In this document: positions 1 to 40,930 of the stretch, piece after piece
Layout: every line of letters starts with the position of its first letter
Numbering within the stretch: position 1 is the first letter of the stretch
From: a virus
DNA: 40,930 nt
Reading direction: 5' to 3' (one strand)
Virus record (IMG/VR): IMGVR_UViG_3300009285_004514
Location: 1-40,930 of that record
The notes under the pieces: model-generated
What the model was told of the DNA's origin: nothing
Seen by the model: only the letters and a program-made list of their open reading frames with translations
Database searches by the model: none
Position numbers and translations under genes: made by a program

Positions 1-76
1 CCACGGAACGAAATTTATTTTCAATGTGACCTTTTCACGACTGAGTATTTATTTTCTTAATTGTGCTCACTTCTTT

Positions 77-274
77 TCATAGAACGCATCGATCAACAGG
101 GGTTGACAGACTTCGGCTCCGAAAGCGTTTGCCCCGCAATTTTCGCCAGCGACAGTTCCATTGACTTATACCCAGATAAGTTGCAAACTCGGCAATGGAT
201 TTCCTTTTCCCTTGTTGTTGTTGCCATGCTAGAAATTGTCTCTCGATGAACTCAGGAAAGGTCACAGGAGTCAT
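77..274 (-). CDS. Small HTH-type repressor candidate, probably frameshifted
   Basis: This is the only leftward ORF at the left end and it is divergent from the HTH gene at 377, as in a phage immunity region. The first ~38 of 65 residues look like the start of a Cro/CI-type helix-turn-helix protein (SIAEFATYLGIS resembles helix 2 and the turn). The rest is Arg-rich and does not continue the domain, and another frame of the same strand reads a more protein-like segment (LSLAKIAGQTLSEP). I infer a frameshift or decay that removed the recognition helix. An AGGTGA ribosome site precedes the ATG. It could also be a genuine short protein. Confidence 0.4.
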   Translation of the reverse strand: MTPVTFPEFIERQFLAWQQQQGKRKSIAEFATYLGISQWNCRWRKLRGKRFRSRSLSTPVDRCVL

Positions 275-305
275 TTTATCACCTGATGAATTTGGGTAAA
301 GGGGC

Positions 306-333
306 TTGACAATTTCATAACTATGGTTATAAT
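306..333 (+). promoter_or_regulatory. Sigma70-type early promoter with overlapping operator
   Basis: A consensus -35 TTGACA (306-311) and a consensus -10 TATAAT (328-333) are separated by 16 bp, upstream of the HTH gene at 377. An inverted repeat ATAAC-TATG-GTTAT (317-330) overlaps the spacer and -10 box. A second, GTTA-TAATAT-TAAC (326-339), overlaps it. The position suits binding by one of the two flanking HTH proteins, so this is probably the main switch promoter of the element. The promoter is seen directly; operator function is inferred. Confidence 0.75.
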
Positions 334-376
334 ATTAACTAAGGAATCAAATTAACAAGTCAATGAAAAGGAAATC

Positions 377-697
377 ATGACCAAGTCTCTTACCGACGCC
401 GACCGCATCCGAGCCTACCAACTGGCGCATGTCCCCCACTCCACCCTGCGCGAGTTCGGCGAAGCCCTGGGCGTCAGCCACCAGACCATCAAGAACTGGC
501 TGGACGGCGTTTATAAACCCAACGTCTCCGACCTGCAGGGCATGGCGAAGAAATACGTGGGCGCATGGCAGTGCGAACTTGCCAAAAACCTACTCGAAGC
601 CCGCGGCGCCTCTGTGCCCTGCGTCTGTCTCTTATCCATCGGTGATAACGGTCCTTGCCCGAAACATTCAGTCAACGAGAAGGCGGTGGCGGTATGA
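377..697 (+). CDS. Cro/CI-like helix-turn-helix regulator
   Basis: This 106-residue protein carries an N-terminal HTH at about residues 20-45 (STLREFGEALGVSHQTIKNW), typical of phage XRE/Cro-like DNA-binding proteins. The C-terminal third is Cys-containing and unassigned. It is the first gene of the rightward operon, behind a strong promoter with an operator-like repeat, and it overlaps the next gene by ATGA. Its likely role is control of the early promoter, perhaps of its own. An AAAAGGAAATC ribosome site precedes the ATG. The HTH call is firm; which side of a lytic/lysogenic switch it serves is not visible. Confidence 0.75.
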   Translation: MTKSLTDADRIRAYQLAHVPHSTLREFGEALGVSHQTIKNWLDGVYKPNVSDLQGMAKKYVGAWQCELAKNLLEARGASVPCVCLLSIGDNGPCPKHSVNEKAVAV

Positions 698-918
698 ACA
701 CAAGTCCATTTACCTATCGCCTGGTCGAGAATGGAAAAGTCGAAATCAATGACGGTTTATACACCTTCCGTCTCGACCGAGAGAGCCTATTGAAAGCCAT
801 CCATAACGTCAAATGCACCCACAATGATTACAAGACCGAGGCAGCCTATCAAGCCTCGCTTGCAAAGTATCAGGGTGCGCTGGCTTTTCTGGATGCACAA
901 AAAGTGGTGGTGGCATGA
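694..918 (+). CDS. Hypothetical early phage protein
   Basis: A 74-residue acidic/basic soluble protein of unknown family. The ATG at 694 overlaps the TGA of the preceding gene (ATGA), and its own stop overlaps the next start in the same way, so it belongs to a translationally coupled early operon. It shows no membrane segment, cysteine cluster or recognisable motif. A longer in-frame reading exists upstream but lies inside the HTH gene and was not chosen. Confidence 0.65.
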   Translation: MNTSPFTYRLVENGKVEINDGLYTFRLDRESLLKAIHNVKCTHNDYKTEAAYQASLAKYQGALAFLDAQKVVVA

Positions 919-1097
919 ACGCAACCATCCGCTGCCTGCGCTGTGAAGAGCCGATGATGGCCGAGGAAGACCGCAAACTCGGCATCTGCTGCACCTGTCG
1001 TCACCTGGACGAGCCGCCCGTCATCCAGGGCTTCGTCAAGTTGAATGCGACCATCGAAGCCGACATCGCCGAGGCTCGAAAAAAGGTGACCGCATGA
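915..1097 (+). CDS. Small zinc-ribbon protein
   Basis: This 60-residue protein has CLRC near residue 8 and CCTC near residue 26, a two-knuckle CxxC...CxxC arrangement expected to bind one zinc ion. No enzymatic motif is present. It is coupled by ATGA overlaps to both neighbours. Such mini zinc ribbons are frequent in phage early operons, where they act as nucleic-acid or protein adaptors; the specific role here is unknown. Confidence 0.65.
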   Translation: MNATIRCLRCEEPMMAEEDRKLGICCTCRHLDEPPVIQGFVKLNATIEADIAEARKKVTA

Positions 1098-1525
1098 ACA
1101 CCTCCGTAATCCTGCGCGCTCGAACCCTGGACGACCTCCGTCTGAAACTGGCCCAGGCCGAGGGCATGAGCCTGTACAGTGGGCTGTACCTCAACCCGTG
1201 GCAGGGGGAACTGTGCATCGACCTGGTCAACGTGCCTGGCAGTGACGAGGTCTTCCTGCTGGCGGCCTACACCCTCGATGCTCTGGAGATTACTCGCAAC
1301 GAAATGCTTGCCGACGGCTGGGACCTGTGGCGCGAGCCCGTGGCCTACGTCAACCAATGGGTGCAGGTGCTCATCAGGCCTGTCCCGTTCCATAACTTCA
1401 TCGTCGAGATGACCGCCGATCTGCAAATCCCCGACGAAATCATCGAACGCACTCCGCACGTCGTCGCCGCATCCACCCCGACCCTTTTCCTGATCCCGCT
1501 TTTTGAGTTCAACCATGACGCCTAA
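1094..1525 (+). CDS. Hypothetical early phage protein (143 aa)
   Basis: This soluble 143-residue protein is not one I recognise. It is rich in Leu, Trp and Asp and has no signal peptide, membrane helix or metal motif. The start overlaps the upstream stop by ATGA, and its 3' end overlaps the next gene by 11 bp, which supports a single transcript. Codon use matches the GC-rich neighbours. Confidence 0.65.
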   Translation: MNTSVILRARTLDDLRLKLAQAEGMSLYSGLYLNPWQGELCIDLVNVPGSDEVFLLAAYTLDALEITRNEMLADGWDLWREPVAYVNQWVQVLIRPVPFHNFIVEMTADLQIPDEIIERTPHVVAASTPTLFLIPLFEFNHDA

Positions 1526-1739
1526 AAAGCACCGTCCTGCGTGGAGCGCAGGCGCAGTCGAAGGACGCCTCGTCACCCTCCCCAACGGTCAGAGCGTGAC
1601 CCTGCGCGGTCACATGGATCGCTACGCTGCGATGCTCCTGCGCGACTCGGTGATCCGTTCCTTTACCGACGAAATGGTGGCGCTCGTGCGTTCGACAAAA
1701 TCAATTCCTTCCGCTCCCAGCATAGCATCGAAAGCCTGA
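1515..1739 (+). CDS. Hypothetical small protein
   Basis: A 74-residue protein starting at the ATG inside the end of the preceding gene. The N-terminus is basic (TPKKHRPAW) and is followed by a segment that could form a short beta-hairpin (RLVTLPNGQSVTLRG). No known domain is recognised. The start at 1515 is preferred over the alternative start at 1503 because an ATG with a short overlap is the rule in this operon. Confidence 0.55.
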   Translation: MTPKKHRPAWSAGAVEGRLVTLPNGQSVTLRGHMDRYAAMLLRDSVIRSFTDEMVALVRSTKSIPSAPSIASKA

Positions 1740-1758
1740 TCTGTCAGAACTTTTCCTT

Positions 1759-1845
1759 ATGAAGAAGACGCTCTTCCTCGCCGCAGTTGCGCTGATTTCG
1801 ATCATCGGCCTGCTCATCCTCGTCCTGATGGTGCTGTCGAAATGA
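1759..1845 (+). CDS. Single-pass membrane micropeptide (28 aa)
   Basis: A tiny ORF, easily missed: two N-terminal lysines, then one hydrophobic helix (residues ~4-26, including LISIIGLLILVLMVL), then a short SK tail. Its stop overlaps the next start (ATGA at 1842), the same coupling used through the operon, which argues that it is translated. The function is unknown; it may be a small membrane subunit working with the neighbouring membrane protein. Confidence 0.5.
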   Translation: MKKTLFLAAVALISIIGLLILVLMVLSK

Positions 1846-2111
1846 TCACCCTGGCTGTTCTGGCCGTTCTACTGGCCGTCATGGGCGGTGTCGCCGTCGG
1901 TGTGATGCTCCAATACATTCTCGACCTGCGCCGACGCATCACCGATCTCGAAAAGGCCAGCCAGAAACGCCTGCCCTACAAATCTGCGGACGAGATCGAG
2001 AACGCCATCGCCGCCGTGCTGGCCATCAACTACGAGTTGGATGTTCGCAAGAACATGGTTGATAACGCGCTTCGTCACCTGCACCAGGCGCGCAACCCCG
2101 ACGAAAAGTAG
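1842..2111 (+). CDS. Membrane-anchored coiled-coil protein
   Basis: This 89-residue protein has one N-terminal transmembrane helix (residues ~2-26) and a charged helical cytoplasmic part (RRRITDLEKASQKR onward) that looks coiled-coil-like. The form, a short membrane anchor plus coiled coil, resembles phage spanin/holin accessory or exclusion proteins. No family can be assigned. The position in the early, not the lysis, region speaks against a lysis role. Confidence 0.6.
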   Translation: MITLAVLAVLLAVMGGVAVGVMLQYILDLRRRITDLEKASQKRLPYKSADEIENAIAAVLAINYELDVRKNMVDNALRHLHQARNPDEK

Positions 2112-2259
2112 CACCTTCAAATCGGTTTCACCCCTGCCCCATTGCGCGAGACGAACGGAAGGAGACCCCCTCCCTTGGTCACACCCCGTCGGACGCTTAC
2201 TTACAGGTATCACGTCTGTAGACGGCAATGAAGCAGGTGCTTCTCTCCTCCTTTGAAAG

Positions 2260-2288
2260 CCTACCACCGCACTCAGTGCAGTGGCAGG
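2260..2288 (+). other. Intergenic hairpin in a ~190 bp gap
   Basis: The gap 2112-2303 is the largest between early genes. It holds a symmetric imperfect stem (CCT/AGG, CCAC/GTGG, GCAC/GTGC with single mismatches, loop TCA) and a small CGTC-TGTA-GACG stem near 2215. There is no T-run, so it is not a simple intrinsic terminator. It may be an RNA-processing or attenuation structure ahead of the gene at 2304. No promoter is evident. Confidence 0.35.
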
Positions 2289-2303
2289 CAAAGGAAAAAA
2301 TAA

Positions 2304-2498
2304 ATGGATGACTACCAACCAGGTCCCGCCAGTATCTTCTCCGCCCACGCCCGCGGCGGGATGGCCGCACCGACCGCGGTCGCAGTGTGCCCCTATTGTC
2401 TCGGCGAAAACGTGACGGTCATCGACATCGACGGCAAAACCTTCAACTTCTGCAAGACGTGTGAAACTGTCTTTCCATGCAAGGAGCCAGCCGCATGA
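2304..2498 (+). CDS. Small zinc-ribbon protein
   Basis: This 64-residue protein contains CPYC (residues ~29-32) and CKTC (~51-54), a classic zinc ribbon of the transcription-factor/TFIIS-like shape with a GxNVTVIDIDG strand between the knuckles. The start follows an A-rich leader with AAAGGAAAAAATAA. The stop overlaps the next start (ATGA). It is probably a small nucleic-acid-binding or adaptor protein of the early operon; no catalytic domain is present. Confidence 0.6.
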   Translation: MDDYQPGPASIFSAHARGGMAAPTAVAVCPYCLGENVTVIDIDGKTFNFCKTCETVFPCKEPAA

Positions 2499-2902
2499 TC
2501 ACCCTTACCAGCGACCAACTTGATCGGGAAGTCGCTTACATCCTGAAAGGACACATCGGCAAGGACCGCCCCGTTGACCGATGGGACTTCGTGCGCAGGA
2601 TCTTCGGAGAAGGCGCCGACCTGCCGCGCAGCGACAACAACCCGCAGGACCGCCGCATCCGTGACTCAGTCGAGCGTTTGCGCCCCGACCTGCTCATCTG
2701 CGACCTGGCCGACGGCAAGGGACGTTACCTGGCGAGCACCTATGCGGAATATATGGAATTCCGTTCCAAGTACATCAGCCACGCCCTGCCCATCATGGAA
2801 ACCGCCCGAAAGATGGACGCCGCAGCCTTGCGGCGCTTCCCCGACGAATATCGGGAATATCGGCGCAATTCCCTCCAGCCCGAATTGCCGCTGGGGTTGT
2901 GA
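2495..2902 (+). CDS. Hypothetical protein with possible winged-helix fold
   Basis: This 135-residue soluble protein begins at the ATG overlapping the upstream TGA. The order of elements (a helical start, WDFVRRIFG, RRIRDSVERLRPDLLICDL, then a GRYLAST turn) resembles small phage winged-helix proteins that regulate or assist replication. The C-terminal half is helical and Arg/Glu-rich. The assignment is by pattern only; the gene is solid but its function is open. Confidence 0.6.
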   Translation: MITLTSDQLDREVAYILKGHIGKDRPVDRWDFVRRIFGEGADLPRSDNNPQDRRIRDSVERLRPDLLICDLADGKGRYLASTYAEYMEFRSKYISHALPIMETARKMDAAALRRFPDEYREYRRNSLQPELPLGL

Positions 2903-2923
2903 GTTTTCAATAAGGAGACCCCC

Positions 2924-3085
2924 ATGAAAACGAAATACATCTTCATCGCTGCAGCCTTGCTTGTCATCTTCTTCCTTCTGGGCTGGCCCTTCCAGTTCAA
3001 CTTCTCTCAATTCGACTTCGGAATCGCCGTGCAATATTGGGCGACGAAGTGGTGCCTGCTTCCGTCCAAGGTTTGCGGACAATGA
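2924..3085 (+). CDS. Small single-pass membrane protein (53 aa)
   Basis: A short ORF starting at 2924 behind a good AAGGAGA ribosome site. An N-terminal Lys-rich head is followed by a hydrophobic helix at residues ~5-20 and an aromatic-rich tail (Phe/Gln, then two Cys). The stop overlaps the next start (ATGA). No family is recognised. It is one of several small membrane proteins in this operon. Confidence 0.55.
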   Translation: MKTKYIFIAAALLVIFFLLGWPFQFNFSQFDFGIAVQYWATKWCLLPSKVCGQ

Positions 3086-3345
3086 ATCAGGGCATTTACT
3101 GGCAGAGCAACAAGCCGCTGGCCGAGCGGGTGGCCGAAGCGGTGGTCTTCTTCGAAAGAAAATACAGACGCAGGCCGACCGCCGCGCGGGTCAATCCCGC
3201 CTTGCTTGGGCAGGCGACGATCATCGATGGCGTCGAAGTCGAGCCGATGCGCCAGATCGCCCTGAACATCCTATGGATCGGCGTCGAGGAAGCCGCGCGT
3301 GGGCTGGAGCATGCATCCAGGGACCTGCTGAAGGCGGCCTCGTGA
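3082..3345 (+). CDS. Hypothetical early phage protein
   Basis: This 87-residue protein is read from the ATG at 3082, which overlaps the preceding stop. Its composition is helical, with an Arg-rich stretch (RKYRRRPTAARV) followed by a segment resembling small phage proteins of unknown function that end in a long amphipathic helix (NILWIGVEEAARGLEHA). An upstream in-frame start at 3037 lies inside the preceding gene and lacks a ribosome site, so it was rejected. Confidence 0.6.
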   Translation: MNQGIYWQSNKPLAERVAEAVVFFERKYRRRPTAARVNPALLGQATIIDGVEVEPMRQIALNILWIGVEEAARGLEHASRDLLKAAS

Positions 3346-3349
3346 GCGT

Positions 3350-3595
3350 ATGCGGGCATCGGGATTATCCCCCGCGCTCGGGACGCGTCTCACAGGCAAC
3401 GGGGTGGTCGTGGCTCATGACCTGACCCGCTACGGCCTGCACCGCATGACGGTTGAATGCTCGGGAAAATATCCCGACCTGGAAGCCTGGCTTGCCATGC
3501 TGGAGCCGACAGCAACCCCGCTCCTGCACGACTACGGCGAACATGGCGAAGGCAACCGAGTCACCTGCTGGTTGAAGTTGTACTGGAAGGAGTGA
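3350..3595 (+). CDS. Hypothetical small protein
   Basis: An ORF of up to 81 residues. The convincing part starts near the internal Met at 3446 (MTVECSGKYPDLEAW...) and is soluble, with His/Asp/Glu-rich turns. A competing 27-residue GTG-started frame (3342-3425) overlaps the preceding gene by GTGA and could be the true coupled ORF. In that case translation here would start at 3446. No family is recognised. Confidence 0.45.
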   Translation: MRASGLSPALGTRLTGNGVVVAHDLTRYGLHRMTVECSGKYPDLEAWLAMLEPTATPLLHDYGEHGEGNRVTCWLKLYWKE

Positions 3596-3597
3596 CA

Positions 3598-3702
3598 ATG
3601 GACATCGCACGCATCCTGCTCTGGTCGTTTGTCATCGCATGGGTCGCCTTGATGCTCATCGGCGTCATCGCCCTCGCCTTGGCAGACAGGAGAACGCGAT
3701 GA
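3598..3702 (+). CDS. Single-pass membrane micropeptide (34 aa)
   Basis: The start lies two bases after the preceding stop, with AAGGAGTGACA upstream. One hydrophobic helix spans residues ~5-30 (LLWSFVIAWVALMLIGVIAL), followed by an Arg-rich cytoplasmic tail ADRRTR. The stop is coupled to the next gene by ATGA. The function is unknown; it is part of the early membrane-protein cluster. Confidence 0.5.
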   Translation: MDIARILLWSFVIAWVALMLIGVIALALADRRTR

Positions 3703-4118
3703 AGAAAGATCTGCTCGCCCTGTGTGCGGTCGTCCTGATCGTGGGGGCTGTCTTATTCTACGACCAGATCATCAACATCTTCCGCGGCATGAGTCCGTTG
3801 GAAGCCATGCAGACCATATGGACTTTCGTTTTACACATTGCGGTTGGAACGATCTTCGCCTATGTGATCTTCGGTTTGCCCGAGATCGTCAAGCCGTGGT
3901 TGAAGACGATGCGCCGCCGCTGGAAGAATGGCCCCAACGCTCGCTGGAAGAATAATCAACAGCCTCAGACTAATGTCAGGATGCCGCGCTTGACCGCCGA
4001 ACAGAAGTTTCTGCTCCTGCTGGCAAAGATGAACAACGGTCAACGCCCGCCCGCACAGATGAACCGCACTCAACGCGTCGAGCCGCCGCAAGAATCACAG
4101 ATCGATTTCAAATGGTGA
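3699..4118 (+). CDS. Two-pass membrane protein with basic C-terminal tail
   Basis: This 139-residue protein begins at the ATG overlapping the upstream stop. Hydrophobic helices lie at residues ~5-22 and ~40-60. A strongly basic segment (KTMRRRWKNGPNARWKNN) and a Gln/Asn/Pro-rich tail follow. The arrangement suggests a membrane anchor with a nucleic-acid- or lipid-facing cytoplasmic tail. It sits two genes before the ATPase at 5142; co-operation with that ATPase is an inference from position only. Confidence 0.6.
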   Translation: MKKDLLALCAVVLIVGAVLFYDQIINIFRGMSPLEAMQTIWTFVLHIAVGTIFAYVIFGLPEIVKPWLKTMRRRWKNGPNARWKNNQQPQTNVRMPRLTAEQKFLLLLAKMNNGQRPPAQMNRTQRVEPPQESQIDFKW

Positions 4119-4129
4119 TGGATGGGATC

Positions 4130-5152
4130 ATGAAAAGAACTTTTGTTTATCTGCTTGGTATTCTCATCCTGACCAGCCTGACGGCAATGGGATGCGTCGG
4201 ACAGGGCGGACAGGCTCCGCTCACACCGACCGCCATCAATCCCGCCGAAGTAGCGGCGACCATGATGATGATGCAGTTGGGAGCGCAAGCAACGGAGCAA
4301 TCCGTCGGATTGCAATTCACGTCCACGGCCTATTACGTGCAAGCCACCCAGGCTGTTGAAATGACGGCCGCGCAGGCCGCGGTCACGGCCCAGGCGCGCA
4401 AGGATGCGGAAGCCACGGCCCAGCGCGAACGAATGGATGCAGCCGCCACCGAACAGCAGAAGCGCGACGATGCCGCCACGGCCCAGGCGCGCAAGGATGC
4501 AGAAGCCACGGCCCAGCAGGGACGCGTGGATATTTCCAATACACAATCTGCATTGGCGACGGCCACGTGGGTCGCTGTCACACAGACCGCCATCCCAACC
4601 AATGACGCAATGACCGCACAGGCCGTCATTGTGGAGCAGGCGCTGGCGACCAACCAGGTCGAGTTGTCCAACCTGGAAGTGGAGCGCCAGCAGAAAAGCA
4701 ATATGCTGGAAGCGCTCGGACCGTATCTGTTCGTGCTGACAGTCATCCTCGTAGCCGCTATTATCCTGCTGCGCCGTTCACGCGTAAATACGATCAAGAA
4801 CGAAGAGACTGGATCGACAGAGATCGTGGTATTCGACAACAAAAAGGTCGTGAAGCCTGCCAACATGCCAAAGACAGTGTTGAATCTCGATGATGACACC
4901 ATGCCTGATCTGGTCGATCCCGCCGAACAAGCCGAAGTGACTCGGCGCGCCCAGGCCATCGAAGCATTGAGAAACATGCCGAGCAACCCACCGAACAGCG
5001 CTGCCAATTTATCCAATAGCGTCTTCGGCGGCCAGTCGCAACCGCGCTTTCAAATCCTAAATCCAAACGAAGCGCCGCCCGCAAATCTGCTGGACCCCGA
5101 AGGCTTGAAGGCCATCGAGCATGACTGGAAGGAGAACGGCGATGAACAATAA
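4130..5152 (+). CDS. Lipoprotein / membrane protein with Ala-rich coiled coil
   Basis: This 340-residue protein is read from 4130 because that Met starts a signal peptide (MKRTF..., hydrophobic core, then TAMGC with Cys22 as a lipid-attachment candidate). Residues ~75-140 are an Ala/Thr/Gln/Arg helical repeat (TAQARKDAEATAQ appears twice), a likely coiled coil. A transmembrane helix near residues 197-216 precedes a basic RRSR stop-transfer and an acidic, Pro/Asn-rich tail. This topology places the coiled coil outside and the tail inside the cell. Directly downstream is an FtsK/HerA-like ATPase, suggesting an envelope complex. Lipidation is inferred from a weak lipobox. Confidence 0.65.
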   Translation: MKRTFVYLLGILILTSLTAMGCVGQGGQAPLTPTAINPAEVAATMMMMQLGAQATEQSVGLQFTSTAYYVQATQAVEMTAAQAAVTAQARKDAEATAQRERMDAAATEQQKRDDAATAQARKDAEATAQQGRVDISNTQSALATATWVAVTQTAIPTNDAMTAQAVIVEQALATNQVELSNLEVERQQKSNMLEALGPYLFVLTVILVAAIILLRRSRVNTIKNEETGSTEIVVFDNKKVVKPANMPKTVLNLDDDTMPDLVDPAEQAEVTRRAQAIEALRNMPSNPPNSAANLSNSVFGGQSQPRFQILNPNEAPPANLLDPEGLKAIEHDWKENGDEQ

Positions 5153-6401
5153 TTTTTATGAGATCGTTACCCACAAGGTATTAGATCTGCTCGTTCAGCG
5201 CAGGGCCATCCTGTATGGAGACGGAACGGCATTCTACACCTGGCCGCGCAGGAACAGGCTGGTGATCATTCTCGACCCCGACGAAGTGGACACCAGCCGT
5301 GTGACCGACAGATTCGCGGAAGACCTTTCCACAAAATTGCAGGGTCGCACGGTCTTGAGAACCAATCACCGCGGCCTGGCCTTGCAGGTGGGTTACAGCA
5401 TTCCGCCCGTGCCGCTGACGTTAGAGGAAGTTCCGCTCGACCTGGCGAAACAGTCGTCTTCGTTCCACCTGCCCGTAGGCGCGACCCAGCGCGGCGATCT
5501 GTGGCTATCCCTGCTGGATGCCGACAGTATCCTGCTGGGAGGGTCGCGCGGCATGGGTAAGACGGCCATGCTACACGGCTGGATGCAGGCCCTGTTGCAT
5601 GGCGGTCAAACCGAAGTCCATGCCTGGGACGGAAAGCGCGGCGCGGAGTTTGGACGTTACGCCGACCGCGAGGGTTTCCGACTGATTCTGTCGAACATCC
5701 AGGACGCTCTGGCTGGACTGCTGGCCGAAAGCGAACGGCGGCGCGGCCTACTCCTGGCAAGCGGCCATCCAAACAGTGTTTTGTATAACGAGTCTGCCGC
5801 CGAGTTGCTTATCCCGATTGCACTGGTGATCGATGAAGCCGCGCTCGTCCCTGCCGACGCCCGCTCGCTGCTGGTGGATCTGGTGGAGCGCAGCCGAGAC
5901 GTGGGTATCTATCCCATCCTGGCGACAAACAATCCACAGCAGGCCGCCTTGCTGGTGAAGGCCAACCTGATGACTCGGTTATGCCTGGCTGTGCCGTCGC
6001 TGAATGCCAGCGTGATGGTGCTGGGACGCTCGGCCGCCGAGAAACTTCCGAAGGTGCGCGGCCGCGGCCTGCTGGAGATCAATGCCCGATTGACAGAGTT
6101 CCAATCCTTTCGCGTCGAATTCCCCGCACCTTCCGAACAGGCGGTCCGCATGGTTCGTGAGATGGAAGAGCCGTTGACTGCCACATTCATGCAGCGGGAT
6201 AACGAGACCGAGCGCATACTCGATCTGAACAAACAAGGAAAGAGCGCATCGGCCATTGTGCGTGAAATGTGGAACGTCTCGGGCGGGTCGGTCTTCCTGC
6301 GCCGACTGGACCAAGTCAAGACTATTTTGACCGACGAAAAAAAAGTTACTACTACTTCCGTCCCCCTATCTGCGCCAGAAATTGGGCTTTCAGGGGTATA
6401 G
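5142..6401 (+). CDS. FtsK/HerA-like P-loop ATPase (DNA translocase family)
   Basis: This 419-residue protein has a Walker A near residues 133-141 (GGSRGMGKT), the FtsK/SpoIIIE-style strand with EVHAWDGKRGAEFGRYA just after it, and a Walker B near residue 230 (ALVIDEAAL). A sensor-like segment (IYPILATNNPQQAA) comes next, all in the order of the FtsK/HerA group. It lacks N-terminal membrane helices. The C-terminus carries an HTH-like stretch (GKSASAIVREMWNVSGGSVF). The ATG at 5142 follows AAGGAGAACGGCG. The gene ends in an A8 run and a large hairpin (see findings). Likely roles are DNA movement or segregation; phage packaging is covered by the separate terminase. Confidence 0.8.
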   Translation: MNNNFYEIVTHKVLDLLVQRRAILYGDGTAFYTWPRRNRLVIILDPDEVDTSRVTDRFAEDLSTKLQGRTVLRTNHRGLALQVGYSIPPVPLTLEEVPLDLAKQSSSFHLPVGATQRGDLWLSLLDADSILLGGSRGMGKTAMLHGWMQALLHGGQTEVHAWDGKRGAEFGRYADREGFRLILSNIQDALAGLLAESERRRGLLLASGHPNSVLYNESAAELLIPIALVIDEAALVPADARSLLVDLVERSRDVGIYPILATNNPQQAALLVKANLMTRLCLAVPSLNASVMVLGRSAAEKLPKVRGRGLLEINARLTEFQSFRVEFPAPSEQAVRMVREMEEPLTATFMQRDNETERILDLNKQGKSASAIVREMWNVSGGSVFLRRLDQVKTILTDEKKVTTTSVPLSAPEIGLSGV

Positions 6402-6414
6402 GGAAGTAGTAGTA
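6347..6414 (+). other. Large stem-loop with (GTA)n repeat behind an A8 run
   Basis: Arms of 13 bp (6347-6359 and 6402-6414, TACTACTACTTCC against its complement) enclose an inner CCCC/GGGG stem. The 3' arm runs on into five GTA/TAG units. The 5' arm begins three bases after an A8 tract (6337-6344). The structure covers the last codons and stop of the ATPase gene and lies 30 bp before the next start. It may act in recoding, RNA stability or attenuation. Confidence 0.6.
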
Positions 6415-6444
6415 GTAGTAGTGAGATCCAAAAGGAGATTCCAC

Positions 6445-6873
6445 ATGAAGAATCTGACCATCCTGTACGGTGCGGTACTGTTGTACCTGGCGAACAAATA
6501 TCTGGTGACGGTTTTCCTGCCGCTGGCAACCAGCGCGGGGTTATGGCAGGCCATGCAGATTGCCTACCCGCCCATCCTGCTGATCGCCATCGGATTGATC
6601 CTGATGATCCATTCCAATGTCTACGGTCCGCACACATGGCAACTACCCGCCGCCGCATTTCTCGGATGGGAGTTGGCCTGGTCGAGCGGGAAGAACATGA
6701 TCACCGTCATGCCGATGGTAACGGTCTCGACGGGCGCGTTCCTGTCTATGCTGATTGTCGCAGCGATTGGCTCGCAAGGGTTGATCATGCTGGCATATTA
6801 CGGATATGTGTATTTCGATGTCCTGCGCATTGCGAGGAATGTGAGGCGCACCATGAAGAAGGCGGCGGCATGA
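6445..6873 (+). CDS. Four-helix integral membrane protein
   Basis: This 142-residue protein starts at 6445 with an excellent AAAAGGAGAT ribosome site. Four hydrophobic segments are evident (residues ~4-28, 40-55, 60-80 and 87-120), and a basic tail (RNVRRTMKK) ends it. Its frame stays open upstream to 6331, so a +1 shift in the A8 run of the ATPase gene would fuse the two proteins. No family is recognised. Its neighbours suggest a membrane platform for the ATPase. Confidence 0.6.
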   Translation: MKNLTILYGAVLLYLANKYLVTVFLPLATSAGLWQAMQIAYPPILLIAIGLILMIHSNVYGPHTWQLPAAAFLGWELAWSSGKNMITVMPMVTVSTGAFLSMLIVAAIGSQGLIMLAYYGYVYFDVLRIARNVRRTMKKAAA

Positions 6874-7169
6874 ACGACCTGAATGAAATCCTTTGGATTA
6901 CGCAAATGCAGCCAGATGGGAACGACCGAGAGATCGTCACGCTCGATGCCGTCTCTGGCACCTGGGAAAGATTGCATAGAATTTTCACCCCTTCTTCCCT
7001 GTTGATCTATTTGGGTGGCAACAAAGTTCTGATTACTTTGAAGGTCACGGAATACGACCTTTCCGATGAGGATCCGCTCGAAATACCCGACTTCCATGCC
7101 CAATGGTTGCTGAAGGATTTTTTCAAACTTCCCGAAAAAATATGGAAGAAGGTCAAGGTGAAGGAATGA
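6870..7169 (+). CDS. Hypothetical protein (99 aa)
   Basis: A soluble protein whose ATG overlaps the upstream stop. It has a mixed alpha/beta pattern (EIVTLDAVSGTWERLHRIF, KVLITLKVTEYDL) and a Lys-rich C-terminal helix. It is not recognised. Both ends are coupled to neighbours by ATGA overlaps, so it is part of the same transcript as the four-helix membrane protein and the membrane zinc-finger protein. Confidence 0.55.
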   Translation: MNDLNEILWITQMQPDGNDREIVTLDAVSGTWERLHRIFTPSSLLIYLGGNKVLITLKVTEYDLSDEDPLEIPDFHAQWLLKDFFKLPEKIWKKVKVKE

Positions 7170-7825
7170 GAAAACACATCACTGTCGAGAAGGTCATTCT
7201 CTTCCTGGCCGCGCTCTTCGCCGCCTACAACTTCGGATTGGCGGGGGGCTTCATCGAAAAAGGTCACGCCGTCCTTGGCGCGGGCGGCATGATCGCAGGG
7301 CTGGTGGTCAATGTCTCACTGGCCATCGCCGCCAGCAGGTACGGTTCATTGAACGGTAAGAACCGCACCAGGCAGGCCAATATTGCCTTCCCGCTCATGC
7401 TCTTCCTGTCGGTGATCATCGTCTCCCCCGTCGTCTATTACAGCCTGCCTGAGACTTTCCTTTGGCCGCTGGGGCGTGTCCTGTGGTCGCTGGCATGGCC
7501 ACTCGTGGCCGACCTGGCCATCGTCCTGGCGGGAGCCGTCAGCGGCAAGGGGCTGATCAGCCTGTCCGACGAAAGTACGAAGAAGTCCGAGACGAGTGCG
7601 ACGGACAGTCCGAAGAGTGCGAGCGGAGTGCGACGGAGTGCGTCGCACAGTGCGACGGAGTCCGTCGGAGTGCGACGCACTTATCCGCGCAAGTGCGATT
7701 ACTGCGACGCACAAATCGCAAGTCCGAACGCAGTCGGTGGACACATGAAAAAACGCCATCCCGAACTGTGCAAGACGAAGGGCATACTGGCGGAAGCCCT
7801 GTTCAAGCAGGCAGGTGAGCGATGA
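7166..7825 (+). CDS. Membrane protein with C-terminal C2H2 zinc finger
   Basis: This 219-residue protein has about four hydrophobic helices in its N-terminal 125 residues. A Ser/Thr-rich linker encoded by short DNA repeats follows, and then a C2H2 finger: C-x2-C-x12-H-x4-H (CDYC ... GGHMKKRH), near residues 176-197. Phages of actinobacteria carry DUF2637-like membrane proteins joined to DNA-binding domains, and this has a similar layout, though I do not claim homology. A membrane-bound DNA-binding protein just before the replication initiator could tether replication to the membrane. The start at 7166 overlaps the upstream stop; 7142 is an alternative. Confidence 0.65.
   Translation: MRKHITVEKVILFLAALFAAYNFGLAGGFIEKGHAVLGAGGMIAGLVVNVSLAIAASRYGSLNGKNRTRQANIAFPLMLFLSVIIVSPVVYYSLPETFLWPLGRVLWSLAWPLVADLAIVLAGAVSGKGLISLSDESTKKSETSATDSPKSASGVRRSASHSATESVGVRRTYPRKCDYCDAQIASPNAVGGHMKKRHPELCKTKGILAEALFKQAGER
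7595..7677 (+). repeat. Iteron-like direct repeats AGTGCGACGGA
   Basis: Three exact 11-bp copies (7595-7605, 7627-7637, 7649-7659) and a fourth 9-bp copy (7669-7677), with starts spaced 32, 22 and 20 bp, roughly whole helical turns. Palindromes GTGCGTCGCAC and TCCGTCGGA are interleaved. They encode a low-complexity Ser-rich linker, but they lie about 150 bp before the replication initiator gene, a common position for initiator binding sites. Confidence 0.5.
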
Positions 7826-8811
7826 CCAACTCAATCGTCCCTCCACCAGCCGACCGCCAACAATGGCACGTCATGCTCAAGGCCGCACCCCTGATCGTTA
7901 TCCTGCTGTACATGCGCGCACATCAGGGAGCCGTCACGCAGGCCCAACTCGCCGAACAGTTCCTGATTGACCGCAAGACCGCGGGCACCTACCTGCGTCA
8001 GATGTCCAATGATGGGCTGATCGCCCACATCGGGCACAATCGCGGCTACGTCACGACCGACGGTGGCGCTCAAATGTTGCTGGCACTCGAAGAAACAGGA
8101 TGGGGAAAAAACGGTCATCCGACTCTTAAAGAGTCCTTTAATATTAAAACAAAAGACTCTAAAGACAGGAAGGAAGGAAAGAAGGAGATGGGGAATCTTT
8201 GGACAGTCCCTTTGGATTTGACAATAGAGCGCATCCTGTCCGAGACGGGGCGACTGTTCCCGCACGAGACCATTTCCTTCGGTGTGGCGCACTGCGACCC
8301 AACTCTGGCCTTTACGCTTGTGGCTCATGCCTACGACCAGCGCGCTCGGCTTTCCAAGCCGCAAGTCTTCGTCTATCGCCGACTTCAGAAGGGAATGCCG
8401 CCAGACAAAAAATATCAACAAGATCCTGAAGGGTTCCTGCCCAACGAATATTTAGCAGCGCTAGGTCTGGCTGAGTTGCAAATTATAGACATGGATGAAG
8501 CGGAAGAGATTGCGGAAACGCCGACCGCCAGCCAACCAGATGAGACGGTGGCAGGACCCATGACGCAGGCGTGGCAGTCCGTGCTGGAACGACTACGGAA
8601 GGAAATGCCGCGGGCCAGTTTCGAGACCTGGGCGTGCGACACCGTCGCTACCCATTTTGAGAACAATGTATTACGAATTGCCGCCAACAATTCCTATGCG
8701 CGGGACTGGCTGGAGAGCAGGATGACGGGTACCGTGGAACGCTTGCTACTCGGCGTTTGCAACGCCGAAGTCAAAGTGCAATTTGTGGCTAGCAAAGCAG
8801 AGGCTATATGA
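7822..8811 (+). CDS. Replication initiator: winged helix plus DnaA N-terminal domain
   Basis: In this 329-residue protein, residues ~15-85 form a winged-helix/MarR-like DNA-binding domain (QAQLAEQFLIDRKTAGTYLR, then a GYVTT wing). A Lys-rich low-complexity segment is encoded by AT-rich palindromic DNA. Residues ~250-325 match the DnaA domain I/N pattern (WQSVLERLRKEM, FETWACDT, LRIAANNSYARDWLE), a family known to contact replicative helicase and other partners. There is no AAA+ domain, so this is not DnaA itself but a phage initiator or helicase-loader type protein. ATGA overlaps link it to both neighbours. Its probable role is to start phage replication and recruit the host helicase. Confidence 0.75.
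   Translation: MTNSIVPPPADRQQWHVMLKAAPLIVILLYMRAHQGAVTQAQLAEQFLIDRKTAGTYLRQMSNDGLIAHIGHNRGYVTTDGGAQMLLALEETGWGKNGHPTLKESFNIKTKDSKDRKEGKKEMGNLWTVPLDLTIERILSETGRLFPHETISFGVAHCDPTLAFTLVAHAYDQRARLSKPQVFVYRRLQKGMPPDKKYQQDPEGFLPNEYLAALGLAELQIIDMDEAEEIAETPTASQPDETVAGPMTQAWQSVLERLRKEMPRASFETWACDTVATHFENNVLRIAANNSYARDWLESRMTGTVERLLLGVCNAEVKVQFVASKAEAI
8121..8187 (+). other. Candidate replication origin inside the initiator gene
   Basis: Contains a perfect 15-bp palindrome GACTCTTAAAGAGTC (8121-8135), a perfect 12-bp palindrome TTTAATATTAAA (8137-8148), another GACTCT at 8155 and a purine tract (8167-8187). This is a sharp AT-rich island within an otherwise GC-rich gene. Lambda-like phages keep the origin inside the initiator gene; the resemblance is by architecture only. 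Confidence 0.45.
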
Positions 8812-9005
8812 AACCTAAGAGCATCGCTTCGGTTTTACGGGGAATGGCATTTCGAGATTTCGTGACCGCCGCCGAAATCGCGGAGCGCGAACGCGCCGCC
8901 AATGAACGGCTGGAACGCATCGAAGCGGAGGATGGAAAAAAGGCAAAAGAGAAAGCCCTTGAGGCTGAGCGCGAGCAGAAATTACTGGAAGCGGAGGCAG
9001 CATGA
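8808..9005 (+). CDS. Small charged coiled-coil protein
   Basis: This 65-residue protein is nearly all helix and dominated by Glu, Lys, Arg and Ala (AAEIAERERAANERLERIEA), a strong coiled-coil pattern. It is coupled by ATGA to the initiator and to the next gene. It may be a small accessory or scaffold protein for replication. No family is recognised. Confidence 0.6.
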   Translation: MKPKSIASVLRGMAFRDFVTAAEIAERERAANERLERIEAEDGKKAKEKALEAEREQKLLEAEAA

Positions 9006-9211
9006 GCGTGTCCATTCCCGAATTCCGTCCCGATCTGACCTCTTATCGTGTGTACCTGGAATTCCTGCGCGATGGAATCAATGAAGATGACTGGAATCAC
9101 CTGAGCCTTACGGACGTGGTCAAGGCTTGCATCGAGGACGTGCTGGCGAAAAAGGCACCCGATGTCAAAATCAAACGGACACGCAAGACCGTTGTCCATG
9201 TGGATTATTAG
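9002..9211 (+). CDS. Hypothetical protein, last phage gene before the cassette array
   Basis: A 69-residue soluble protein whose ATG overlaps the upstream stop. The central helix (LTDVVKACIEDVLAKKA) and a basic C-terminus are the only features. It is the last GC-rich, tightly coupled phage gene on this side. Thirty bases after its stop the sequence changes to the lower-GC cassette block. Confidence 0.6.
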   Translation: MSVSIPEFRPDLTSYRVYLEFLRDGINEDDWNHLSLTDVVKACIEDVLAKKAPDVKIKRTRKTVVHVDY

Positions 9212-9241
9212 AAAGCGGATGTACATTCTGCTCAAGCACTA

Positions 9242-9248
9242 GTTGGAA
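9242..9248 (+). other. Left boundary core site of the cassette array
   Basis: GTTGGAA resembles an R' core (GTTRRRY) and is preceded by CAAGCACTA, similar to the CAAGCC that precedes other cores. It is followed by the leader CCTTGCAAAGG seen after other cassette junctions. I find no convincing matching left arm, so this looks like an attI-like or secondary insertion point rather than a full attC. Confidence 0.4.
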
Positions 9249-9272
9249 AGCCCCTTGCAAAGGTTGGTAGTG

Positions 9273-9491
9273 ATGGCTCAAATAAACGAATTGCCTACAG
9301 TCGGTCAGTGGTTTGAGTTCGATTACACATACCGAAACGAAAAGACCGAAGTTGTGAAACTCAAAGTAGTTGATGTTACTGATGAGCATGTGATTTATAA
9401 AATGCCGAGTGTGTCAGTCAACAAGTTATTTCCAATGACGCACGAATACTGGTTACTCAATCAGGATGAGCGCCGACCATGCCAACACTAG
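9273..9491 (+). CDS. Cassette gene: hypothetical 72-aa protein
   Basis: The first ORF of the array starts at 9273, 25 bp after the boundary core. It is a soluble beta-rich protein (VGQWFEFDYTYRNEKTEVVKL, then VVDVTDEHVIYKM) ending close to Cys/His. No family is recognised. It overlaps the next ORF by 13 bp, so the first cassette appears to carry several coupled genes. AT-rich codon use sets it apart from the preceding phage genes. Confidence 0.55.
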   Translation: MAQINELPTVGQWFEFDYTYRNEKTEVVKLKVVDVTDEHVIYKMPSVSVNKLFPMTHEYWLLNQDERRPCQH

Positions 9492-9967
9492 GCAGACCCA
9501 AAGAACACATTTACGAAGTGGATGATTCTGAAATCAACTATTGGCGAGATGTGAAGAAATTCAAATGGAGTGAAGTAGCCGACTTCTTAGGTGTCCCGCT
9601 TTGGTGGCTTGAGAAATATATAGCATCGAAGAAACTCACGTTCAAAACCAAAAAGGTTTCAGCCACTTATGACAGGCATTATTCATGGAGCGGTTCAAAC
9701 CTTACGGCAAGAAGGCTAGGCTACAAAGATATTTATTGTGCAATTCGTGACATGCGAATGGATGGAATGACCGTCAAGGAAGTTGCTGAGAAGTTGAAGG
9801 TCACAGTCAATACAGTAAATTATCATACACCCCGTGATTTGATTGGCGAAATAACTATCGTGACAGAAAAGAAACGAGAAGCCGCAAGGCAATCCATAAA
9901 AAAGGCACAGGCGAAAGCATGGCAACGAATAACGAACGAGAAACACCCCTGGCAAACAAGATTTTGA
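9479..9967 (+). CDS. Cassette gene: two-HTH DNA-binding protein
   Basis: This 162-residue protein has two helix-turn-helix-like segments: residues ~29-50 (WSEVADFLGVPLWWLEKYI) and ~98-115 (MTVKEVAEKLKVTVNTVNYH). The C-terminus is Lys/Arg/Ala-rich. The two-HTH pattern resembles sigma-like or homing-associated DNA-binding proteins. It may regulate or recognise DNA; no catalytic motif is seen. It overlaps both neighbours. Confidence 0.55.
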   Translation: MPTLGRPKEHIYEVDDSEINYWRDVKKFKWSEVADFLGVPLWWLEKYIASKKLTFKTKKVSATYDRHYSWSGSNLTARRLGYKDIYCAIRDMRMDGMTVKEVAEKLKVTVNTVNYHTPRDLIGEITIVTEKKREAARQSIKKAQAKAWQRITNEKHPWQTRF

Positions 9968-10131
9968 AATGGATTGACGAGTATCAAAGTGGCAAGTCTG
10001 GCATATATCCGTATCAGGTTGCTTTGCAAGTTTGCGCTGAGTTCGTTATCCCGATAGAAGAAGCACAAGACTATGTTGCAGAGCATATCAAACGAGTTTT
10101 GAAAGGAATTGAAAATGAACGAAAACAATGA
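9919..10131 (+). CDS. Cassette gene: hypothetical 70-aa helical protein
   Basis: Starts 49 bp inside the end of the two-HTH gene, in another frame, and reads a coherent helical protein (ANKILKWIDEYQSG, EEAQDYVAEHIKRVLKG). No family is recognised. The next ORF starts within its end behind an AAAGGAATTG ribosome site. The long overlap is unusual for this window and could reflect compact cassette organisation. Confidence 0.5.
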   Translation: MATNNERETPLANKILKWIDEYQSGKSGIYPYQVALQVCAEFVIPIEEAQDYVAEHIKRVLKGIENERKQ

Positions 10132-10357
10132 TGGAATAAAAGCAGATGGAAAGTATTACACGCCTCAGCGCATTGTTGATATTGCCACAGGCACAGGCGC
10201 ATTTTTGAAGAACGCCGCCGATAGCGTGATTGGTAATCCACCTTACGGCTTTCCAACACAGCACGCACCTGACCGCCTTTGGCGTAGGCAGGCGGGCGTT
10301 TTGGTTGTCGTTATTGTTCTGCTGGCGGTGGCTCTAATAGTCATCGGCGGCAGGTAG
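10115..10357 (+). pseudogene. Cassette gene: condensed N6-adenine methylase relic with attC-encoded membrane helix
   Basis: An 80-residue product that contains, within ~45 residues, the signature pieces of type I/IIG-style N6-adenine methylases: GKYYTPQRIVD, then ATGTGAFL (SAM motif I) and VIGNPPYG (catalytic motif IV). In real enzymes these lie 70-100 residues apart, so the interior has been deleted and catalysis is unlikely. From residue ~48 the frame runs into the attC-like repeat and reads a hydrophobic helix (VLVVVIVLLAVALIVIGG) before the stop. It could be a decayed fragment or a new membrane micro-protein. Confidence 0.6.
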
Positions 10358-10372
10358 TGCAAGCCGTTGGGT
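10251..10372 (+). repeat. attC-like site 1 (122 bp)
   Basis: R''-like TTCCAAC (10251-10257) pairs with R' GTTGGGT (10366-10372). Inner arms also pair: CACCTGACCGCC on the left against GGCGGCAGGT on the right, with small bulges as in attC folded strands. The long loop encodes the C-terminus of the methylase relic. Its left arm and loop start closely resemble those of the last site at 13603. Confidence 0.75.
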
Positions 10373-10396
10373 TGCTCTTTGCAAAGGAAGGTTCTG

Positions 10397-10627
10397 ATGG
10401 AAGAAATTTTGAAGCGAGTGATTGAGCAGTTACAAAGTTTAGAATGGGGCGAAGCGCAGGAAAACGTAGACGGCGCACTTGCATATCTTGGTTGTGCTGT
10501 GCAAAATTTACGCAACCCAACAACGGGTGCAGTGGATTTGCTACCTGCCTCCGCTTGCTGTGCCTCGTATGTGTTCGATGGTACTCATCACAAAGATTGT
10601 CGGTACGCGCAACCCGCAAACCACTAA
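10397..10627 (+). CDS. Cassette gene: hypothetical 76-aa protein
   Basis: Starts 24 bp after the previous core site. The N-terminal half is a helical soluble domain (EEILKRVIEQLQSLEWGEAQ). The C-terminal ~37 residues (Cys-rich: SACCASYVF, KDCRYAQ) are read from within the following attC-like site. No family is recognised. The original gene may have ended near the repeat, with the present tail supplied by the cassette recombination site. Confidence 0.5.
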   Translation: MEEILKRVIEQLQSLEWGEAQENVDGALAYLGCAVQNLRNPTTGAVDLLPASACCASYVFDGTHHKDCRYAQPANH

Positions 10628-10643
10628 CCCAAGTCCGTTAGGT
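10515..10643 (+). repeat. attC-like site 2 (129 bp)
   Basis: R'' ACCCAAC (10515-10521) pairs with R' GTTAGGT (10637-10643). Left inner arm GTGCAGTGGATTTGC pairs with right GCAAACCACTAAC. The left arm is nearly the same as that of the site at 13249. The repeat overlaps the end of the preceding cassette gene, and the next cassette ATG lies six bases beyond the core. Confidence 0.8.
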
Positions 10644-10648
10644 GGCTA

Positions 10649-11254
10649 ATGCAAAAGTATCGAACGATTGTCGCAGACCCGCCCTGGAAGTATGGCAAGT
10701 GGGGCAAGGCAAGTGAAAACAGCATTTTCGCTGGCAGTGTTCACAATGTTGATATTGCCTTGCCTTACCCGTCAATGTCGCTTGCAGAAATAGCCGCCTT
10801 GCCTATTCCCGATTTGGCTGAAGTAGATTGTGAATTGTATGTTTGGACAACTCAAAAGTATTTGCCTCACACTTACCCGCTTCTTGAAAAGTGGGGTTTC
10901 AAATACTGCGAAACTCTTACATGGTGCAAAGAGCCACGCGGCACAGGTCAAGGCGGTTTATTCACTCCGACCACTGAATTTATAGTTCATGGTCGCATCG
11001 GTAAAATGCCAAAGAAACAAAGGCTTGATACTACATGGTGGAAGGTAGCGCGTCCGAATGTCCACAGCAGAAAGCCCGAAAGTTTCCAAGATGTGATTGA
11101 GCAAGTAAGCGATATGCCACGTCTTGAAATGTTTGCAAGAAGGTTTAGGTTAGGCTGGCACTCATGGGGCAATGAAGTAGAGTCTCATGTCGAAATACCG
11201 CTACGCCACCTAACACCGCATGCACTGGACGGCGCAACTCGCGCCGAAAATTAG
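10649..11254 (+). CDS. Cassette gene: MT-A70-like adenine methyltransferase
   Basis: This 201-residue protein has the DPPW catalytic motif (residues 10-13, in TIVADPPWKYG), the signature of MT-A70-family N6-adenine methyltransferases. Further family features are LYVWTTQKYLP, the mid-protein FKYCETLTWCKE strand and the C-terminal KPESFQDVIE...RLEMFARR block. Length suits the phage/bacterial MT-A70 group. Such solo enzymes modify DNA, usually for protection from restriction or for regulation; a partner nuclease is absent. The final ~15 residues are read from the attC left arm. The ATG is almost on the core site, so any promoter must lie outside the cassette. Confidence 0.85.
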   Translation: MQKYRTIVADPPWKYGKWGKASENSIFAGSVHNVDIALPYPSMSLAEIAALPIPDLAEVDCELYVWTTQKYLPHTYPLLEKWGFKYCETLTWCKEPRGTGQGGLFTPTTEFIVHGRIGKMPKKQRLDTTWWKVARPNVHSRKPESFQDVIEQVSDMPRLEMFARRFRLGWHSWGNEVESHVEIPLRHLTPHALDGATRAEN

Positions 11255-11313
11255 AGGTCTTGCAAAATGGTGTTGCGTGTTCAATGCGCCGCCAGTAATG
11301 CAAACCGTTCGGC
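11208..11313 (+). repeat. attC-like site 3 (106 bp)
   Basis: R'' ACCTAAC (11208-11214) faces R' GTTCGGC (11307-11313), a one-base departure from GTTRRRY. Inner arms GCATGCACTGGACGGC and GCCGCCAGTAATGC pair. It begins inside the methyltransferase gene. The internal loop holds CTTGCAAAATGG, like the leader of other cassettes, but no gene. Confidence 0.75.
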
Positions 11314-11336
11314 GGCACTTCCAAAAGGAGAAAGCC

Positions 11337-11639
11337 ATGTTAAATAAAATTGAAATCGAAATTGAATTGCTGCGTGATCTGGTTGATGCCAGTGGTTATG
11401 TCTCTACCTTCTACACTATGTTCCTAAATCACGAAACACCAGAAGATTGTGGAGATTTGAATGCAACCGAATATCTCGCCAATGAAGCGTCGTCTATTGC
11501 AGAGCGTGGTCGCGCGGTCTTGGAAGCCGCCGAACAAAAGCGTGCACTGGACGGGCTTTGGGACTGCGCGAATTGTGATAATCGTCAAATCGGTGGCGGC
11601 TTCGCAGAATGTCCAAACTGTGGAACCGCCCGCCGCTAA
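11337..11639 (+). CDS. Cassette gene: small protein with attC-encoded zinc ribbon
   Basis: This 100-residue protein follows an excellent ribosome site (AAAAGGAGAAAGCC before the ATG). Residues 1-65 form a helical domain (KIEIEIELLRDLVDASGY...). Residues ~76-98 are a zinc ribbon with CANC and CPNC knuckles, and this ribbon is encoded entirely within the following attC-like site. The N-terminal domain is not recognised. The ribbon may be a functional adaptor or a by-product of reading through the repeat; regular CxxC spacing favours function. Confidence 0.65.
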   Translation: MLNKIEIEIELLRDLVDASGYVSTFYTMFLNHETPEDCGDLNATEYLANEASSIAERGRAVLEAAEQKRALDGLWDCANCDNRQIGGGFAECPNCGTARR

Positions 11640-11654
11640 CGCAAACCGTTAGGC
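11529..11654 (+). repeat. attC-like site 4 (126 bp)
   Basis: R'' GCCGAAC (11529-11535) and R' GTTAGGC (11648-11654). Inner arms AAGCGTGCACTGGACGGG and CCCGCCGCTAACGC pair. The loop is coding: it supplies the zinc ribbon of the preceding gene, whose stop lies 9 bp before the right core. Confidence 0.75.
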
Positions 11655-11682
11655 AACTTGTTCCGCAACCAAAAGGAGTCTT

Positions 11683-12318
11683 ATGAAAGAGTACCATAAA
11701 ATCCAAACAGTGTTCTTGCGCGATCCAGCCACCAAATTCAAAACGTTACTTGAAGGCGAGTTTGCCTTACCAGAGTTCAAATATCTGGCAGGTAACGAAT
11801 GGGTGTTCACTGAAAAGGTGGATGGCACAAATATCCGCGTGATGTTTGATGGCGATCAAATCACATTCGGCGGCAAAACAGATGACGCGCAAATCCCCGC
11901 CTTGCTTGTAACTCGCTTGCAAGATGTATTCCTTCCACAAATCGAAACATTCAAGGCGAAGTTCACCGATGGCGTTTGTCTCTATGGCGAAGGCTACGGA
12001 GCCAAGATACAAAAGGGTGGTGGTAACTATCGTCCAAATCAAGATTTTGTTTTGTTTGATGTCAAGATTGGTGATTGGTGGTTAGAACGTTCATCTGTCG
12101 AAGAAATTGCAGGTGCTTTAGGTCTTGATATTGTTCCCATTATTGGAACCGGCACGCTTTACGATATGGTCGAAAAGGTAAGGTGTGGTTTCAATTCCAT
12201 TTGGGGCAACTTCCAGGCAGAAGGAATCGTAGCTCGTCCATCCTGTGAATTGAAGTCTCGCAATGGGCAACGTATCATTACAAAACTGAAACATCGTGAT
12301 TTCAGTGGCGTTGCCTAA
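11683..12318 (+). CDS. Cassette gene: Rnl2-like RNA ligase
   Basis: This 211-residue protein shows the nucleotidyltransferase motifs of ATP-dependent RNA ligases in order: motif I EKVDGTN with Lys45 as the adenylation residue, motif III region GVCLYGEGYG (~97-106), IIIa FVLFDVKIG (~122), motif IV AEGIVARP (~181) and motif V ITKLKHRDF (~199). It is shorter than T4 Rnl2 and lacks a C-terminal domain. RNA ligases of this group seal nicks in RNA and can repair cleaved tRNA. Start after AAAAGGAGTCTT. The stop codon lies inside the attC R'' box, a typical cassette arrangement. Confident on family; the substrate is unknown. Confidence 0.88.
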   Translation: MKEYHKIQTVFLRDPATKFKTLLEGEFALPEFKYLAGNEWVFTEKVDGTNIRVMFDGDQITFGGKTDDAQIPALLVTRLQDVFLPQIETFKAKFTDGVCLYGEGYGAKIQKGGGNYRPNQDFVLFDVKIGDWWLERSSVEEIAGALGLDIVPIIGTGTLYDMVEKVRCGFNSIWGNFQAEGIVARPSCELKSRNGQRIITKLKHRDFSGVA

Positions 12319-12404
12319 CACAGCGTCCACCCGACAAGGGCGGGCGTAGGCTCTAAATCAATTATTAGGTTTGCCGCCCTTGCGGGTAACGCAAACCGTT
12401 AGAC
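12313..12404 (+). repeat. attC-like site 5 (92 bp), best-formed
   Basis: R'' GCCTAAC (12313-12319) and R' GTTAGAC (12398-12404). Almost the whole arms pair: GCGTCCACCCGACAAGGGCGG on the left with CCGCCCTTGCGGGTAACGC on the right, with a few extrahelical bases. It follows the RNA ligase and precedes a small membrane-protein cassette. This is the clearest attC in the array. Confidence 0.85.
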
Positions 12405-12434
12405 CGCCCCTTGTGGGCAGAAAGGTTTTGCAAA

Positions 12435-12578
12435 ATGAGAGATTGGGTTATGTGGCATGTGGGTTGGTGGGGCATGTATGGCGTATGGGCGTTGCATGAA
12501 GCTCCTGCAAAAATCGCCGTTGCCTTTGCTGCAATTATTATCTATGCCGTCATCCATGCGAAATGGAAGGCGGCATAA
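12435..12578 (+). CDS. Cassette gene: small membrane protein (47 aa)
   Basis: This short ORF has a Trp/Met/Gly-rich N-terminus (WVMWHVGWWGMYG) followed by a hydrophobic helix (residues ~24-40, KIAVAFAAIIIYAVIHA) and a basic end. The ATG is preceded by TTGCAAA, the leader shared with other cassettes. The stop codon TAA lies inside the next R'' box. No family is recognised; single small membrane proteins are common in environmental cassettes. Confidence 0.6.
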   Translation: MRDWVMWHVGWWGMYGVWALHEAPAKIAVAFAAIIIYAVIHAKWKAA

Positions 12579-12663
12579 CAAAGCGTGCACCTGACGTGCG
12601 GCAGGCTGCGGTCATAATTGGACAGTTACCTGTGCCACACACAGGTAACGCAAACCGCTGGGC
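12573..12663 (+). repeat. attC-like site 6 (91 bp), altered right core
   Basis: R''-like GCATAAC (12573-12579) faces GCTGGGC (12657-12663), where the invariant GTT has become GCT. Arms CGTGCACCTGACG and CAGGTAACGCAAACC pair in the usual places, and an extra TTACCTGTG/CACAGGTAA hairpin fills the loop. The altered cleavage triplet suggests a weak or inactive recombination site. Confidence 0.7.
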
Positions 12664-12676
12664 AGATAGGAGCGCA

Positions 12677-12811
12677 ATGAAAAACGCTGGAATTTGTGGT
12701 AGTTGTGAGTACTTCGTAAGAATGAACGATGTGATTTTATCCCCTCGTGGTGCTTGGCTCTCACCACCCGCAAGTAATACAGCCGTTGGGTTGCTTCCTT
12801 GCAAAGGATAG
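12677..12811 (+). CDS. Cassette gene: Cys-containing micro-protein (44 aa)
   Basis: Starts 13 bp after the altered core. The N-terminus has a single CGSC knuckle (residues ~7-10). Everything after residue ~15 is read from the next attC-like site. No second metal knuckle exists, so it looks like a truncated zinc-ribbon gene cut back to its first knuckle by the cassette end. Translation is uncertain. Confidence 0.4.
   Translation: MKNAGICGSCEYFVRMNDVILSPRGAWLSPPASNTAVGLLPCKG
12721..12791 (+). repeat. attC-like site 7 (71 bp)
   Basis: Right core GTTGGGT (12785-12791) with AAGTAATACAGCC before it. The left end AATGAAC (12721-12727) is a weaker R'' match. Inner arms CGTGGTGC and CACCACCCG pair. 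It is the shortest and least regular left arm of the array. The leader TTGCTTCCTTGCAAAGG follows the core, as after site 1. Confidence 0.6.
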
Positions 12812-12818
12812 GTGCATT

Positions 12819-13244
12819 ATGGGTTCGAGTCGGTCCGCTTATATTGGCGTGTATTTCAAGGTCTACATGCCGAAAGAAAAATACATCAGCGGTGAAAGGC
12901 AATGCCCGAAGTGTAAAAAATATGTATCAAGCACATATTGTCAAAACGACGGAACGAAAACGGTAGAGGTTGAAAAAGAAAGATTGTCTAATTTTCACGA
13001 GTTATGCGAATCGGTTTTTGGAGACGAAGACCAATTTTCAACAGGAAATATTGACAGTAATGAATTCGAGATTGTTATGGCAAATAGTGATAATCAGCCT
13101 GGTTACTTTTACGTTTCGGATGAGATTGAGCAACCATTGCCACAAGAAGATTATTCAGGTGATTGGCAAATTCTCGCAAATGCACTTGATGAGCGCGGCA
13201 TAAAATACGAGAAACGCTTTGGGATTGTGTCTTATTGGTCATAG
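12819..13244 (+). CDS. Cassette gene: hypothetical 141-aa protein
   Basis: A soluble protein with an N-terminal beta-strand (SAYIGVYFKVYMPKE), a CPKC knuckle with a later Cys (~residues 29-42), and a long acidic domain (EDYSGDWQILANALDERG). It resembles small phage or cassette proteins that begin with a SAYIGVY-type strand, but I cannot name a family. Start after AAAGGATAGGTGCATT. The stop lies a few bases before the next R'' box. Confidence 0.6.
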   Translation: MGSSRSAYIGVYFKVYMPKEKYISGERQCPKCKKYVSSTYCQNDGTKTVEVEKERLSNFHELCESVFGDEDQFSTGNIDSNEFEIVMANSDNQPGYFYVSDEIEQPLPQEDYSGDWQILANALDERGIKYEKRFGIVSYWS

Positions 13245-13248
13245 CGCA

Positions 13249-13377
13249 ACCCAACACAGCGTGCAGTGGATTTGCGGGACTCTGCGCGGTTTACGAGATT
13301 TTTCTTCGGTCAAGTTTTTTCTCATCCCGAAGTTTTATCTCGCCCCTCCCGCAAACCAGTAACGCAAGCCGTTAGGT
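13249..13377 (+). repeat. attC-like site 8 (129 bp)
   Basis: R'' ACCCAAC (13249-13255) and R' GTTAGGT (13371-13377). Arms AGCGTGCAGTGGATTTGC and GCAAACCAGTAACGC pair. The loop holds a further hairpin (CGAGATTTTTCTTCGG ... CCGAAGTTTTATCTCG) and no gene. Left arm and length closely match site 2. Confidence 0.85.
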
Positions 13378-13413
13378 AGACTATAATTGGCTCAAAAAAA
13401 GGAGCATGGCAGG

Positions 13414-13695
13414 ATGAGAGAATTTGAAGTATTGGCTTATAAATTAAGTTCAATTCTCGCGGAAATAACCAGCAGGATCGAAGAATTGCACAACGGCAAA
13501 GACATCACGATAAGCAACGAAAGGGCATGGTCAATTATCCATAGAATGCAAGAGATCATTGACTGGAGTTTTGTAAAAGCGAAAACTCCAGAACAAAAAG
13601 ATGCCGAACGTCGCTCGCACCTGACCACCTTTGGCGTTGGCACGCTGGCGTTCCTCGCCGGCTTTGGTGTCTGTTGGTTCGTGTTTGTCCACTAA
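13414..13695 (+). CDS. Cassette gene: helical protein with attC-encoded membrane tail
   Basis: A 93-residue protein from the ATG at 13414 (AAGGAG upstream; an upstream TTG at 13387 was not chosen). Residues 1-62 are helical and charged (REFEVLAYKLSSILAEITSR...). Residues ~70-92 form a hydrophobic helix (VGTLAFLAGFGVCWFVFVH) read wholly inside the following attC-like site. This gives a tail-anchored topology. No family is recognised. Confidence 0.55.
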   Translation: MREFEVLAYKLSSILAEITSRIEELHNGKDITISNERAWSIIHRMQEIIDWSFVKAKTPEQKDAERRSHLTTFGVGTLAFLAGFGVCWFVFVH

Positions 13696-13726
13696 ATCGG
13701 CGGTCAGGTAAAGCCAGCCGTCGGGC
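13603..13726 (+). repeat. attC-like site 9 (124 bp), right end of the array
   Basis: R'' GCCGAAC (13603-13609) faces GTCGGGC (13720-13726), a core with GTC instead of GTT. Inner arms CACCTGACCACC and GGCGGTCAGGT pair. The left arm and loop start (CACCTGACCrCCTTTGGCGTwGGCA) match site 1 closely. Phage-type sequence resumes 12 bp later. Confidence 0.75.
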
Positions 13727-13738
13727 TTTGGAGCATTG

Positions 13739-13888
13739 ATGATGAACTGGGATCTGTGGACGGCCCTGGAACTCTTCCATGTGCGAGCCTGGGCGCTGGT
13801 GAATCAACGCCGATTGGAACTGAATATCCCATTGTTATTGGTCTTACCAGCGCCTGTACGAAGATGTCTGAATTGGAGATGGAACTGA
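13739..13888 (+). CDS. Hypothetical 49-aa protein, first phage gene after the array
   Basis: A small ORF beginning at tandem ATGs behind TTTGGAGCATTG. It reads a Leu/Trp/Arg-rich peptide (LWTALELFHVRAWALVNQRR). Its TGA overlaps the next ATG (TGATG), the coupling style of the phage genes, which supports translation. No family is recognised. It may have lost an upstream partner when the cassettes entered. Confidence 0.45.
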   Translation: MMNWDLWTALELFHVRAWALVNQRRLELNIPLLLVLPAPVRRCLNWRWN

Positions 13889-14133
13889 TGCCACCAAACG
13901 CGGTCGTCTGTCTCTGTGGAAATTTGATCGGCTACGAACTCGAAAAAGATGGAATTGCGTTTCTGCAGATCGGAGGGCTGGTGGCGGATTCGGTTCACGG
14001 CTTTTGCGCCCAGTGCGGACGCGGGTTTCATCACACCATCGCCTTGCAGGCTTATAAACGTCTCATGCGCCGCTATGAGACTGATGACGTGGAGCCGCTG
14101 GCGGTGGAGATTGAATCCCCCGCCGAAAAGTAG
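13888..14133 (+). CDS. Small zinc-ribbon protein (81 aa)
   Basis: Read from the ATG overlapping the upstream TGA. CLCGN near residue 8 and CAQCG near residue 40 form a two-knuckle zinc ribbon, with a hydrophobic strand between them (IAFLQIGGLV) and a helical C-terminus. Longer in-frame starts at 13756 or 13864 are possible, but the coupled start is typical here. It is probably a small late-gene adaptor or regulator. Confidence 0.55.
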   Translation: MPPNAVVCLCGNLIGYELEKDGIAFLQIGGLVADSVHGFCAQCGRGFHHTIALQAYKRLMRRYETDDVEPLAVEIESPAEK

Positions 14134-14139
14134 TATAAT
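14111..14139 (+). promoter_or_regulatory. Sigma70-type promoter for the packaging region
   Basis: TTGAAT (14111-14116) and TATAAT (14134-14139) are separated by the ideal 17 bp. It lies at the end of the zinc-ribbon gene. Transcription would start near 14146 and meet a strong terminator-like hairpin after about 70 nt, so a short RNA or an attenuated late transcript is expected. Confidence 0.75.
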
Positions 14140-14169
14140 CTTTTCAACTCAATAGCATTTGCTGGACTT

Positions 14170-14218
14170 GCACCCAGCCTTCCGTCTCGCGAGGGACGGC
14201 AGGCTGGGTGCTTTTGTT
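14170..14218 (+). terminator. Intrinsic terminator with GNRA-capped long stem
   Basis: An 11-bp stem GCACCCAGCCT/AGGCTGGGTGC, one mismatch, then a 7-bp stem ending in a GCGA tetraloop, followed by TTTTGTTT. It lies between the promoter at 14111 and the gene at 14250, so it may end a ~70-nt RNA or attenuate the packaging operon. Confidence 0.8.
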
Positions 14219-14249
14219 TCAGCGATGCGCAAACCCAAAGGAGTTTGTC

Positions 14250-14612
14250 ATGGAACTTTCGGAAGTCCAACTGTTCGTGATCGCCACGCTGGCCACCATC
14301 ATCGTGTACCTGCTGAAACTGGTGGCGCAATATTTCAAATGGACGCCTGGGCGTGGCTGGTTATCCGTCTTCCTGTACCTGGTCGCTGGTGCGCTGGCCT
14401 TCGCCTGGGGTCAGTTTGTCCTGCCCGCCTTCCCACCCTTCAGTGACCCCGTCTCGTTCGTATCTGCGTCTCTGGTCTGGTTGAGCAACCTGCTCGTCCT
14501 GCTCGGCCCCGTCGTGGCACTGGCTACGTTGATCTATAACGTGCTCGCCAAGCAGGTCTTCGACAATGCCATGCGCCGATTTAGGCCGACCGCCAAGTCG
14601 AAGAAGAAATAA
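14250..14612 (+). CDS. Holin-like membrane protein
   Basis: This 120-residue protein has three hydrophobic segments (residues ~5-26, 38-55 and 70-95) and a strongly basic Lys/Arg C-terminus (RRFRPTAKSKKK), a common holin or membrane-pore layout. A clear AAAGGAG ribosome site is present. Its position before HNH/terminase rather than beside the lysin is unusual for a holin, so the function is not secure. The stop overlaps the next start. Confidence 0.55.
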   Translation: MELSEVQLFVIATLATIIVYLLKLVAQYFKWTPGRGWLSVFLYLVAGALAFAWGQFVLPAFPPFSDPVSFVSASLVWLSNLLVLLGPVVALATLIYNVLAKQVFDNAMRRFRPTAKSKKK

Positions 14613-14989
14613 TGCCCTACAAGGCGCGGCCCTGTCCCGTGCCTGGCTGTCCTGGAATTCTGCGCGGGGATGTCTGTACGCTGGGGCATCCCCGCCCGCA
14701 GCGGGACCCGCCTCCCCGTCCGCGTGAAGCGGTGCCCCAGCCCAGCGCGGCCAAACGCGGTTATGACCGTAAATGGCGCGCCTACCGCGCCGCGTTCCTT
14801 CAGTTGCATCCCCTGTGTGTCTCCTGTGGAAGGCAGGCTGTTATTGTGGACCATATCCAAAAGATTTCGGGCGCCAATGACCCGCTGTTCTGGGAACCGT
14901 CCAATCACCAGCCATTGTGCCGCACCTGTCACAACCGCAAGATCGGCTCGCAGGACGGCGGCTTTGGAAATCCAGTAAGGAAGGAATGA
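14612..14989 (+). CDS. HNH endonuclease
   Basis: This 125-residue protein has CVSC (~residues 69-72), VDHI (~78), and N-x-QPLCRTCHNRK (~100-111), the HNH core with its structural zinc Cys pairs. An additional N-terminal Cys pair (CPVPGC) may bind a second zinc. Phage HNH proteins encoded next to terminase stimulate TerL cleavage during packaging initiation in HK97-type phages (established). The position directly upstream of TerS/TerL fits that. Confidence 0.85.
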   Translation: MPYKARPCPVPGCPGILRGDVCTLGHPRPQRDPPPRPREAVPQPSAAKRGYDRKWRAYRAAFLQLHPLCVSCGRQAVIVDHIQKISGANDPLFWEPSNHQPLCRTCHNRKIGSQDGGFGNPVRKE

Positions 14990-14990
14990 T

Positions 14991-15263
14991 ATGAGCAAAA
15001 TCATCAACAGCCTGCTCGATTCAATTGCCGAGCAAATTGTAAAGCGGGTCGAGTTGAAAATCTTTTCCATCGGCAAAGCCCAGATTGAACCTGGTGACAT
15101 CCTTATCGTACAGACTAAATCGGTTCTTTCGGACCAGGCAGGCGCAAGACTTGAAGCCACGTTGAAACGGGCTATTCCGCAAGTCCATCGCGTCGTTATT
15201 ATTGACGACGGTTTTAAGATGGGCATATTGCGCGCCGAACCTGTATTCCCGATTAACGATTAA
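14991..15263 (+). CDS. Hypothetical protein (90 aa)
   Basis: A soluble alpha/beta protein with an N-terminal helix, a strand DILIVQTKSVL and a second helix, in an operon between HNH and TerS. The family is not recognised. The pattern (PGDILIVQT...VIIDDG) resembles small phage proteins of unknown function. The start lies one base after the HNH stop; a ribosome site GTAAGGAAGGAA precedes it. Confidence 0.6.
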   Translation: MSKIINSLLDSIAEQIVKRVELKIFSIGKAQIEPGDILIVQTKSVLSDQAGARLEATLKRAIPQVHRVVIIDDGFKMGILRAEPVFPIND

Positions 15264-15272
15264 GGTTGAATT

Positions 15273-15860
15273 ATGCCCGCCCGCAAGCCAGCTGGACTGA
15301 TCACCCGCGACGAAACGAAGGAGGACAAGCGCGTACGCGTCGAAGCCGAAGCGGCCATGACGCCGTGCACGCCGCTCTCGAAGAACCCGCCCGCTTCCTT
15401 GAAACGCAACAAGGGTGCGCAGGCCGTCTGGCGCAGGGTGGTGGGACTGTACAATGAGACGGCGGGCAAGATCGCCACAGCCTTCGACGAAAACCTACTG
15501 GTGAAATATTGCCTGGCCGAAGTCGAACTGCTCACACTCGAAGCGATACGGGACGAACTGTTTACAGAGTGGAAGCGCATCGGCAAACAGGTCAAGCCGA
15601 TGAAGCCGACCGCCGGCACGCTCAGGGATTACCTGAATTTATTGACGCAGTACAACGCGCTGATCGGTCGTTATCAGGGCATGGATGGACGCATCGACAA
15701 CAAACGCAAGATGCTGGTGGATATGGAGCAGGCGCTCTATCTCACACCGAGATCCCGCGCGGGCGTCGAGCCGCCGCTCAAGGAACTCGAGAAGCCGAAG
15801 GACAGCATGGAGAAACTACTGGAAAAGAAAAAGAATGTTCGACCAGTCGAAGGCGGATGA
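15273..15860 (+). CDS. terS: Terminase small subunit (P27 family-like)
   Basis: This 195-residue protein has a basic N-terminus (PARKPAGLITRDE), the P27-type helical core (AQAVWRRVVGLYNETAGKI, then FDENLLVKYCLAEVELLTLE) and the second helix block LRDYLNLLTQYNALIGRYQG. It recognises phage DNA and feeds it to the large subunit (family knowledge). It ends 26 bp inside the terL gene. Identity follows from pattern and position before TerL. Confidence 0.8.
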   Translation: MPARKPAGLITRDETKEDKRVRVEAEAAMTPCTPLSKNPPASLKRNKGAQAVWRRVVGLYNETAGKIATAFDENLLVKYCLAEVELLTLEAIRDELFTEWKRIGKQVKPMKPTAGTLRDYLNLLTQYNALIGRYQGMDGRIDNKRKMLVDMEQALYLTPRSRAGVEPPLKELEKPKDSMEKLLEKKKNVRPVEGG

Positions 15861-17469
15861 AGCCGTCCAATTCATCGAGTTGTTGAAGCATACCAAGAGC
15901 CCGTTCGACGGCCAACCATTCGTGCTGCTGCCGTGGCAGCGTACGATCATCGAACAGGTCTATGGCACGTTGAATGAACGCAGGGTCAGGAAATACAAAT
16001 ATATTTATCTCGAAGTCCCGAAGAAGAACGGAAAATCCGAACTGGTGGCGGCCACCGCCCTCCTGCATATGTTCTTCGACGGCGAAGTAAACGGGGAGGT
16101 CTATGGCTGCGCGGGCGACAAGGAACAGGCCACGCTGGTCTTCGACGTGGCAGTGGACATGATCGAGCAGGTGCCTGCGCTCAAGAAGCGCGCCAAGATG
16201 AACTATTCCACCAAGCAAATCACCGACCGCGAGACGGGAACGTTTTACAAGGTCGTTTCCGCTGAAGCGTATACAAAGCATGGCTTGAACGTCAGTGCGG
16301 TCATATTCGACGAATTGCACGTCCAGCCCAACCGCGATCTGTTCGACGTGATGACCAAAGGCGCGGGCGCCACACGCCGACAGCCGATTTGGTGGATGAT
16401 CACCACCGCGGGCAACGACCCCGACCGCCTATCCATCGGCTGGGAAGTGCATGAGAAGGCCGTCGAGATCGTCAAGGCGCGCGAAACGGGCAACCCCGAA
16501 AAGGATGTGGCCACCTGGTATCCCGTCATCTATCATTACAACGGGGAGGATGTTTGGAACGAATCGAACTGGGCCAAGGCCAACCCGTCCCTGGGCTATA
16601 CGTTCACGCTGGACGAGCTGCGCGAGTCTGCCAACGAAGCCAGGTTATCCAAAGCCGACGAGAAACTTTTCCGCTGGCTGCGCCTCAACCAGTGGAACAC
16701 CACCAAACTTTCGGGCTGGCTTCCGCTCGACCTGTTCGATTCAACTGTCGGGTCGTGGAGCCGCAACGACCTGCTCGGCAAGGAATGCTATATCGGCGGC
16801 GACTTTTCCACCACCACCGACCTGTCTGCCGTGGCGCTCATCTTCCCGCCGCAGGAAGGTCTCCCCGATTGGCGCGTCATTTGGGACTGCTGGATTCCCG
16901 AAGACAACATGCAGGAGCGCATCCGCACCGATCATGTCCCATACGATCAGTGGGTGAGCGACGGCTGGGTCATCTCTACGCCTGGGGATGCAATAGGTTA
17001 CAGGCGCATCAGGCAGAGATTTTTGGAATACAAAAATCTCTATAATGTGATTGAACTCGGCGCTGACCGCACCTTTGCATCTGCGCTATTGCAATGGTTG
17101 GAAGAGGACGGTATTACCTGTGTGGAGGTTCCACAAAGATACACTGAATTGACCGACCCGATGAATACAATCGAGACTCTCCTGCGCTCTAAAATCCAAA
17201 TTCCCGACCCCGAGAACGAAGGGCAATTCGTCGAAGCCCCCGCGCTGACGCATGAGGCGCATCCCGTGGCGCGCTGGTGCTTCGGTAACACGTCCATCGC
17301 CATGAACGGCAACGCACAGATCAAGTATGTAAAGGAACGCAAAGGCAAGCGCTCGGTGCAGACCAAGCGTATCGACTTGATCGCCGCCTGGGTGTGCGGC
17401 ATGGCGCGCGCCAAGTTCTACGGCTCGCACAAGTCCATTTATGCGGAACGAGGCCCGATCATTTTTTAA
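15835..17469 (+). CDS. terL: Terminase large subunit
   Basis: This 544-residue protein has a Walker A-like EVPKKNGKSE (~residues 61-70), a Walker B VIFDELHVQ (~155-163), the coupling motif MITTAGND, and a nuclease domain beginning with GGDFSTTTDLSAV (~321). The order matches the HK97-type Terminase_1 family. The ATG at 15835 sits inside the terS end; an in-frame upstream reading overlaps terS and was rejected. It provides the packaging motor and the nuclease that cuts the concatemer. No intein or truncation is seen. Confidence 0.92.
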   Translation: MFDQSKADEAVQFIELLKHTKSPFDGQPFVLLPWQRTIIEQVYGTLNERRVRKYKYIYLEVPKKNGKSELVAATALLHMFFDGEVNGEVYGCAGDKEQATLVFDVAVDMIEQVPALKKRAKMNYSTKQITDRETGTFYKVVSAEAYTKHGLNVSAVIFDELHVQPNRDLFDVMTKGAGATRRQPIWWMITTAGNDPDRLSIGWEVHEKAVEIVKARETGNPEKDVATWYPVIYHYNGEDVWNESNWAKANPSLGYTFTLDELRESANEARLSKADEKLFRWLRLNQWNTTKLSGWLPLDLFDSTVGSWSRNDLLGKECYIGGDFSTTTDLSAVALIFPPQEGLPDWRVIWDCWIPEDNMQERIRTDHVPYDQWVSDGWVISTPGDAIGYRRIRQRFLEYKNLYNVIELGADRTFASALLQWLEEDGITCVEVPQRYTELTDPMNTIETLLRSKIQIPDPENEGQFVEAPALTHEAHPVARWCFGNTSIAMNGNAQIKYVKERKGKRSVQTKRIDLIAAWVCGMARAKFYGSHKSIYAERGPIIF

Positions 17470-17488
17470 GTTTCGCCCTTGTATTTCG

Positions 17489-17497
17489 TGCTATAAT
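17489..17497 (+). promoter_or_regulatory. Extended -10 promoter
   Basis: TGCTATAAT (17489-17497) is a perfect extended -10 element 20 bp after the terL stop. No good -35 is present, as is normal for this class. Transcription would start near 17504 and run through a small hairpin (17508-17525) to a terminator at 17551. Confidence 0.65.
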
Positions 17498-17503
17498 ATT
17501 TCA

Positions 17504-17596
17504 GAACCGCGCCGCATTGGGCGCGCACATAGCTCTCTGACGGAGATTAGCGCCCGCCACTAGCGTACCGCAAGGTCCGCCTGTGGCGGGCGTTTT
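17504..17596 (+). ncRNA. Possible ~90-nt structured phage RNA
   Basis: Between the extended -10 promoter and the terminator lies ~90 nt without ORFs. It folds into hairpin CGCGCC/GGCGCG (17508-17525), a small TCTC/GAGA hairpin (~17532-17546) and the terminator hairpin. It could be a free small RNA or a leader that attenuates the portal/capsid operon. A similar promoter-RNA-terminator unit exists at 14111-14218. The structure is seen; the function is inference. Confidence 0.45.
17551..17596 (+). terminator. Intrinsic terminator hairpin upstream of the head operon
   Basis: A perfect 10-bp stem CGCCCGCCAC/GTGGCGGGCG, an inner stem GCG.ACC/GGT.CGC capped by a GCAA (GNRA) tetraloop, then TTTTG. 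The T-run is short, so read-through into the head operon is plausible. Confidence 0.75.
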
Positions 17597-17621
17597 GCAT
17601 TAACAAACATGGGACGCCCAG

Positions 17622-17816
17622 ATGCCCGATAAGCAGACTGTCTCAAAACCTAAGAGTTTCCTGTCTGATGTGCTTCGCGATGTTCACGTGTACGGCGGCA
17701 TCGCTGCCATCAGCGTCGGTGTGTGGCTGGCCTTTGGGCTGGCCGCTGCCCTGATCGTATGTGGGACGCTAACTTTGGCGCTGGGCGTCTTTGCCATTAT
17801 CTGGAGCTCGCTCTAA
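17622..17816 (+). CDS. Two-helix membrane protein
   Basis: This 64-residue protein has a charged N-terminus and then two hydrophobic segments (residues ~22-40 and 43-62). The stop overlaps the portal start (TAATG). Small membrane proteins sit before portal genes in some siphoviruses, but no role is established here. It is co-transcribed with the head genes. Confidence 0.6.
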   Translation: MPDKQTVSKPKSFLSDVLRDVHVYGGIAAISVGVWLAFGLAAALIVCGTLTLALGVFAIIWSSL

Positions 17817-19465
17817 TGCTGGCGCGCATGTTCGAGAGACGCTTCCACGTCAGCCAGCAGCCGCCTGGCTGGGTGGTGCAGGGTTACGGAATGGAATCAG
17901 TGGCGGGCGAGGATGTGACACCCGAACTGGCGCTGAACGTCTCGGCCGTGTACGCCTGCATCACGATTCTCGCCGAAACCCTTGCATCGCTGCCCCTGAT
18001 CCTTTACAGACGAAAAGAACGCGGCAAGGAGCGCGCCATCGATCATCCACTTTACAGCCTGATGCACGATGCGCCCAACCCAGAACACTCTTCGATGGTC
18101 TATCGCGAGATCGGCCAGGGTCATCTGGGTGGATGGGGCAACCATTACGGGCAGATCATCCGCAACGGGCGCGGGGGTATCTTGGAAATCTGGCCAATGC
18201 GTCCCGACCGCATGACGGGTGTGGAGCGCGTGAATGGCAGGCGTGTGTATACCTATAAGCGCAACGGGCTGACCCCCACGAATTATTCAGCCGATCAAAT
18301 CCTGCACGTGCCCGCTTTTGGATTGGACGGGCTAATGGGTATGTCGCCTATCGAGAACGCACGCAACGCCATTGGCGTAGCCATCGCTGCTGAAAAATAC
18401 GGTGGTCAAGTTTTTGCGAATGGGGCGCGGCCGTCACTTGTTTTGGAGCATCCAAATATGTTGGGCGGCGGAAAAGAAGGTGCCAAGGAACGCTTCATTA
18501 AGGAGTGGAACGACAATTTTGGTGGGCCAGACAAGGCAGGCAAGACTGCTCTTGCCGAAGAGGGGATGAAAGTCCACGAGATTGGCTTCCCGCCAGAAGC
18601 TGCTCAATTTATAGAGACGCGCCGCAACCAAGTAATCGAGATCTCGCGCTGGTATCACATGCCGCTCTCGCTTTTGGGCGAACACGATAAGGCAGCCTCC
18701 TATGCAAGCGTCGAGCAATTCCTGCTGTCGTTCGTGGTGCACACCATCCGACCCTGGGCTGTGCGTTGGGAGCAGGAATTACAGCGCCAGTTATTGACGA
18801 AAGAAGAACGAACGGCTGGCTATTATTTCGAGTTTTTGCTGGATGCCCTTTTGCGCGGCGACACCGCCACGCGCTTCGAAGCCTATGCCAAGGGCATGCA
18901 GAACGGAACATTCAGCATCAATAATGTTTTGAGCCGCGAGAATATGGATCCAATCGAGGACGAGGCTGGCGAATGGCACTGGATGCCGCAGAACATGCTG
19001 CCGATCCAGAAATTCAGCCAGATGCAGACACAGGCAGGTGGAAACATGGAGCCACCTGCGCGCAACACCAAACCCTTCCGCCGATTGTATGCAGACGCTT
19101 TGAAGCGTTGCATGAACGTGGAGATCAACGATGTCCGCAACGGCGCGCCGAAACATTTCAAGAAGGGTGATTTCGACGACTGGCTGACGGAGTTCTACCG
19201 TGGCCACACAGATTTCATGGTGCGGCAGTTGCTGCCCGTTGCGCTGGCTCACGCCGAACTGGTCGAGCCGAAATGGACAGACGAGGAACGCGCCGCGCAG
19301 GCACAAACGAGATTGTCCGCCTTCGCCGAGGCATTCACTGCCAAGTCCGTGCTGGCTCTCTCTCATCGTACGATGGATGCAGTGGAGCAGATTCTCTCCA
19401 TCCCACGCGAGTCCGCCATCGAATTCTTAGTCGATGAACTTTTGAAGGAGAACGACCATGCCTAA
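17816..19465 (+). CDS. Portal protein, HK97 family
   Basis: This 549-residue protein has the family's N-terminal core LNVSAVYACITILAETLASL, HPLYSLMHDAPNPEHSS, the ILHVPAFGLDGLMGMSPIE segment, and the FIETRRNQVIEISRWYHMP block before the C-terminal crown. This is the signature of HK97-type portals. The ATG at 17816 overlaps the upstream stop. The ~120 residues after position 430 are a helical extension of unknown role. It forms the dodecameric channel for DNA entry. Confidence 0.92.
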   Translation: MLARMFERRFHVSQQPPGWVVQGYGMESVAGEDVTPELALNVSAVYACITILAETLASLPLILYRRKERGKERAIDHPLYSLMHDAPNPEHSSMVYREIGQGHLGGWGNHYGQIIRNGRGGILEIWPMRPDRMTGVERVNGRRVYTYKRNGLTPTNYSADQILHVPAFGLDGLMGMSPIENARNAIGVAIAAEKYGGQVFANGARPSLVLEHPNMLGGGKEGAKERFIKEWNDNFGGPDKAGKTALAEEGMKVHEIGFPPEAAQFIETRRNQVIEISRWYHMPLSLLGEHDKAASYASVEQFLLSFVVHTIRPWAVRWEQELQRQLLTKEERTAGYYFEFLLDALLRGDTATRFEAYAKGMQNGTFSINNVLSRENMDPIEDEAGEWHWMPQNMLPIQKFSQMQTQAGGNMEPPARNTKPFRRLYADALKRCMNVEINDVRNGAPKHFKKGDFDDWLTEFYRGHTDFMVRQLLPVALAHAELVEPKWTDEERAAQAQTRLSAFAEAFTAKSVLALSHRTMDAVEQILSIPRESAIEFLVDELLKENDHA

Positions 19466-20144
19466 AACAGATTCAAATGAATCCGATGTCGAGCGCCGCA
19501 GCGTTACTGGCGAAGTGCGCGCCATGCTGGGCAACGACGGCTTGCCGCGTATTGTCGGAGTGGCTCCAGCCTATAACGCGATGAGCGATGTCATCACCGA
19601 TGGAATTGTCGGGTTTCGTGAAATTATCGAGCCGCACGCACTGGACGACATTCTTGCAAATGCAGATGTGCGCGGCCGCTATAACCACGAGGCAATTCTA
19701 GGCCGCACAAAAAGCGGAACCATGACTCTGAGAAATAGCGATACTGGACTGACTTACGAAATCCAGATCAACCCAAACGATTCGGAAGCGATGGCGGCCT
19801 ACGAGAAAGTCAAGCGCGGGGACGTGGACGGTTCTTCGTTCATGTTTGTGGTTCCAAAGAATGGGGATACATGGAAGCGTGAAAACGGACAGGTCGTCCG
19901 CAGAGTTCAGAAAATCGAAGAGCTTCTGGACGTTGGCCCCGTGGACTTTCCTGCATATCCACAGACAAGTGTATCGGCCCGTTCCAAATATCAAGAACTG
20001 ACTGAGACGCCAGAGGATGGCGCTCAGACTGTTGAAACCCCGCCCGAAGGACAGGAGTCCGCGGACGAAGAAGCAGACAAGATCAAAGCGCGGGCGCGCC
20101 TAGACCTTCTGCGCAAGAAAATCGAAATCGCCGAAAAGGAGTAA
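19458..20144 (+). CDS. Prohead protease, HK97 family (S78-like)
   Basis: This 228-residue protein has catalytic candidates in the expected contexts: His77 in RYNHEAILGR and a Ser in GDVDGSSFMF (~126-127). The strand VDFPAYPQTSVSAR follows. The acidic C-terminus (residues ~180-228) resembles a linker or scaffolding tail. It overlaps the portal end by 8 bp. It cleaves the capsid N-terminal scaffold during head maturation. Confidence 0.92.
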   Translation: MPKTDSNESDVERRSVTGEVRAMLGNDGLPRIVGVAPAYNAMSDVITDGIVGFREIIEPHALDDILANADVRGRYNHEAILGRTKSGTMTLRNSDTGLTYEIQINPNDSEAMAAYEKVKRGDVDGSSFMFVVPKNGDTWKRENGQVVRRVQKIEELLDVGPVDFPAYPQTSVSARSKYQELTETPEDGAQTVETPPEGQESADEEADKIKARARLDLLRKKIEIAEKE

Positions 20145-20149
20145 TCCCC

Positions 20150-21364
20150 ATGACCGCAAAAGAATTGCGCGAAAACCGCGCAAACCTGCTCAGTCAATGC
20201 CGCGCTTTGGTGGACGCCGCCGATAAGGAGACGCGCGCCATGAGCGCGGAGGAAAACGAGCAGTATGACCGCCTGTGGGCGGAAGCCGAAAAGACCAAGG
20301 ACGAGATCGAGCGCCGAGAACGGCTCGAAGCCGAAGAGCGCGTCCTGGGTCAGGCCACCGAAATGATGGCAGACGCCAACGAACATAGCGGCCAGCCGCG
20401 CGCCGAGCAGGCGAACGTCGCCATGCAGGCTGCCCGCCGCTTCCTGTTGAACGGGCTGGGACACCTGACCGCTGTCGAGCGCCGCGCCTTGCAGGCCGAC
20501 AACGACGAAGCGGGCGGGTATGTGACCATGCCGCAGCTGTTCATCGACCGCCTGATCAAGGCCGTCGATAACGTGACCTTTATTCGCCAATGGGCGACGG
20601 TCATTCCGCTGCGGGAAGCCCAATCATTGGGTGTCCCGTCATTGGATGCCGATCCCGCGGACGCCGATTGGACTTCCGAACTCGGCACGGGCGACGAAGA
20701 TACCACGATGGATTTTGGGAAGCGTGAACTGAGCCCGAAACCGCTTGCCAAGCGCATCAAGGTCAGCCGCAAACTTTTGCGCCTGACCGCCAGCATCGAG
20801 AACCTGGTTGCGGACCGCCTGGGCTACAAATTCGGTGTCTCCGCCGAAAAAGCATACCTGACTGGCTCGGGCGCCAACCGACCGCTGGGTGTATTCACCG
20901 CTTCGAACGATGGTGTCAGCACTGGCCGCGACGTGAGCACTGGCAATACCGCCACCAGCATGCAGACCGACGGTCTGAAGGAAGCCAAATACACGCTGAA
21001 ATCGCCGTACTGGTCCAGGGCCAGATGGCTGTTCCACCGTGACGGGATCAAGCAGATCGCCAAACTACAGGACGACGAAGGCCGCTATCTGTGGGCCGAG
21101 TCGATCCGCGTGGGCGAACCCGATACTCTGATGGGCCTTCCCATCTTCGCGAGCGAGTACGCTCCCAACACCTTCGCCACGGGTCAGTATGTTGGCATCC
21201 TGGGTGACTTCTCTTATTACTGGATCGCCGAGGCGTCGAACTTCGAGATCCAGCGGTTGGACGAGTTGTACGCCGCCACCAACCAGGTCGGCTATATCGG
21301 CCGCATGGAACTGGACGGCATGCCCGTGCTCGAAGAAGCCTTCGTGCGCGTGAAACTTGCATAA
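20150..21364 (+). CDS. Major capsid protein, HK97 fold
   Basis: This 404-residue protein has ~100 N-terminal residues of charged helix, matching the delta/scaffold domain removed by the protease. The HK97 core follows, including LRLTASIENLVADRLG-like spine-helix sequence and the YLTGSGANRPLGVF motif characteristic of the family. RBS AAAGGAG lies before the start. It assembles the icosahedral shell. Confidence 0.93.
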   Translation: MTAKELRENRANLLSQCRALVDAADKETRAMSAEENEQYDRLWAEAEKTKDEIERRERLEAEERVLGQATEMMADANEHSGQPRAEQANVAMQAARRFLLNGLGHLTAVERRALQADNDEAGGYVTMPQLFIDRLIKAVDNVTFIRQWATVIPLREAQSLGVPSLDADPADADWTSELGTGDEDTTMDFGKRELSPKPLAKRIKVSRKLLRLTASIENLVADRLGYKFGVSAEKAYLTGSGANRPLGVFTASNDGVSTGRDVSTGNTATSMQTDGLKEAKYTLKSPYWSRARWLFHRDGIKQIAKLQDDEGRYLWAESIRVGEPDTLMGLPIFASEYAPNTFATGQYVGILGDFSYYWIAEASNFEIQRLDELYAATNQVGYIGRMELDGMPVLEEAFVRVKLA

Positions 21365-21376
21365 AGGAGACTCGAA

Positions 21377-21796
21377 ATGACTATCGACCTTCACAACAAC
21401 ATCAAATTGAGCAGGGCGATTTCGCCCGTTGCCGCTGGCACCGACAATACCCCCTATGTGTCTGAAATTCTGGACACCGCCAATTTTGCAGCCAATGAGT
21501 TGGCCATCGCGATTGGTGCCAACACCGACGTGGATGCGACCTTCACCGTCCTGCTTGAAGAGGGCGACAATTCCGCCCTGAGCGACAATTCCGCCGTGGC
21601 GGATGCCGACCTGCTCGGCACCGAGGCGCTGGCAAGCTGGACTTTTGCCGACGACAACGAGACCCGCAAGCTCGGATACATCGGTAAGAAGCGTTACATC
21701 CGCGCGACCGTCACCCCCGCCAACAATGCCGCAGGCAATATCTACATGGCCGCGTTGTGGATTCAGGCGGGCGCGCGCAAGGCGCCGCAGGCGTAA
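21377..21796 (+). CDS. Putative head decoration/completion protein
   Basis: This 139-residue beta-rich protein directly follows the capsid gene. Repeated Thr/Asn/Asp-rich strands (DVDATFTVLLEEGDN, RYIRATVTPANNAAG) suggest a small beta-sandwich. Proteins of this size and position are often capsid decoration or auxiliary proteins; that is the basis of the call. RBS AAAGGAG is present. Confidence 0.55.
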   Translation: MTIDLHNNIKLSRAISPVAAGTDNTPYVSEILDTANFAANELAIAIGANTDVDATFTVLLEEGDNSALSDNSAVADADLLGTEALASWTFADDNETRKLGYIGKKRYIRATVTPANNAAGNIYMAALWIQAGARKAPQA

Positions 21797-21805
21797 GCCT
21801 ACCCA

Positions 21806-21843
21806 ACCCCTATCCCCTCCCCCACAAGGGATGAGATAGGGGT
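21806..21843 (+). repeat. Intergenic GC-rich hairpin 1
   Basis: A 9-bp perfect stem ACCCCTATC/GATAGGGGT with an inner CCCT/AGGG stem, between the decoration gene and the beta-helix gene. No T-run follows; AAGGAG for the next gene overlaps its 3' side. It belongs with the hairpins at 22811 and 23520. Confidence 0.6.
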
Positions 21844-21857
21844 GAAGGAGCAATAAC

Positions 21858-22802
21858 ATGCCAAAACAAGCTGTAGCTTTCGACATCGAAAAGTATCTGG
21901 TGTTGACGGGTATCCCGCGCGGGCCGAAGAGCAAGATCTACTTCGTGGACCCCGTGAATGGCTCGGATAGCAACCCAGGCACTTCGTTTCAATCCCCACT
22001 GTTGACCGTCTCTGCGGCCTTCGCTCTATGCGTTGGAGACCAGCACGACACGGTGGTGATGCTTTCAGGTGACACGGCCGATAATCCGTCGACCGCCATC
22101 AACTGGAACAAGGATTATACCCATCTGATCGGGCTTTCGAGTGACCTGCCTGGACTTGGTCAGCGCTGCCGTATTGTGGGCACAGCGGGCAACGACCTAA
22201 CGCAGGTGGTCACGTTCGCGGGCAACGGCTGCATCGTGAAGAACATCCAGTTCTTCAACGGCGCGGATGCGGACGCCGACAGCGGTGCGGTGGTGATCAC
22301 AGGCGACCGCATTCACTTCAAGAACTGCATGTTCGCTGGGATGGGTCATGCAACGCCTGCGGCACGGGCTGGAAGTTGGTCTGCCAAGCTGACAGGCGCG
22401 GCCGAGAATTACTTCGAGGACTGCACCTTCGGTCTGGACACAATCCTACGAGCGGCGGCTAATGCCGAACTGGTAATGGCCAGCAGCTCGAAGAACACGT
22501 TCCGCCGATGCAAGTTCATGTCCTACAGTGAGACGGCGGGCAAGTTCCTGGTCTCACTGGACAACTCAGCGGCTGGCCTGAATACGTGGGAAGACTGCCT
22601 GTTCTACAGTCAATCTGTGAACTGGGCGGCCCCCATCGACAACGCCTTCACGATCATCGGTTCGGGCGCGACCTATTATATCGACCTGTGCCGCTGTCGC
22701 CTGGTGGGCGTGGACGGCTGGTCGGACGTTGTGACGCGCATGTATACGAGCGACCCACTGCCGCACGCGAGCGCGGGCGTTCCAACCAACCCGACGACCT
22801 GA
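21858..22802 (+). CDS. Beta-helix protein in the head gene cluster
   Basis: This 314-residue protein begins with KIYFVDPVNGSDSNPGTSFQSPLLTVSAA, the typical start of right-handed beta-helix/pectate-lyase-like phage proteins, followed by repeating coils (GCIVKNIQFF, RIHFKNCMFAG, NYFEDCTFG, NTFRRCKFMS, NTWEDCLFYS). Such folds build tailspikes and capsid fibres that bind or digest polysaccharide. Its place between capsid and neck genes suggests a head-attached fibre. No catalytic residues can be assigned. Confidence 0.75.
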   Translation: MPKQAVAFDIEKYLVLTGIPRGPKSKIYFVDPVNGSDSNPGTSFQSPLLTVSAAFALCVGDQHDTVVMLSGDTADNPSTAINWNKDYTHLIGLSSDLPGLGQRCRIVGTAGNDLTQVVTFAGNGCIVKNIQFFNGADADADSGAVVITGDRIHFKNCMFAGMGHATPAARAGSWSAKLTGAAENYFEDCTFGLDTILRAAANAELVMASSSKNTFRRCKFMSYSETAGKFLVSLDNSAAGLNTWEDCLFYSQSVNWAAPIDNAFTIIGSGATYYIDLCRCRLVGVDGWSDVVTRMYTSDPLPHASAGVPTNPTT

Positions 22803-22810
22803 TTCCCCAT

Positions 22811-22835
22811 CCCCTTCCCCATCGCGGGGAAGGGG
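22811..22835 (+). repeat. Intergenic GC-rich hairpin 2
   Basis: A perfect 10-bp stem CCCCTTCCCC/GGGGAAGGGG with a five-base loop, just after the beta-helix gene. The 3' arm runs into AACGAGGTGAACAATGGC, the start of the next gene, a junction repeated at 23520-23567. Confidence 0.6.
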
Positions 22836-22848
22836 AACGAGGTGAACA

Positions 22849-23217
22849 ATGGCACTCAAACGACATACCGTCTCAGTTACGACCGCCGCAGATGGAAGTG
22901 CGACCGCATACAGCCCCGTGTTGAGCGGACGCCTATCACAGATCCGCTATGTAAAAACGGACTTCGCCGACGGCGTGGACTTCACCATCACAGCCGAAGC
23001 CACAGGCGAAACGCTATGGTCTGAAGAGAACGTCAACGCTTCGGCCACGCGCGCGCCGCGTCAGGCCACGCATAGCACGGCAGGCGCGGCGGCCTTGTAT
23101 GCCGCGGCTGGCCAGGCGGTGCTGGACAAGATCGTGCTGGCCGCCGACCGCGTAAAGATCGTGATCGCCAGCGGTGGCGATACGAAGACGGGCACGTTCC
23201 ACGTTGTGGTGGAGTGA
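22849..23217 (+). CDS. Hypothetical virion-associated protein (122 aa)
   Basis: A beta-rich protein (HTVSVTTAADGSATAYSPVL, then KIVIASGGDTKTGTFHVVVE) typical of small head-tail or decoration proteins in siphoviruses. The ATG is preceded by the shared GGTGAACA leader. No catalytic motif is present. A structural role is inferred from neighbours. Confidence 0.55.
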   Translation: MALKRHTVSVTTAADGSATAYSPVLSGRLSQIRYVKTDFADGVDFTITAEATGETLWSEENVNASATRAPRQATHSTAGAAALYAAAGQAVLDKIVLAADRVKIVIASGGDTKTGTFHVVVE

Positions 23218-23235
23218 CCAGAAGAAGGAGATCCG

Positions 23236-23487
23236 ATGAAGATCAAAATGCGCACGACTGCGTCTGGACCTGCTGGCGTTTTCGAAGAAGGCAAAGTCTA
23301 CGATGTGGAAGACCCACTGGGTAATGCCTTTGTAGGCGGCGGCTATGCAGAATGGGTAGAGATGAAATCCGAAGCCCCTCCCGAAACTGTCGAAGAGGCG
23401 CCCGCTGAAGTCGAGACTGCGGAAGCCGCGGCGTCCCTGACGGCCGAGAAGGCTCTAGGGAAGGGTGCGCGGCGCAAATCCAAATAA
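23236..23487 (+). CDS. Hypothetical small protein (83 aa)
   Basis: The N-terminal 40 residues form a small beta unit (KIKMRTTASGPAGVFEEGKVYDV) seen in many siphovirus head-region proteins that start with a short SH3-like barrel. The rest is an Ala/Glu-rich tail ending in a Lys/Arg cluster. RBS AAGGAGAT. It may be a head-tail accessory protein. Confidence 0.55.
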   Translation: MKIKMRTTASGPAGVFEEGKVYDVEDPLGNAFVGGGYAEWVEMKSEAPPETVEEAPAEVETAEAAASLTAEKALGKGARRKSK

Positions 23488-23519
23488 GGAATCCCGCGCG
23501 GCGACGCGCGTGAGACCAG

Positions 23520-23550
23520 TCCCCTGCCCGCACCTTCCGCGGGCAGGGGA
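23520..23550 (+). repeat. Intergenic GC-rich hairpin 3
   Basis: A perfect 12-bp stem TCCCCTGCCCGC with its complement, seven-base loop, followed by ACAAGGTGAACAATGGC leading into the next gene. It has the same architecture as the hairpin at 22811 but a different stem sequence, so the structure rather than the bases is conserved. Confidence 0.6.
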
Positions 23551-23562
23551 ACAAGGTGAACA

Positions 23563-24594
23563 ATGGCGAACGTTCAAGTTTTTTGCACACTGGCTGAACT
23601 CGAAGATGATCTCGACTTGCACGGCACGGTCAAAGAGTCTGTGCTGATGGCGAAGATTCTGTCCGCCAACGACTTTGTGCAAATGGATATCGGCCAGTTC
23701 CTGCCCGTCACCGAGACGCGCAAACTGAACGGGCTGGGACGGACGCGGCTGTTCATCCCGCTGCTGTTGAGTGCATCGCCCACGATCATCAACGACGGGA
23801 CGACTCTCGCCAGCACCGATTACATCCTAAACCCCAACGGACGCCACTGGGACGACGGGCCGTTTTCGTGGCTCGAAGTGGACCCCGACGCGGCCAACCT
23901 GGGCGAATGGGTGGACGAGGAAGAGGGCGTGGAGATCACGGGCAAGTTCGGCCTGTACGACCGCAGCGAGGATACGGGCGCGGATGTGGACGATACCACC
24001 CAGCAATCCGATTCACAGACCACGCTCAAGGTCACGGACGGTTCGAAGGTTTCGCCAGGCACGGACCTGTTGATCGGCACGGAACAGGAATATATCGAGA
24101 GCACTGGCAGTCCCACCACGAGCGTGACGACCCTTGCCGCCGACCTGGCCGCCAACGCCACACAGGCCACCGTCGCCGACGGGACGAAGGTCAAGGTGGG
24201 CGAGATCATCCGCTGTGGTCTAGAACAGATGAAAGTCCTGGACATCAGCGGCAACCTGCTCGACCTGGCGCGCGCCTGGAACCGCACCAAGGACGTGGCG
24301 CATTCCAGCGCCGCGGCCATTGACGTGTACCGTACTTTCAATGTGAAGCGTAGCGTCAACGGGACGACCGCCGCCGCCCACCTAAACGGTGTCAGCATTT
24401 ATCGACAGATGGCCCCGCACGTCATCAACCAGTTGGCGCGCTTGATCGCAGGCAAGATGCTCAAGTACGCACAGAGCGGTTACGCAGGCAAACTGGGCGA
24501 CGAGCAGACGGGCACGGTTACATACAACTATCTCATCCCACAGGCGGATCTCGAAAAAATCCGTGCTTTGTACCGCATTCCCAAGGCAGGTTGA
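23563..24594 (+). CDS. Head-tail connector/adaptor-like protein with inserted domain
   Basis: This 343-residue protein starts with a helical region like gp6/adaptor proteins (FCTLAELEDDLDLHG...). It has a large Thr/Asp-rich beta insertion (residues ~140-260) and a C-terminal helix pair (MAPHVINQLARLIAGKMLKYAQ). The location after capsid accessories and before a gp10-like protein fits a neck adaptor. The assignment rests on position and helical ends. Length exceeds a typical adaptor because of the insertion. Confidence 0.5.
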   Translation: MANVQVFCTLAELEDDLDLHGTVKESVLMAKILSANDFVQMDIGQFLPVTETRKLNGLGRTRLFIPLLLSASPTIINDGTTLASTDYILNPNGRHWDDGPFSWLEVDPDAANLGEWVDEEEGVEITGKFGLYDRSEDTGADVDDTTQQSDSQTTLKVTDGSKVSPGTDLLIGTEQEYIESTGSPTTSVTTLAADLAANATQATVADGTKVKVGEIIRCGLEQMKVLDISGNLLDLARAWNRTKDVAHSSAAAIDVYRTFNVKRSVNGTTAAAHLNGVSIYRQMAPHVINQLARLIAGKMLKYAQSGYAGKLGDEQTGTVTYNYLIPQADLEKIRALYRIPKAG

Positions 24595-24595
24595 C

Positions 24596-25045
24596 GTGAT
24601 CAAGGTACAAGTCCAGGCTGTAAATTTCGACCGACAGGTGGCCCTGCTCAAGGAGTTCCCGAAGATTGCCGACCGCGCCTTCCGTCCCGCCATGAAAGCC
24701 TCGGTGTCTGGCTTCGGCGGTCTGGTCGAACCGAACATCCCCACCCTGACGGGCGCGGCGCGCGCCGCGTACGGCACATGGGTGACAGGCCGCGGTATGA
24801 ACCTGACGGGCCGCGTGGGCTGGAAGCCCGCCAATTATCCCTGGTACATCAACGTGGTCGAGTACGGCGCGAGTGCGCACGAGATGGATACATACGTGCC
24901 GCGTCTGGGAGTGCGCATCAAGACCCATCCTGGTTTCGGTGAGCGCGCCTTCCTACGCACGGGCTACGAAGCCTTCCGACCCGTATCCGAGTCTTTATTC
25001 GCGGCGGCTGGCGACGTGGCCGTCAATGCTTTGCAGGTGAATTGA
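24596..25045 (+). CDS. HK97 gp10-like neck/tail completion protein
   Basis: This 149-residue protein begins at GTG 24596, two bases after the preceding stop. The pattern of an N-terminal helix (RQVALLKEFPKIADRAF), then PTLTGAARAAYGTWV and NVVEYGASAHEM, with a final helix, matches minor tail or neck proteins of the gp10 type that join the head to the tail. The stop overlaps the next gene. Confidence 0.6.
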   Translation: MIKVQVQAVNFDRQVALLKEFPKIADRAFRPAMKASVSGFGGLVEPNIPTLTGAARAAYGTWVTGRGMNLTGRVGWKPANYPWYINVVEYGASAHEMDTYVPRLGVRIKTHPGFGERAFLRTGYEAFRPVSESLFAAAGDVAVNALQVN

Positions 25046-25521
25046 TGGCTGCCTCTGCCGAGACCTTCATCGACAAGATCGCGGATCTCTTCAAGATTTC
25101 CGACGGTGAGACGGGCACGATCCGTTCGTTCCATGTCTTCGACCGCAACGAGATGCCCGCCGCGATGGCGGCCGACATGGCGCCCTGCGTCATCCACTAC
25201 ATCACGAACTGCCAGCCCGAATACAGTGAGGGCGGCCCCACGATTTTCTTTTGGGACGGCCAGAGCGAGTGGCATTTGACGAAGGACGTGAAGCCCTCCA
25301 ATGTGCGCATCATCCTGCCATTTTACGGGCGCATTTTGGCGAAAGCCATGAGCGACATGCAATTATCTGGCACGGTCAATTCTTTTGTAATTCCGCCTGA
25401 AGAAGGTGCGATGAGCTTTGTCACATTCCGAAACGTTGAAGGACGCGACGATCATCAGGGCATCGTTGTGAAGTGGAAAGTCAAGCAGGATGTCACAGGT
25501 CAATACACGGTAAGCAGGTGA
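25045..25521 (+). CDS. Putative tail terminator protein
   Basis: This 158-residue protein follows the gp10-like gene with a one-base overlap (TTGATG junction). Mixed alpha/beta, with a C-terminal strand block (GIVVKWKVKQDVTGQYTV) resembling tail terminators that cap the tube. The order gp10-like, terminator, tube is standard for siphoviruses; sequence evidence alone is modest. Confidence 0.5.
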   Translation: MAASAETFIDKIADLFKISDGETGTIRSFHVFDRNEMPAAMAADMAPCVIHYITNCQPEYSEGGPTIFFWDGQSEWHLTKDVKPSNVRIILPFYGRILAKAMSDMQLSGTVNSFVIPPEEGAMSFVTFRNVEGRDDHQGIVVKWKVKQDVTGQYTVSR

Positions 25522-25532
25522 AAGGAGCAGCA

Positions 25533-25733
25533 ATGACAAAAAAACTGACAGGCATTTACGTCTACTGCGGAGACGGGGCTGGCGTGGCTGGTCTCGCCCA
25601 CCGCGTGGACGCGGACGAATTGGACGCCGACCAGTTGGAAATCCTGGCGGCGGCCGTTGAAAACGGCAACTACAAGGCCGAAGGCACCGCCCGCAAATCG
25701 AGCGCGTCGCCCAAGGCCAGCGAGGAGGCCTAA
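25533..25733 (+). CDS. Hypothetical small protein (66 aa)
   Basis: An acidic small protein (YVYCGDGAGVAGLAHRV, DADELDADQLEILAAAVENG) with a Lys/Ser tail. It sits immediately before the tube gene; RBS AAAGGAG. The N-terminal portion looks like a small alpha/beta unit. No family is recognised. Confidence 0.55.
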   Translation: MTKKLTGIYVYCGDGAGVAGLAHRVDADELDADQLEILAAAVENGNYKAEGTARKSSASPKASEEA

Positions 25734-25736
25734 CCA

Positions 25737-26750
25737 ATGGGCGAAAGAATGTTCTCCCGAGTACAGTACGGCAAGGAGTCACCGTCCGCTAAAGGCACGG
25801 CCGTGGCCGCGACCCGCTACTTCCTGGGCCAGAGCCAGCAGATCGCTCCCGACCGAAAACCCACCTATCCCGTCGAACAATTCGGCGTACGCGCCGAATC
25901 GCTGCGCAGCGTCGTGCATCAATACCTGTTCAACGGGTCCCTGCAATCCGAGCATGGATACTTCCAGGCGCTGCCGATGATTTTCAGCGGCGGACTCAAA
26001 GGTGGTCTCTCGCCATCTGAAGTCACACCTGCCCAGGGCGATTATCTCTGGACGCACACGCCTTCGATGACCGCCATCGATGCAGTGGACGCGTTCACCA
26101 TCGAGATGGGCGACGATACGCAGGCGTACGAAGCCGAGTTCTGCGAATTCGAGCGCATCAAAATCAGCGGACAGGTGGCGCAGGCGGCGGAGGCCAGTCC
26201 CGTGAATATCGCCGCCGATTTCTATGGCAGGCAGTTGACGGCCACCACCTTCACGGGTGCCATCTCTTTGCCAACCGTCGAGCCGATGAACGCCAAACTG
26301 GCACGCCTCTACGTCGACACGGCCTGGGCTGGCATCGGCGGCACCGAGAAGGCGGGCATCCTGCGCGCCTTCGATATCGAGATCATCACAGGCCGTCATC
26401 CGAAGTTTCACGGCTCAGCCAACAAATATTTCAGCGGGAGCGAAGGCGGGCCCATCGGTGTGATGGCGAACTTCACCCTGGAGGGCAATTCCGATGCGGA
26501 CGCCGCTTGGGATACCTTCATGGCCAACACGTTCGCAGCCGTGCGCCTGCAGATCAACGGCTCGGTGATTGGTTCGGGCACGCCCCATTCGCTGAAGATC
26601 GACATCGGCGGCACGTGGGAATCGGTCGTTCCGCTGGGCGGCGAGGACAAAGGCAACAACCTGCACACCGCCACCCTGCACGGCTTCTACGAAGCCACAG
26701 GCGCAAAGATGCTGCAGGTGGCCGTCGTCACCAACCAGGCCACGGTGTAA
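25737..26750 (+). CDS. Major tail tube protein candidate
   Basis: This 337-residue beta-rich protein lies directly before the frameshifted chaperone genes, the usual slot of the siphovirus tail tube gene. It has two related halves with strands typical of tube proteins (EFERIKISGQVAQAAE, GVMANFTLEGNSDAD). It is long for a minimal tube protein, so it may carry a decoration domain. The call rests mainly on gene order. Confidence 0.65.
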   Translation: MGERMFSRVQYGKESPSAKGTAVAATRYFLGQSQQIAPDRKPTYPVEQFGVRAESLRSVVHQYLFNGSLQSEHGYFQALPMIFSGGLKGGLSPSEVTPAQGDYLWTHTPSMTAIDAVDAFTIEMGDDTQAYEAEFCEFERIKISGQVAQAAEASPVNIAADFYGRQLTATTFTGAISLPTVEPMNAKLARLYVDTAWAGIGGTEKAGILRAFDIEIITGRHPKFHGSANKYFSGSEGGPIGVMANFTLEGNSDADAAWDTFMANTFAAVRLQINGSVIGSGTPHSLKIDIGGTWESVVPLGGEDKGNNLHTATLHGFYEATGAKMLQVAVVTNQATV

Positions 26751-26753
26751 GGC

Positions 26754-27364
26754 ATGAAGATCGAGATTCCGAAGATCGTGCGTCCGCTCGACCTGGGCGA
26801 ATACGACGAGGCCCTGCGCGGCCAGCGCGTCTACGTGTGGGTCAACCCCACGCGCGAAGTCATGCGCGCCTATGCCCGCCTTCGGGACGAGGGCAAAGAC
26901 GAGCAAGCCGACCAGATCAAACTGGACGAGCAATTGCGCGACTGGTTTGCAAAACTCTGGAGCCATGGGCCAGCCGACACAAGCTGGACGGCGGACGAGC
27001 TGCTCGAGATCGCAGAGACCGACCCCGCTTTTGCTGGATGGCTCATCCTGCAGACCTGGCAGATGATCGGCTCGCACAGCGCGCACCAAAAAAAAGCCTG
27101 ACGGATGCCCTGCTCGAAGTGGCCCGCACGGGGGCGACGGGGCATCCACAAATCCAGGCGGTCTGGCTGGCGCACATCGTGAACCGCTATTGCGGCGGCG
27201 CGGTGATCTCGCCCTTCGAAGTGGACCAGTTATCCGACGACTGGATCGAGGTTTTTATCGGGCTGGCCGACGACCTACCGAAGATGCAGACCGCACAGAA
27301 GCAGGCCGACCAGAAATTTGTCGAGTTTCGCAGTCGAATGAAATACCGCAGTTACCTAAACTAA
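26754..27364 (+). CDS. Tail assembly chaperone, -1 frameshift fusion (G-T type)
   Basis: The unshifted product (26754-27101, 115 aa) ends soon after an A8 run. A -1 slip at A-AAA-AAA (27089-27095, read as CAA AAA AAA) continues into the frame ending at 27364, giving about 203 residues (…SLTDALLEVARTG onward). Lambda G/GT and many siphoviruses make their tail assembly chaperones this way, just upstream of the tape measure gene, exactly as here. Both products are expected: short chaperone plus fused form that brings the tape measure to the tube protein. The downstream frame has no good start of its own. Confidence 0.85.
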
Positions 27365-27368
27365 TCCT

Positions 27369-29618
27369 ATGGCTCAATCCGTTCTCTCGATCATCATCAA
27401 GACCCTGAAACAGGGCAACGCGGACAAGGACACCGTCCGCGGCCTGATCGATTTGCGCACCACCCTGACGCAAGCAGGGGTGGTGGCAGGTGCGGCCGCG
27501 GCTGCATTCTACGCGGTGGACAAGGCTTTGGAAGCCACAGTGGGAACCTTTATGGCGTTGGCCGAAAACGTGCGGACCACTGCGTCCTCAATAGGTGTGA
27601 GTGCGGAACAGGCGTCCGTCCTAATTCAGGTGATGGACGATCTGACGGTTTCCAGCGAAGACCTGGACAAAGCCGTCGCCAAAAACGGCAAGACCTACGA
27701 TTATAGTCTGCAAGGCCTGGCGTCCATGTCGGATGCTTATCTGCAACTGGGCACGGCGCAGGAGCAGGCCGCTTTCATGCAGGAGCACTTTGGCAAGAAC
27801 TGGTTGAACTGGCAACGCGCCATGCAAACGGGCGGCGAGAAATTAATTGCAATGGGAGAGGGGGTGGCGCAGGGTTTGATTTTGGATGAAAAAGACCTGG
27901 CATCCGCCGAGGTCTATCGGCTGGGACTGGATCAGGTCAGCGATTCGGTGGAAGCGTTCAAAACACAAATCGGGGCTGGATTTGTGGGGGCTCTGACTGG
28001 CTCCACATCGGAAATCCAGGCCAATACCAGTGCGATTTTCGAGCAGGCACACGGATACACTTACACTGCAAATAAGATGTGGCAGATGACCGATGCAGAG
28101 AAGGCTGCCTGGGCTGAAGCGGAACGCATGGCCGAGGAACAATATGTGCTCGAGCACGGGCTGGGAGCGACAGCGGATGCGCTTGGAACAAATCAGGAAG
28201 CATGGAGTGAGTGGGGCACGAGCCTTGAAGACGCGCAAAAAGGATTTGCGGGGTTCTTCGACTTGACCATGCAAATGCAGGGCGTGGAAGATAAACTCTC
28301 CGAAGGGCTGGCAGACATCGCGGATCAGCGAAGAGACATTTGGGGGCAGATGGCAGAGGTCGAGTTCGGATCGGCTGAATATGACGTACTACGCGGCAAG
28401 CTGGACGACATCGCCGTAGCCGAAATCAAGATGCGCGATGAGAGTACCAGGTCTTCGCAGGTGATCGTTTTTAATTTACTTGCCCAGCAACTGGCCGCCC
28501 AGGGAGACTTTGCGTCCATCCTGACCATCGGCGAGGCTTGGAGCATTATTACGCCGAACGTCGCGGCACAATCTCGGAAGATCTGGACAGCCCTGCAGGG
28601 CCCCGCCGCGACAGCGGCGCAATTACAGACCGAGCTCGAACAGATCATATCCATGCCGAGCAATAAGACTTTCACATTCATCATCCGCATAATCGGCGGA
28701 GGTGCGGTTGGAGATTTCGACGTGGGAAGCGGCTCGTCAACCAATGCGCCGCTATGTTTTATCGAGGGGACTCCCATTACCCTGCCTGATGGCGGAATAA
28801 AACACATCGAGAAAATGCAGGTCGGAGAAATGGTTTTATCGCGGGACACGGAAGGCGGCGTGAACTTTTCCGCGCCCATCGAAAAAGTATTCAAACATAT
28901 CGCCCCATCCTATCTACTCATCAACGGCTTCATCGGCGTGACACACGAGCATCCTTTGTTTGTGGCTGGCAACTGGAAACTGGCGCAGGATGTGCAGATC
29001 GGCGACGTGCTGATGAACGAGGACGGGCATCCCATCCTTGTGAAATCTATTGAGGAAGTCCAGAAAGAGACCACCGTCTACAACCTGGAAGTGGGACACG
29101 AATCTCATAATTATTTCGCATGGGGGGTGTTGGCACATAATAAATATGCCGCGGGCGGTCAGTTGAGCGGCGATGTGGCGATGGTCGGTGAGGAAGGCTA
29201 CGAGCTGGCCGTCCGTGACGGCAGCCGCTGGATGATTATCCCGCATGACGCATCCGCATGGATGCTCAAGGCGGGCATCGTGCCTGGCAAGGGACTGGCG
29301 GAGGGCGGGCCGTTGGGAACCGTACCGTCCAAATTGGATCCGCGCCCCAAACGCAGAAAGCCGCGCATTCCAGGCGATACGACGACTTCTGATTCTGAAT
29401 TATCTTCGGAAGTGATCACTGTCACGTCCAACCTAACCGAGGAAGTGACCAGCCTGAACCGCGTGGCGGCGCAGGCATCCGCATCACAGACGCAGGCCAT
29501 CGTGGACAGCAATAACGCCGTGGTGGCGGAGGTGTCCGCGCTCAGGCAGGACATTCAGTCCTTCAACGCCAGCCAGGCCACGCGCCTGAGCGCTGCCTTG
29601 CAGGAGGTCTTCGGATGA
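27369..29618 (+). CDS. Tape measure protein with embedded intein-like Hint domain
   Basis: This 749-residue protein has N-terminal helices, a hydrophobic helix (AGVVAGAAAAAFYAV) and a long helical middle, followed by the C-terminal AAGGQLSGDVAMVGEEGYELAV segment common in tape measure proteins. Residues 463-591 are a Hint domain: CFIEGTPITLPDG at the start, VTHEHPLFV (block B) and YNLEVGHESHNYFAWGVLAHN at the end. No homing-endonuclease segment is present. The residue after the final Asn is Lys, not Cys/Ser/Thr. Without the Hint domain about 620 residues remain, which sets tail length. It directly follows the chaperone pair. Confidence 0.85.
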   Translation: MAQSVLSIIIKTLKQGNADKDTVRGLIDLRTTLTQAGVVAGAAAAAFYAVDKALEATVGTFMALAENVRTTASSIGVSAEQASVLIQVMDDLTVSSEDLDKAVAKNGKTYDYSLQGLASMSDAYLQLGTAQEQAAFMQEHFGKNWLNWQRAMQTGGEKLIAMGEGVAQGLILDEKDLASAEVYRLGLDQVSDSVEAFKTQIGAGFVGALTGSTSEIQANTSAIFEQAHGYTYTANKMWQMTDAEKAAWAEAERMAEEQYVLEHGLGATADALGTNQEAWSEWGTSLEDAQKGFAGFFDLTMQMQGVEDKLSEGLADIADQRRDIWGQMAEVEFGSAEYDVLRGKLDDIAVAEIKMRDESTRSSQVIVFNLLAQQLAAQGDFASILTIGEAWSIITPNVAAQSRKIWTALQGPAATAAQLQTELEQIISMPSNKTFTFIIRIIGGGAVGDFDVGSGSSTNAPLCFIEGTPITLPDGGIKHIEKMQVGEMVLSRDTEGGVNFSAPIEKVFKHIAPSYLLINGFIGVTHEHPLFVAGNWKLAQDVQIGDVLMNEDGHPILVKSIEEVQKETTVYNLEVGHESHNYFAWGVLAHNKYAAGGQLSGDVAMVGEEGYELAVRDGSRWMIIPHDASAWMLKAGIVPGKGLAEGGPLGTVPSKLDPRPKRRKPRIPGDTTTSDSELSSEVITVTSNLTEEVTSLNRVAAQASASQTQAIVDSNNAVVAEVSALRQDIQSFNASQATRLSAALQEVFG
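28755..29141 (+). other. Hint (intein-like) coding segment
   Basis: Codes for residues 463-591 of the tape measure product, starting with Cys (N-terminal nucleophile) and ending His-Asn. The flanking residues are ...STNAPL before and KYAAGG after. The absence of a +1 nucleophile suggests cleavage without ordinary splicing, as in bacterial intein-like or pre-toxin Hint domains (family knowledge). Confidence 0.8.
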
Positions 29619-30742
29619 CCCACGCGCTGAGCATCGCGGAGACCAATGTTCTGATCGGCGGCCGCAATCTCGGAAAGGACGTTCCGAATATCAATATCTC
29701 GCGGCTGTACGAAAGCGAGATGGAACGCGTCTGGCTGAATGTTAATTGCCCGCTGCCTGTGTCAAAGGGCGCGAAGTTCGAGACGAAGGGCAAAAAACGC
29801 CTGCTCACGCTGGGACACGAGCGGCACGTTTACTATCCGATCCCTGGCGGATTGGAATATGAGATCTGGTTTGCAGACCGCCCTGCCAAGAATACTGTCT
29901 CGCTCGACCTGCTGTTTCCTGCTGGTCTCGATTTTCACTTCCAGCCGCCCCTGACCGATGCAGAGATTCGGGAAGGCCACGTCCGTCCTGAAAATGTAGT
30001 CGGGTCTTATGCGGTGTATTGGAAAGAATCTGGTCATCTGATAGACCAGGACAAAAAGACCATCGTCAATTATCAGGCGGGAAAATTCTGTCATATCTAC
30101 CGACCCCTTGCTCGGGACGCGGCTGGCAAGACAGTCTGGTGCGACCTGCAAATCGAGGGTGGCAAGATGCGTATCGTCCTGCCGTCCGCGTGGCTGAAGA
30201 AGGCTCTCTATCCAGTCGTGCTCGACCCGACGTTCGGGTATGAAACAATCGCGGGGACGACCATCGCCATTCCGACCGACATCATGAACGCTTCTGGCGC
30301 GGGAACACCCGCCAGCAGCGGCACGACCGACAGCCTGACCTGGTACTCGTCAGCCGCTGGGACGGTCAGCGTCAAGGTCGGTCTGTACAACGATTCCACT
30401 GGGCCGACATCTCCAGTCAGCGGCAGTCCAATCGAGAACGCCAGCGTGGCGTCCTGGACGGCGGCCTGGAAAACGTTTGCCATGTCTGGTCTCAGCGTGG
30501 TCGGTGGAAGCCTGTACTGGCCGACCGTGGTGCACAATGCGACCATTACGTATTACTACGACACCCTGGGTGGGACGAACCGCTATCGGCGGGAGCCGCA
30601 GACCTATGCCAGCGCCTGGCCGAATCCGTTTGGGTCCACTTCGTCGAGCAGTGCGAAATATTCCATATATGTGACTTACACCGCCGCGGGCGGGTTGTCC
30701 ATTCCCGTTTTGATGAACCAATACAGGCAGAGATGGAGTTGA
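29615..30742 (+). CDS. Distal tail protein candidate (375 aa)
   Basis: Follows the tape measure gene with an ATGA overlap, the normal place for a distal tail/Dit or tail-surface protein. The N-terminal half is alpha/beta; the second half is Gly/Ser/Thr-rich with repeated beta strands (GTTDSLTWYSSAAGTVSVKV). No known motif is present. A structural role at the tail tip is inferred from position. Confidence 0.55.
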   Translation: MTHALSIAETNVLIGGRNLGKDVPNINISRLYESEMERVWLNVNCPLPVSKGAKFETKGKKRLLTLGHERHVYYPIPGGLEYEIWFADRPAKNTVSLDLLFPAGLDFHFQPPLTDAEIREGHVRPENVVGSYAVYWKESGHLIDQDKKTIVNYQAGKFCHIYRPLARDAAGKTVWCDLQIEGGKMRIVLPSAWLKKALYPVVLDPTFGYETIAGTTIAIPTDIMNASGAGTPASSGTTDSLTWYSSAAGTVSVKVGLYNDSTGPTSPVSGSPIENASVASWTAAWKTFAMSGLSVVGGSLYWPTVVHNATITYYYDTLGGTNRYRREPQTYASAWPNPFGSTSSSSAKYSIYVTYTAAGGLSIPVLMNQYRQRWS

Positions 30743-30743
30743 C

Positions 30744-31676
30744 ATGCGCTTTCTAAAAACAAACACAGCAACACGCGTGACGGTTGGGCCGTTCTTCGAT
30801 AAAACCGACGGCGTAACCCCCGAAGTGGCATTGACCGTTACCAGCTGCAAACTCACGTTCATGGTGGATACTGGCGGCGTGCCGACGCTCGTACTCGACA
30901 CCAACCCGACCGCCTCAGGCGGGGCTAACGACATGGTGCATGTCGCAGGCGACGATGCGGGCTTTTACGATCTCGAGCTGGCTGCTGCAAATGTAAATTA
31001 CGTCGGTCGCGCCATGCTGGCTCTCACCGACGCGGCGACGCATTGCCCCGTCTTTCATGAATTTATGATCCTGCCCGCCAACGCGTATGACTCGCTCGTG
31101 GGTGGAAGCGACGCTCTGCAGGTGGACACAATTCAAGTGGGCGGCACGACACAAACGGCACGGGACATCGGGGCGAGTGTCCTGCTTTCGAGCGGTTCGG
31201 GTGCTGGACAACTCGATTTCACCAGCGGCGTGGTCAAGGCCAACCTGATTCAAATTCTCGGGACTGTACTCACAGAGACGGCTGGGCAGATTGCTGCGGC
31301 ATTCAAACAGTTTTTTGACGTGGCCAGCCCGACGGGAACCATGAAAGCCATCACGAATGTCGTCACAGCCACCAACCTGACCAACGCCCCGACGGCAGGC
31401 GACCTGACTGCTGCGATGAAAACCAGCGTCAACACCGAAGTGGTGGATGCGCTCAACGTGGATACCTACGCCGAGCCTGGGCAGGGAGCTCCGCCCGCAA
31501 CGGCCACGCTGGCGGCCAAGATCAATTACATATTCAAAGCCTGGCGCAATAAAAAGACACAGACCAGCACGCAGTTCTCCTTGTTCAACGACGATGCCGC
31601 CACTGTGGATCAAAAAGCCACAATCAGCGACGACACCGTCACCACCACCTTCGGTGAAGTGGTTACAGGACCCTAA
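30744..31676 (+). CDS. Tail/baseplate protein A of a paralogous pair
   Basis: This 310-residue protein has an N-terminal beta domain resembling baseplate or receptor-attachment modules (RVTVGPFFDKTDGVTPEVAL) and then an Ala/Thr-rich linker. The C-terminal block beginning SVNTEVVDALNVDTYAEP is shared almost base for base with the protein at 31915. It is probably a virion tip or fibre-adaptor protein. RBS sequence is weak; the start lies two bases after the previous stop. Confidence 0.55.
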   Translation: MRFLKTNTATRVTVGPFFDKTDGVTPEVALTVTSCKLTFMVDTGGVPTLVLDTNPTASGGANDMVHVAGDDAGFYDLELAAANVNYVGRAMLALTDAATHCPVFHEFMILPANAYDSLVGGSDALQVDTIQVGGTTQTARDIGASVLLSSGSGAGQLDFTSGVVKANLIQILGTVLTETAGQIAAAFKQFFDVASPTGTMKAITNVVTATNLTNAPTAGDLTAAMKTSVNTEVVDALNVDTYAEPGQGAPPATATLAAKINYIFKAWRNKKTQTSTQFSLFNDDAATVDQKATISDDTVTTTFGEVVTGP

Positions 31677-31679
31677 AAG

Positions 31680-31913
31680 ATGGCACTGGACACCAAACAA
31701 AAACGCGGCTCGGCCATTTGCCTGTCGCTTCCTCACCGCCAATGGCTGGCTGAACCAGACGGCACGCTGTCCAGCACCGACAGGATGTCTCTCTTGAAAT
31801 ATTGTTCAGCGGTTGCGCCTGCCGCGCCTGGCGGAGCCGTGGACGATTTCTCCACTCGATTGCTATTCCTTCCCAACCCACTGATCGGGATGCTCCAGAT
31901 AAAAGGCGGCTGA
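31680..31913 (+). CDS. Small tail-region protein with MA(L/I)DTxxKR start
   Basis: This 77-residue protein begins MALDTKQKRGSAICLSLP, a start also seen in the gene at 32685 (MAIDTAEKRRSISGLP). A PDGTLSSTDR turn follows. Similar short proteins with this N-terminus occur in tail regions of many phages (from general recollection). The N-terminal peptide may be a docking or assembly signal. Confidence 0.5.
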   Translation: MALDTKQKRGSAICLSLPHRQWLAEPDGTLSSTDRMSLLKYCSAVAPAAPGGAVDDFSTRLLFLPNPLIGMLQIKGG

Positions 31914-31914
31914 A

Positions 31915-32685
31915 ATGGCTGACTACCCACCAAAAAAGAACGCGGCTTTTACCTTCTACGTCTCGCTGATTTCACAGGCGGACACCAAGATCGCACAGGC
32001 CAACCCGACCCTGGCGGCGGGTGACGTGAAGGTGGCCATCGATGACGGTGCGCCCGCCAATCTGGGCACCCTGCCTGTGGCGGATGCGGATTTCACGAAG
32101 CGCGTCAAGGTGGTTCTGACGGCGGGTGAGATGAACGGCGATAACATCTCGATCATTTTCAGCGACGCGGCGGGGGCGGAATGGTGCGACCTGATGGTCA
32201 ACATCCAGACCGCCACGCGGCAGTTGACCGACCTGGCCTATCCTGCCACCAGCGGGCGCAGTATGGTCGTGGATGCGGCGGGACTGGTGGACGCCAACAC
32301 GGTCAAAGTCGGACCCACTGGATCGGGTACGGCTCAAACCGCGGGCGACATCCCCGCCCGCCTGCCTGCGGCGCTGGTCTCTGGCAGGATGGACGCCAGC
32401 CTGGGTGCGGTCGCGGCGGGTGTGGACCTGTCTGCCACCATGAAGGCCAGCGTCAACGCCGAAGTGGTGGATGCGCTCAACGTGGATACCTACGCCGAGC
32501 CTTCGGGCGCTCCGCCTGCCACGGCTTCGCTGGTGCGAAAGATCGGCCAGATTTACATGACCCTGCGTAATAAATTCACATCCACAGCCAGCGCCAAGAC
32601 CTTCTTCGACGACGGTGGCGCATCCGAATGGACGAAGGCACTGTCCGATAACGGCACCACCTACACGGAAGATGAGGGCGTGTAA
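31915..32685 (+). CDS. Tail/baseplate protein B of a paralogous pair
   Basis: This 256-residue protein has an N-terminal beta domain (NAAFTFYVSLISQADTKIAQ), a linker (GDIPARLPAALVSGRMDASL) and the C-terminal block SVNAEVVDALNVDTYAEP shared with the protein at 30744. The two genes share a 56-bp stretch with one difference. It is probably a virion tip or fibre-adaptor protein. Confidence 0.55.
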   Translation: MADYPPKKNAAFTFYVSLISQADTKIAQANPTLAAGDVKVAIDDGAPANLGTLPVADADFTKRVKVVLTAGEMNGDNISIIFSDAAGAEWCDLMVNIQTATRQLTDLAYPATSGRSMVVDAAGLVDANTVKVGPTGSGTAQTAGDIPARLPAALVSGRMDASLGAVAAGVDLSATMKASVNAEVVDALNVDTYAEPSGAPPATASLVRKIGQIYMTLRNKFTSTASAKTFFDDGGASEWTKALSDNGTTYTEDEGV

Positions 32686-34340
32686 TGGCAATCGACACGG
32701 CCGAGAAACGCAGGAGTATTTCTGGACTGCCCTTTCTGACGCCAGGCGTCACTCCCAACGCGGGAAAAGACCAGGAGTGGCGGCAGGAGGCGGGCTGGGG
32801 ATATTCTGGCATCCTGGTTGCCGCGCTCTTCGGCTGGTCGTGGGCCATCGAAGCCTATCTCGGTGGCTCCTGGGTGAACATCAGCGAGGACGTGATGAAC
32901 GAGCGTCCGATCAAGGCCAAACGCGGCATGGCGGGTGTCAACGTTACCGACCGCGTGGCTGCGCCTGGTGATTTATCGTTCACGCTGGACAACTCGCGCG
33001 CCAACTCGGGCGGGCTGTTGGGCTATTACAGTCCCGACCATGCCAGCCTGCGATCTGGTTTCGTGCTGGACGCGCTGGTGCGATTGAAGATTACCAGCGG
33101 ATCAACGACGCGCTACGTCTTCCGCGGCTGGATCTCGACCATTTTTCCGACGGCGGGACAGTTCCGCGACCGCCTGACCTTCGTCCAGGCGTTGGACTAC
33201 ATGCACAAGCTCAACCTGGCGCGGCTTTCCCGCATCATGGCGCAGGAAAACCAGCGCTCGGATCAGATCGTGAATACACTCATCACGAGTGCTCCGACTG
33301 CGCCGCAGAATACAAGTTATGCGACCGATAACTTCGCTTTCACTTACGCACTGCATTCTGAGAAAGATGAGAAGACCACCACCCTGGCGGCCCTGAGCAA
33401 GGTCTGCAAGTCCGCGCTGGGCTATGTTTTCATCAAAGGCAACACCACGGACGGTGAGACGCTGGTCTACCAGTACCGTCACTCACGCGCAGGCGGTGCG
33501 TCATTGGCTGCGCTGACCAACACCATGAGCGGATTGAAGGTCTCGCGCAGTTCCGACACGCGCCGCAATAAAGTGGTGGGCGCGGTCTACCCCGTCACAC
33601 TGGATGATGCCGCCACAACCGTGCTGTGCTCGCTGGGCAACGAGATGGAAATATTCTCAGGCGCGGCTAATGCGCGCACCTTCACCCTGCGCGTGACCGA
33701 TCCGAACGGGGGCGGCAGGCGCATTAGCGGGAAGGAATTCGTCACACCTTTGGTGGCGGATACGCATTATAAAATGTCGTCCATAACCAACGACAACGGC
33801 AATGACCTGAATGCCTACTTGAGCATCACGCTGGTATTGGGCGCGAACTCGGTGGAAGTCACCCTCGAGAACACGGGCTCAGCGAAGGGCTACGTCAATA
33901 AACTCGAAATTGTGGGCAGGGGCATCTATACAGATTATCCCATCGAGATCGTGGTGGAAAGCGGCGCGGGTGACAAGGAATTTTCGTTCGATCTGCCATA
34001 CCAGGATAATTATTATCGCGGCGTTGATTTCATCACCGCTGTGCATAAATTTGTGAGCGCCAACGTCTCAGACGTGGACTCGCTGTGGTTCTATGCAGAT
34101 TTCGACACCACGCTGATGGGCTATGCCCTGGCACTCGACATCGGCGACCGCATCACCTTGACCGAGACGGCCACCGGCCTTTCGCAGGAATATTTCATCA
34201 ACTGGGTCGAATTCACCATCGAGCGCGGTATGTTGAAAGTGGCCTGGGGTGTGGTCTCAACGGGCATCACACAGTTTTTCACGCTGGATCATGCCACATA
34301 TGGTGAGTTGAACAATACGACCTACCTGCTGGCATATTAG
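32685..34340 (+). CDS. Large tail-tip/baseplate hub candidate (551 aa)
   Basis: It begins with the MAIDTAEKRRS peptide and then a domain with beta strands and segments like RYVFRGWISTIFPTAG and IGDRITLTETATGLSQEYF, a pattern seen in tail-tip hub (Tal/gp27-like) proteins. The start overlaps the upstream stop (TAATG). It likely forms part of the tail tip through which DNA passes; no lysozyme motif is present in it. Confidence 0.6.
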   Translation: MAIDTAEKRRSISGLPFLTPGVTPNAGKDQEWRQEAGWGYSGILVAALFGWSWAIEAYLGGSWVNISEDVMNERPIKAKRGMAGVNVTDRVAAPGDLSFTLDNSRANSGGLLGYYSPDHASLRSGFVLDALVRLKITSGSTTRYVFRGWISTIFPTAGQFRDRLTFVQALDYMHKLNLARLSRIMAQENQRSDQIVNTLITSAPTAPQNTSYATDNFAFTYALHSEKDEKTTTLAALSKVCKSALGYVFIKGNTTDGETLVYQYRHSRAGGASLAALTNTMSGLKVSRSSDTRRNKVVGAVYPVTLDDAATTVLCSLGNEMEIFSGAANARTFTLRVTDPNGGGRRISGKEFVTPLVADTHYKMSSITNDNGNDLNAYLSITLVLGANSVEVTLENTGSAKGYVNKLEIVGRGIYTDYPIEIVVESGAGDKEFSFDLPYQDNYYRGVDFITAVHKFVSANVSDVDSLWFYADFDTTLMGYALALDIGDRITLTETATGLSQEYFINWVEFTIERGMLKVAWGVVSTGITQFFTLDHATYGELNNTTYLLAY

Positions 34341-34350
34341 CGGAGCGCAG

Positions 34351-34725
34351 ATGAAGAAGATCAAAGTGAACACCTACCTGAACCACGGACGCTGGCTGAT
34401 GAACTGCCCGAAATGCCGACAGCCGCTACGGGTGATCAACGAGGAAGAGATGTACTGCCCCGTTTGCTGGCCTGGTGTTCTGGCGAAAGCGATGGCACCG
34501 CTGGCAGACGGGACTTTCCGCCCCGTGCCAGACCTGGAACTGGTCACGCAGGCCAAGGGTCAGGCCGCCGCGGCGGGCGAATGTTACCTGCCCGTTTTCC
34601 CAAAGGAACGGCTCGAAATCGAGCGCCTGACGCGCCTCCGACCGCTGGAATGGTTCAACTGGACCCATGAGACGGTGAAGGATTTGAGGGCCGAGAATAT
34701 TACGCTCGGCATCAAGGAGTCATAA
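34351..34725 (+). CDS. Zinc-ribbon protein in the tail region
   Basis: This 124-residue protein has CPKC (~residues 19-22) and CPVC (~36-39), a zinc ribbon near the N-terminus, and a helical remainder. Its stop overlaps the next start. The function in a tail operon is not clear; it may be an assembly adaptor or a late regulator. Confidence 0.55.
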   Translation: MKKIKVNTYLNHGRWLMNCPKCRQPLRVINEEEMYCPVCWPGVLAKAMAPLADGTFRPVPDLELVTQAKGQAAAAGECYLPVFPKERLEIERLTRLRPLEWFNWTHETVKDLRAENITLGIKES

Positions 34726-35384
34726 TGGCCTGGTCTCGTCACGTTTATGCCGCCTATGATGTTTTGACGGCCGCCGATCTTAATAGCAATATGGCTGTAC
34801 TCGATAGTTCAATCTACGCGTTGGCCACGGCGGCTAACAATGGATACGCGGGCTTTTCGAACGGCTTGAACTCGGTGGCGCTGTATCCCGCCACGCGGCA
34901 CCTGGGTGTAATCGGGCGCGGTTCCGAAGTGGCGAACACAACCACTGAGACCGATCTGTTCACGGCGGTGAGCGTCCCTGCCAACCTGCTCTCCACCGAC
35001 CAGGCGCTGGTGATTGATTTTCTCGCGCAGGTTTGGAACAGCACTGGCGGCAACAAAAATCTAGCGATCGCTGTTTATTATGGTGCGGGGACGGGGACGG
35101 TTTACACCTACGTCATTGGGACAGGCTCGTATTGGCAGATCGTATGGGGAAAAATATACATTGTAGCCAACGGAGCCACCAACGCACAGTATGCCTATGG
35201 CGTATCGTTCAAGGGCACCGATCAGGGTTCGGCCAGTGCAGGTATTACTGCCGATCTGACGATGGCCATCGATTCGACCGCGATCCAAACCACGAAGATC
35301 ACGTTTGCAATGGCCACACCAGCCAGCGCAAATTTCAAATTCCGCCGACTGCACTCGATGGTCAGTCTATTGAGGAGTTCATAA
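34725..35384 (+). CDS. Tail fibre/tip-like protein (219 aa)
   Basis: The N-terminus (YDVLTAADLNSNMAVLDSSI) matches the start of many phage tail-fibre or collar proteins, followed by a Gly/Ala/Thr-rich beta domain (TDLFTAVSVPANLLST...). It overlaps the previous stop by TAATG. It probably forms a fibre or receptor-facing surface at the tail tip. Confidence 0.55.
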   Translation: MAWSRHVYAAYDVLTAADLNSNMAVLDSSIYALATAANNGYAGFSNGLNSVALYPATRHLGVIGRGSEVANTTTETDLFTAVSVPANLLSTDQALVIDFLAQVWNSTGGNKNLAIAVYYGAGTGTVYTYVIGTGSYWQIVWGKIYIVANGATNAQYAYGVSFKGTDQGSASAGITADLTMAIDSTAIQTTKITFAMATPASANFKFRRLHSMVSLLRSS

Positions 35385-35385
35385 C

Positions 35386-38334
35386 ATGAAACGCATATAC
35401 TTACTGGTTCTCGTTTTCTTGGCGGCGTGTGCGCCAACTGCGCCTGCCATACTCGTCTCTGGCGTGACGTGTGCCAACTTCGCAAGCGCGGTCAATGCGG
35501 CCGCGCCTGGGGATACCATGCAACTGGTAGATAATTTACAGTGTAATCTCAACGTTGTACTGACCGCCAAAGGCACGCCGTCCGCCCCGATCATCATTGA
35601 CGGCAACGGCTCATCAAATAACGGACTGATCGCACTGAATGGGGCGGCGTGGCTAGTATTCCGTAACTGGAACACCAAAGACGCGAGCGGAGACACATTC
35701 CATCTATATAATGGCTCGCATCACATCGAATTCACTGGCAACAAGATGGATTTTGCCCTGCACGCAATCCTGGTCAACAACTACGCCGCCTATGTGTGGA
35801 TACATGATAACGAGTTCACGCAATCCGCCATCGCGGGCAAGACGTGGACTGAACTGAAAGGCAGTGGCTATGATGGGAGTATCCTATATGGATCATCCTA
35901 TGGCGGCGGCTCGTATTACGTCCACAATAATTACATCCGTGACGTATTCAATGCGTTCACAATCACGGATGATAGTGTGAACGCGCAGTGGTCGAACGCC
36001 AATCTGTACTATTACGATAACCTTATTGTCAACGTGGTGGATGACGTGCTGGAGGACGAGGGCGACGGTTATAACGTCCATTTTCATGACAATGTGCTTA
36101 TCGAAACACACCGCACTGCATCATTCACAAACGACACGGCTTATGGCAATGGGTTTGTGTACGGGAATACGCAATACGTGACGACAGACCCGACAGGCGA
36201 ATCCAGCCGCGTTAATTCCATGCTAAAAATCGACAACCCGCATTGGCAGAATGTTTGGGTGTTCAATAACACGGTCTACGCACGGCACGCGCAATACTAC
36301 GTGATGGATTTCCTGTCGTCCCCCATCCAGAACTTCCGTTTCTTGAACAATGTGGCCGATACGAATAACCGCGTGGCGCGCAAAGTACCGACCTTCAACG
36401 CGGGGGCAATCTTCGACTTTACCGTTTCCGCCGCCGCGCTGGGCTACACCGAATCTCACGGGCTGGTTGCAAATCCCTTACTAGCGTCTGACTTGTCTCT
36501 GACAAGTAACTCGCCAGCCAAGGGGCGGGCGACCGAAGTTCGCATACCAGGCGGATTCTTTGTGGATGAGTTGGTCGTCCCTGCTGGCGCGGACGCGGGC
36601 GCGTTCGTATCCTTCCCCGCCGCTGGCTGGATAAATACCAACCCGCCATCGCAAATCGCTGTAAGAGTCGCGGGCTGGCCTGGTATTCCAGCGCCCGTGC
36701 CAGTGACTCCGACGCGGACTCCGACCACGGACGGCGGACCACAGACGGCAACGGCTACCGCGACCAGGACGGTCACAGTGACCGCCGCTTCGTCTACGCC
36801 TTCGTCTACGCCTTCGGCTACGCTCTCCCCTACGGGGACGATGAGCGCGACGCCGACGCCGACAGCGACCACGGATGGCGGACCACAGACCACAGTGCTG
36901 TTCGTGACCAATCTGAACGACGAAGGCGCTGGAAGCCTGCGCGCTTGTGTGGAGGCTACTGGCGCGCGTTATTGCCTATTCAGGGTGGGAGGGACGATTT
37001 CCCTATCCCGCCCATTGACCATCTCGAACGGGAACATCCGCATTGCAGGACAGACCGCGCCTGGCGGAGGGATTACGATAAAGGGCGAGATCATCGTCAA
37101 GGCGAGCAACGTGGTGATCGAGTATTTGTCGATCCGCCCTGCCCCATCGGGAAACAGTCACGCCATTCAGATTACGTGCAATGGCTGCCCGTTGAGTAAT
37201 ATCGTTGTGCGGCACGTGTCTGGATCGTGGGGGGTGGATTCAGTGATGGAGACGTGGTATCGGGTGGTGGATACGACCTTCGAGTGGAACATCATTTCGG
37301 AAGGGTTGAATTGCAGTGTGCATCCGAAGGGGTGTCATAGCAAGGGTCTCATGGCTGGAGGCTATTGGTACAGCGAGTCTAGTTCTGCGGTGCCTGGGAG
37401 CGAGCGCATTGTGATCAGCCATAACTTGATTGCCCACAATGAGGAGAGGTCGCCGCTGGTGAAGACAGCGGGGCTGACCACGGTGGTCAATAACGTGATC
37501 TACAATCCACGCTGGGAGTTCACGCACGTGGATATGGAAGAGCAGGTCCGCGTGGTGCAGGCCGACTACGTGGGGAACTACTTCAAAGCAGGCCCCAACA
37601 CGGGAAGCGGTGAATGTGCGATTTCGGTGGCGAATATTGGGCCGCTGGGAGCGGAGATCTATCAAAGTGGAAATCAGTATGCGGGGACGATGGTGTGCTC
37701 GAATGCCACACGCTATCTTGTGAGCGCGCCGCACAGTGCGATCCGGTTTGAATCCGCACAGGCGGCTTACGATGCAGTGCTGGCGGATGCAGGCAATTCA
37801 CGCGGCTTGGCTTGCTCTGGCTCGTGGATTGGCAGACGCGATGCAATCGATGCGCGGGTAGTAAGTGACGTGAGAAATGGGACGGGTTCGATCATCGACG
37901 CTCCTTCCGAGGTGGGCGGCTGGGTGACGATTCCCAACGGGACGCCATGCCCCGACAGTAACAATGATGGTGTGCCAGACGGATATGCAGGAACGCTCGA
38001 TCAATATCTGGCGGGCGGCGCGGTGATTACACCTGTCCCTGTGACGCCCAGCCAGACCGCGACACCGACGACGGACGGCGGATCACCGACCGCCACAGCT
38101 ACTGCAACGAGGACGGCAACGCGGACTCCGACTGTGACGCCGAGCAGGACATCCACGCCGACGGCGACATTTACCCCCTCACGAACCCCGACCATCATTC
38201 CGTCGCGGACGCCGACGGCAACGTTGACCGTCACGGTCACGCCGACTTGGACGGCAACGCCGAGCCAGACATGGCCATTCACGGTCTGTATCGACCTACA
38301 TCCGTTCGGGATCGATGGATGGTTGTGTAGGTAG
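35386..38334 (+). CDS. Lipoprotein-type protein with two beta-helix/pectate-lyase-like domains
   Basis: This 982-residue protein has residues 1-15 as a lipoprotein signal ([15 protein letters not shown]), with LAAC a textbook lipobox. Residues ~20-430 form a right-handed beta helix (repeated NNYIRD/WIHDNEF-type turns). Residues ~437-505 and ~882-963 are Thr/Pro-rich linkers ([18 protein letters not shown]). Residues ~506-875 match a pectate-lyase-like fold ([20 protein letters not shown] start, [23 protein letters not shown]). No catalytic residues are certain. A lipid anchor is odd for a virion protein: it may be cell-anchored, or a bacterial gene acquired by the phage. It lies in the tail-spike position. 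Confidence 0.8.
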
Positions 38335-38336
38335 TA

Positions 38337-39368
38337 ATGCCAGCCTACAATCTGAAACAGCCTGTGGTCGTGGATGTATACGAAGGCGAAGCGCCCGTGC
38401 GTTGGGAGCCAGTCTATCGCGCCATCTTGAAGGCGTCGGGAAAATTCAGCGACGGGTATCGGCGGCAGGATTATCAGGTGGAGAATTACGCGGCGCAATG
38501 CCGCGCACTGGAGATCAAGATCGGGTTGTATCATTTCCTGCTTCCGAACAATATCGCAGAGCAGGCCGAATTATTCCTGAGTGTGTGGAAGAAGTTGGGC
38601 GGGGCCGACATGCCGCCCATTGCGGACGTGGAATGCGATCCTGGCATCTGGAACGTGGGTCACGCGGCCTGGGCGGGACAGGTCCGCACGTTCCTTGACC
38701 TGCTCGAGTTGGGTACGGGTGACAAACCGATCGTTTATACAAGTGAAAAGTATTGGTATTACACCACAGTCGATGACAAGGCGCAAACATGGACGGATGA
38801 GTATCCGCTGTGGGTGGCGCAATATCCATATTCGCAATACGTGGATGTGAACGATGCCCCCGCCAAACTTCCGCAAGGTTGGACAAAGTGGGCGCTATGG
38901 CAATACGCTGACGATGGCAGGACGCAGGGATATTTCGCCAATGACTTCAATACCGTTGCAGACTGGTACAAGCCCATACTGGACCAGTTCCAATCCATTC
39001 CCCCAATAGGAGGAGACGTGAACGCTTACAAGATCACCCCGATTTACACCAACGGCTCGGCCATCCGACCCGCACCGAACACCAACAACACCAAGATCGG
39101 CACACTGTCCTATGGTAAATATGCCAGCGGGAATGAAGTCTTTGGCGATGGGACGCAGGAGCAGTGGCTGCACATTCTCGAAGCCGACGGCAACCCCATC
39201 GATGGCTGGATCGCCGCCAAACATGCAGGCAAGGCTTACGCCACGTTGACACAGGTGAGCGTCCCACCGACAGAGCCGCCCGCGGAGACGCCGACGGTCA
39301 CGGTCACACTGAACGTGGACGGCGCGACGTGGGAAGCGGTCGACGTGCCGCTGGTGAAGAAAATCTAG
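38337..39368 (+). CDS. GH25 lysozyme (endolysin) with C-terminal SH3-like domain
   Basis: This 343-residue protein has a catalytic-domain N-terminus with VVVDVYEGE, the GH25 core strand [10 protein letters not shown], and the acidic catalytic motif in PPIADVECD (~residues 96-104). [10 protein letters not shown] closes the barrel. The C-terminal ~110 residues ([17 protein letters not shown]...) look like an SH3b wall-binding domain. GH25 muramidases cleave peptidoglycan glycan strands. There is no signal peptide, as expected for a holin-dependent lysin. It is immediately downstream of the spike-like gene. Confidence 0.9.
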
Positions 39369-39372
39369 CACT

Positions 39373-39597
39373 ATGTTTCCATATTCTTACTCTTTCGTAT
39401 CTCCGCCCTGTAGAGACAACCATCACGTGTTTATCTGGTCATCTACCTATGCGGATTTAGAGCCCCCAGAAGGCTTGGTTTGTGCGTGTGGAGCCGTGCA
39501 ATTAACATCGGCGCGCTTCTGCACTTGCCCAGGCAGACCCACTAGAAATTATGTGCGCGGCTCAGAATGTAATATATGCACATTGCCCCGCCAGTAA
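39373..39597 (+). CDS. Cys-rich small protein (74 aa)
   Basis: Eight Cys are spread over 74 residues (CRDNHH, CACG, CTCPG, CNIC), suggesting zinc binding. It starts four bases after the lysin stop with no obvious ribosome site. No family is recognised. The next gene begins directly after its stop. Confidence 0.4.
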   Translation: MFPYSYSFVSPPCRDNHHVFIWSSTYADLEPPEGLVCACGAVQLTSARFCTCPGRPTRNYVRGSECNICTLPRQ

Positions 39598-40245
39598 ATG
39601 TTAGATATGAACCTATCCGTCTCGATCCGCATGAAGCCAGCCGACAGCCAACCCGCGCTCTATTATGTGAAGCACGATTACGAGTTAGGCGGGGTACGTG
39701 CGTCCGCGCCCACGCCCGAAGTGTTTAGGTTGGAGGAATGGCATTTCTCGGAGATGATCGAGTCCTGGCAGTGGTTTTGTTTTACGTTACTCGAAAGCAA
39801 TGTGCAAGCATTCAACGGTGTGTGGAATTCGTATCGCGCCTTCAGTAACGATCACGGTGTGGACCTGTTCCGCAATTACATCACAGGCCAGAGACTCGAT
39901 AAGCCATTGCCCGCGATGGCGTCATTGGTGTGCGGCGGGAATGTGCTGGCGGGCCGTGAAGAAGGCGGCTATCTAATTGTCGAGACGATGGATGGGAATG
40001 AGCCGCCGCCTGCGGGCGTGACGCGGGTAACGCATCCCTGGTTGATCCAAGTGGCGACGATCTGCACAACGACAAAGTTAAGCGACGGCACTTATAAGGT
40101 GACATCGTTCCCACAGTTGGACGGGCGGGACGTGTTGGTGCCGATTGTGGCGAGCCGACCCGTGCAAATACCGCTCAGTAATTTGGTGAGACTGCCGCAA
40201 GGCTCGGCAATGCCGAGCCCATACAATAAAGGAATCGACCAATGA
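39598..40245 (+). CDS. Hypothetical late protein (215 aa)
   Basis: A soluble alpha/beta protein that is not recognised. Two possible starts (39598, 39607) exist; the first directly follows the preceding stop. Elements such as PQLDGRDVLVPIVASRPVQIPLSNL could be a small beta domain. It is transcribed between lysin and holin-like gene, so a lysis or virion role is possible. The stop overlaps the next start (ATGA). Confidence 0.5.
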   Translation: MLDMNLSVSIRMKPADSQPALYYVKHDYELGGVRASAPTPEVFRLEEWHFSEMIESWQWFCFTLLESNVQAFNGVWNSYRAFSNDHGVDLFRNYITGQRLDKPLPAMASLVCGGNVLAGREEGGYLIVETMDGNEPPPAGVTRVTHPWLIQVATICTTTKLSDGTYKVTSFPQLDGRDVLVPIVASRPVQIPLSNLVRLPQGSAMPSPYNKGIDQ

Positions 40246-40553
40246 CGGACCATCAACGTAAAGATGATCCCCGAATCGGCGAATTAATCGAACGGTTCGA
40301 CAAGTTTGTCGAGCAGTATGAGCTGGATATGCGCGGCGATAAGAATGTGAGTAACGGGCATTCGGGACTGGTTGGAGAGATCCGCAAACTGAAGGATGTC
40401 CACACCCGCTATCCGTCCATTACATGGCTGTTGGCCCACAAGCCGTTCCAGACGGGCGCAGTGATCATCGGCACCTATATCGGCATCACGGCATTGTACA
40501 CTTTCGGACTACTGAAGCTCTTCGCGGCGATGTTCGGGGTCAATTTGCCATGA
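40242..40553 (+). CDS. Putative holin / lysis membrane protein
   Basis: This 103-residue protein has a charged N-terminal half with a helical heptad-like stretch (IGELIERFDKFVEQYELDM) followed by one or two hydrophobic helices (residues ~70-95, TGAVIIGTYIGITALYTFGLL). A holin-like or spanin-like topology downstream of an endolysin is usual. The call rests on topology and location. Confidence 0.55.
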   Translation: MTDHQRKDDPRIGELIERFDKFVEQYELDMRGDKNVSNGHSGLVGEIRKLKDVHTRYPSITWLLAHKPFQTGAVIIGTYIGITALYTFGLLKLFAAMFGVNLP

Positions 40554-40560
40554 AAAGTCG

Positions 40561-40588
40561 TTGAAAGTCATTGCCAAGGGACTTTCAA
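40561..40588 (+). repeat. Inverted repeat TTGAAAGT/ACTTTCAA
   Basis: An 8-bp perfect inverted repeat (40561-40568 and 40581-40588) directly after the last + strand gene and abutting the terminator. It could be part of a terminator/antiterminator structure or of an attachment-site core; nothing visible decides. Confidence 0.45.
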
Positions 40589-40882
40589 GAACAGCCCGCC
40601 AGAAATGGCGGGTTGTTCTTTTTGTAGGATGAGCACATCATAGCGCCCCTTCTGCGCGTCGTCGAGTAAGTGACGAAGCGGAGGGATGGACAACTCAGCG
40701 TCGCGCAGGTTGACGTGGCGCGTGCGCGAGTAGCCCGCTGCCACGTAGGGGCCCGCGCTCTCGCTCCACCCCCTGCCCTGCCCTGCCGCGCGGCAACGCG
40801 TCTCCTGCTCGGACAGGGAGACCTTATCGGACGCGGTTTGCGCGTCCGTGCTGACGGCGGTCCACACGGCAAAGCGGATCAT
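40568..40882 (-). pseudogene. Serine recombinase N-terminal fragment
   Basis: Read leftward, residues ~1-84 match the catalytic start of serine recombinases/large serine integrases: AVWTAVSTDAQ with the nucleophile Ser in the VST motif, KVSLSEQETRCRAA, AAGYSRTRHVNLRDAE and YDVLIL near the end. At about 40626 the homology stops abruptly and the frame enters the terminator (KEQPAISGG...). The rest of the catalytic and DNA-binding domains are missing. It may be the remnant of the phage integrase, or a host gene cut at the phage boundary. Confidence 0.7.
40587..40623 (+). terminator. Strong terminator at the end of the late operon
   Basis: Arms AAGAACAGCCCGCC / GGCGGGTTGTTCTT (14 bp, one G-T pair) around the loop AGAAAT, then TTTTT. 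It ends the rightward late transcript, and its A-rich left flank could also serve leftward. The remains of a - strand recombinase gene begin right after it. Confidence 0.85.
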
Positions 40883-40930
40883 CGGTCAATGGGTAGGGGG
40901 ATGAAAATCTTTGTGGGTTTTCTCGTAGAC

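Follow-up and report, generated by a model that had tools for sequence, protein, structure and literature searches.

The DNA analysed here (the window) is a viral metagenomic stretch of 40,930 nucleotides. From a crossover G|TT at 9242/9243 to about 13726 it carries a real integron cassette array, CALIN-like, inside the genome of a tailed phage. The array is probably an Anaerolineales-type cassette-capture locus that is kept by tailed phages and served, in the window, by IntI in trans; the recombination itself is something that we infer. The initial annotation had proposed a CALIN-like array in a tailed phage, and this was borne out by matches to an attC covariance model, by phage genes on both sides and by the lack of intI. 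It had described integrase-less arrays as known from chromosomes, which is incomplete, as phage CALINs were published in 2023 (Qi et al. 2023, PMC9892861). Phage CALINs as such are hence not new. What goes beyond those published is a conserved attI-like site, phage relatives with complete integrons, and cassettes shared between phage contigs.

Identification of attC sites

A covariance model, R1, was constructed from 32 attC sites in genome_contigs records, mostly from Chloroflexota/Anaerolineae, with the window excluded. The training sites were picked with one attC-end pattern, and the window was searched with filters off. Eight attC sites were found, all on the + strand, spanning 10251-13726, with E values from 4e-31 to 2e-4; the best match elsewhere in the window scored 10 bits (E 0.31).

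10251-10372, + strand: attC 1 (R1 52.3 bits, E 4.9e-14)
10515-10643, + strand: attC 2 (40.9 bits)
11208-11313, + strand: attC 3 (54.3 bits)
11529-11654, + strand: attC 4 (48.8 bits)
12313-12404, + strand: attC 5 (65.9 bits)
12573-12663, + strand: attC 6 (60.5 bits)
13249-13377, + strand: attC 7 (108.7 bits), the most typical Anaerolineales attC of the window
13603-13726, + strand: attC 8 (20.7 bits, E 1.8e-4), the most diverged and the last, forming the right boundary of the array

Gaps between neighbouring sites reach about 660 bp. By blastn against Anaerolineae genomes, attC 7 is 70-78% identical to bacterial attC at the DNA level. Nine attC-like elements in one orientation had originally been counted. 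The common orientation holds for eight full sites; the ninth, near 12785, is an R′-side half-site only (GTTGGGT, 12785-12791) that R1 did not match, and the count is therefore eight.

The covariance search that had been suggested as a check was thus positive with a model trained on bacterial sites. In those sites, 95.4% of cells in the helix behind R1 are paired, and the covariation score is 0.321, versus 0.118 in shuffled alignments and no more than 0.073 when the helix is shifted along, which supports the structure underlying the model. Folding of single strands, the other suggested check, was partly successful. Free DNA folding of the bottom strands gave the attC hairpin for the sites at 11208, 12313, 13249 and 13603; for the remaining four, free energy by itself did not favour the hairpin, and a clear advantage over shuffles was confined to 12313 and 13249. 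Such folding is weak evidence, and half of the sites gave z-scores that carry no information.

When run over viral loci, R1 gave 302 matches in 67 loci. It had no matches in the arrays of Tetrasphaera phage TJE1 and the Vibrio phages, which indicates that it recognizes the Anaerolineales attC family specifically and is not generic. Rfam, at the gathering threshold, had no match in the window.

Composition and class of the array

The G+C content of the block is about 44-48%, compared with about 54-60% outside it, in agreement with the lower value first reported. An integron integrase was likewise said to be absent from the window, and the TIGR02249 profile finds none in the whole record. CALINs are recognized by at least two tandem, co-oriented attC sites with no intI nearby; the window has eight on the + strand and no TIGR02249 match. 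The intI gene that marks a complete integron is absent from the window and was found in other phage records, and the window lacks what defines the phage integron group described below, an IntI of the phage clade encoded by a gene that has attI at its 3′-end. The window belongs with an intI-less subgroup of phages that have an attI-like site.

Cassettes and their cargo

The following cassettes and ORFs were delineated.

9243-10366, + strand: cassette 1, multi-gene, with ORFs at 9273-9491, 9479-9967, 9919-10131 and 10115-10357
10397-10627, + strand: cassette 2 ORF, 76 aa, no Pfam or PHROG match
10649-11254, + strand: cassette 3 ORF, MT-A70-type DNA methyltransferase (PF05063, 8e-23; phrog_359, 1e-42; PADLOC MTase_II, 1e-42)
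11337-11639, + strand: cassette 4 ORF, 100 aa
11683-12318, + strand: cassette 5 ORF, phage-type RNA ligase (PF09414, 5e-18; phrog_548, 4e-23)
12411-12578, + strand: cassette 6 ORF, 55 aa
12677-12811, + strand: cassette 7 small ORF, crossing the degenerate attC half-site (R′)
12819-13244, + strand: cassette 8 ORF, 141 aa, no Pfam, PADLOC or PHROG match
13414-13695, + strand: cassette 9 ORF, 93 aa, with a C-terminal hydrophobic helix encoded within attC

In cassette 1, the ORF at 9479-9967 encodes an HTH (weak Pfam match below cut-off), and that at 10115-10357 is a remnant with an N6-methylase NPPY-like motif and a weak Eco57I-type Pfam match, also below cut-off. The RNA ligase of cassette 5 is 65% identical to that of Caudoviricetes MW202524. 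A reading of the cassettes as defence genes was considered and set aside; PADLOC is strong for the methyltransferase only. The cassettes had been called promoterless, and no excess of promoter-like sites was detected in the array (9, versus 6.3 ± 2.4 in shuffles).

The body of cassette 4 recurs in a second phage contig (L023) at 85.5% DNA identity. More generally, near-identical single cassettes (82-98%) occur in different phage contigs, with ends mostly 2-19 nt from attC crossovers, which is indirect evidence that IntI recombines these attC. When the window cassettes were compared at the DNA level with 396 Anaerolineae genomes, only attC matches were obtained and no match to a cassette body, so the comparison revealed no recent host donor.

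An attI-like site where the array begins

The array begins at an attI-like site that directly follows a small phage gene.

9002-9211, + strand: small phage gene, 69 aa
9219-9248, + strand: attI-like site, ATGTACATTCTGCTCAAGCACTA-G^TTGGAA, with the array start at 9242/9243

Neither this site nor the related phages that encode an IntI themselves had been noticed in the initial annotation, and they are the more interesting part. Across 8 phages the site forms an island with a pairwise identity of 0.80 over 24 nt, versus 0.28-0.37 in the flanks. Its pattern has one match in the window with up to 3 mismatches allowed (0 expected), and is present in 5 viral contigs and in 1 of the 396 Anaerolineae genomes. 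Around that single chromosomal copy (G431, L317), no obvious phage context was seen within the approximately 1 kb read.

A host-attI matrix, built on 22 bacterial sites adjoining intI, ranked the array start clearly first in six other phage loci (17.5-30.6 bits versus at most 13.6). In the window, the site at 9219-9248 ranked 1 of 81,786, with a score of 5.9 bits and a lead of only 0.6 on the next-best position; it is the weakest of the phage copies. The phage attI-like site is similar to attI sites from the chromosomal integrons of Anaerolineales.

Homologues of the 69-aa gene precede the array in six other loci (L007, L027, L038, L054, L150 and L275; tblastn, L275 by reading), with 35-44% identity in the alignment. 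The gene has no Pfam or PHROG match. Its AF2 model consists of two helices at low confidence (pLDDT 63.5), and no function was deduced from it.

These observations bear on whether part of an integron in the host chromosome was captured passively, by illegitimate or homologous recombination, and is carried as inert cargo. The lack of intI in the window and the two degenerate attC would fit such an event, and illegitimate or off-target recombination has been raised as a source of phage CALINs (Qi et al., PMC9892861). Passive capture is nevertheless unlikely, given that the left boundary falls on an attI-like island that 8 phages conserve amid unconserved flanking DNA, that other phages have the same order of small gene then array, that single cassettes ending mostly near attC crossovers are common to different phage contigs, and that a phage clade of IntI exists.

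Phage context and host

Upstream of the array are genes for an FtsK-like protein and a DnaA_N-domain protein; downstream are those for HNH, TerS, TerL, portal, protease and major capsid proteins. A single fixed slot in every attC-bearing viral record was rejected after attC and TerL positions were compared by hand. The array lies on the TerL strand and upstream of TerL in about a dozen records (e.g. G009, G016, G018, G027, G029 and G030, with G035, G038, G042, G045 and G050 as further cases), and on the opposite strand in others (e.g. G001, G003, G007, G015 and G031).

As the contig is metagenomic and attC repeats can cause mis-assembly, the block might be a bacterial integron fragment joined to a phage, or the contig a piece of chromosome mis-called as viral. 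This is very improbable: phage genes flank the array on both sides, the order of small gene, attI-like site and array recurs in contigs of other metagenomes and in a MAG, and a TerL match was obtained in 33 of 50 attC- or intI-bearing viral records (two TerL families were used, and some matches are weak). An assembly chimera, named at the outset as a finding that would overturn the array, is unlikely, other contigs having arrays at the same attI-like site behind homologues of the small gene.

The host of the phage is probably a member of the Anaerolineales (phylum Chloroflexota), an assignment drawn from the type of attC and attI and from relatives found in MAGs, where mis-binning can occur. 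The attC of the window match Anaerolineae genomes (blastn), and among 89 attC-end loci counted by title, 74 were from Chloroflexota, 45 of those being named Anaerolineae. In one Anaerolineales MAG (L150), the small gene is followed by the attI-like site, the array, and ORFs that read as lysozyme, TerS and TerL.

Phage integrons with their own IntI

IntI above the TIGR02249 cut-off was found in 9 of 50 viral records (G004, G021, G032 and G045-G050); the phage IntI P0001 scored 408 bits. Ten phage IntI form one clade (support 93/93), and TerL is present in the IntI-bearing contigs where tested. No IntI at 60% identity or above was found in 50,697 GenBank phage records. IntI-like matches L198-L207 (36-52% identity) were not counted as phage integrons, because R1 detected no attC in those tested. 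In the sampled phage integrons, intI is co-directional with the array and attI is at the 3′-end of intI, where it reads TTAAACAGC...GAATCATGAGTT; the attI-like site of the intI-less group reads TGTACATTCYG....

In a sister lineage (L068/G045), whose TerL shares 54% identity with that of the window, intI occupies the corresponding slot. It could be argued from this that the lineage of the window was once self-sufficient, with intI beside attI, and that the present array is a remnant. This is quite unlikely, since the attI-like site of the intI-less group differs from the phage 3′-intI attI and is closer to bacterial attI, and no remnant of intI was noticed before 9212.

A proposed cassette-capture locus served in trans

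The preferred reading is thus an accessory-gene slot that follows a small conserved phage gene and precedes the genes for HNH and terminase, and for which IntI would be supplied in trans during infection, either by a host chromosomal integron or by a co-infecting intI-bearing phage. Recombination of attC with attI at G^TT would insert cassettes, and IntI would also shuffle or excise them. Being co-directional and without obvious promoters, the cassettes would depend for transcription on a phage promoter upstream. The methyltransferase and RNA ligase would guard phage DNA or RNA against host defence. In the sister phages the device is self-contained, with intI just upstream and attI built into its 3′-end. 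The array of the window may be partly frozen, as attC 8 and the half-site at ~12785 are degenerate and its attI-like copy is the weakest.

With somewhat less assurance, the balance of the data inclines toward a broader proposal: that widespread Anaerolineales phages have domesticated the integron, some with their own IntI clade and a 3′-attI, others, such as the phage of the window, with a mimic of host attI that is loaded in trans by host IntI, and that site-specific recombination passes cassettes around among unrelated phages. Integrons are a known means of gene capture in bacteria, and the single phage survey found them rarely (17 CALINs in 10,705 phages; PMC9892861). If an attI mimic or a phage-encoded IntI is maintained by phages, integron recombination would be a route of phage genome plasticity and would provide a site-specific way for accessory genes to turn over in a phage hotspot. 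Cassettes would then also move between phages and bacteria, and the exchange of counter-defence cassettes would be directly testable with existing IntI/attC/attI assays.

Comparison with known systems

CALINs have been described in virulent and temperate phages, with functional attC sites; IntI1 recombined 5 of 6 phage attC tested (PMC9892861). The virulent examples are Tetrasphaera phage TJE1, Polaribacter phage P12002L and Pseudoalteromonas phage PH101 (PMC9892861). Like these, the window has attC-bounded cassettes without intI in a tailed phage, and methyltransferase cassettes (PMC9892861); unlike them, its 8 attC begin at a conserved attI-like site common to several phages. The attC family of TJE1 also differs from that of the window, as R1 has no match there.

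Temperate-phage integrons (Vibrio phages Va_90-11-286_p16 and PF430-3_p42, Shewanella phage M16-3, and P1 with class 1 integrons) have been presented as fragments of integrons, either the host's or class 1 (PMC9892861). The phage IntI records found here are similar in having intI inside a phage genome, there with or without cassettes (PMC9892861), but their IntI form a clade of their own, and in those sampled the gene runs in the direction of the array and has attI at its 3′-end. The sedentary chromosomal integrons of Anaerolineales share the attC family and the attI core CATAGTTRGGC; in host integrons with attC in reach, however, attC are 5′ of intI on the opposite strand, whereas the phage ones are co-directional or intI-less.

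A further likeness was observed in virus Rctr41k (KX853513, from a DAMO/AAA enrichment); its record carries no integron annotation, and none of the papers searched names it. Its IntI is divergent (41%) and falls on a long branch of unsure place. In this 41-kb tailed-virus record, the IntI-like gene, annotated 'xerD', is followed by 6 co-directional Anaerolineales-type attC.

The attC array and its phage context

Bacterial attC sites were gathered from genome_contigs records by the end motif TAACGCAAACCGTTRGGC or a near variant of it, and 32 of these were aligned (alignment A1) and examined for R''/R' and L''/L' structure. In A1, 95.4% of the cells were paired, with a covariation score of 0.321, as compared to 0.118 when shuffled and at most 0.073 when slid. 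A covariance model derived from these sites (R1), a check of the kind proposed in the initial annotation, was run on the window, an IMG/VR virus record of 40,930 bp, and identified eight attC, all on the + strand (E values 4e-31 to 2e-4); the strongest match beyond them had an E value of 0.31. The sequences in R1 are independent of the window; the choice of attC family is not, the collecting motif having been taken from it. Eight of the nine attC originally claimed at 9242-13726 were thus recovered, while for the ninth, near 12785, only the right half is present.

The G+C content of the block is approximately 44-48%, versus about 54-60% in its surroundings, and a search of the window record for IntI found none. 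It is apparent that the array lies within a phage genome, being preceded by genes for an FtsK-like protein, a DnaA_N-domain protein and a 69-aa product (9002-9211) and followed by HNH, TerS, TerL, portal, protease and major capsid genes.

The attC end motif occurred mostly in Chloroflexota: 74 of the 89 loci counted that have recorded taxonomy belong to this phylum (45 of those 74 named Anaerolineae), and attC 7 of the window (13249-13377) was 70-78% identical to sequences in Anaerolineae genomes. Related phage pieces were found in two MAGs labelled Anaerolineales: L113, with a TerL of 51% identity, and L150, in which the small gene is followed by an attI-like site, an attC array and ORFs taken on visual inspection to encode lysozyme, TerS, TerL and portal. 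The attC type and these MAG relatives therefore indicate that the host is probably a member of the Anaerolineales.

An attI-like site at the array start

Shortly 3' of the stop codon of gene 9002-9211 is GATGTACATTCTGCTCAAGCACTA|GTTGG. This attI-like element was observed behind homologues of that gene in L007, L027, L038, L054, L150 and L275, and behind a different gene in L274; in all seven loci it marks the start of an attC array. Conservation of the site is directly evident: the 24 nt up to the crossover have 80% pairwise identity among the eight phages, versus 28-37% in neighbouring 30-nt blocks, a flank value that is somewhat too low since the comparison was ungapped.

IntI scored above the cut-off in 32 of 49 attC-bearing genomes, and at host loci with attC in reach, these lie 5' of intI on the opposite strand. 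A matrix was built from 22 host attI sites, chosen via a TAGTT anchor, so that the core is shared by construction and the remaining likeness is not. It ranked the array start first in L007, L054, L150, L274, L275 and L038 (17.5-30.6 bits; runner-up at most 13.6). In L027, whose site was out of register in the scoring and which is not counted among these six, the best match lies at the correct place. In the window the array start ranked first of 81,786 positions, although its score was weak (5.9 bits) and its margin slim. The extended phage attI pattern was present in one of 396 Anaerolineae genomes.

One Anaerolineae chromosome (L317; G431:C13 near 85115) carries the phage-type attI pattern, with no obvious phage context in the approximately 1 kb that was read. 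The reading frame of the small-gene homologue in L007 (1854-2042, - strand) is interrupted in frame by a stop codon and is otherwise conserved.

Integrons encoded by other phages

In L068 (record G045), a TerL relative at 54%, IntI is encoded upstream of the terminase (TIGR02249, 408 bits versus a cut-off of 265), and attC cassettes follow intI directly. IntI exceeded the cut-off in 9 of the 50 viral records searched, which is not a frequency, as six of the 50 were included for IntI or TerL similarity. Ten phage IntI formed one clade (support 93/93), apart from 28 host IntI; a second, faster tree agreed (SH-aLRT 90). In G045-G050, the first cassette begins immediately after the intI stop codon or no more than a few nt from it, at TTATTAAACAGC...GAATCATGAGTT. 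In these phages intI is co-directional with the array and attI is at the 3' end of intI, unlike the arrangement of host integrons; a search for attC in G047 found none.

The TerL proteins of the IntI-bearing contigs belong to three families (phrog_9, phrog_38 and phrog_2), with no TerL match for G021 and G048 in the searches made. These families imply that IntI spread across different virion modules or was kept while modules were exchanged. No IntI was found at 60% identity or above in GenBank phages. The same layout is present in the tailed virus Rctr41k (L315; GenBank KX853513.1), where an IntI-like 'xerD' is followed by six R1 attC; 4680-10101 looks like a complete integron, unannotated as such in the deposit.

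Cassette sharing between phages

Single cassettes are common to different viral contigs:

L002/L052: 94.9% over 706 bp
L009/L056: 95.0% over 403 bp
L026/L034: 97.7% over 260 bp
L039/L047: 95.0% over 822 bp
L023/L037: 82% over 491 bp

These pairs were chosen for short high-identity blocks, and so illustrate exchange and give no rate. The block ends are mostly 2-19 nt from an attC crossover; one end each of L039/L047 and L009/L056 departs from this, lying farther from the closest modelled crossover. L026 and L034 also share a backbone (approximately 90%), which marks them as related phages with mostly different arrays. Cassette 4 of the window matches L023 (85.5% over 234 bp), beginning at a window cassette boundary.

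In several attC-bearing viral contigs, namely G033, G015, G004 and G049 (records of L045, L020, L005 and L196), attC or intI lies near one or both ends of the contig, as though assembly had stopped within the array; this would fit cassette variation at the population level.

Proposed mechanism and relation to published work

The most likely route of entry for cassettes is attC x attI recombination, IntI being supplied in trans by the host or a co-infecting phage, and they would be transcribed from a phage promoter. Promoter-like sites were not in excess within the array. The data show the sites, how far they are conserved and distributed, and the cassettes held in common; from these we infer the recombination activity, IntI source and expression, as well as a counter-defence role.

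Phage CALINs with attC active with IntI1 have already been published (PMC9892861); illegitimate recombination was suggested as their origin, and their low frequency was noted. A search of the open-access literature (most subscription papers and preprints lie outside this scope) turned up no account of phages with an attI-like landing site, of a clade of phage IntI or of integrons in Chloroflexota phages.

Cassette cargo

The window cassettes encode an MT-A70 methyltransferase, an RNA ligase, an HTH protein and small ORFs without assigned function. The nearest relatives of the RNA ligase (65%) are phage genes annotated amid replication-type genes, near which no attC was found; here, thus, a gene of phage type has turned into a cassette. 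At the end of cassette 1 (10115-10357) is a remnant in which an N6-methylase-like stretch (VIGNPPYG) is fused to a hydrophobic tail encoded in the attC, which suggests that a methyltransferase gene has lost an internal segment.

The cassette 9 protein has a C-terminal hydrophobic helix, RRSHLTTFGVGTLAFLAGFGVCWFVFVH, encoded at 13603-13695 within the attC of that cassette. Near-identical tails (HRMHLTTFGVGMLAFCAGFGICWLVFVR and HRVQLTAFGVGMLAFIAGFGICWFVFVR) are encoded in attC of two more phage contigs:

L007, near 1552-1674, - strand, attC
L034, 10389-10511, - strand, attC

An attC may thus serve as coding sequence as well.

Follow-up and report, generated by a model that had tools for sequence, protein, structure and literature searches.

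In the viral attC family described here, cassette genes are probably translated across their own attC—a site normally regarded as non-coding—and end on a stop codon in its right arm, with the loop serving as coding space and some of the tails encoded there being both selected and exchanged at the R'' box. The window analysed is the phage record IMGVR_UViG_3300009285_004514 (40,930 nt), which carries eight two-armed attC-like sites, all on the plus strand, between positions 10251 and 13728 (Table 1).

The cassette array of the window

Each site consists of two arms, whose cores are R''/R' and L''/L', and the sites stand in tandem, in one orientation and with about one gene each, as in an integron cassette array. 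They were located with a two-arm PWM and scored as left-arm plus right-arm bits; above 14 bits, this detector gave 450 matches over the sampled loci, whereas simulating those loci once with a first-order Markov model gave 0. It finds no site in Tetrasphaera phage TJE1, although attC are reported there (PMC9892861), and is thus specific to this attC family, missing other phage attC. The crossover triplet is GTT in 6/8 right arms, the exceptions being site 6 (GCT) and site 9 (GTC). R''/R' agreement averages 4.7/7 in zinc-tail sites and other sites alike. In MFE folds of the bottom strand, the R ends are paired in sites 3, 5, 8 and 9 and unpaired in sites 1, 2, 4 and 6; poorer folding is therefore possible for a number of the sites that are richest in coding sequence. 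No intI gene (TIGR02249) was found in the window, which holds a phage integron cassette array of the CALIN type rather than a complete integron.

Five ORFs extend beyond the left arm into attC, namely those of the cassettes of sites 1, 2, 3, 4 and 9. A sequence-only reading of the window had counted at least five, naming site 7 where we see site 3; its ‘site 7’ is a lone right arm, and the cysteine nearest its end is read after R', within the leader of the next cassette. With no left arm of its own, this is not an attC-coded tail. The Cys-containing tail put forward for site 2 ends on a stop in the right arm. Two of the ORFs outside this group stop on the TAA of R'' itself. The profile matches of ORF 1 are weak (Eco57I/N6_Mtase, E 0.04-0.08 only). 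Sites 1 and 9, which have a 40-nt left part in common (88% identity; family D5), differ in the phase in which they are read, just as that reading had stated.

Table 1. Features of the array (all coordinates refer to the window; PWM scores in bits, left then right arm)
Feature	Position	Strand	Remarks
attC-like site 1	10251..10374	+	PWM 18.5, 20.3
attC-like site 2	10515..10644	+	PWM 22.6, 2.3 (right arm weak)
attC-like site 3	11208..11315	+	PWM 29.2, 26.5
attC-like site 4	11527..11656	+	PWM 16.7, 32.6; detector 11530-11656, R'' start ~11527
attC-like site 5	12313..12406	+	PWM 32.8, 27.2
attC-like site 6	12573..12665	+	PWM 33.4, 28.5
Lone attC right arm (‘site 7’)	12771..12793	+	from PWM
attC-like site 8	13249..13379	+	PWM 30.9, 30.4
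attC-like site 9	13603..13728	+	PWM 9.4, 16.5
Cassette ORF 1, shortened N6-methyltransferase-like fragment	10115..10357	+	enters site 1; stop TAG in right arm
Cassette ORF 2, Cys-containing tail	10397..10627	+	stop TAA in site-2 right arm
Cassette ORF 3, MT-A70 methyltransferase	10649..11254	+	PF05063, E 8e-23; final residues from site 3, stop in loop
Cassette ORF 4, small body and zinc-ribbon tail (CxxC..CxxC)	11337..11639	+	body relative L089, tail relative L090
Cassette ORF 5, RNA ligase	11683..12318	+	PF09414, E 5e-18; stop is TAA in R'' of site 5
Cassette ORF 6, hydrophobic 47-aa protein	12435..12578	+	stop is R'' TAA of site 6
ORF across site-7 right arm into next cassette's leader	12677-12811	+	from ORF listing
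Cassette ORF 8	12819..13244	+	stop before R'' of site 8
Cassette ORF 9, tail from site 9	13414..13695	+	stop at end of loop
Hydrophobic helix from site-1 loop, QAGVLVVVIVLLAVALIVIGGR	10289..10354	+	Kyte-Doolittle maximum 3.61
attC-encoded zinc ribbon (site 4), LWDCANCDNRQIGGGFAECPNCGTARR	11556..11636	+	stop codon is right-arm TAA 11637-11639
Hydrophobic helix from site 9, TTFGVGTLAFLAGFGVCWFVFVH	13624..13692	+	same tail on other bodies in L010, L048

Reassortment of bodies and tails

Comparison with related loci reveals the same tails on different bodies and the same bodies with different tails. The body of ORF 4 recurs in L089 with another tail and its tail recurs in L090 on another body, whilst a further body is found with three different Cys tails (L007, L116 and L045). 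Amongst loop-homologous pairs with both ORFs called, the bodies are unrelated in 124/127; amongst body-homologous pairs, the loops differ in 48/55. One-nucleotide shifts that keep the frame occur in three tail families (L062/L100/L101, the site-1 family and site-4/L090/L007). Complete cassettes also move as units between unrelated flanks, as in L036/L048, relatives of the window (99.6%, flanks 0.28 and 0.30).

In 13 same-body pairs, identity starts to drop towards the level of the attC background in the spacer that immediately follows R'', and not at the end of the arm (two of them, L089/window and L044/L106, are out of register in this ungapped comparison and were kept in the means); judged from these sequences, the body-tail switch point lies at the R'' box. 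In ordinary attC recombination the cut is made at R', which is the 3' end of attC, and a cassette therefore keeps its own tail; exchanges at the R'' end need a different reaction. The earlier suggestion that cassette recombination could attach ready-made tails to new N-terminal domains is thus upheld as regards tails on unrelated bodies, but not as regards the ordinary R' cut, since the observed switches lie at R''. We infer that an integron integrase may switch tails through attC top-strand recombination, cutting at R''; altered attC top strands do recombine in R'', although the native top strands used in the same Vibrio study recombined poorly (PMC2727003).

One pair behaves differently: L003 and L046+7427 are identical across the entire left arm and only then diverge, as suits an integrase-free exchange in which the conserved left arm, ~20 nt long, is the place of template switching or of ordinary homologous recombination. 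This explanation of the reassortment is a live possibility, though one that we lean slightly away from; most records do lack an integrase (TIGR02249 exceeds its cut-off in 4/43, the window amongst the 43), yet integrase genes adjoin four such arrays, lying just before the array in four related phage records, and the loss of identity in the 13 same-body pairs begins in the spacer, short of the point at which the conserved arm ends.

Frame use and selection on the tails

Frame use was followed in viral contigs, over 429 distinct attC sites, identical copies being counted once; the sites were picked by two exact arm patterns, and the sample therefore favours well-conserved ones. Loci L091, L136 and L137 were left out of the counts, and L138 and L139 also out of the flank and whole-cassette comparison. 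Cassette ORFs were called from a Shine-Dalgarno sequence and ATG near the cassette start, the phase counts leaving out the 142/421 attC without such a call and being limited, amongst the 279 with one, to the 243 whose right arm holds a stop triplet in the relevant position. On this basis, 151/195 used frames are in phase with the right-arm stop, as against 50/331 unused frames (85/105 and 22/165 after clustering). A cruder first caller—the longest ORF, with a body of at least 150 nt and 1.3 times the next, which drops the small bodies that carry most zinc tails—gave 44/75 against 30/127, and 28/48 against 23/80 where the body measured 300 nt or more. These counts support the view that attC of this viral family are read as gene 3' ends, closing on a stop codon that the right arm itself contains. 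As to stop avoidance, the cruder caller returned a null result (44/91 used, 79/150 unused frames); a signal appeared with the Shine-Dalgarno and ATG caller, so that the outcome of that test depends on the caller.

In the chromosomal integron L189 (27 sites, with attC equally long), 0/26 ORFs end inside attC. This was the only clean array in a Pseudomonadota set made up of 30 integrase neighbourhoods and 20 upstream regions, the others being too weak to count, and we have taken its minus-strand matches for a palindromic shadow of the plus-strand array. A search of 398 Pseudomonadota genomes with the right-arm pattern gave one match, at a locus where the detector sees no attC; tblastn with ORF 4 against plasmids and phages gave none.

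Much of the phase signal would be explained by termination alone: even amongst tails with neither zinc motif nor helix, 99/137 share the phase of the right-arm stop, and in 16 clusters of them nonsynonymous changes (152.8/213) are as expected (154.1), such generic read-through tails being neutral and free of amino-acid constraint. About half of the homologous loop pairs in which both loops are read (28 of 58) also differ in frame, the remaining 30 sharing one. Accordingly one might hold that the right arm supplies a stop codon and nothing else, the tails being tolerated, functionless extensions and their motifs and helices accidents of palindromic, GC-rich sequence. We consider this unlikely, given the behaviour of a subset of the tails. 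Two Cys/His pairs are found in 51/195 used but 6/331 unused frames of the phase-count set (43/104 and 3/165 after clustering; 53/234 and 7/387 for all attC with an ORF call), making zinc motifs ~14 times commoner in frames that are used. With the cruder caller, bodies of 300 nt or more give 4/48 and 2/80, which places the zinc effect mainly in small proteins. About a quarter of read-through tails would thus be a small, probable zinc-binding module, with membrane tails rare. Zinc tails show 33/63 nonsynonymous changes where 47.1 are expected, a value as low being reached in 0/2000 permutations, which supports purifying selection upon them. The preservation of ribbon or helix frames by one-base shifts likewise speaks against a stop codon alone, as does the recurrence of unrelated zinc-ribbon types at this one place, inside attC: besides the site-4 type, tails match DZR, Zn_Ribbon_1, Zn_ribbon_3, DnaJ and RanBP models, most Pfam scores lying below gathering cut-offs. 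Two genome-contig loci from the zinc-tail scan, matched over only 17 to 20 residues, were set aside as unrelated.

The complete CxxC...CxxC zinc ribbon originally proposed for site 4 is borne out. Compared with L090, the tail has a pN/pS of 0.17 in the frame that is read and of 1.96 and 1.21 in the other two; its AF2 model (pLDDT 77) finds its best Foldseek matches in RanBP2/NZF zinc fingers (TM 0.73, with an E of 0.49 that is weak, for a short ribbon). Whilst it passes none of the Pfam gathering cut-offs, sequence, model and Foldseek ranks fit a C4 zinc ribbon of the RanBP2 type, with CxxC..CxxC in two beta hairpins and predicted metal binding. The hydrophobic helices ascribed to sites 1 and 9 are both present as sequence, but differ in constraint. 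Site 9 gives a pN/pS of 0.33 and 0.21 against its relatives in L010 and L048, supporting purifying selection, whereas the site-1 family (L086, L032, L093 and L092, the left part being shifted in frame by 1 nt) keeps its hydropathy and not its residues. The constraint that the sequence-only reading anticipated in read-through frames is therefore found in zinc ribbons and the site-9 helix, in part at site 1, and not in generic tails. What would have told against that reading, stops scattered at random in these frames or a lack of constraint, is not observed for the zinc ribbons or the site-9 helix.

Less likely still is that attC arms were superposed on genes already ending in a ribbon or helix, with tails inherited and not swapped: complete cassettes do move as units, but the proportions of unrelated bodies behind homologous loops (124/127) and of different loops behind homologous bodies (48/55) already disfavour it.

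A model and its relation to known systems

In the reading that we prefer, translation of a cassette gene of this viral attC family would run through its own site and stop at the right-arm TAA (or TAG); the loop between the arms, nearly dispensable for recombination, would be free coding space, in keeping with the finding that deletion of the loop (VTS) barely alters attC recombination (PMC2727003). Most loops would give a neutral tail, about a quarter of read-through tails a metal-binding module of one of several zinc-ribbon types, and a few a membrane helix; these modules would pass from one unrelated body to another through a switch placed at R'', the box that forms the 5' end of attC, small indels restoring the frame wherever a tail and its new body differ in phase. 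Phase coupling, zinc-motif enrichment, selection on the zinc and site-9 tails, reassortment and the R'' switch point are demonstrated at the level of sequence; the proteins would be made and would bind zinc or membranes, and in small accessory proteins of the phage their tails would presumably be adaptors, binding nucleic acids or proteins or providing a membrane anchor. A more tentative extension, which we hold to be possible rather than probable, is that phage integrons are domain shufflers in which the integrase recombines top strands at R'', attC being a mobile C-terminal exon—ribbon, anchor or neutral tail—supplied with its stop codon.

If attC encode selected, exchangeable domains, integrons would create new proteins besides reordering genes, and the size of attC and the diversity of their loops would gain a functional explanation; such tails also bear on the question of how cassettes acquire their attC. 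In practical terms, the rule of one metagenome pipeline, described in PMC7370490, that only ORFs with an attC overlap of at most 50 nt are retained would discard many of these genes.

The presence in phages of integrons and of clustered attC, some of the attC being IntI1 substrates, was reported by Qi et al. 2023 (PMC9892861); the window resembles those phages in its attC array, its methyltransferase cassettes and their single orientation, whilst translation through attC, attC-coded domains and tail exchange are not mentioned in the abstract, the section headings or section 3.4 of that paper. Passages of PMC8876359 describe ORF-11 of attI1, as well as short ORFs lying in attC; their products are leader or coupling peptides, which aid translation of the next cassette. 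There too an integron site is translated and core-site bases supply the stop codon, but the tails described here are predicted to fold as the C-terminal part of the cassette protein. The site-4 tail resembles RanBP2/NZF and other C4 zinc ribbons, its model being superposable on zinc fingers of RanBP2; it differs from these in being encoded within a recombination site. In shufflons and the invertible tails of specificity genes, the N-terminal part stays constant whilst a site-specific recombinase swaps the C-terminal coding segments that follow it. There, segments flanked by inverted repeats are inverted behind one gene by an inverting recombinase; here, the sites are direct, in tandem and on one strand, it is the recombination site itself that is exchanged, and the bodies are unrelated. 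By analogy, the array of the window would work like a shufflon without being a member of that class.

Array and attC-like sites of the window

The 40,930-base virus contig encodes a large terminase subunit, portal, major capsid protein, an FtsK-like protein and an HNH endonuclease; it contains neither a tyrosine recombinase (PF00589) nor an integron integrase (TIGR02249). Directly preceding the HNH-terminase block is a series of tandem attC-like sites in a single orientation, with cassette genes that include an MT-A70 methyltransferase as well as an RNA ligase. As attC arrays without an integrase are already known from phages (in the portion consulted of PMC9892861), the array itself is not new.

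Features of the array and its surroundings in the window
Feature	Position	Remarks
Cassette 1 body	10115-10246	methyltransferase-like TGTGAFL stretch and NPPYGF just ~9 residues apart; most of the intervening domain looks deleted; frame open, helix tail fused
attC-like array	10.2-13.7 kb	G+C below that of flanks
RNA ligase cassette	11683-12318	72% identical stretch, annotated RNA ligase, in three Manatee Spring phage records
Inverted repeat	14170-14211	17 bp, 94% complementary, then T-rich; between array and HNH gene; perhaps a terminator
Terminase large subunit	15730-17469

Sites were detected with two position weight matrices, for the left arm (R''-L'', 5') from 98 and for the right arm (L'-R', 3') from 73 distinct arms, both seeded by exact right-arm matches; above 14 bits, the scanned loci gave 450 matches and one first-order Markov simulation of those loci gave none. 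The window has eight sites with both arms, plus one right arm on its own. The sequence-only reading had at least five cassette ORFs entering their attC: five do read past the left arm (at sites 1, 2, 3, 4 and 9), those of sites 1, 2 and 4 stopping exactly at the right-arm TAG or TAA, but site 7, put forward as encoding a Cys-containing tail, is not among them; its left arm is absent and the final Cys falls past R'.

Cassette phase and the right-arm stop

Two arm patterns searched in viral_contigs returned 85 and 77 stretches; scanning the window and 134 loci (including those of other searches) gave 429 distinct attC sites, a sample picked by exact arm patterns, for which all p-values are nominal, several tests having been tried. 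With a crude ORF caller, stops were not depleted in read frames (44/91 vs 79/150). A second caller took Shine-Dalgarno plus ATG near the cassette start and never consulted the loop; by its calls, ORFs of the 194 cassettes lying between two attC end before R'' (20), at the R'' TAA (17), in the left arm (7), in the loop (46), at the right-arm stop (90), in R' (9) or beyond (5), and loop stops are rarer in used frames, those of the cassette ORF (46/150 vs 137/270, p = 9e-5; stratified odds ratio 0.43, median 0.34 with one site per loop cluster).

A stop triplet occupies a fixed place in the right arm of 243 of the 279 sites with an ORF call, and is in phase with the cassette ORF in 151/195 used vs 50/331 unused frames (p = 3e-47); the strongest result of our analysis. 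Taking one site per loop-or-body cluster gives 85/105 vs 22/165, and the cruder caller 44/75 vs 30/127 (p = 1e-6), or 185/253 vs 97/480 minus its length-ratio filter. By class, the stop is in phase for 46/51 zinc-type, 6/7 helix and 99/137 remaining tails. ORF phase and attC length are thus coordinated across this viral attC family, a pattern that is hard to account for without translation of the site; attC would appear, in general, to be read as coding.

Zinc-ribbon and helix tails

Motifs of the type C..C-C..C are encoded by 44 of 1287 plus-strand attC frames; 39/534 among frames with 30 or more open codons upstream vs 5/753 in others. Any two Cys/His pairs occur in 51/195 used vs 6/331 unused frames (clustered, 43/104 vs 3/165). 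The 45 zinc tails (these 44 and that of locus L090) are of different ribbon types: 13 match DZR, 10 Zn_Ribbon_1, 8 Zn_ribbon_3, 5 DnaJ CXXCXGXG and 4 RanBP (E ≤ 0.01, most below gathering scores where shown). An AF2 model of the site-4 zinc ribbon (45-row alignment) has a pLDDT of 77, its best Foldseek matches being RanBP2/NZF zinc fingers (TM 0.73, rmsd 1.0, but E 0.49). Within one locus (L069), a nearly identical Cys/His tail (TCKCGSKDGYHAAWCN) is found on two different cassette bodies.

Site 4 and L090 differ by 6.5 nonsynonymous and 10.5 synonymous changes (pN/pS 0.17), vs 1.96 and 1.21 when that DNA is read in its remaining two frames. For other pairs of zinc or Cys tails the ratio is 0.25-0.54; it is 0.21-0.42 in the family of the site-9 helix, 0.86-1.48 in that of the site-1 helix and 0.95 for the basic tail pair L036/L075. 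When observed substitutions were re-placed by permutation (one pair per cluster), zinc tails had 33/63 nonsynonymous changes vs 47.1 expected (three clusters, of which L003/L046 is not significant alone; 0/2000 permutations as low), and helix tails 15.3/28 vs 18.9 (P = 0.048; two clusters, with site 9 supplying the signal); the remaining tails showed no depletion (152.8/213 vs 154.1, P = 0.41, 16 clusters). On these results, the proposed purifying selection on read-through frames holds for zinc ribbons and the site-9 helix, generic tails being neutral. The hydrophobic helix suggested for site 1 fares less well than that of site 9 by pN/pS, but its family keeps hydropathy better than under random substitution (0.2-2.3% of simulations as hydrophobic). 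Protein-level constraint is accordingly seen only in zinc modules and the site-9 helix.

Exchange of tails, and known systems

That ready-made tails pass between bodies is borne out: bodies are unrelated in 124 of 127 loop-homologous pairs with ORFs, and loops differ in 48 of 55 body-homologous pairs. The site-4 body recurs at 90% identity in L089 before a different attC, and its tail at 76% identity on a different body in L090, where the attC has lost R'; a single body is joined to three distinct Cys-rich tails (in L007, L116 and L045), and another has a zinc ribbon as its tail in L003 and, in L046, a basic one. A purely protein-level reading is disfavoured, as homologous loops are read in different frames in 28 pairs and in the same frame in 30. 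For ribbon and helix modules, however, shifts of one base keep the frame: directly after the left arm in L062 vs L100 and L101, in window site 1 vs L086, L032, L093 and L092, and, on our reading of the alignment, in the spacer after R'', one base longer in site 4 and L090 than in L007.

Entire cassettes are found again, 92-99.6% identical, between flanks that are unrelated, and therefore move as units; one (L036 9145-9393, and L048) is shared at 99.6% identity by two virus records whose flanks are unrelated, which points to recent transfer. Terminase or portal genes are found in 27 of 42 records chosen for containing these tails or relatives. Of 43 records, among them the window, four have an integron integrase above the curated cut-off (those of L003, L046, L067 and L100), in all four directly before the array and in the same orientation. 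The loci with this arrangement are L190, L191, L193 and L194 (phage records G001, G015, G022 and G029); in G001, G022 and G029 the array lies between integrase and terminase, and that of the window likewise precedes its terminase.

In standard cassette recombination, the bottom strand is the substrate and the cut falls at R'. Across 13 same-body, different-tail pairs, the variable R'' bases still show body-like identity (0.85, random attC pairs having 0.53); from the spacer onward, identity is close to the attC background (0.77 vs 0.63 in the spacer, 0.82 vs 0.73 in L'', 0.38 vs 0.31 at loop 20-40). A top-strand reaction at R'' is a plausible but unproved candidate route for the switch, given that altered Vibrio attC with a recombining top strand recombined in R''; in the same part of that source, wild-type top-strand transfer gave some ten thousand times fewer recombinants, located in R', and substitution of the 65-bp loop had only a roughly two-fold effect on recombination (PMC2727003). 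A fair alternative to this top-strand route is homologous recombination within the arm.

The observation is, then, real; stronger than the sequence-only reading could know, yet narrower. In the open-licence literature, we found no paper joining integron and attC with zinc ribbon or with domain shuffling, and a limited look there at stop codons, overlap, fusion, read-through or translation within attC gave no report of selected attC-coded domains. As a contrast rather than a survey, a single Pseudomonadota chromosomal integron array with 27 attC of similar length has, among 26 ORF ends, 14 before R'', 10 at the R'' TAA, 2 beyond the site and none inside attC. One metagenome pipeline, as outlined in the part seen of PMC7370490, retains ORFs overlapping attC by up to 50 nt; a limit that would throw out many such genes. 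The closest precedents are ORF-11 of attI1 and the short ORFs within attC, which serve, in the text consulted of PMC8876359, as leader or coupling peptides.
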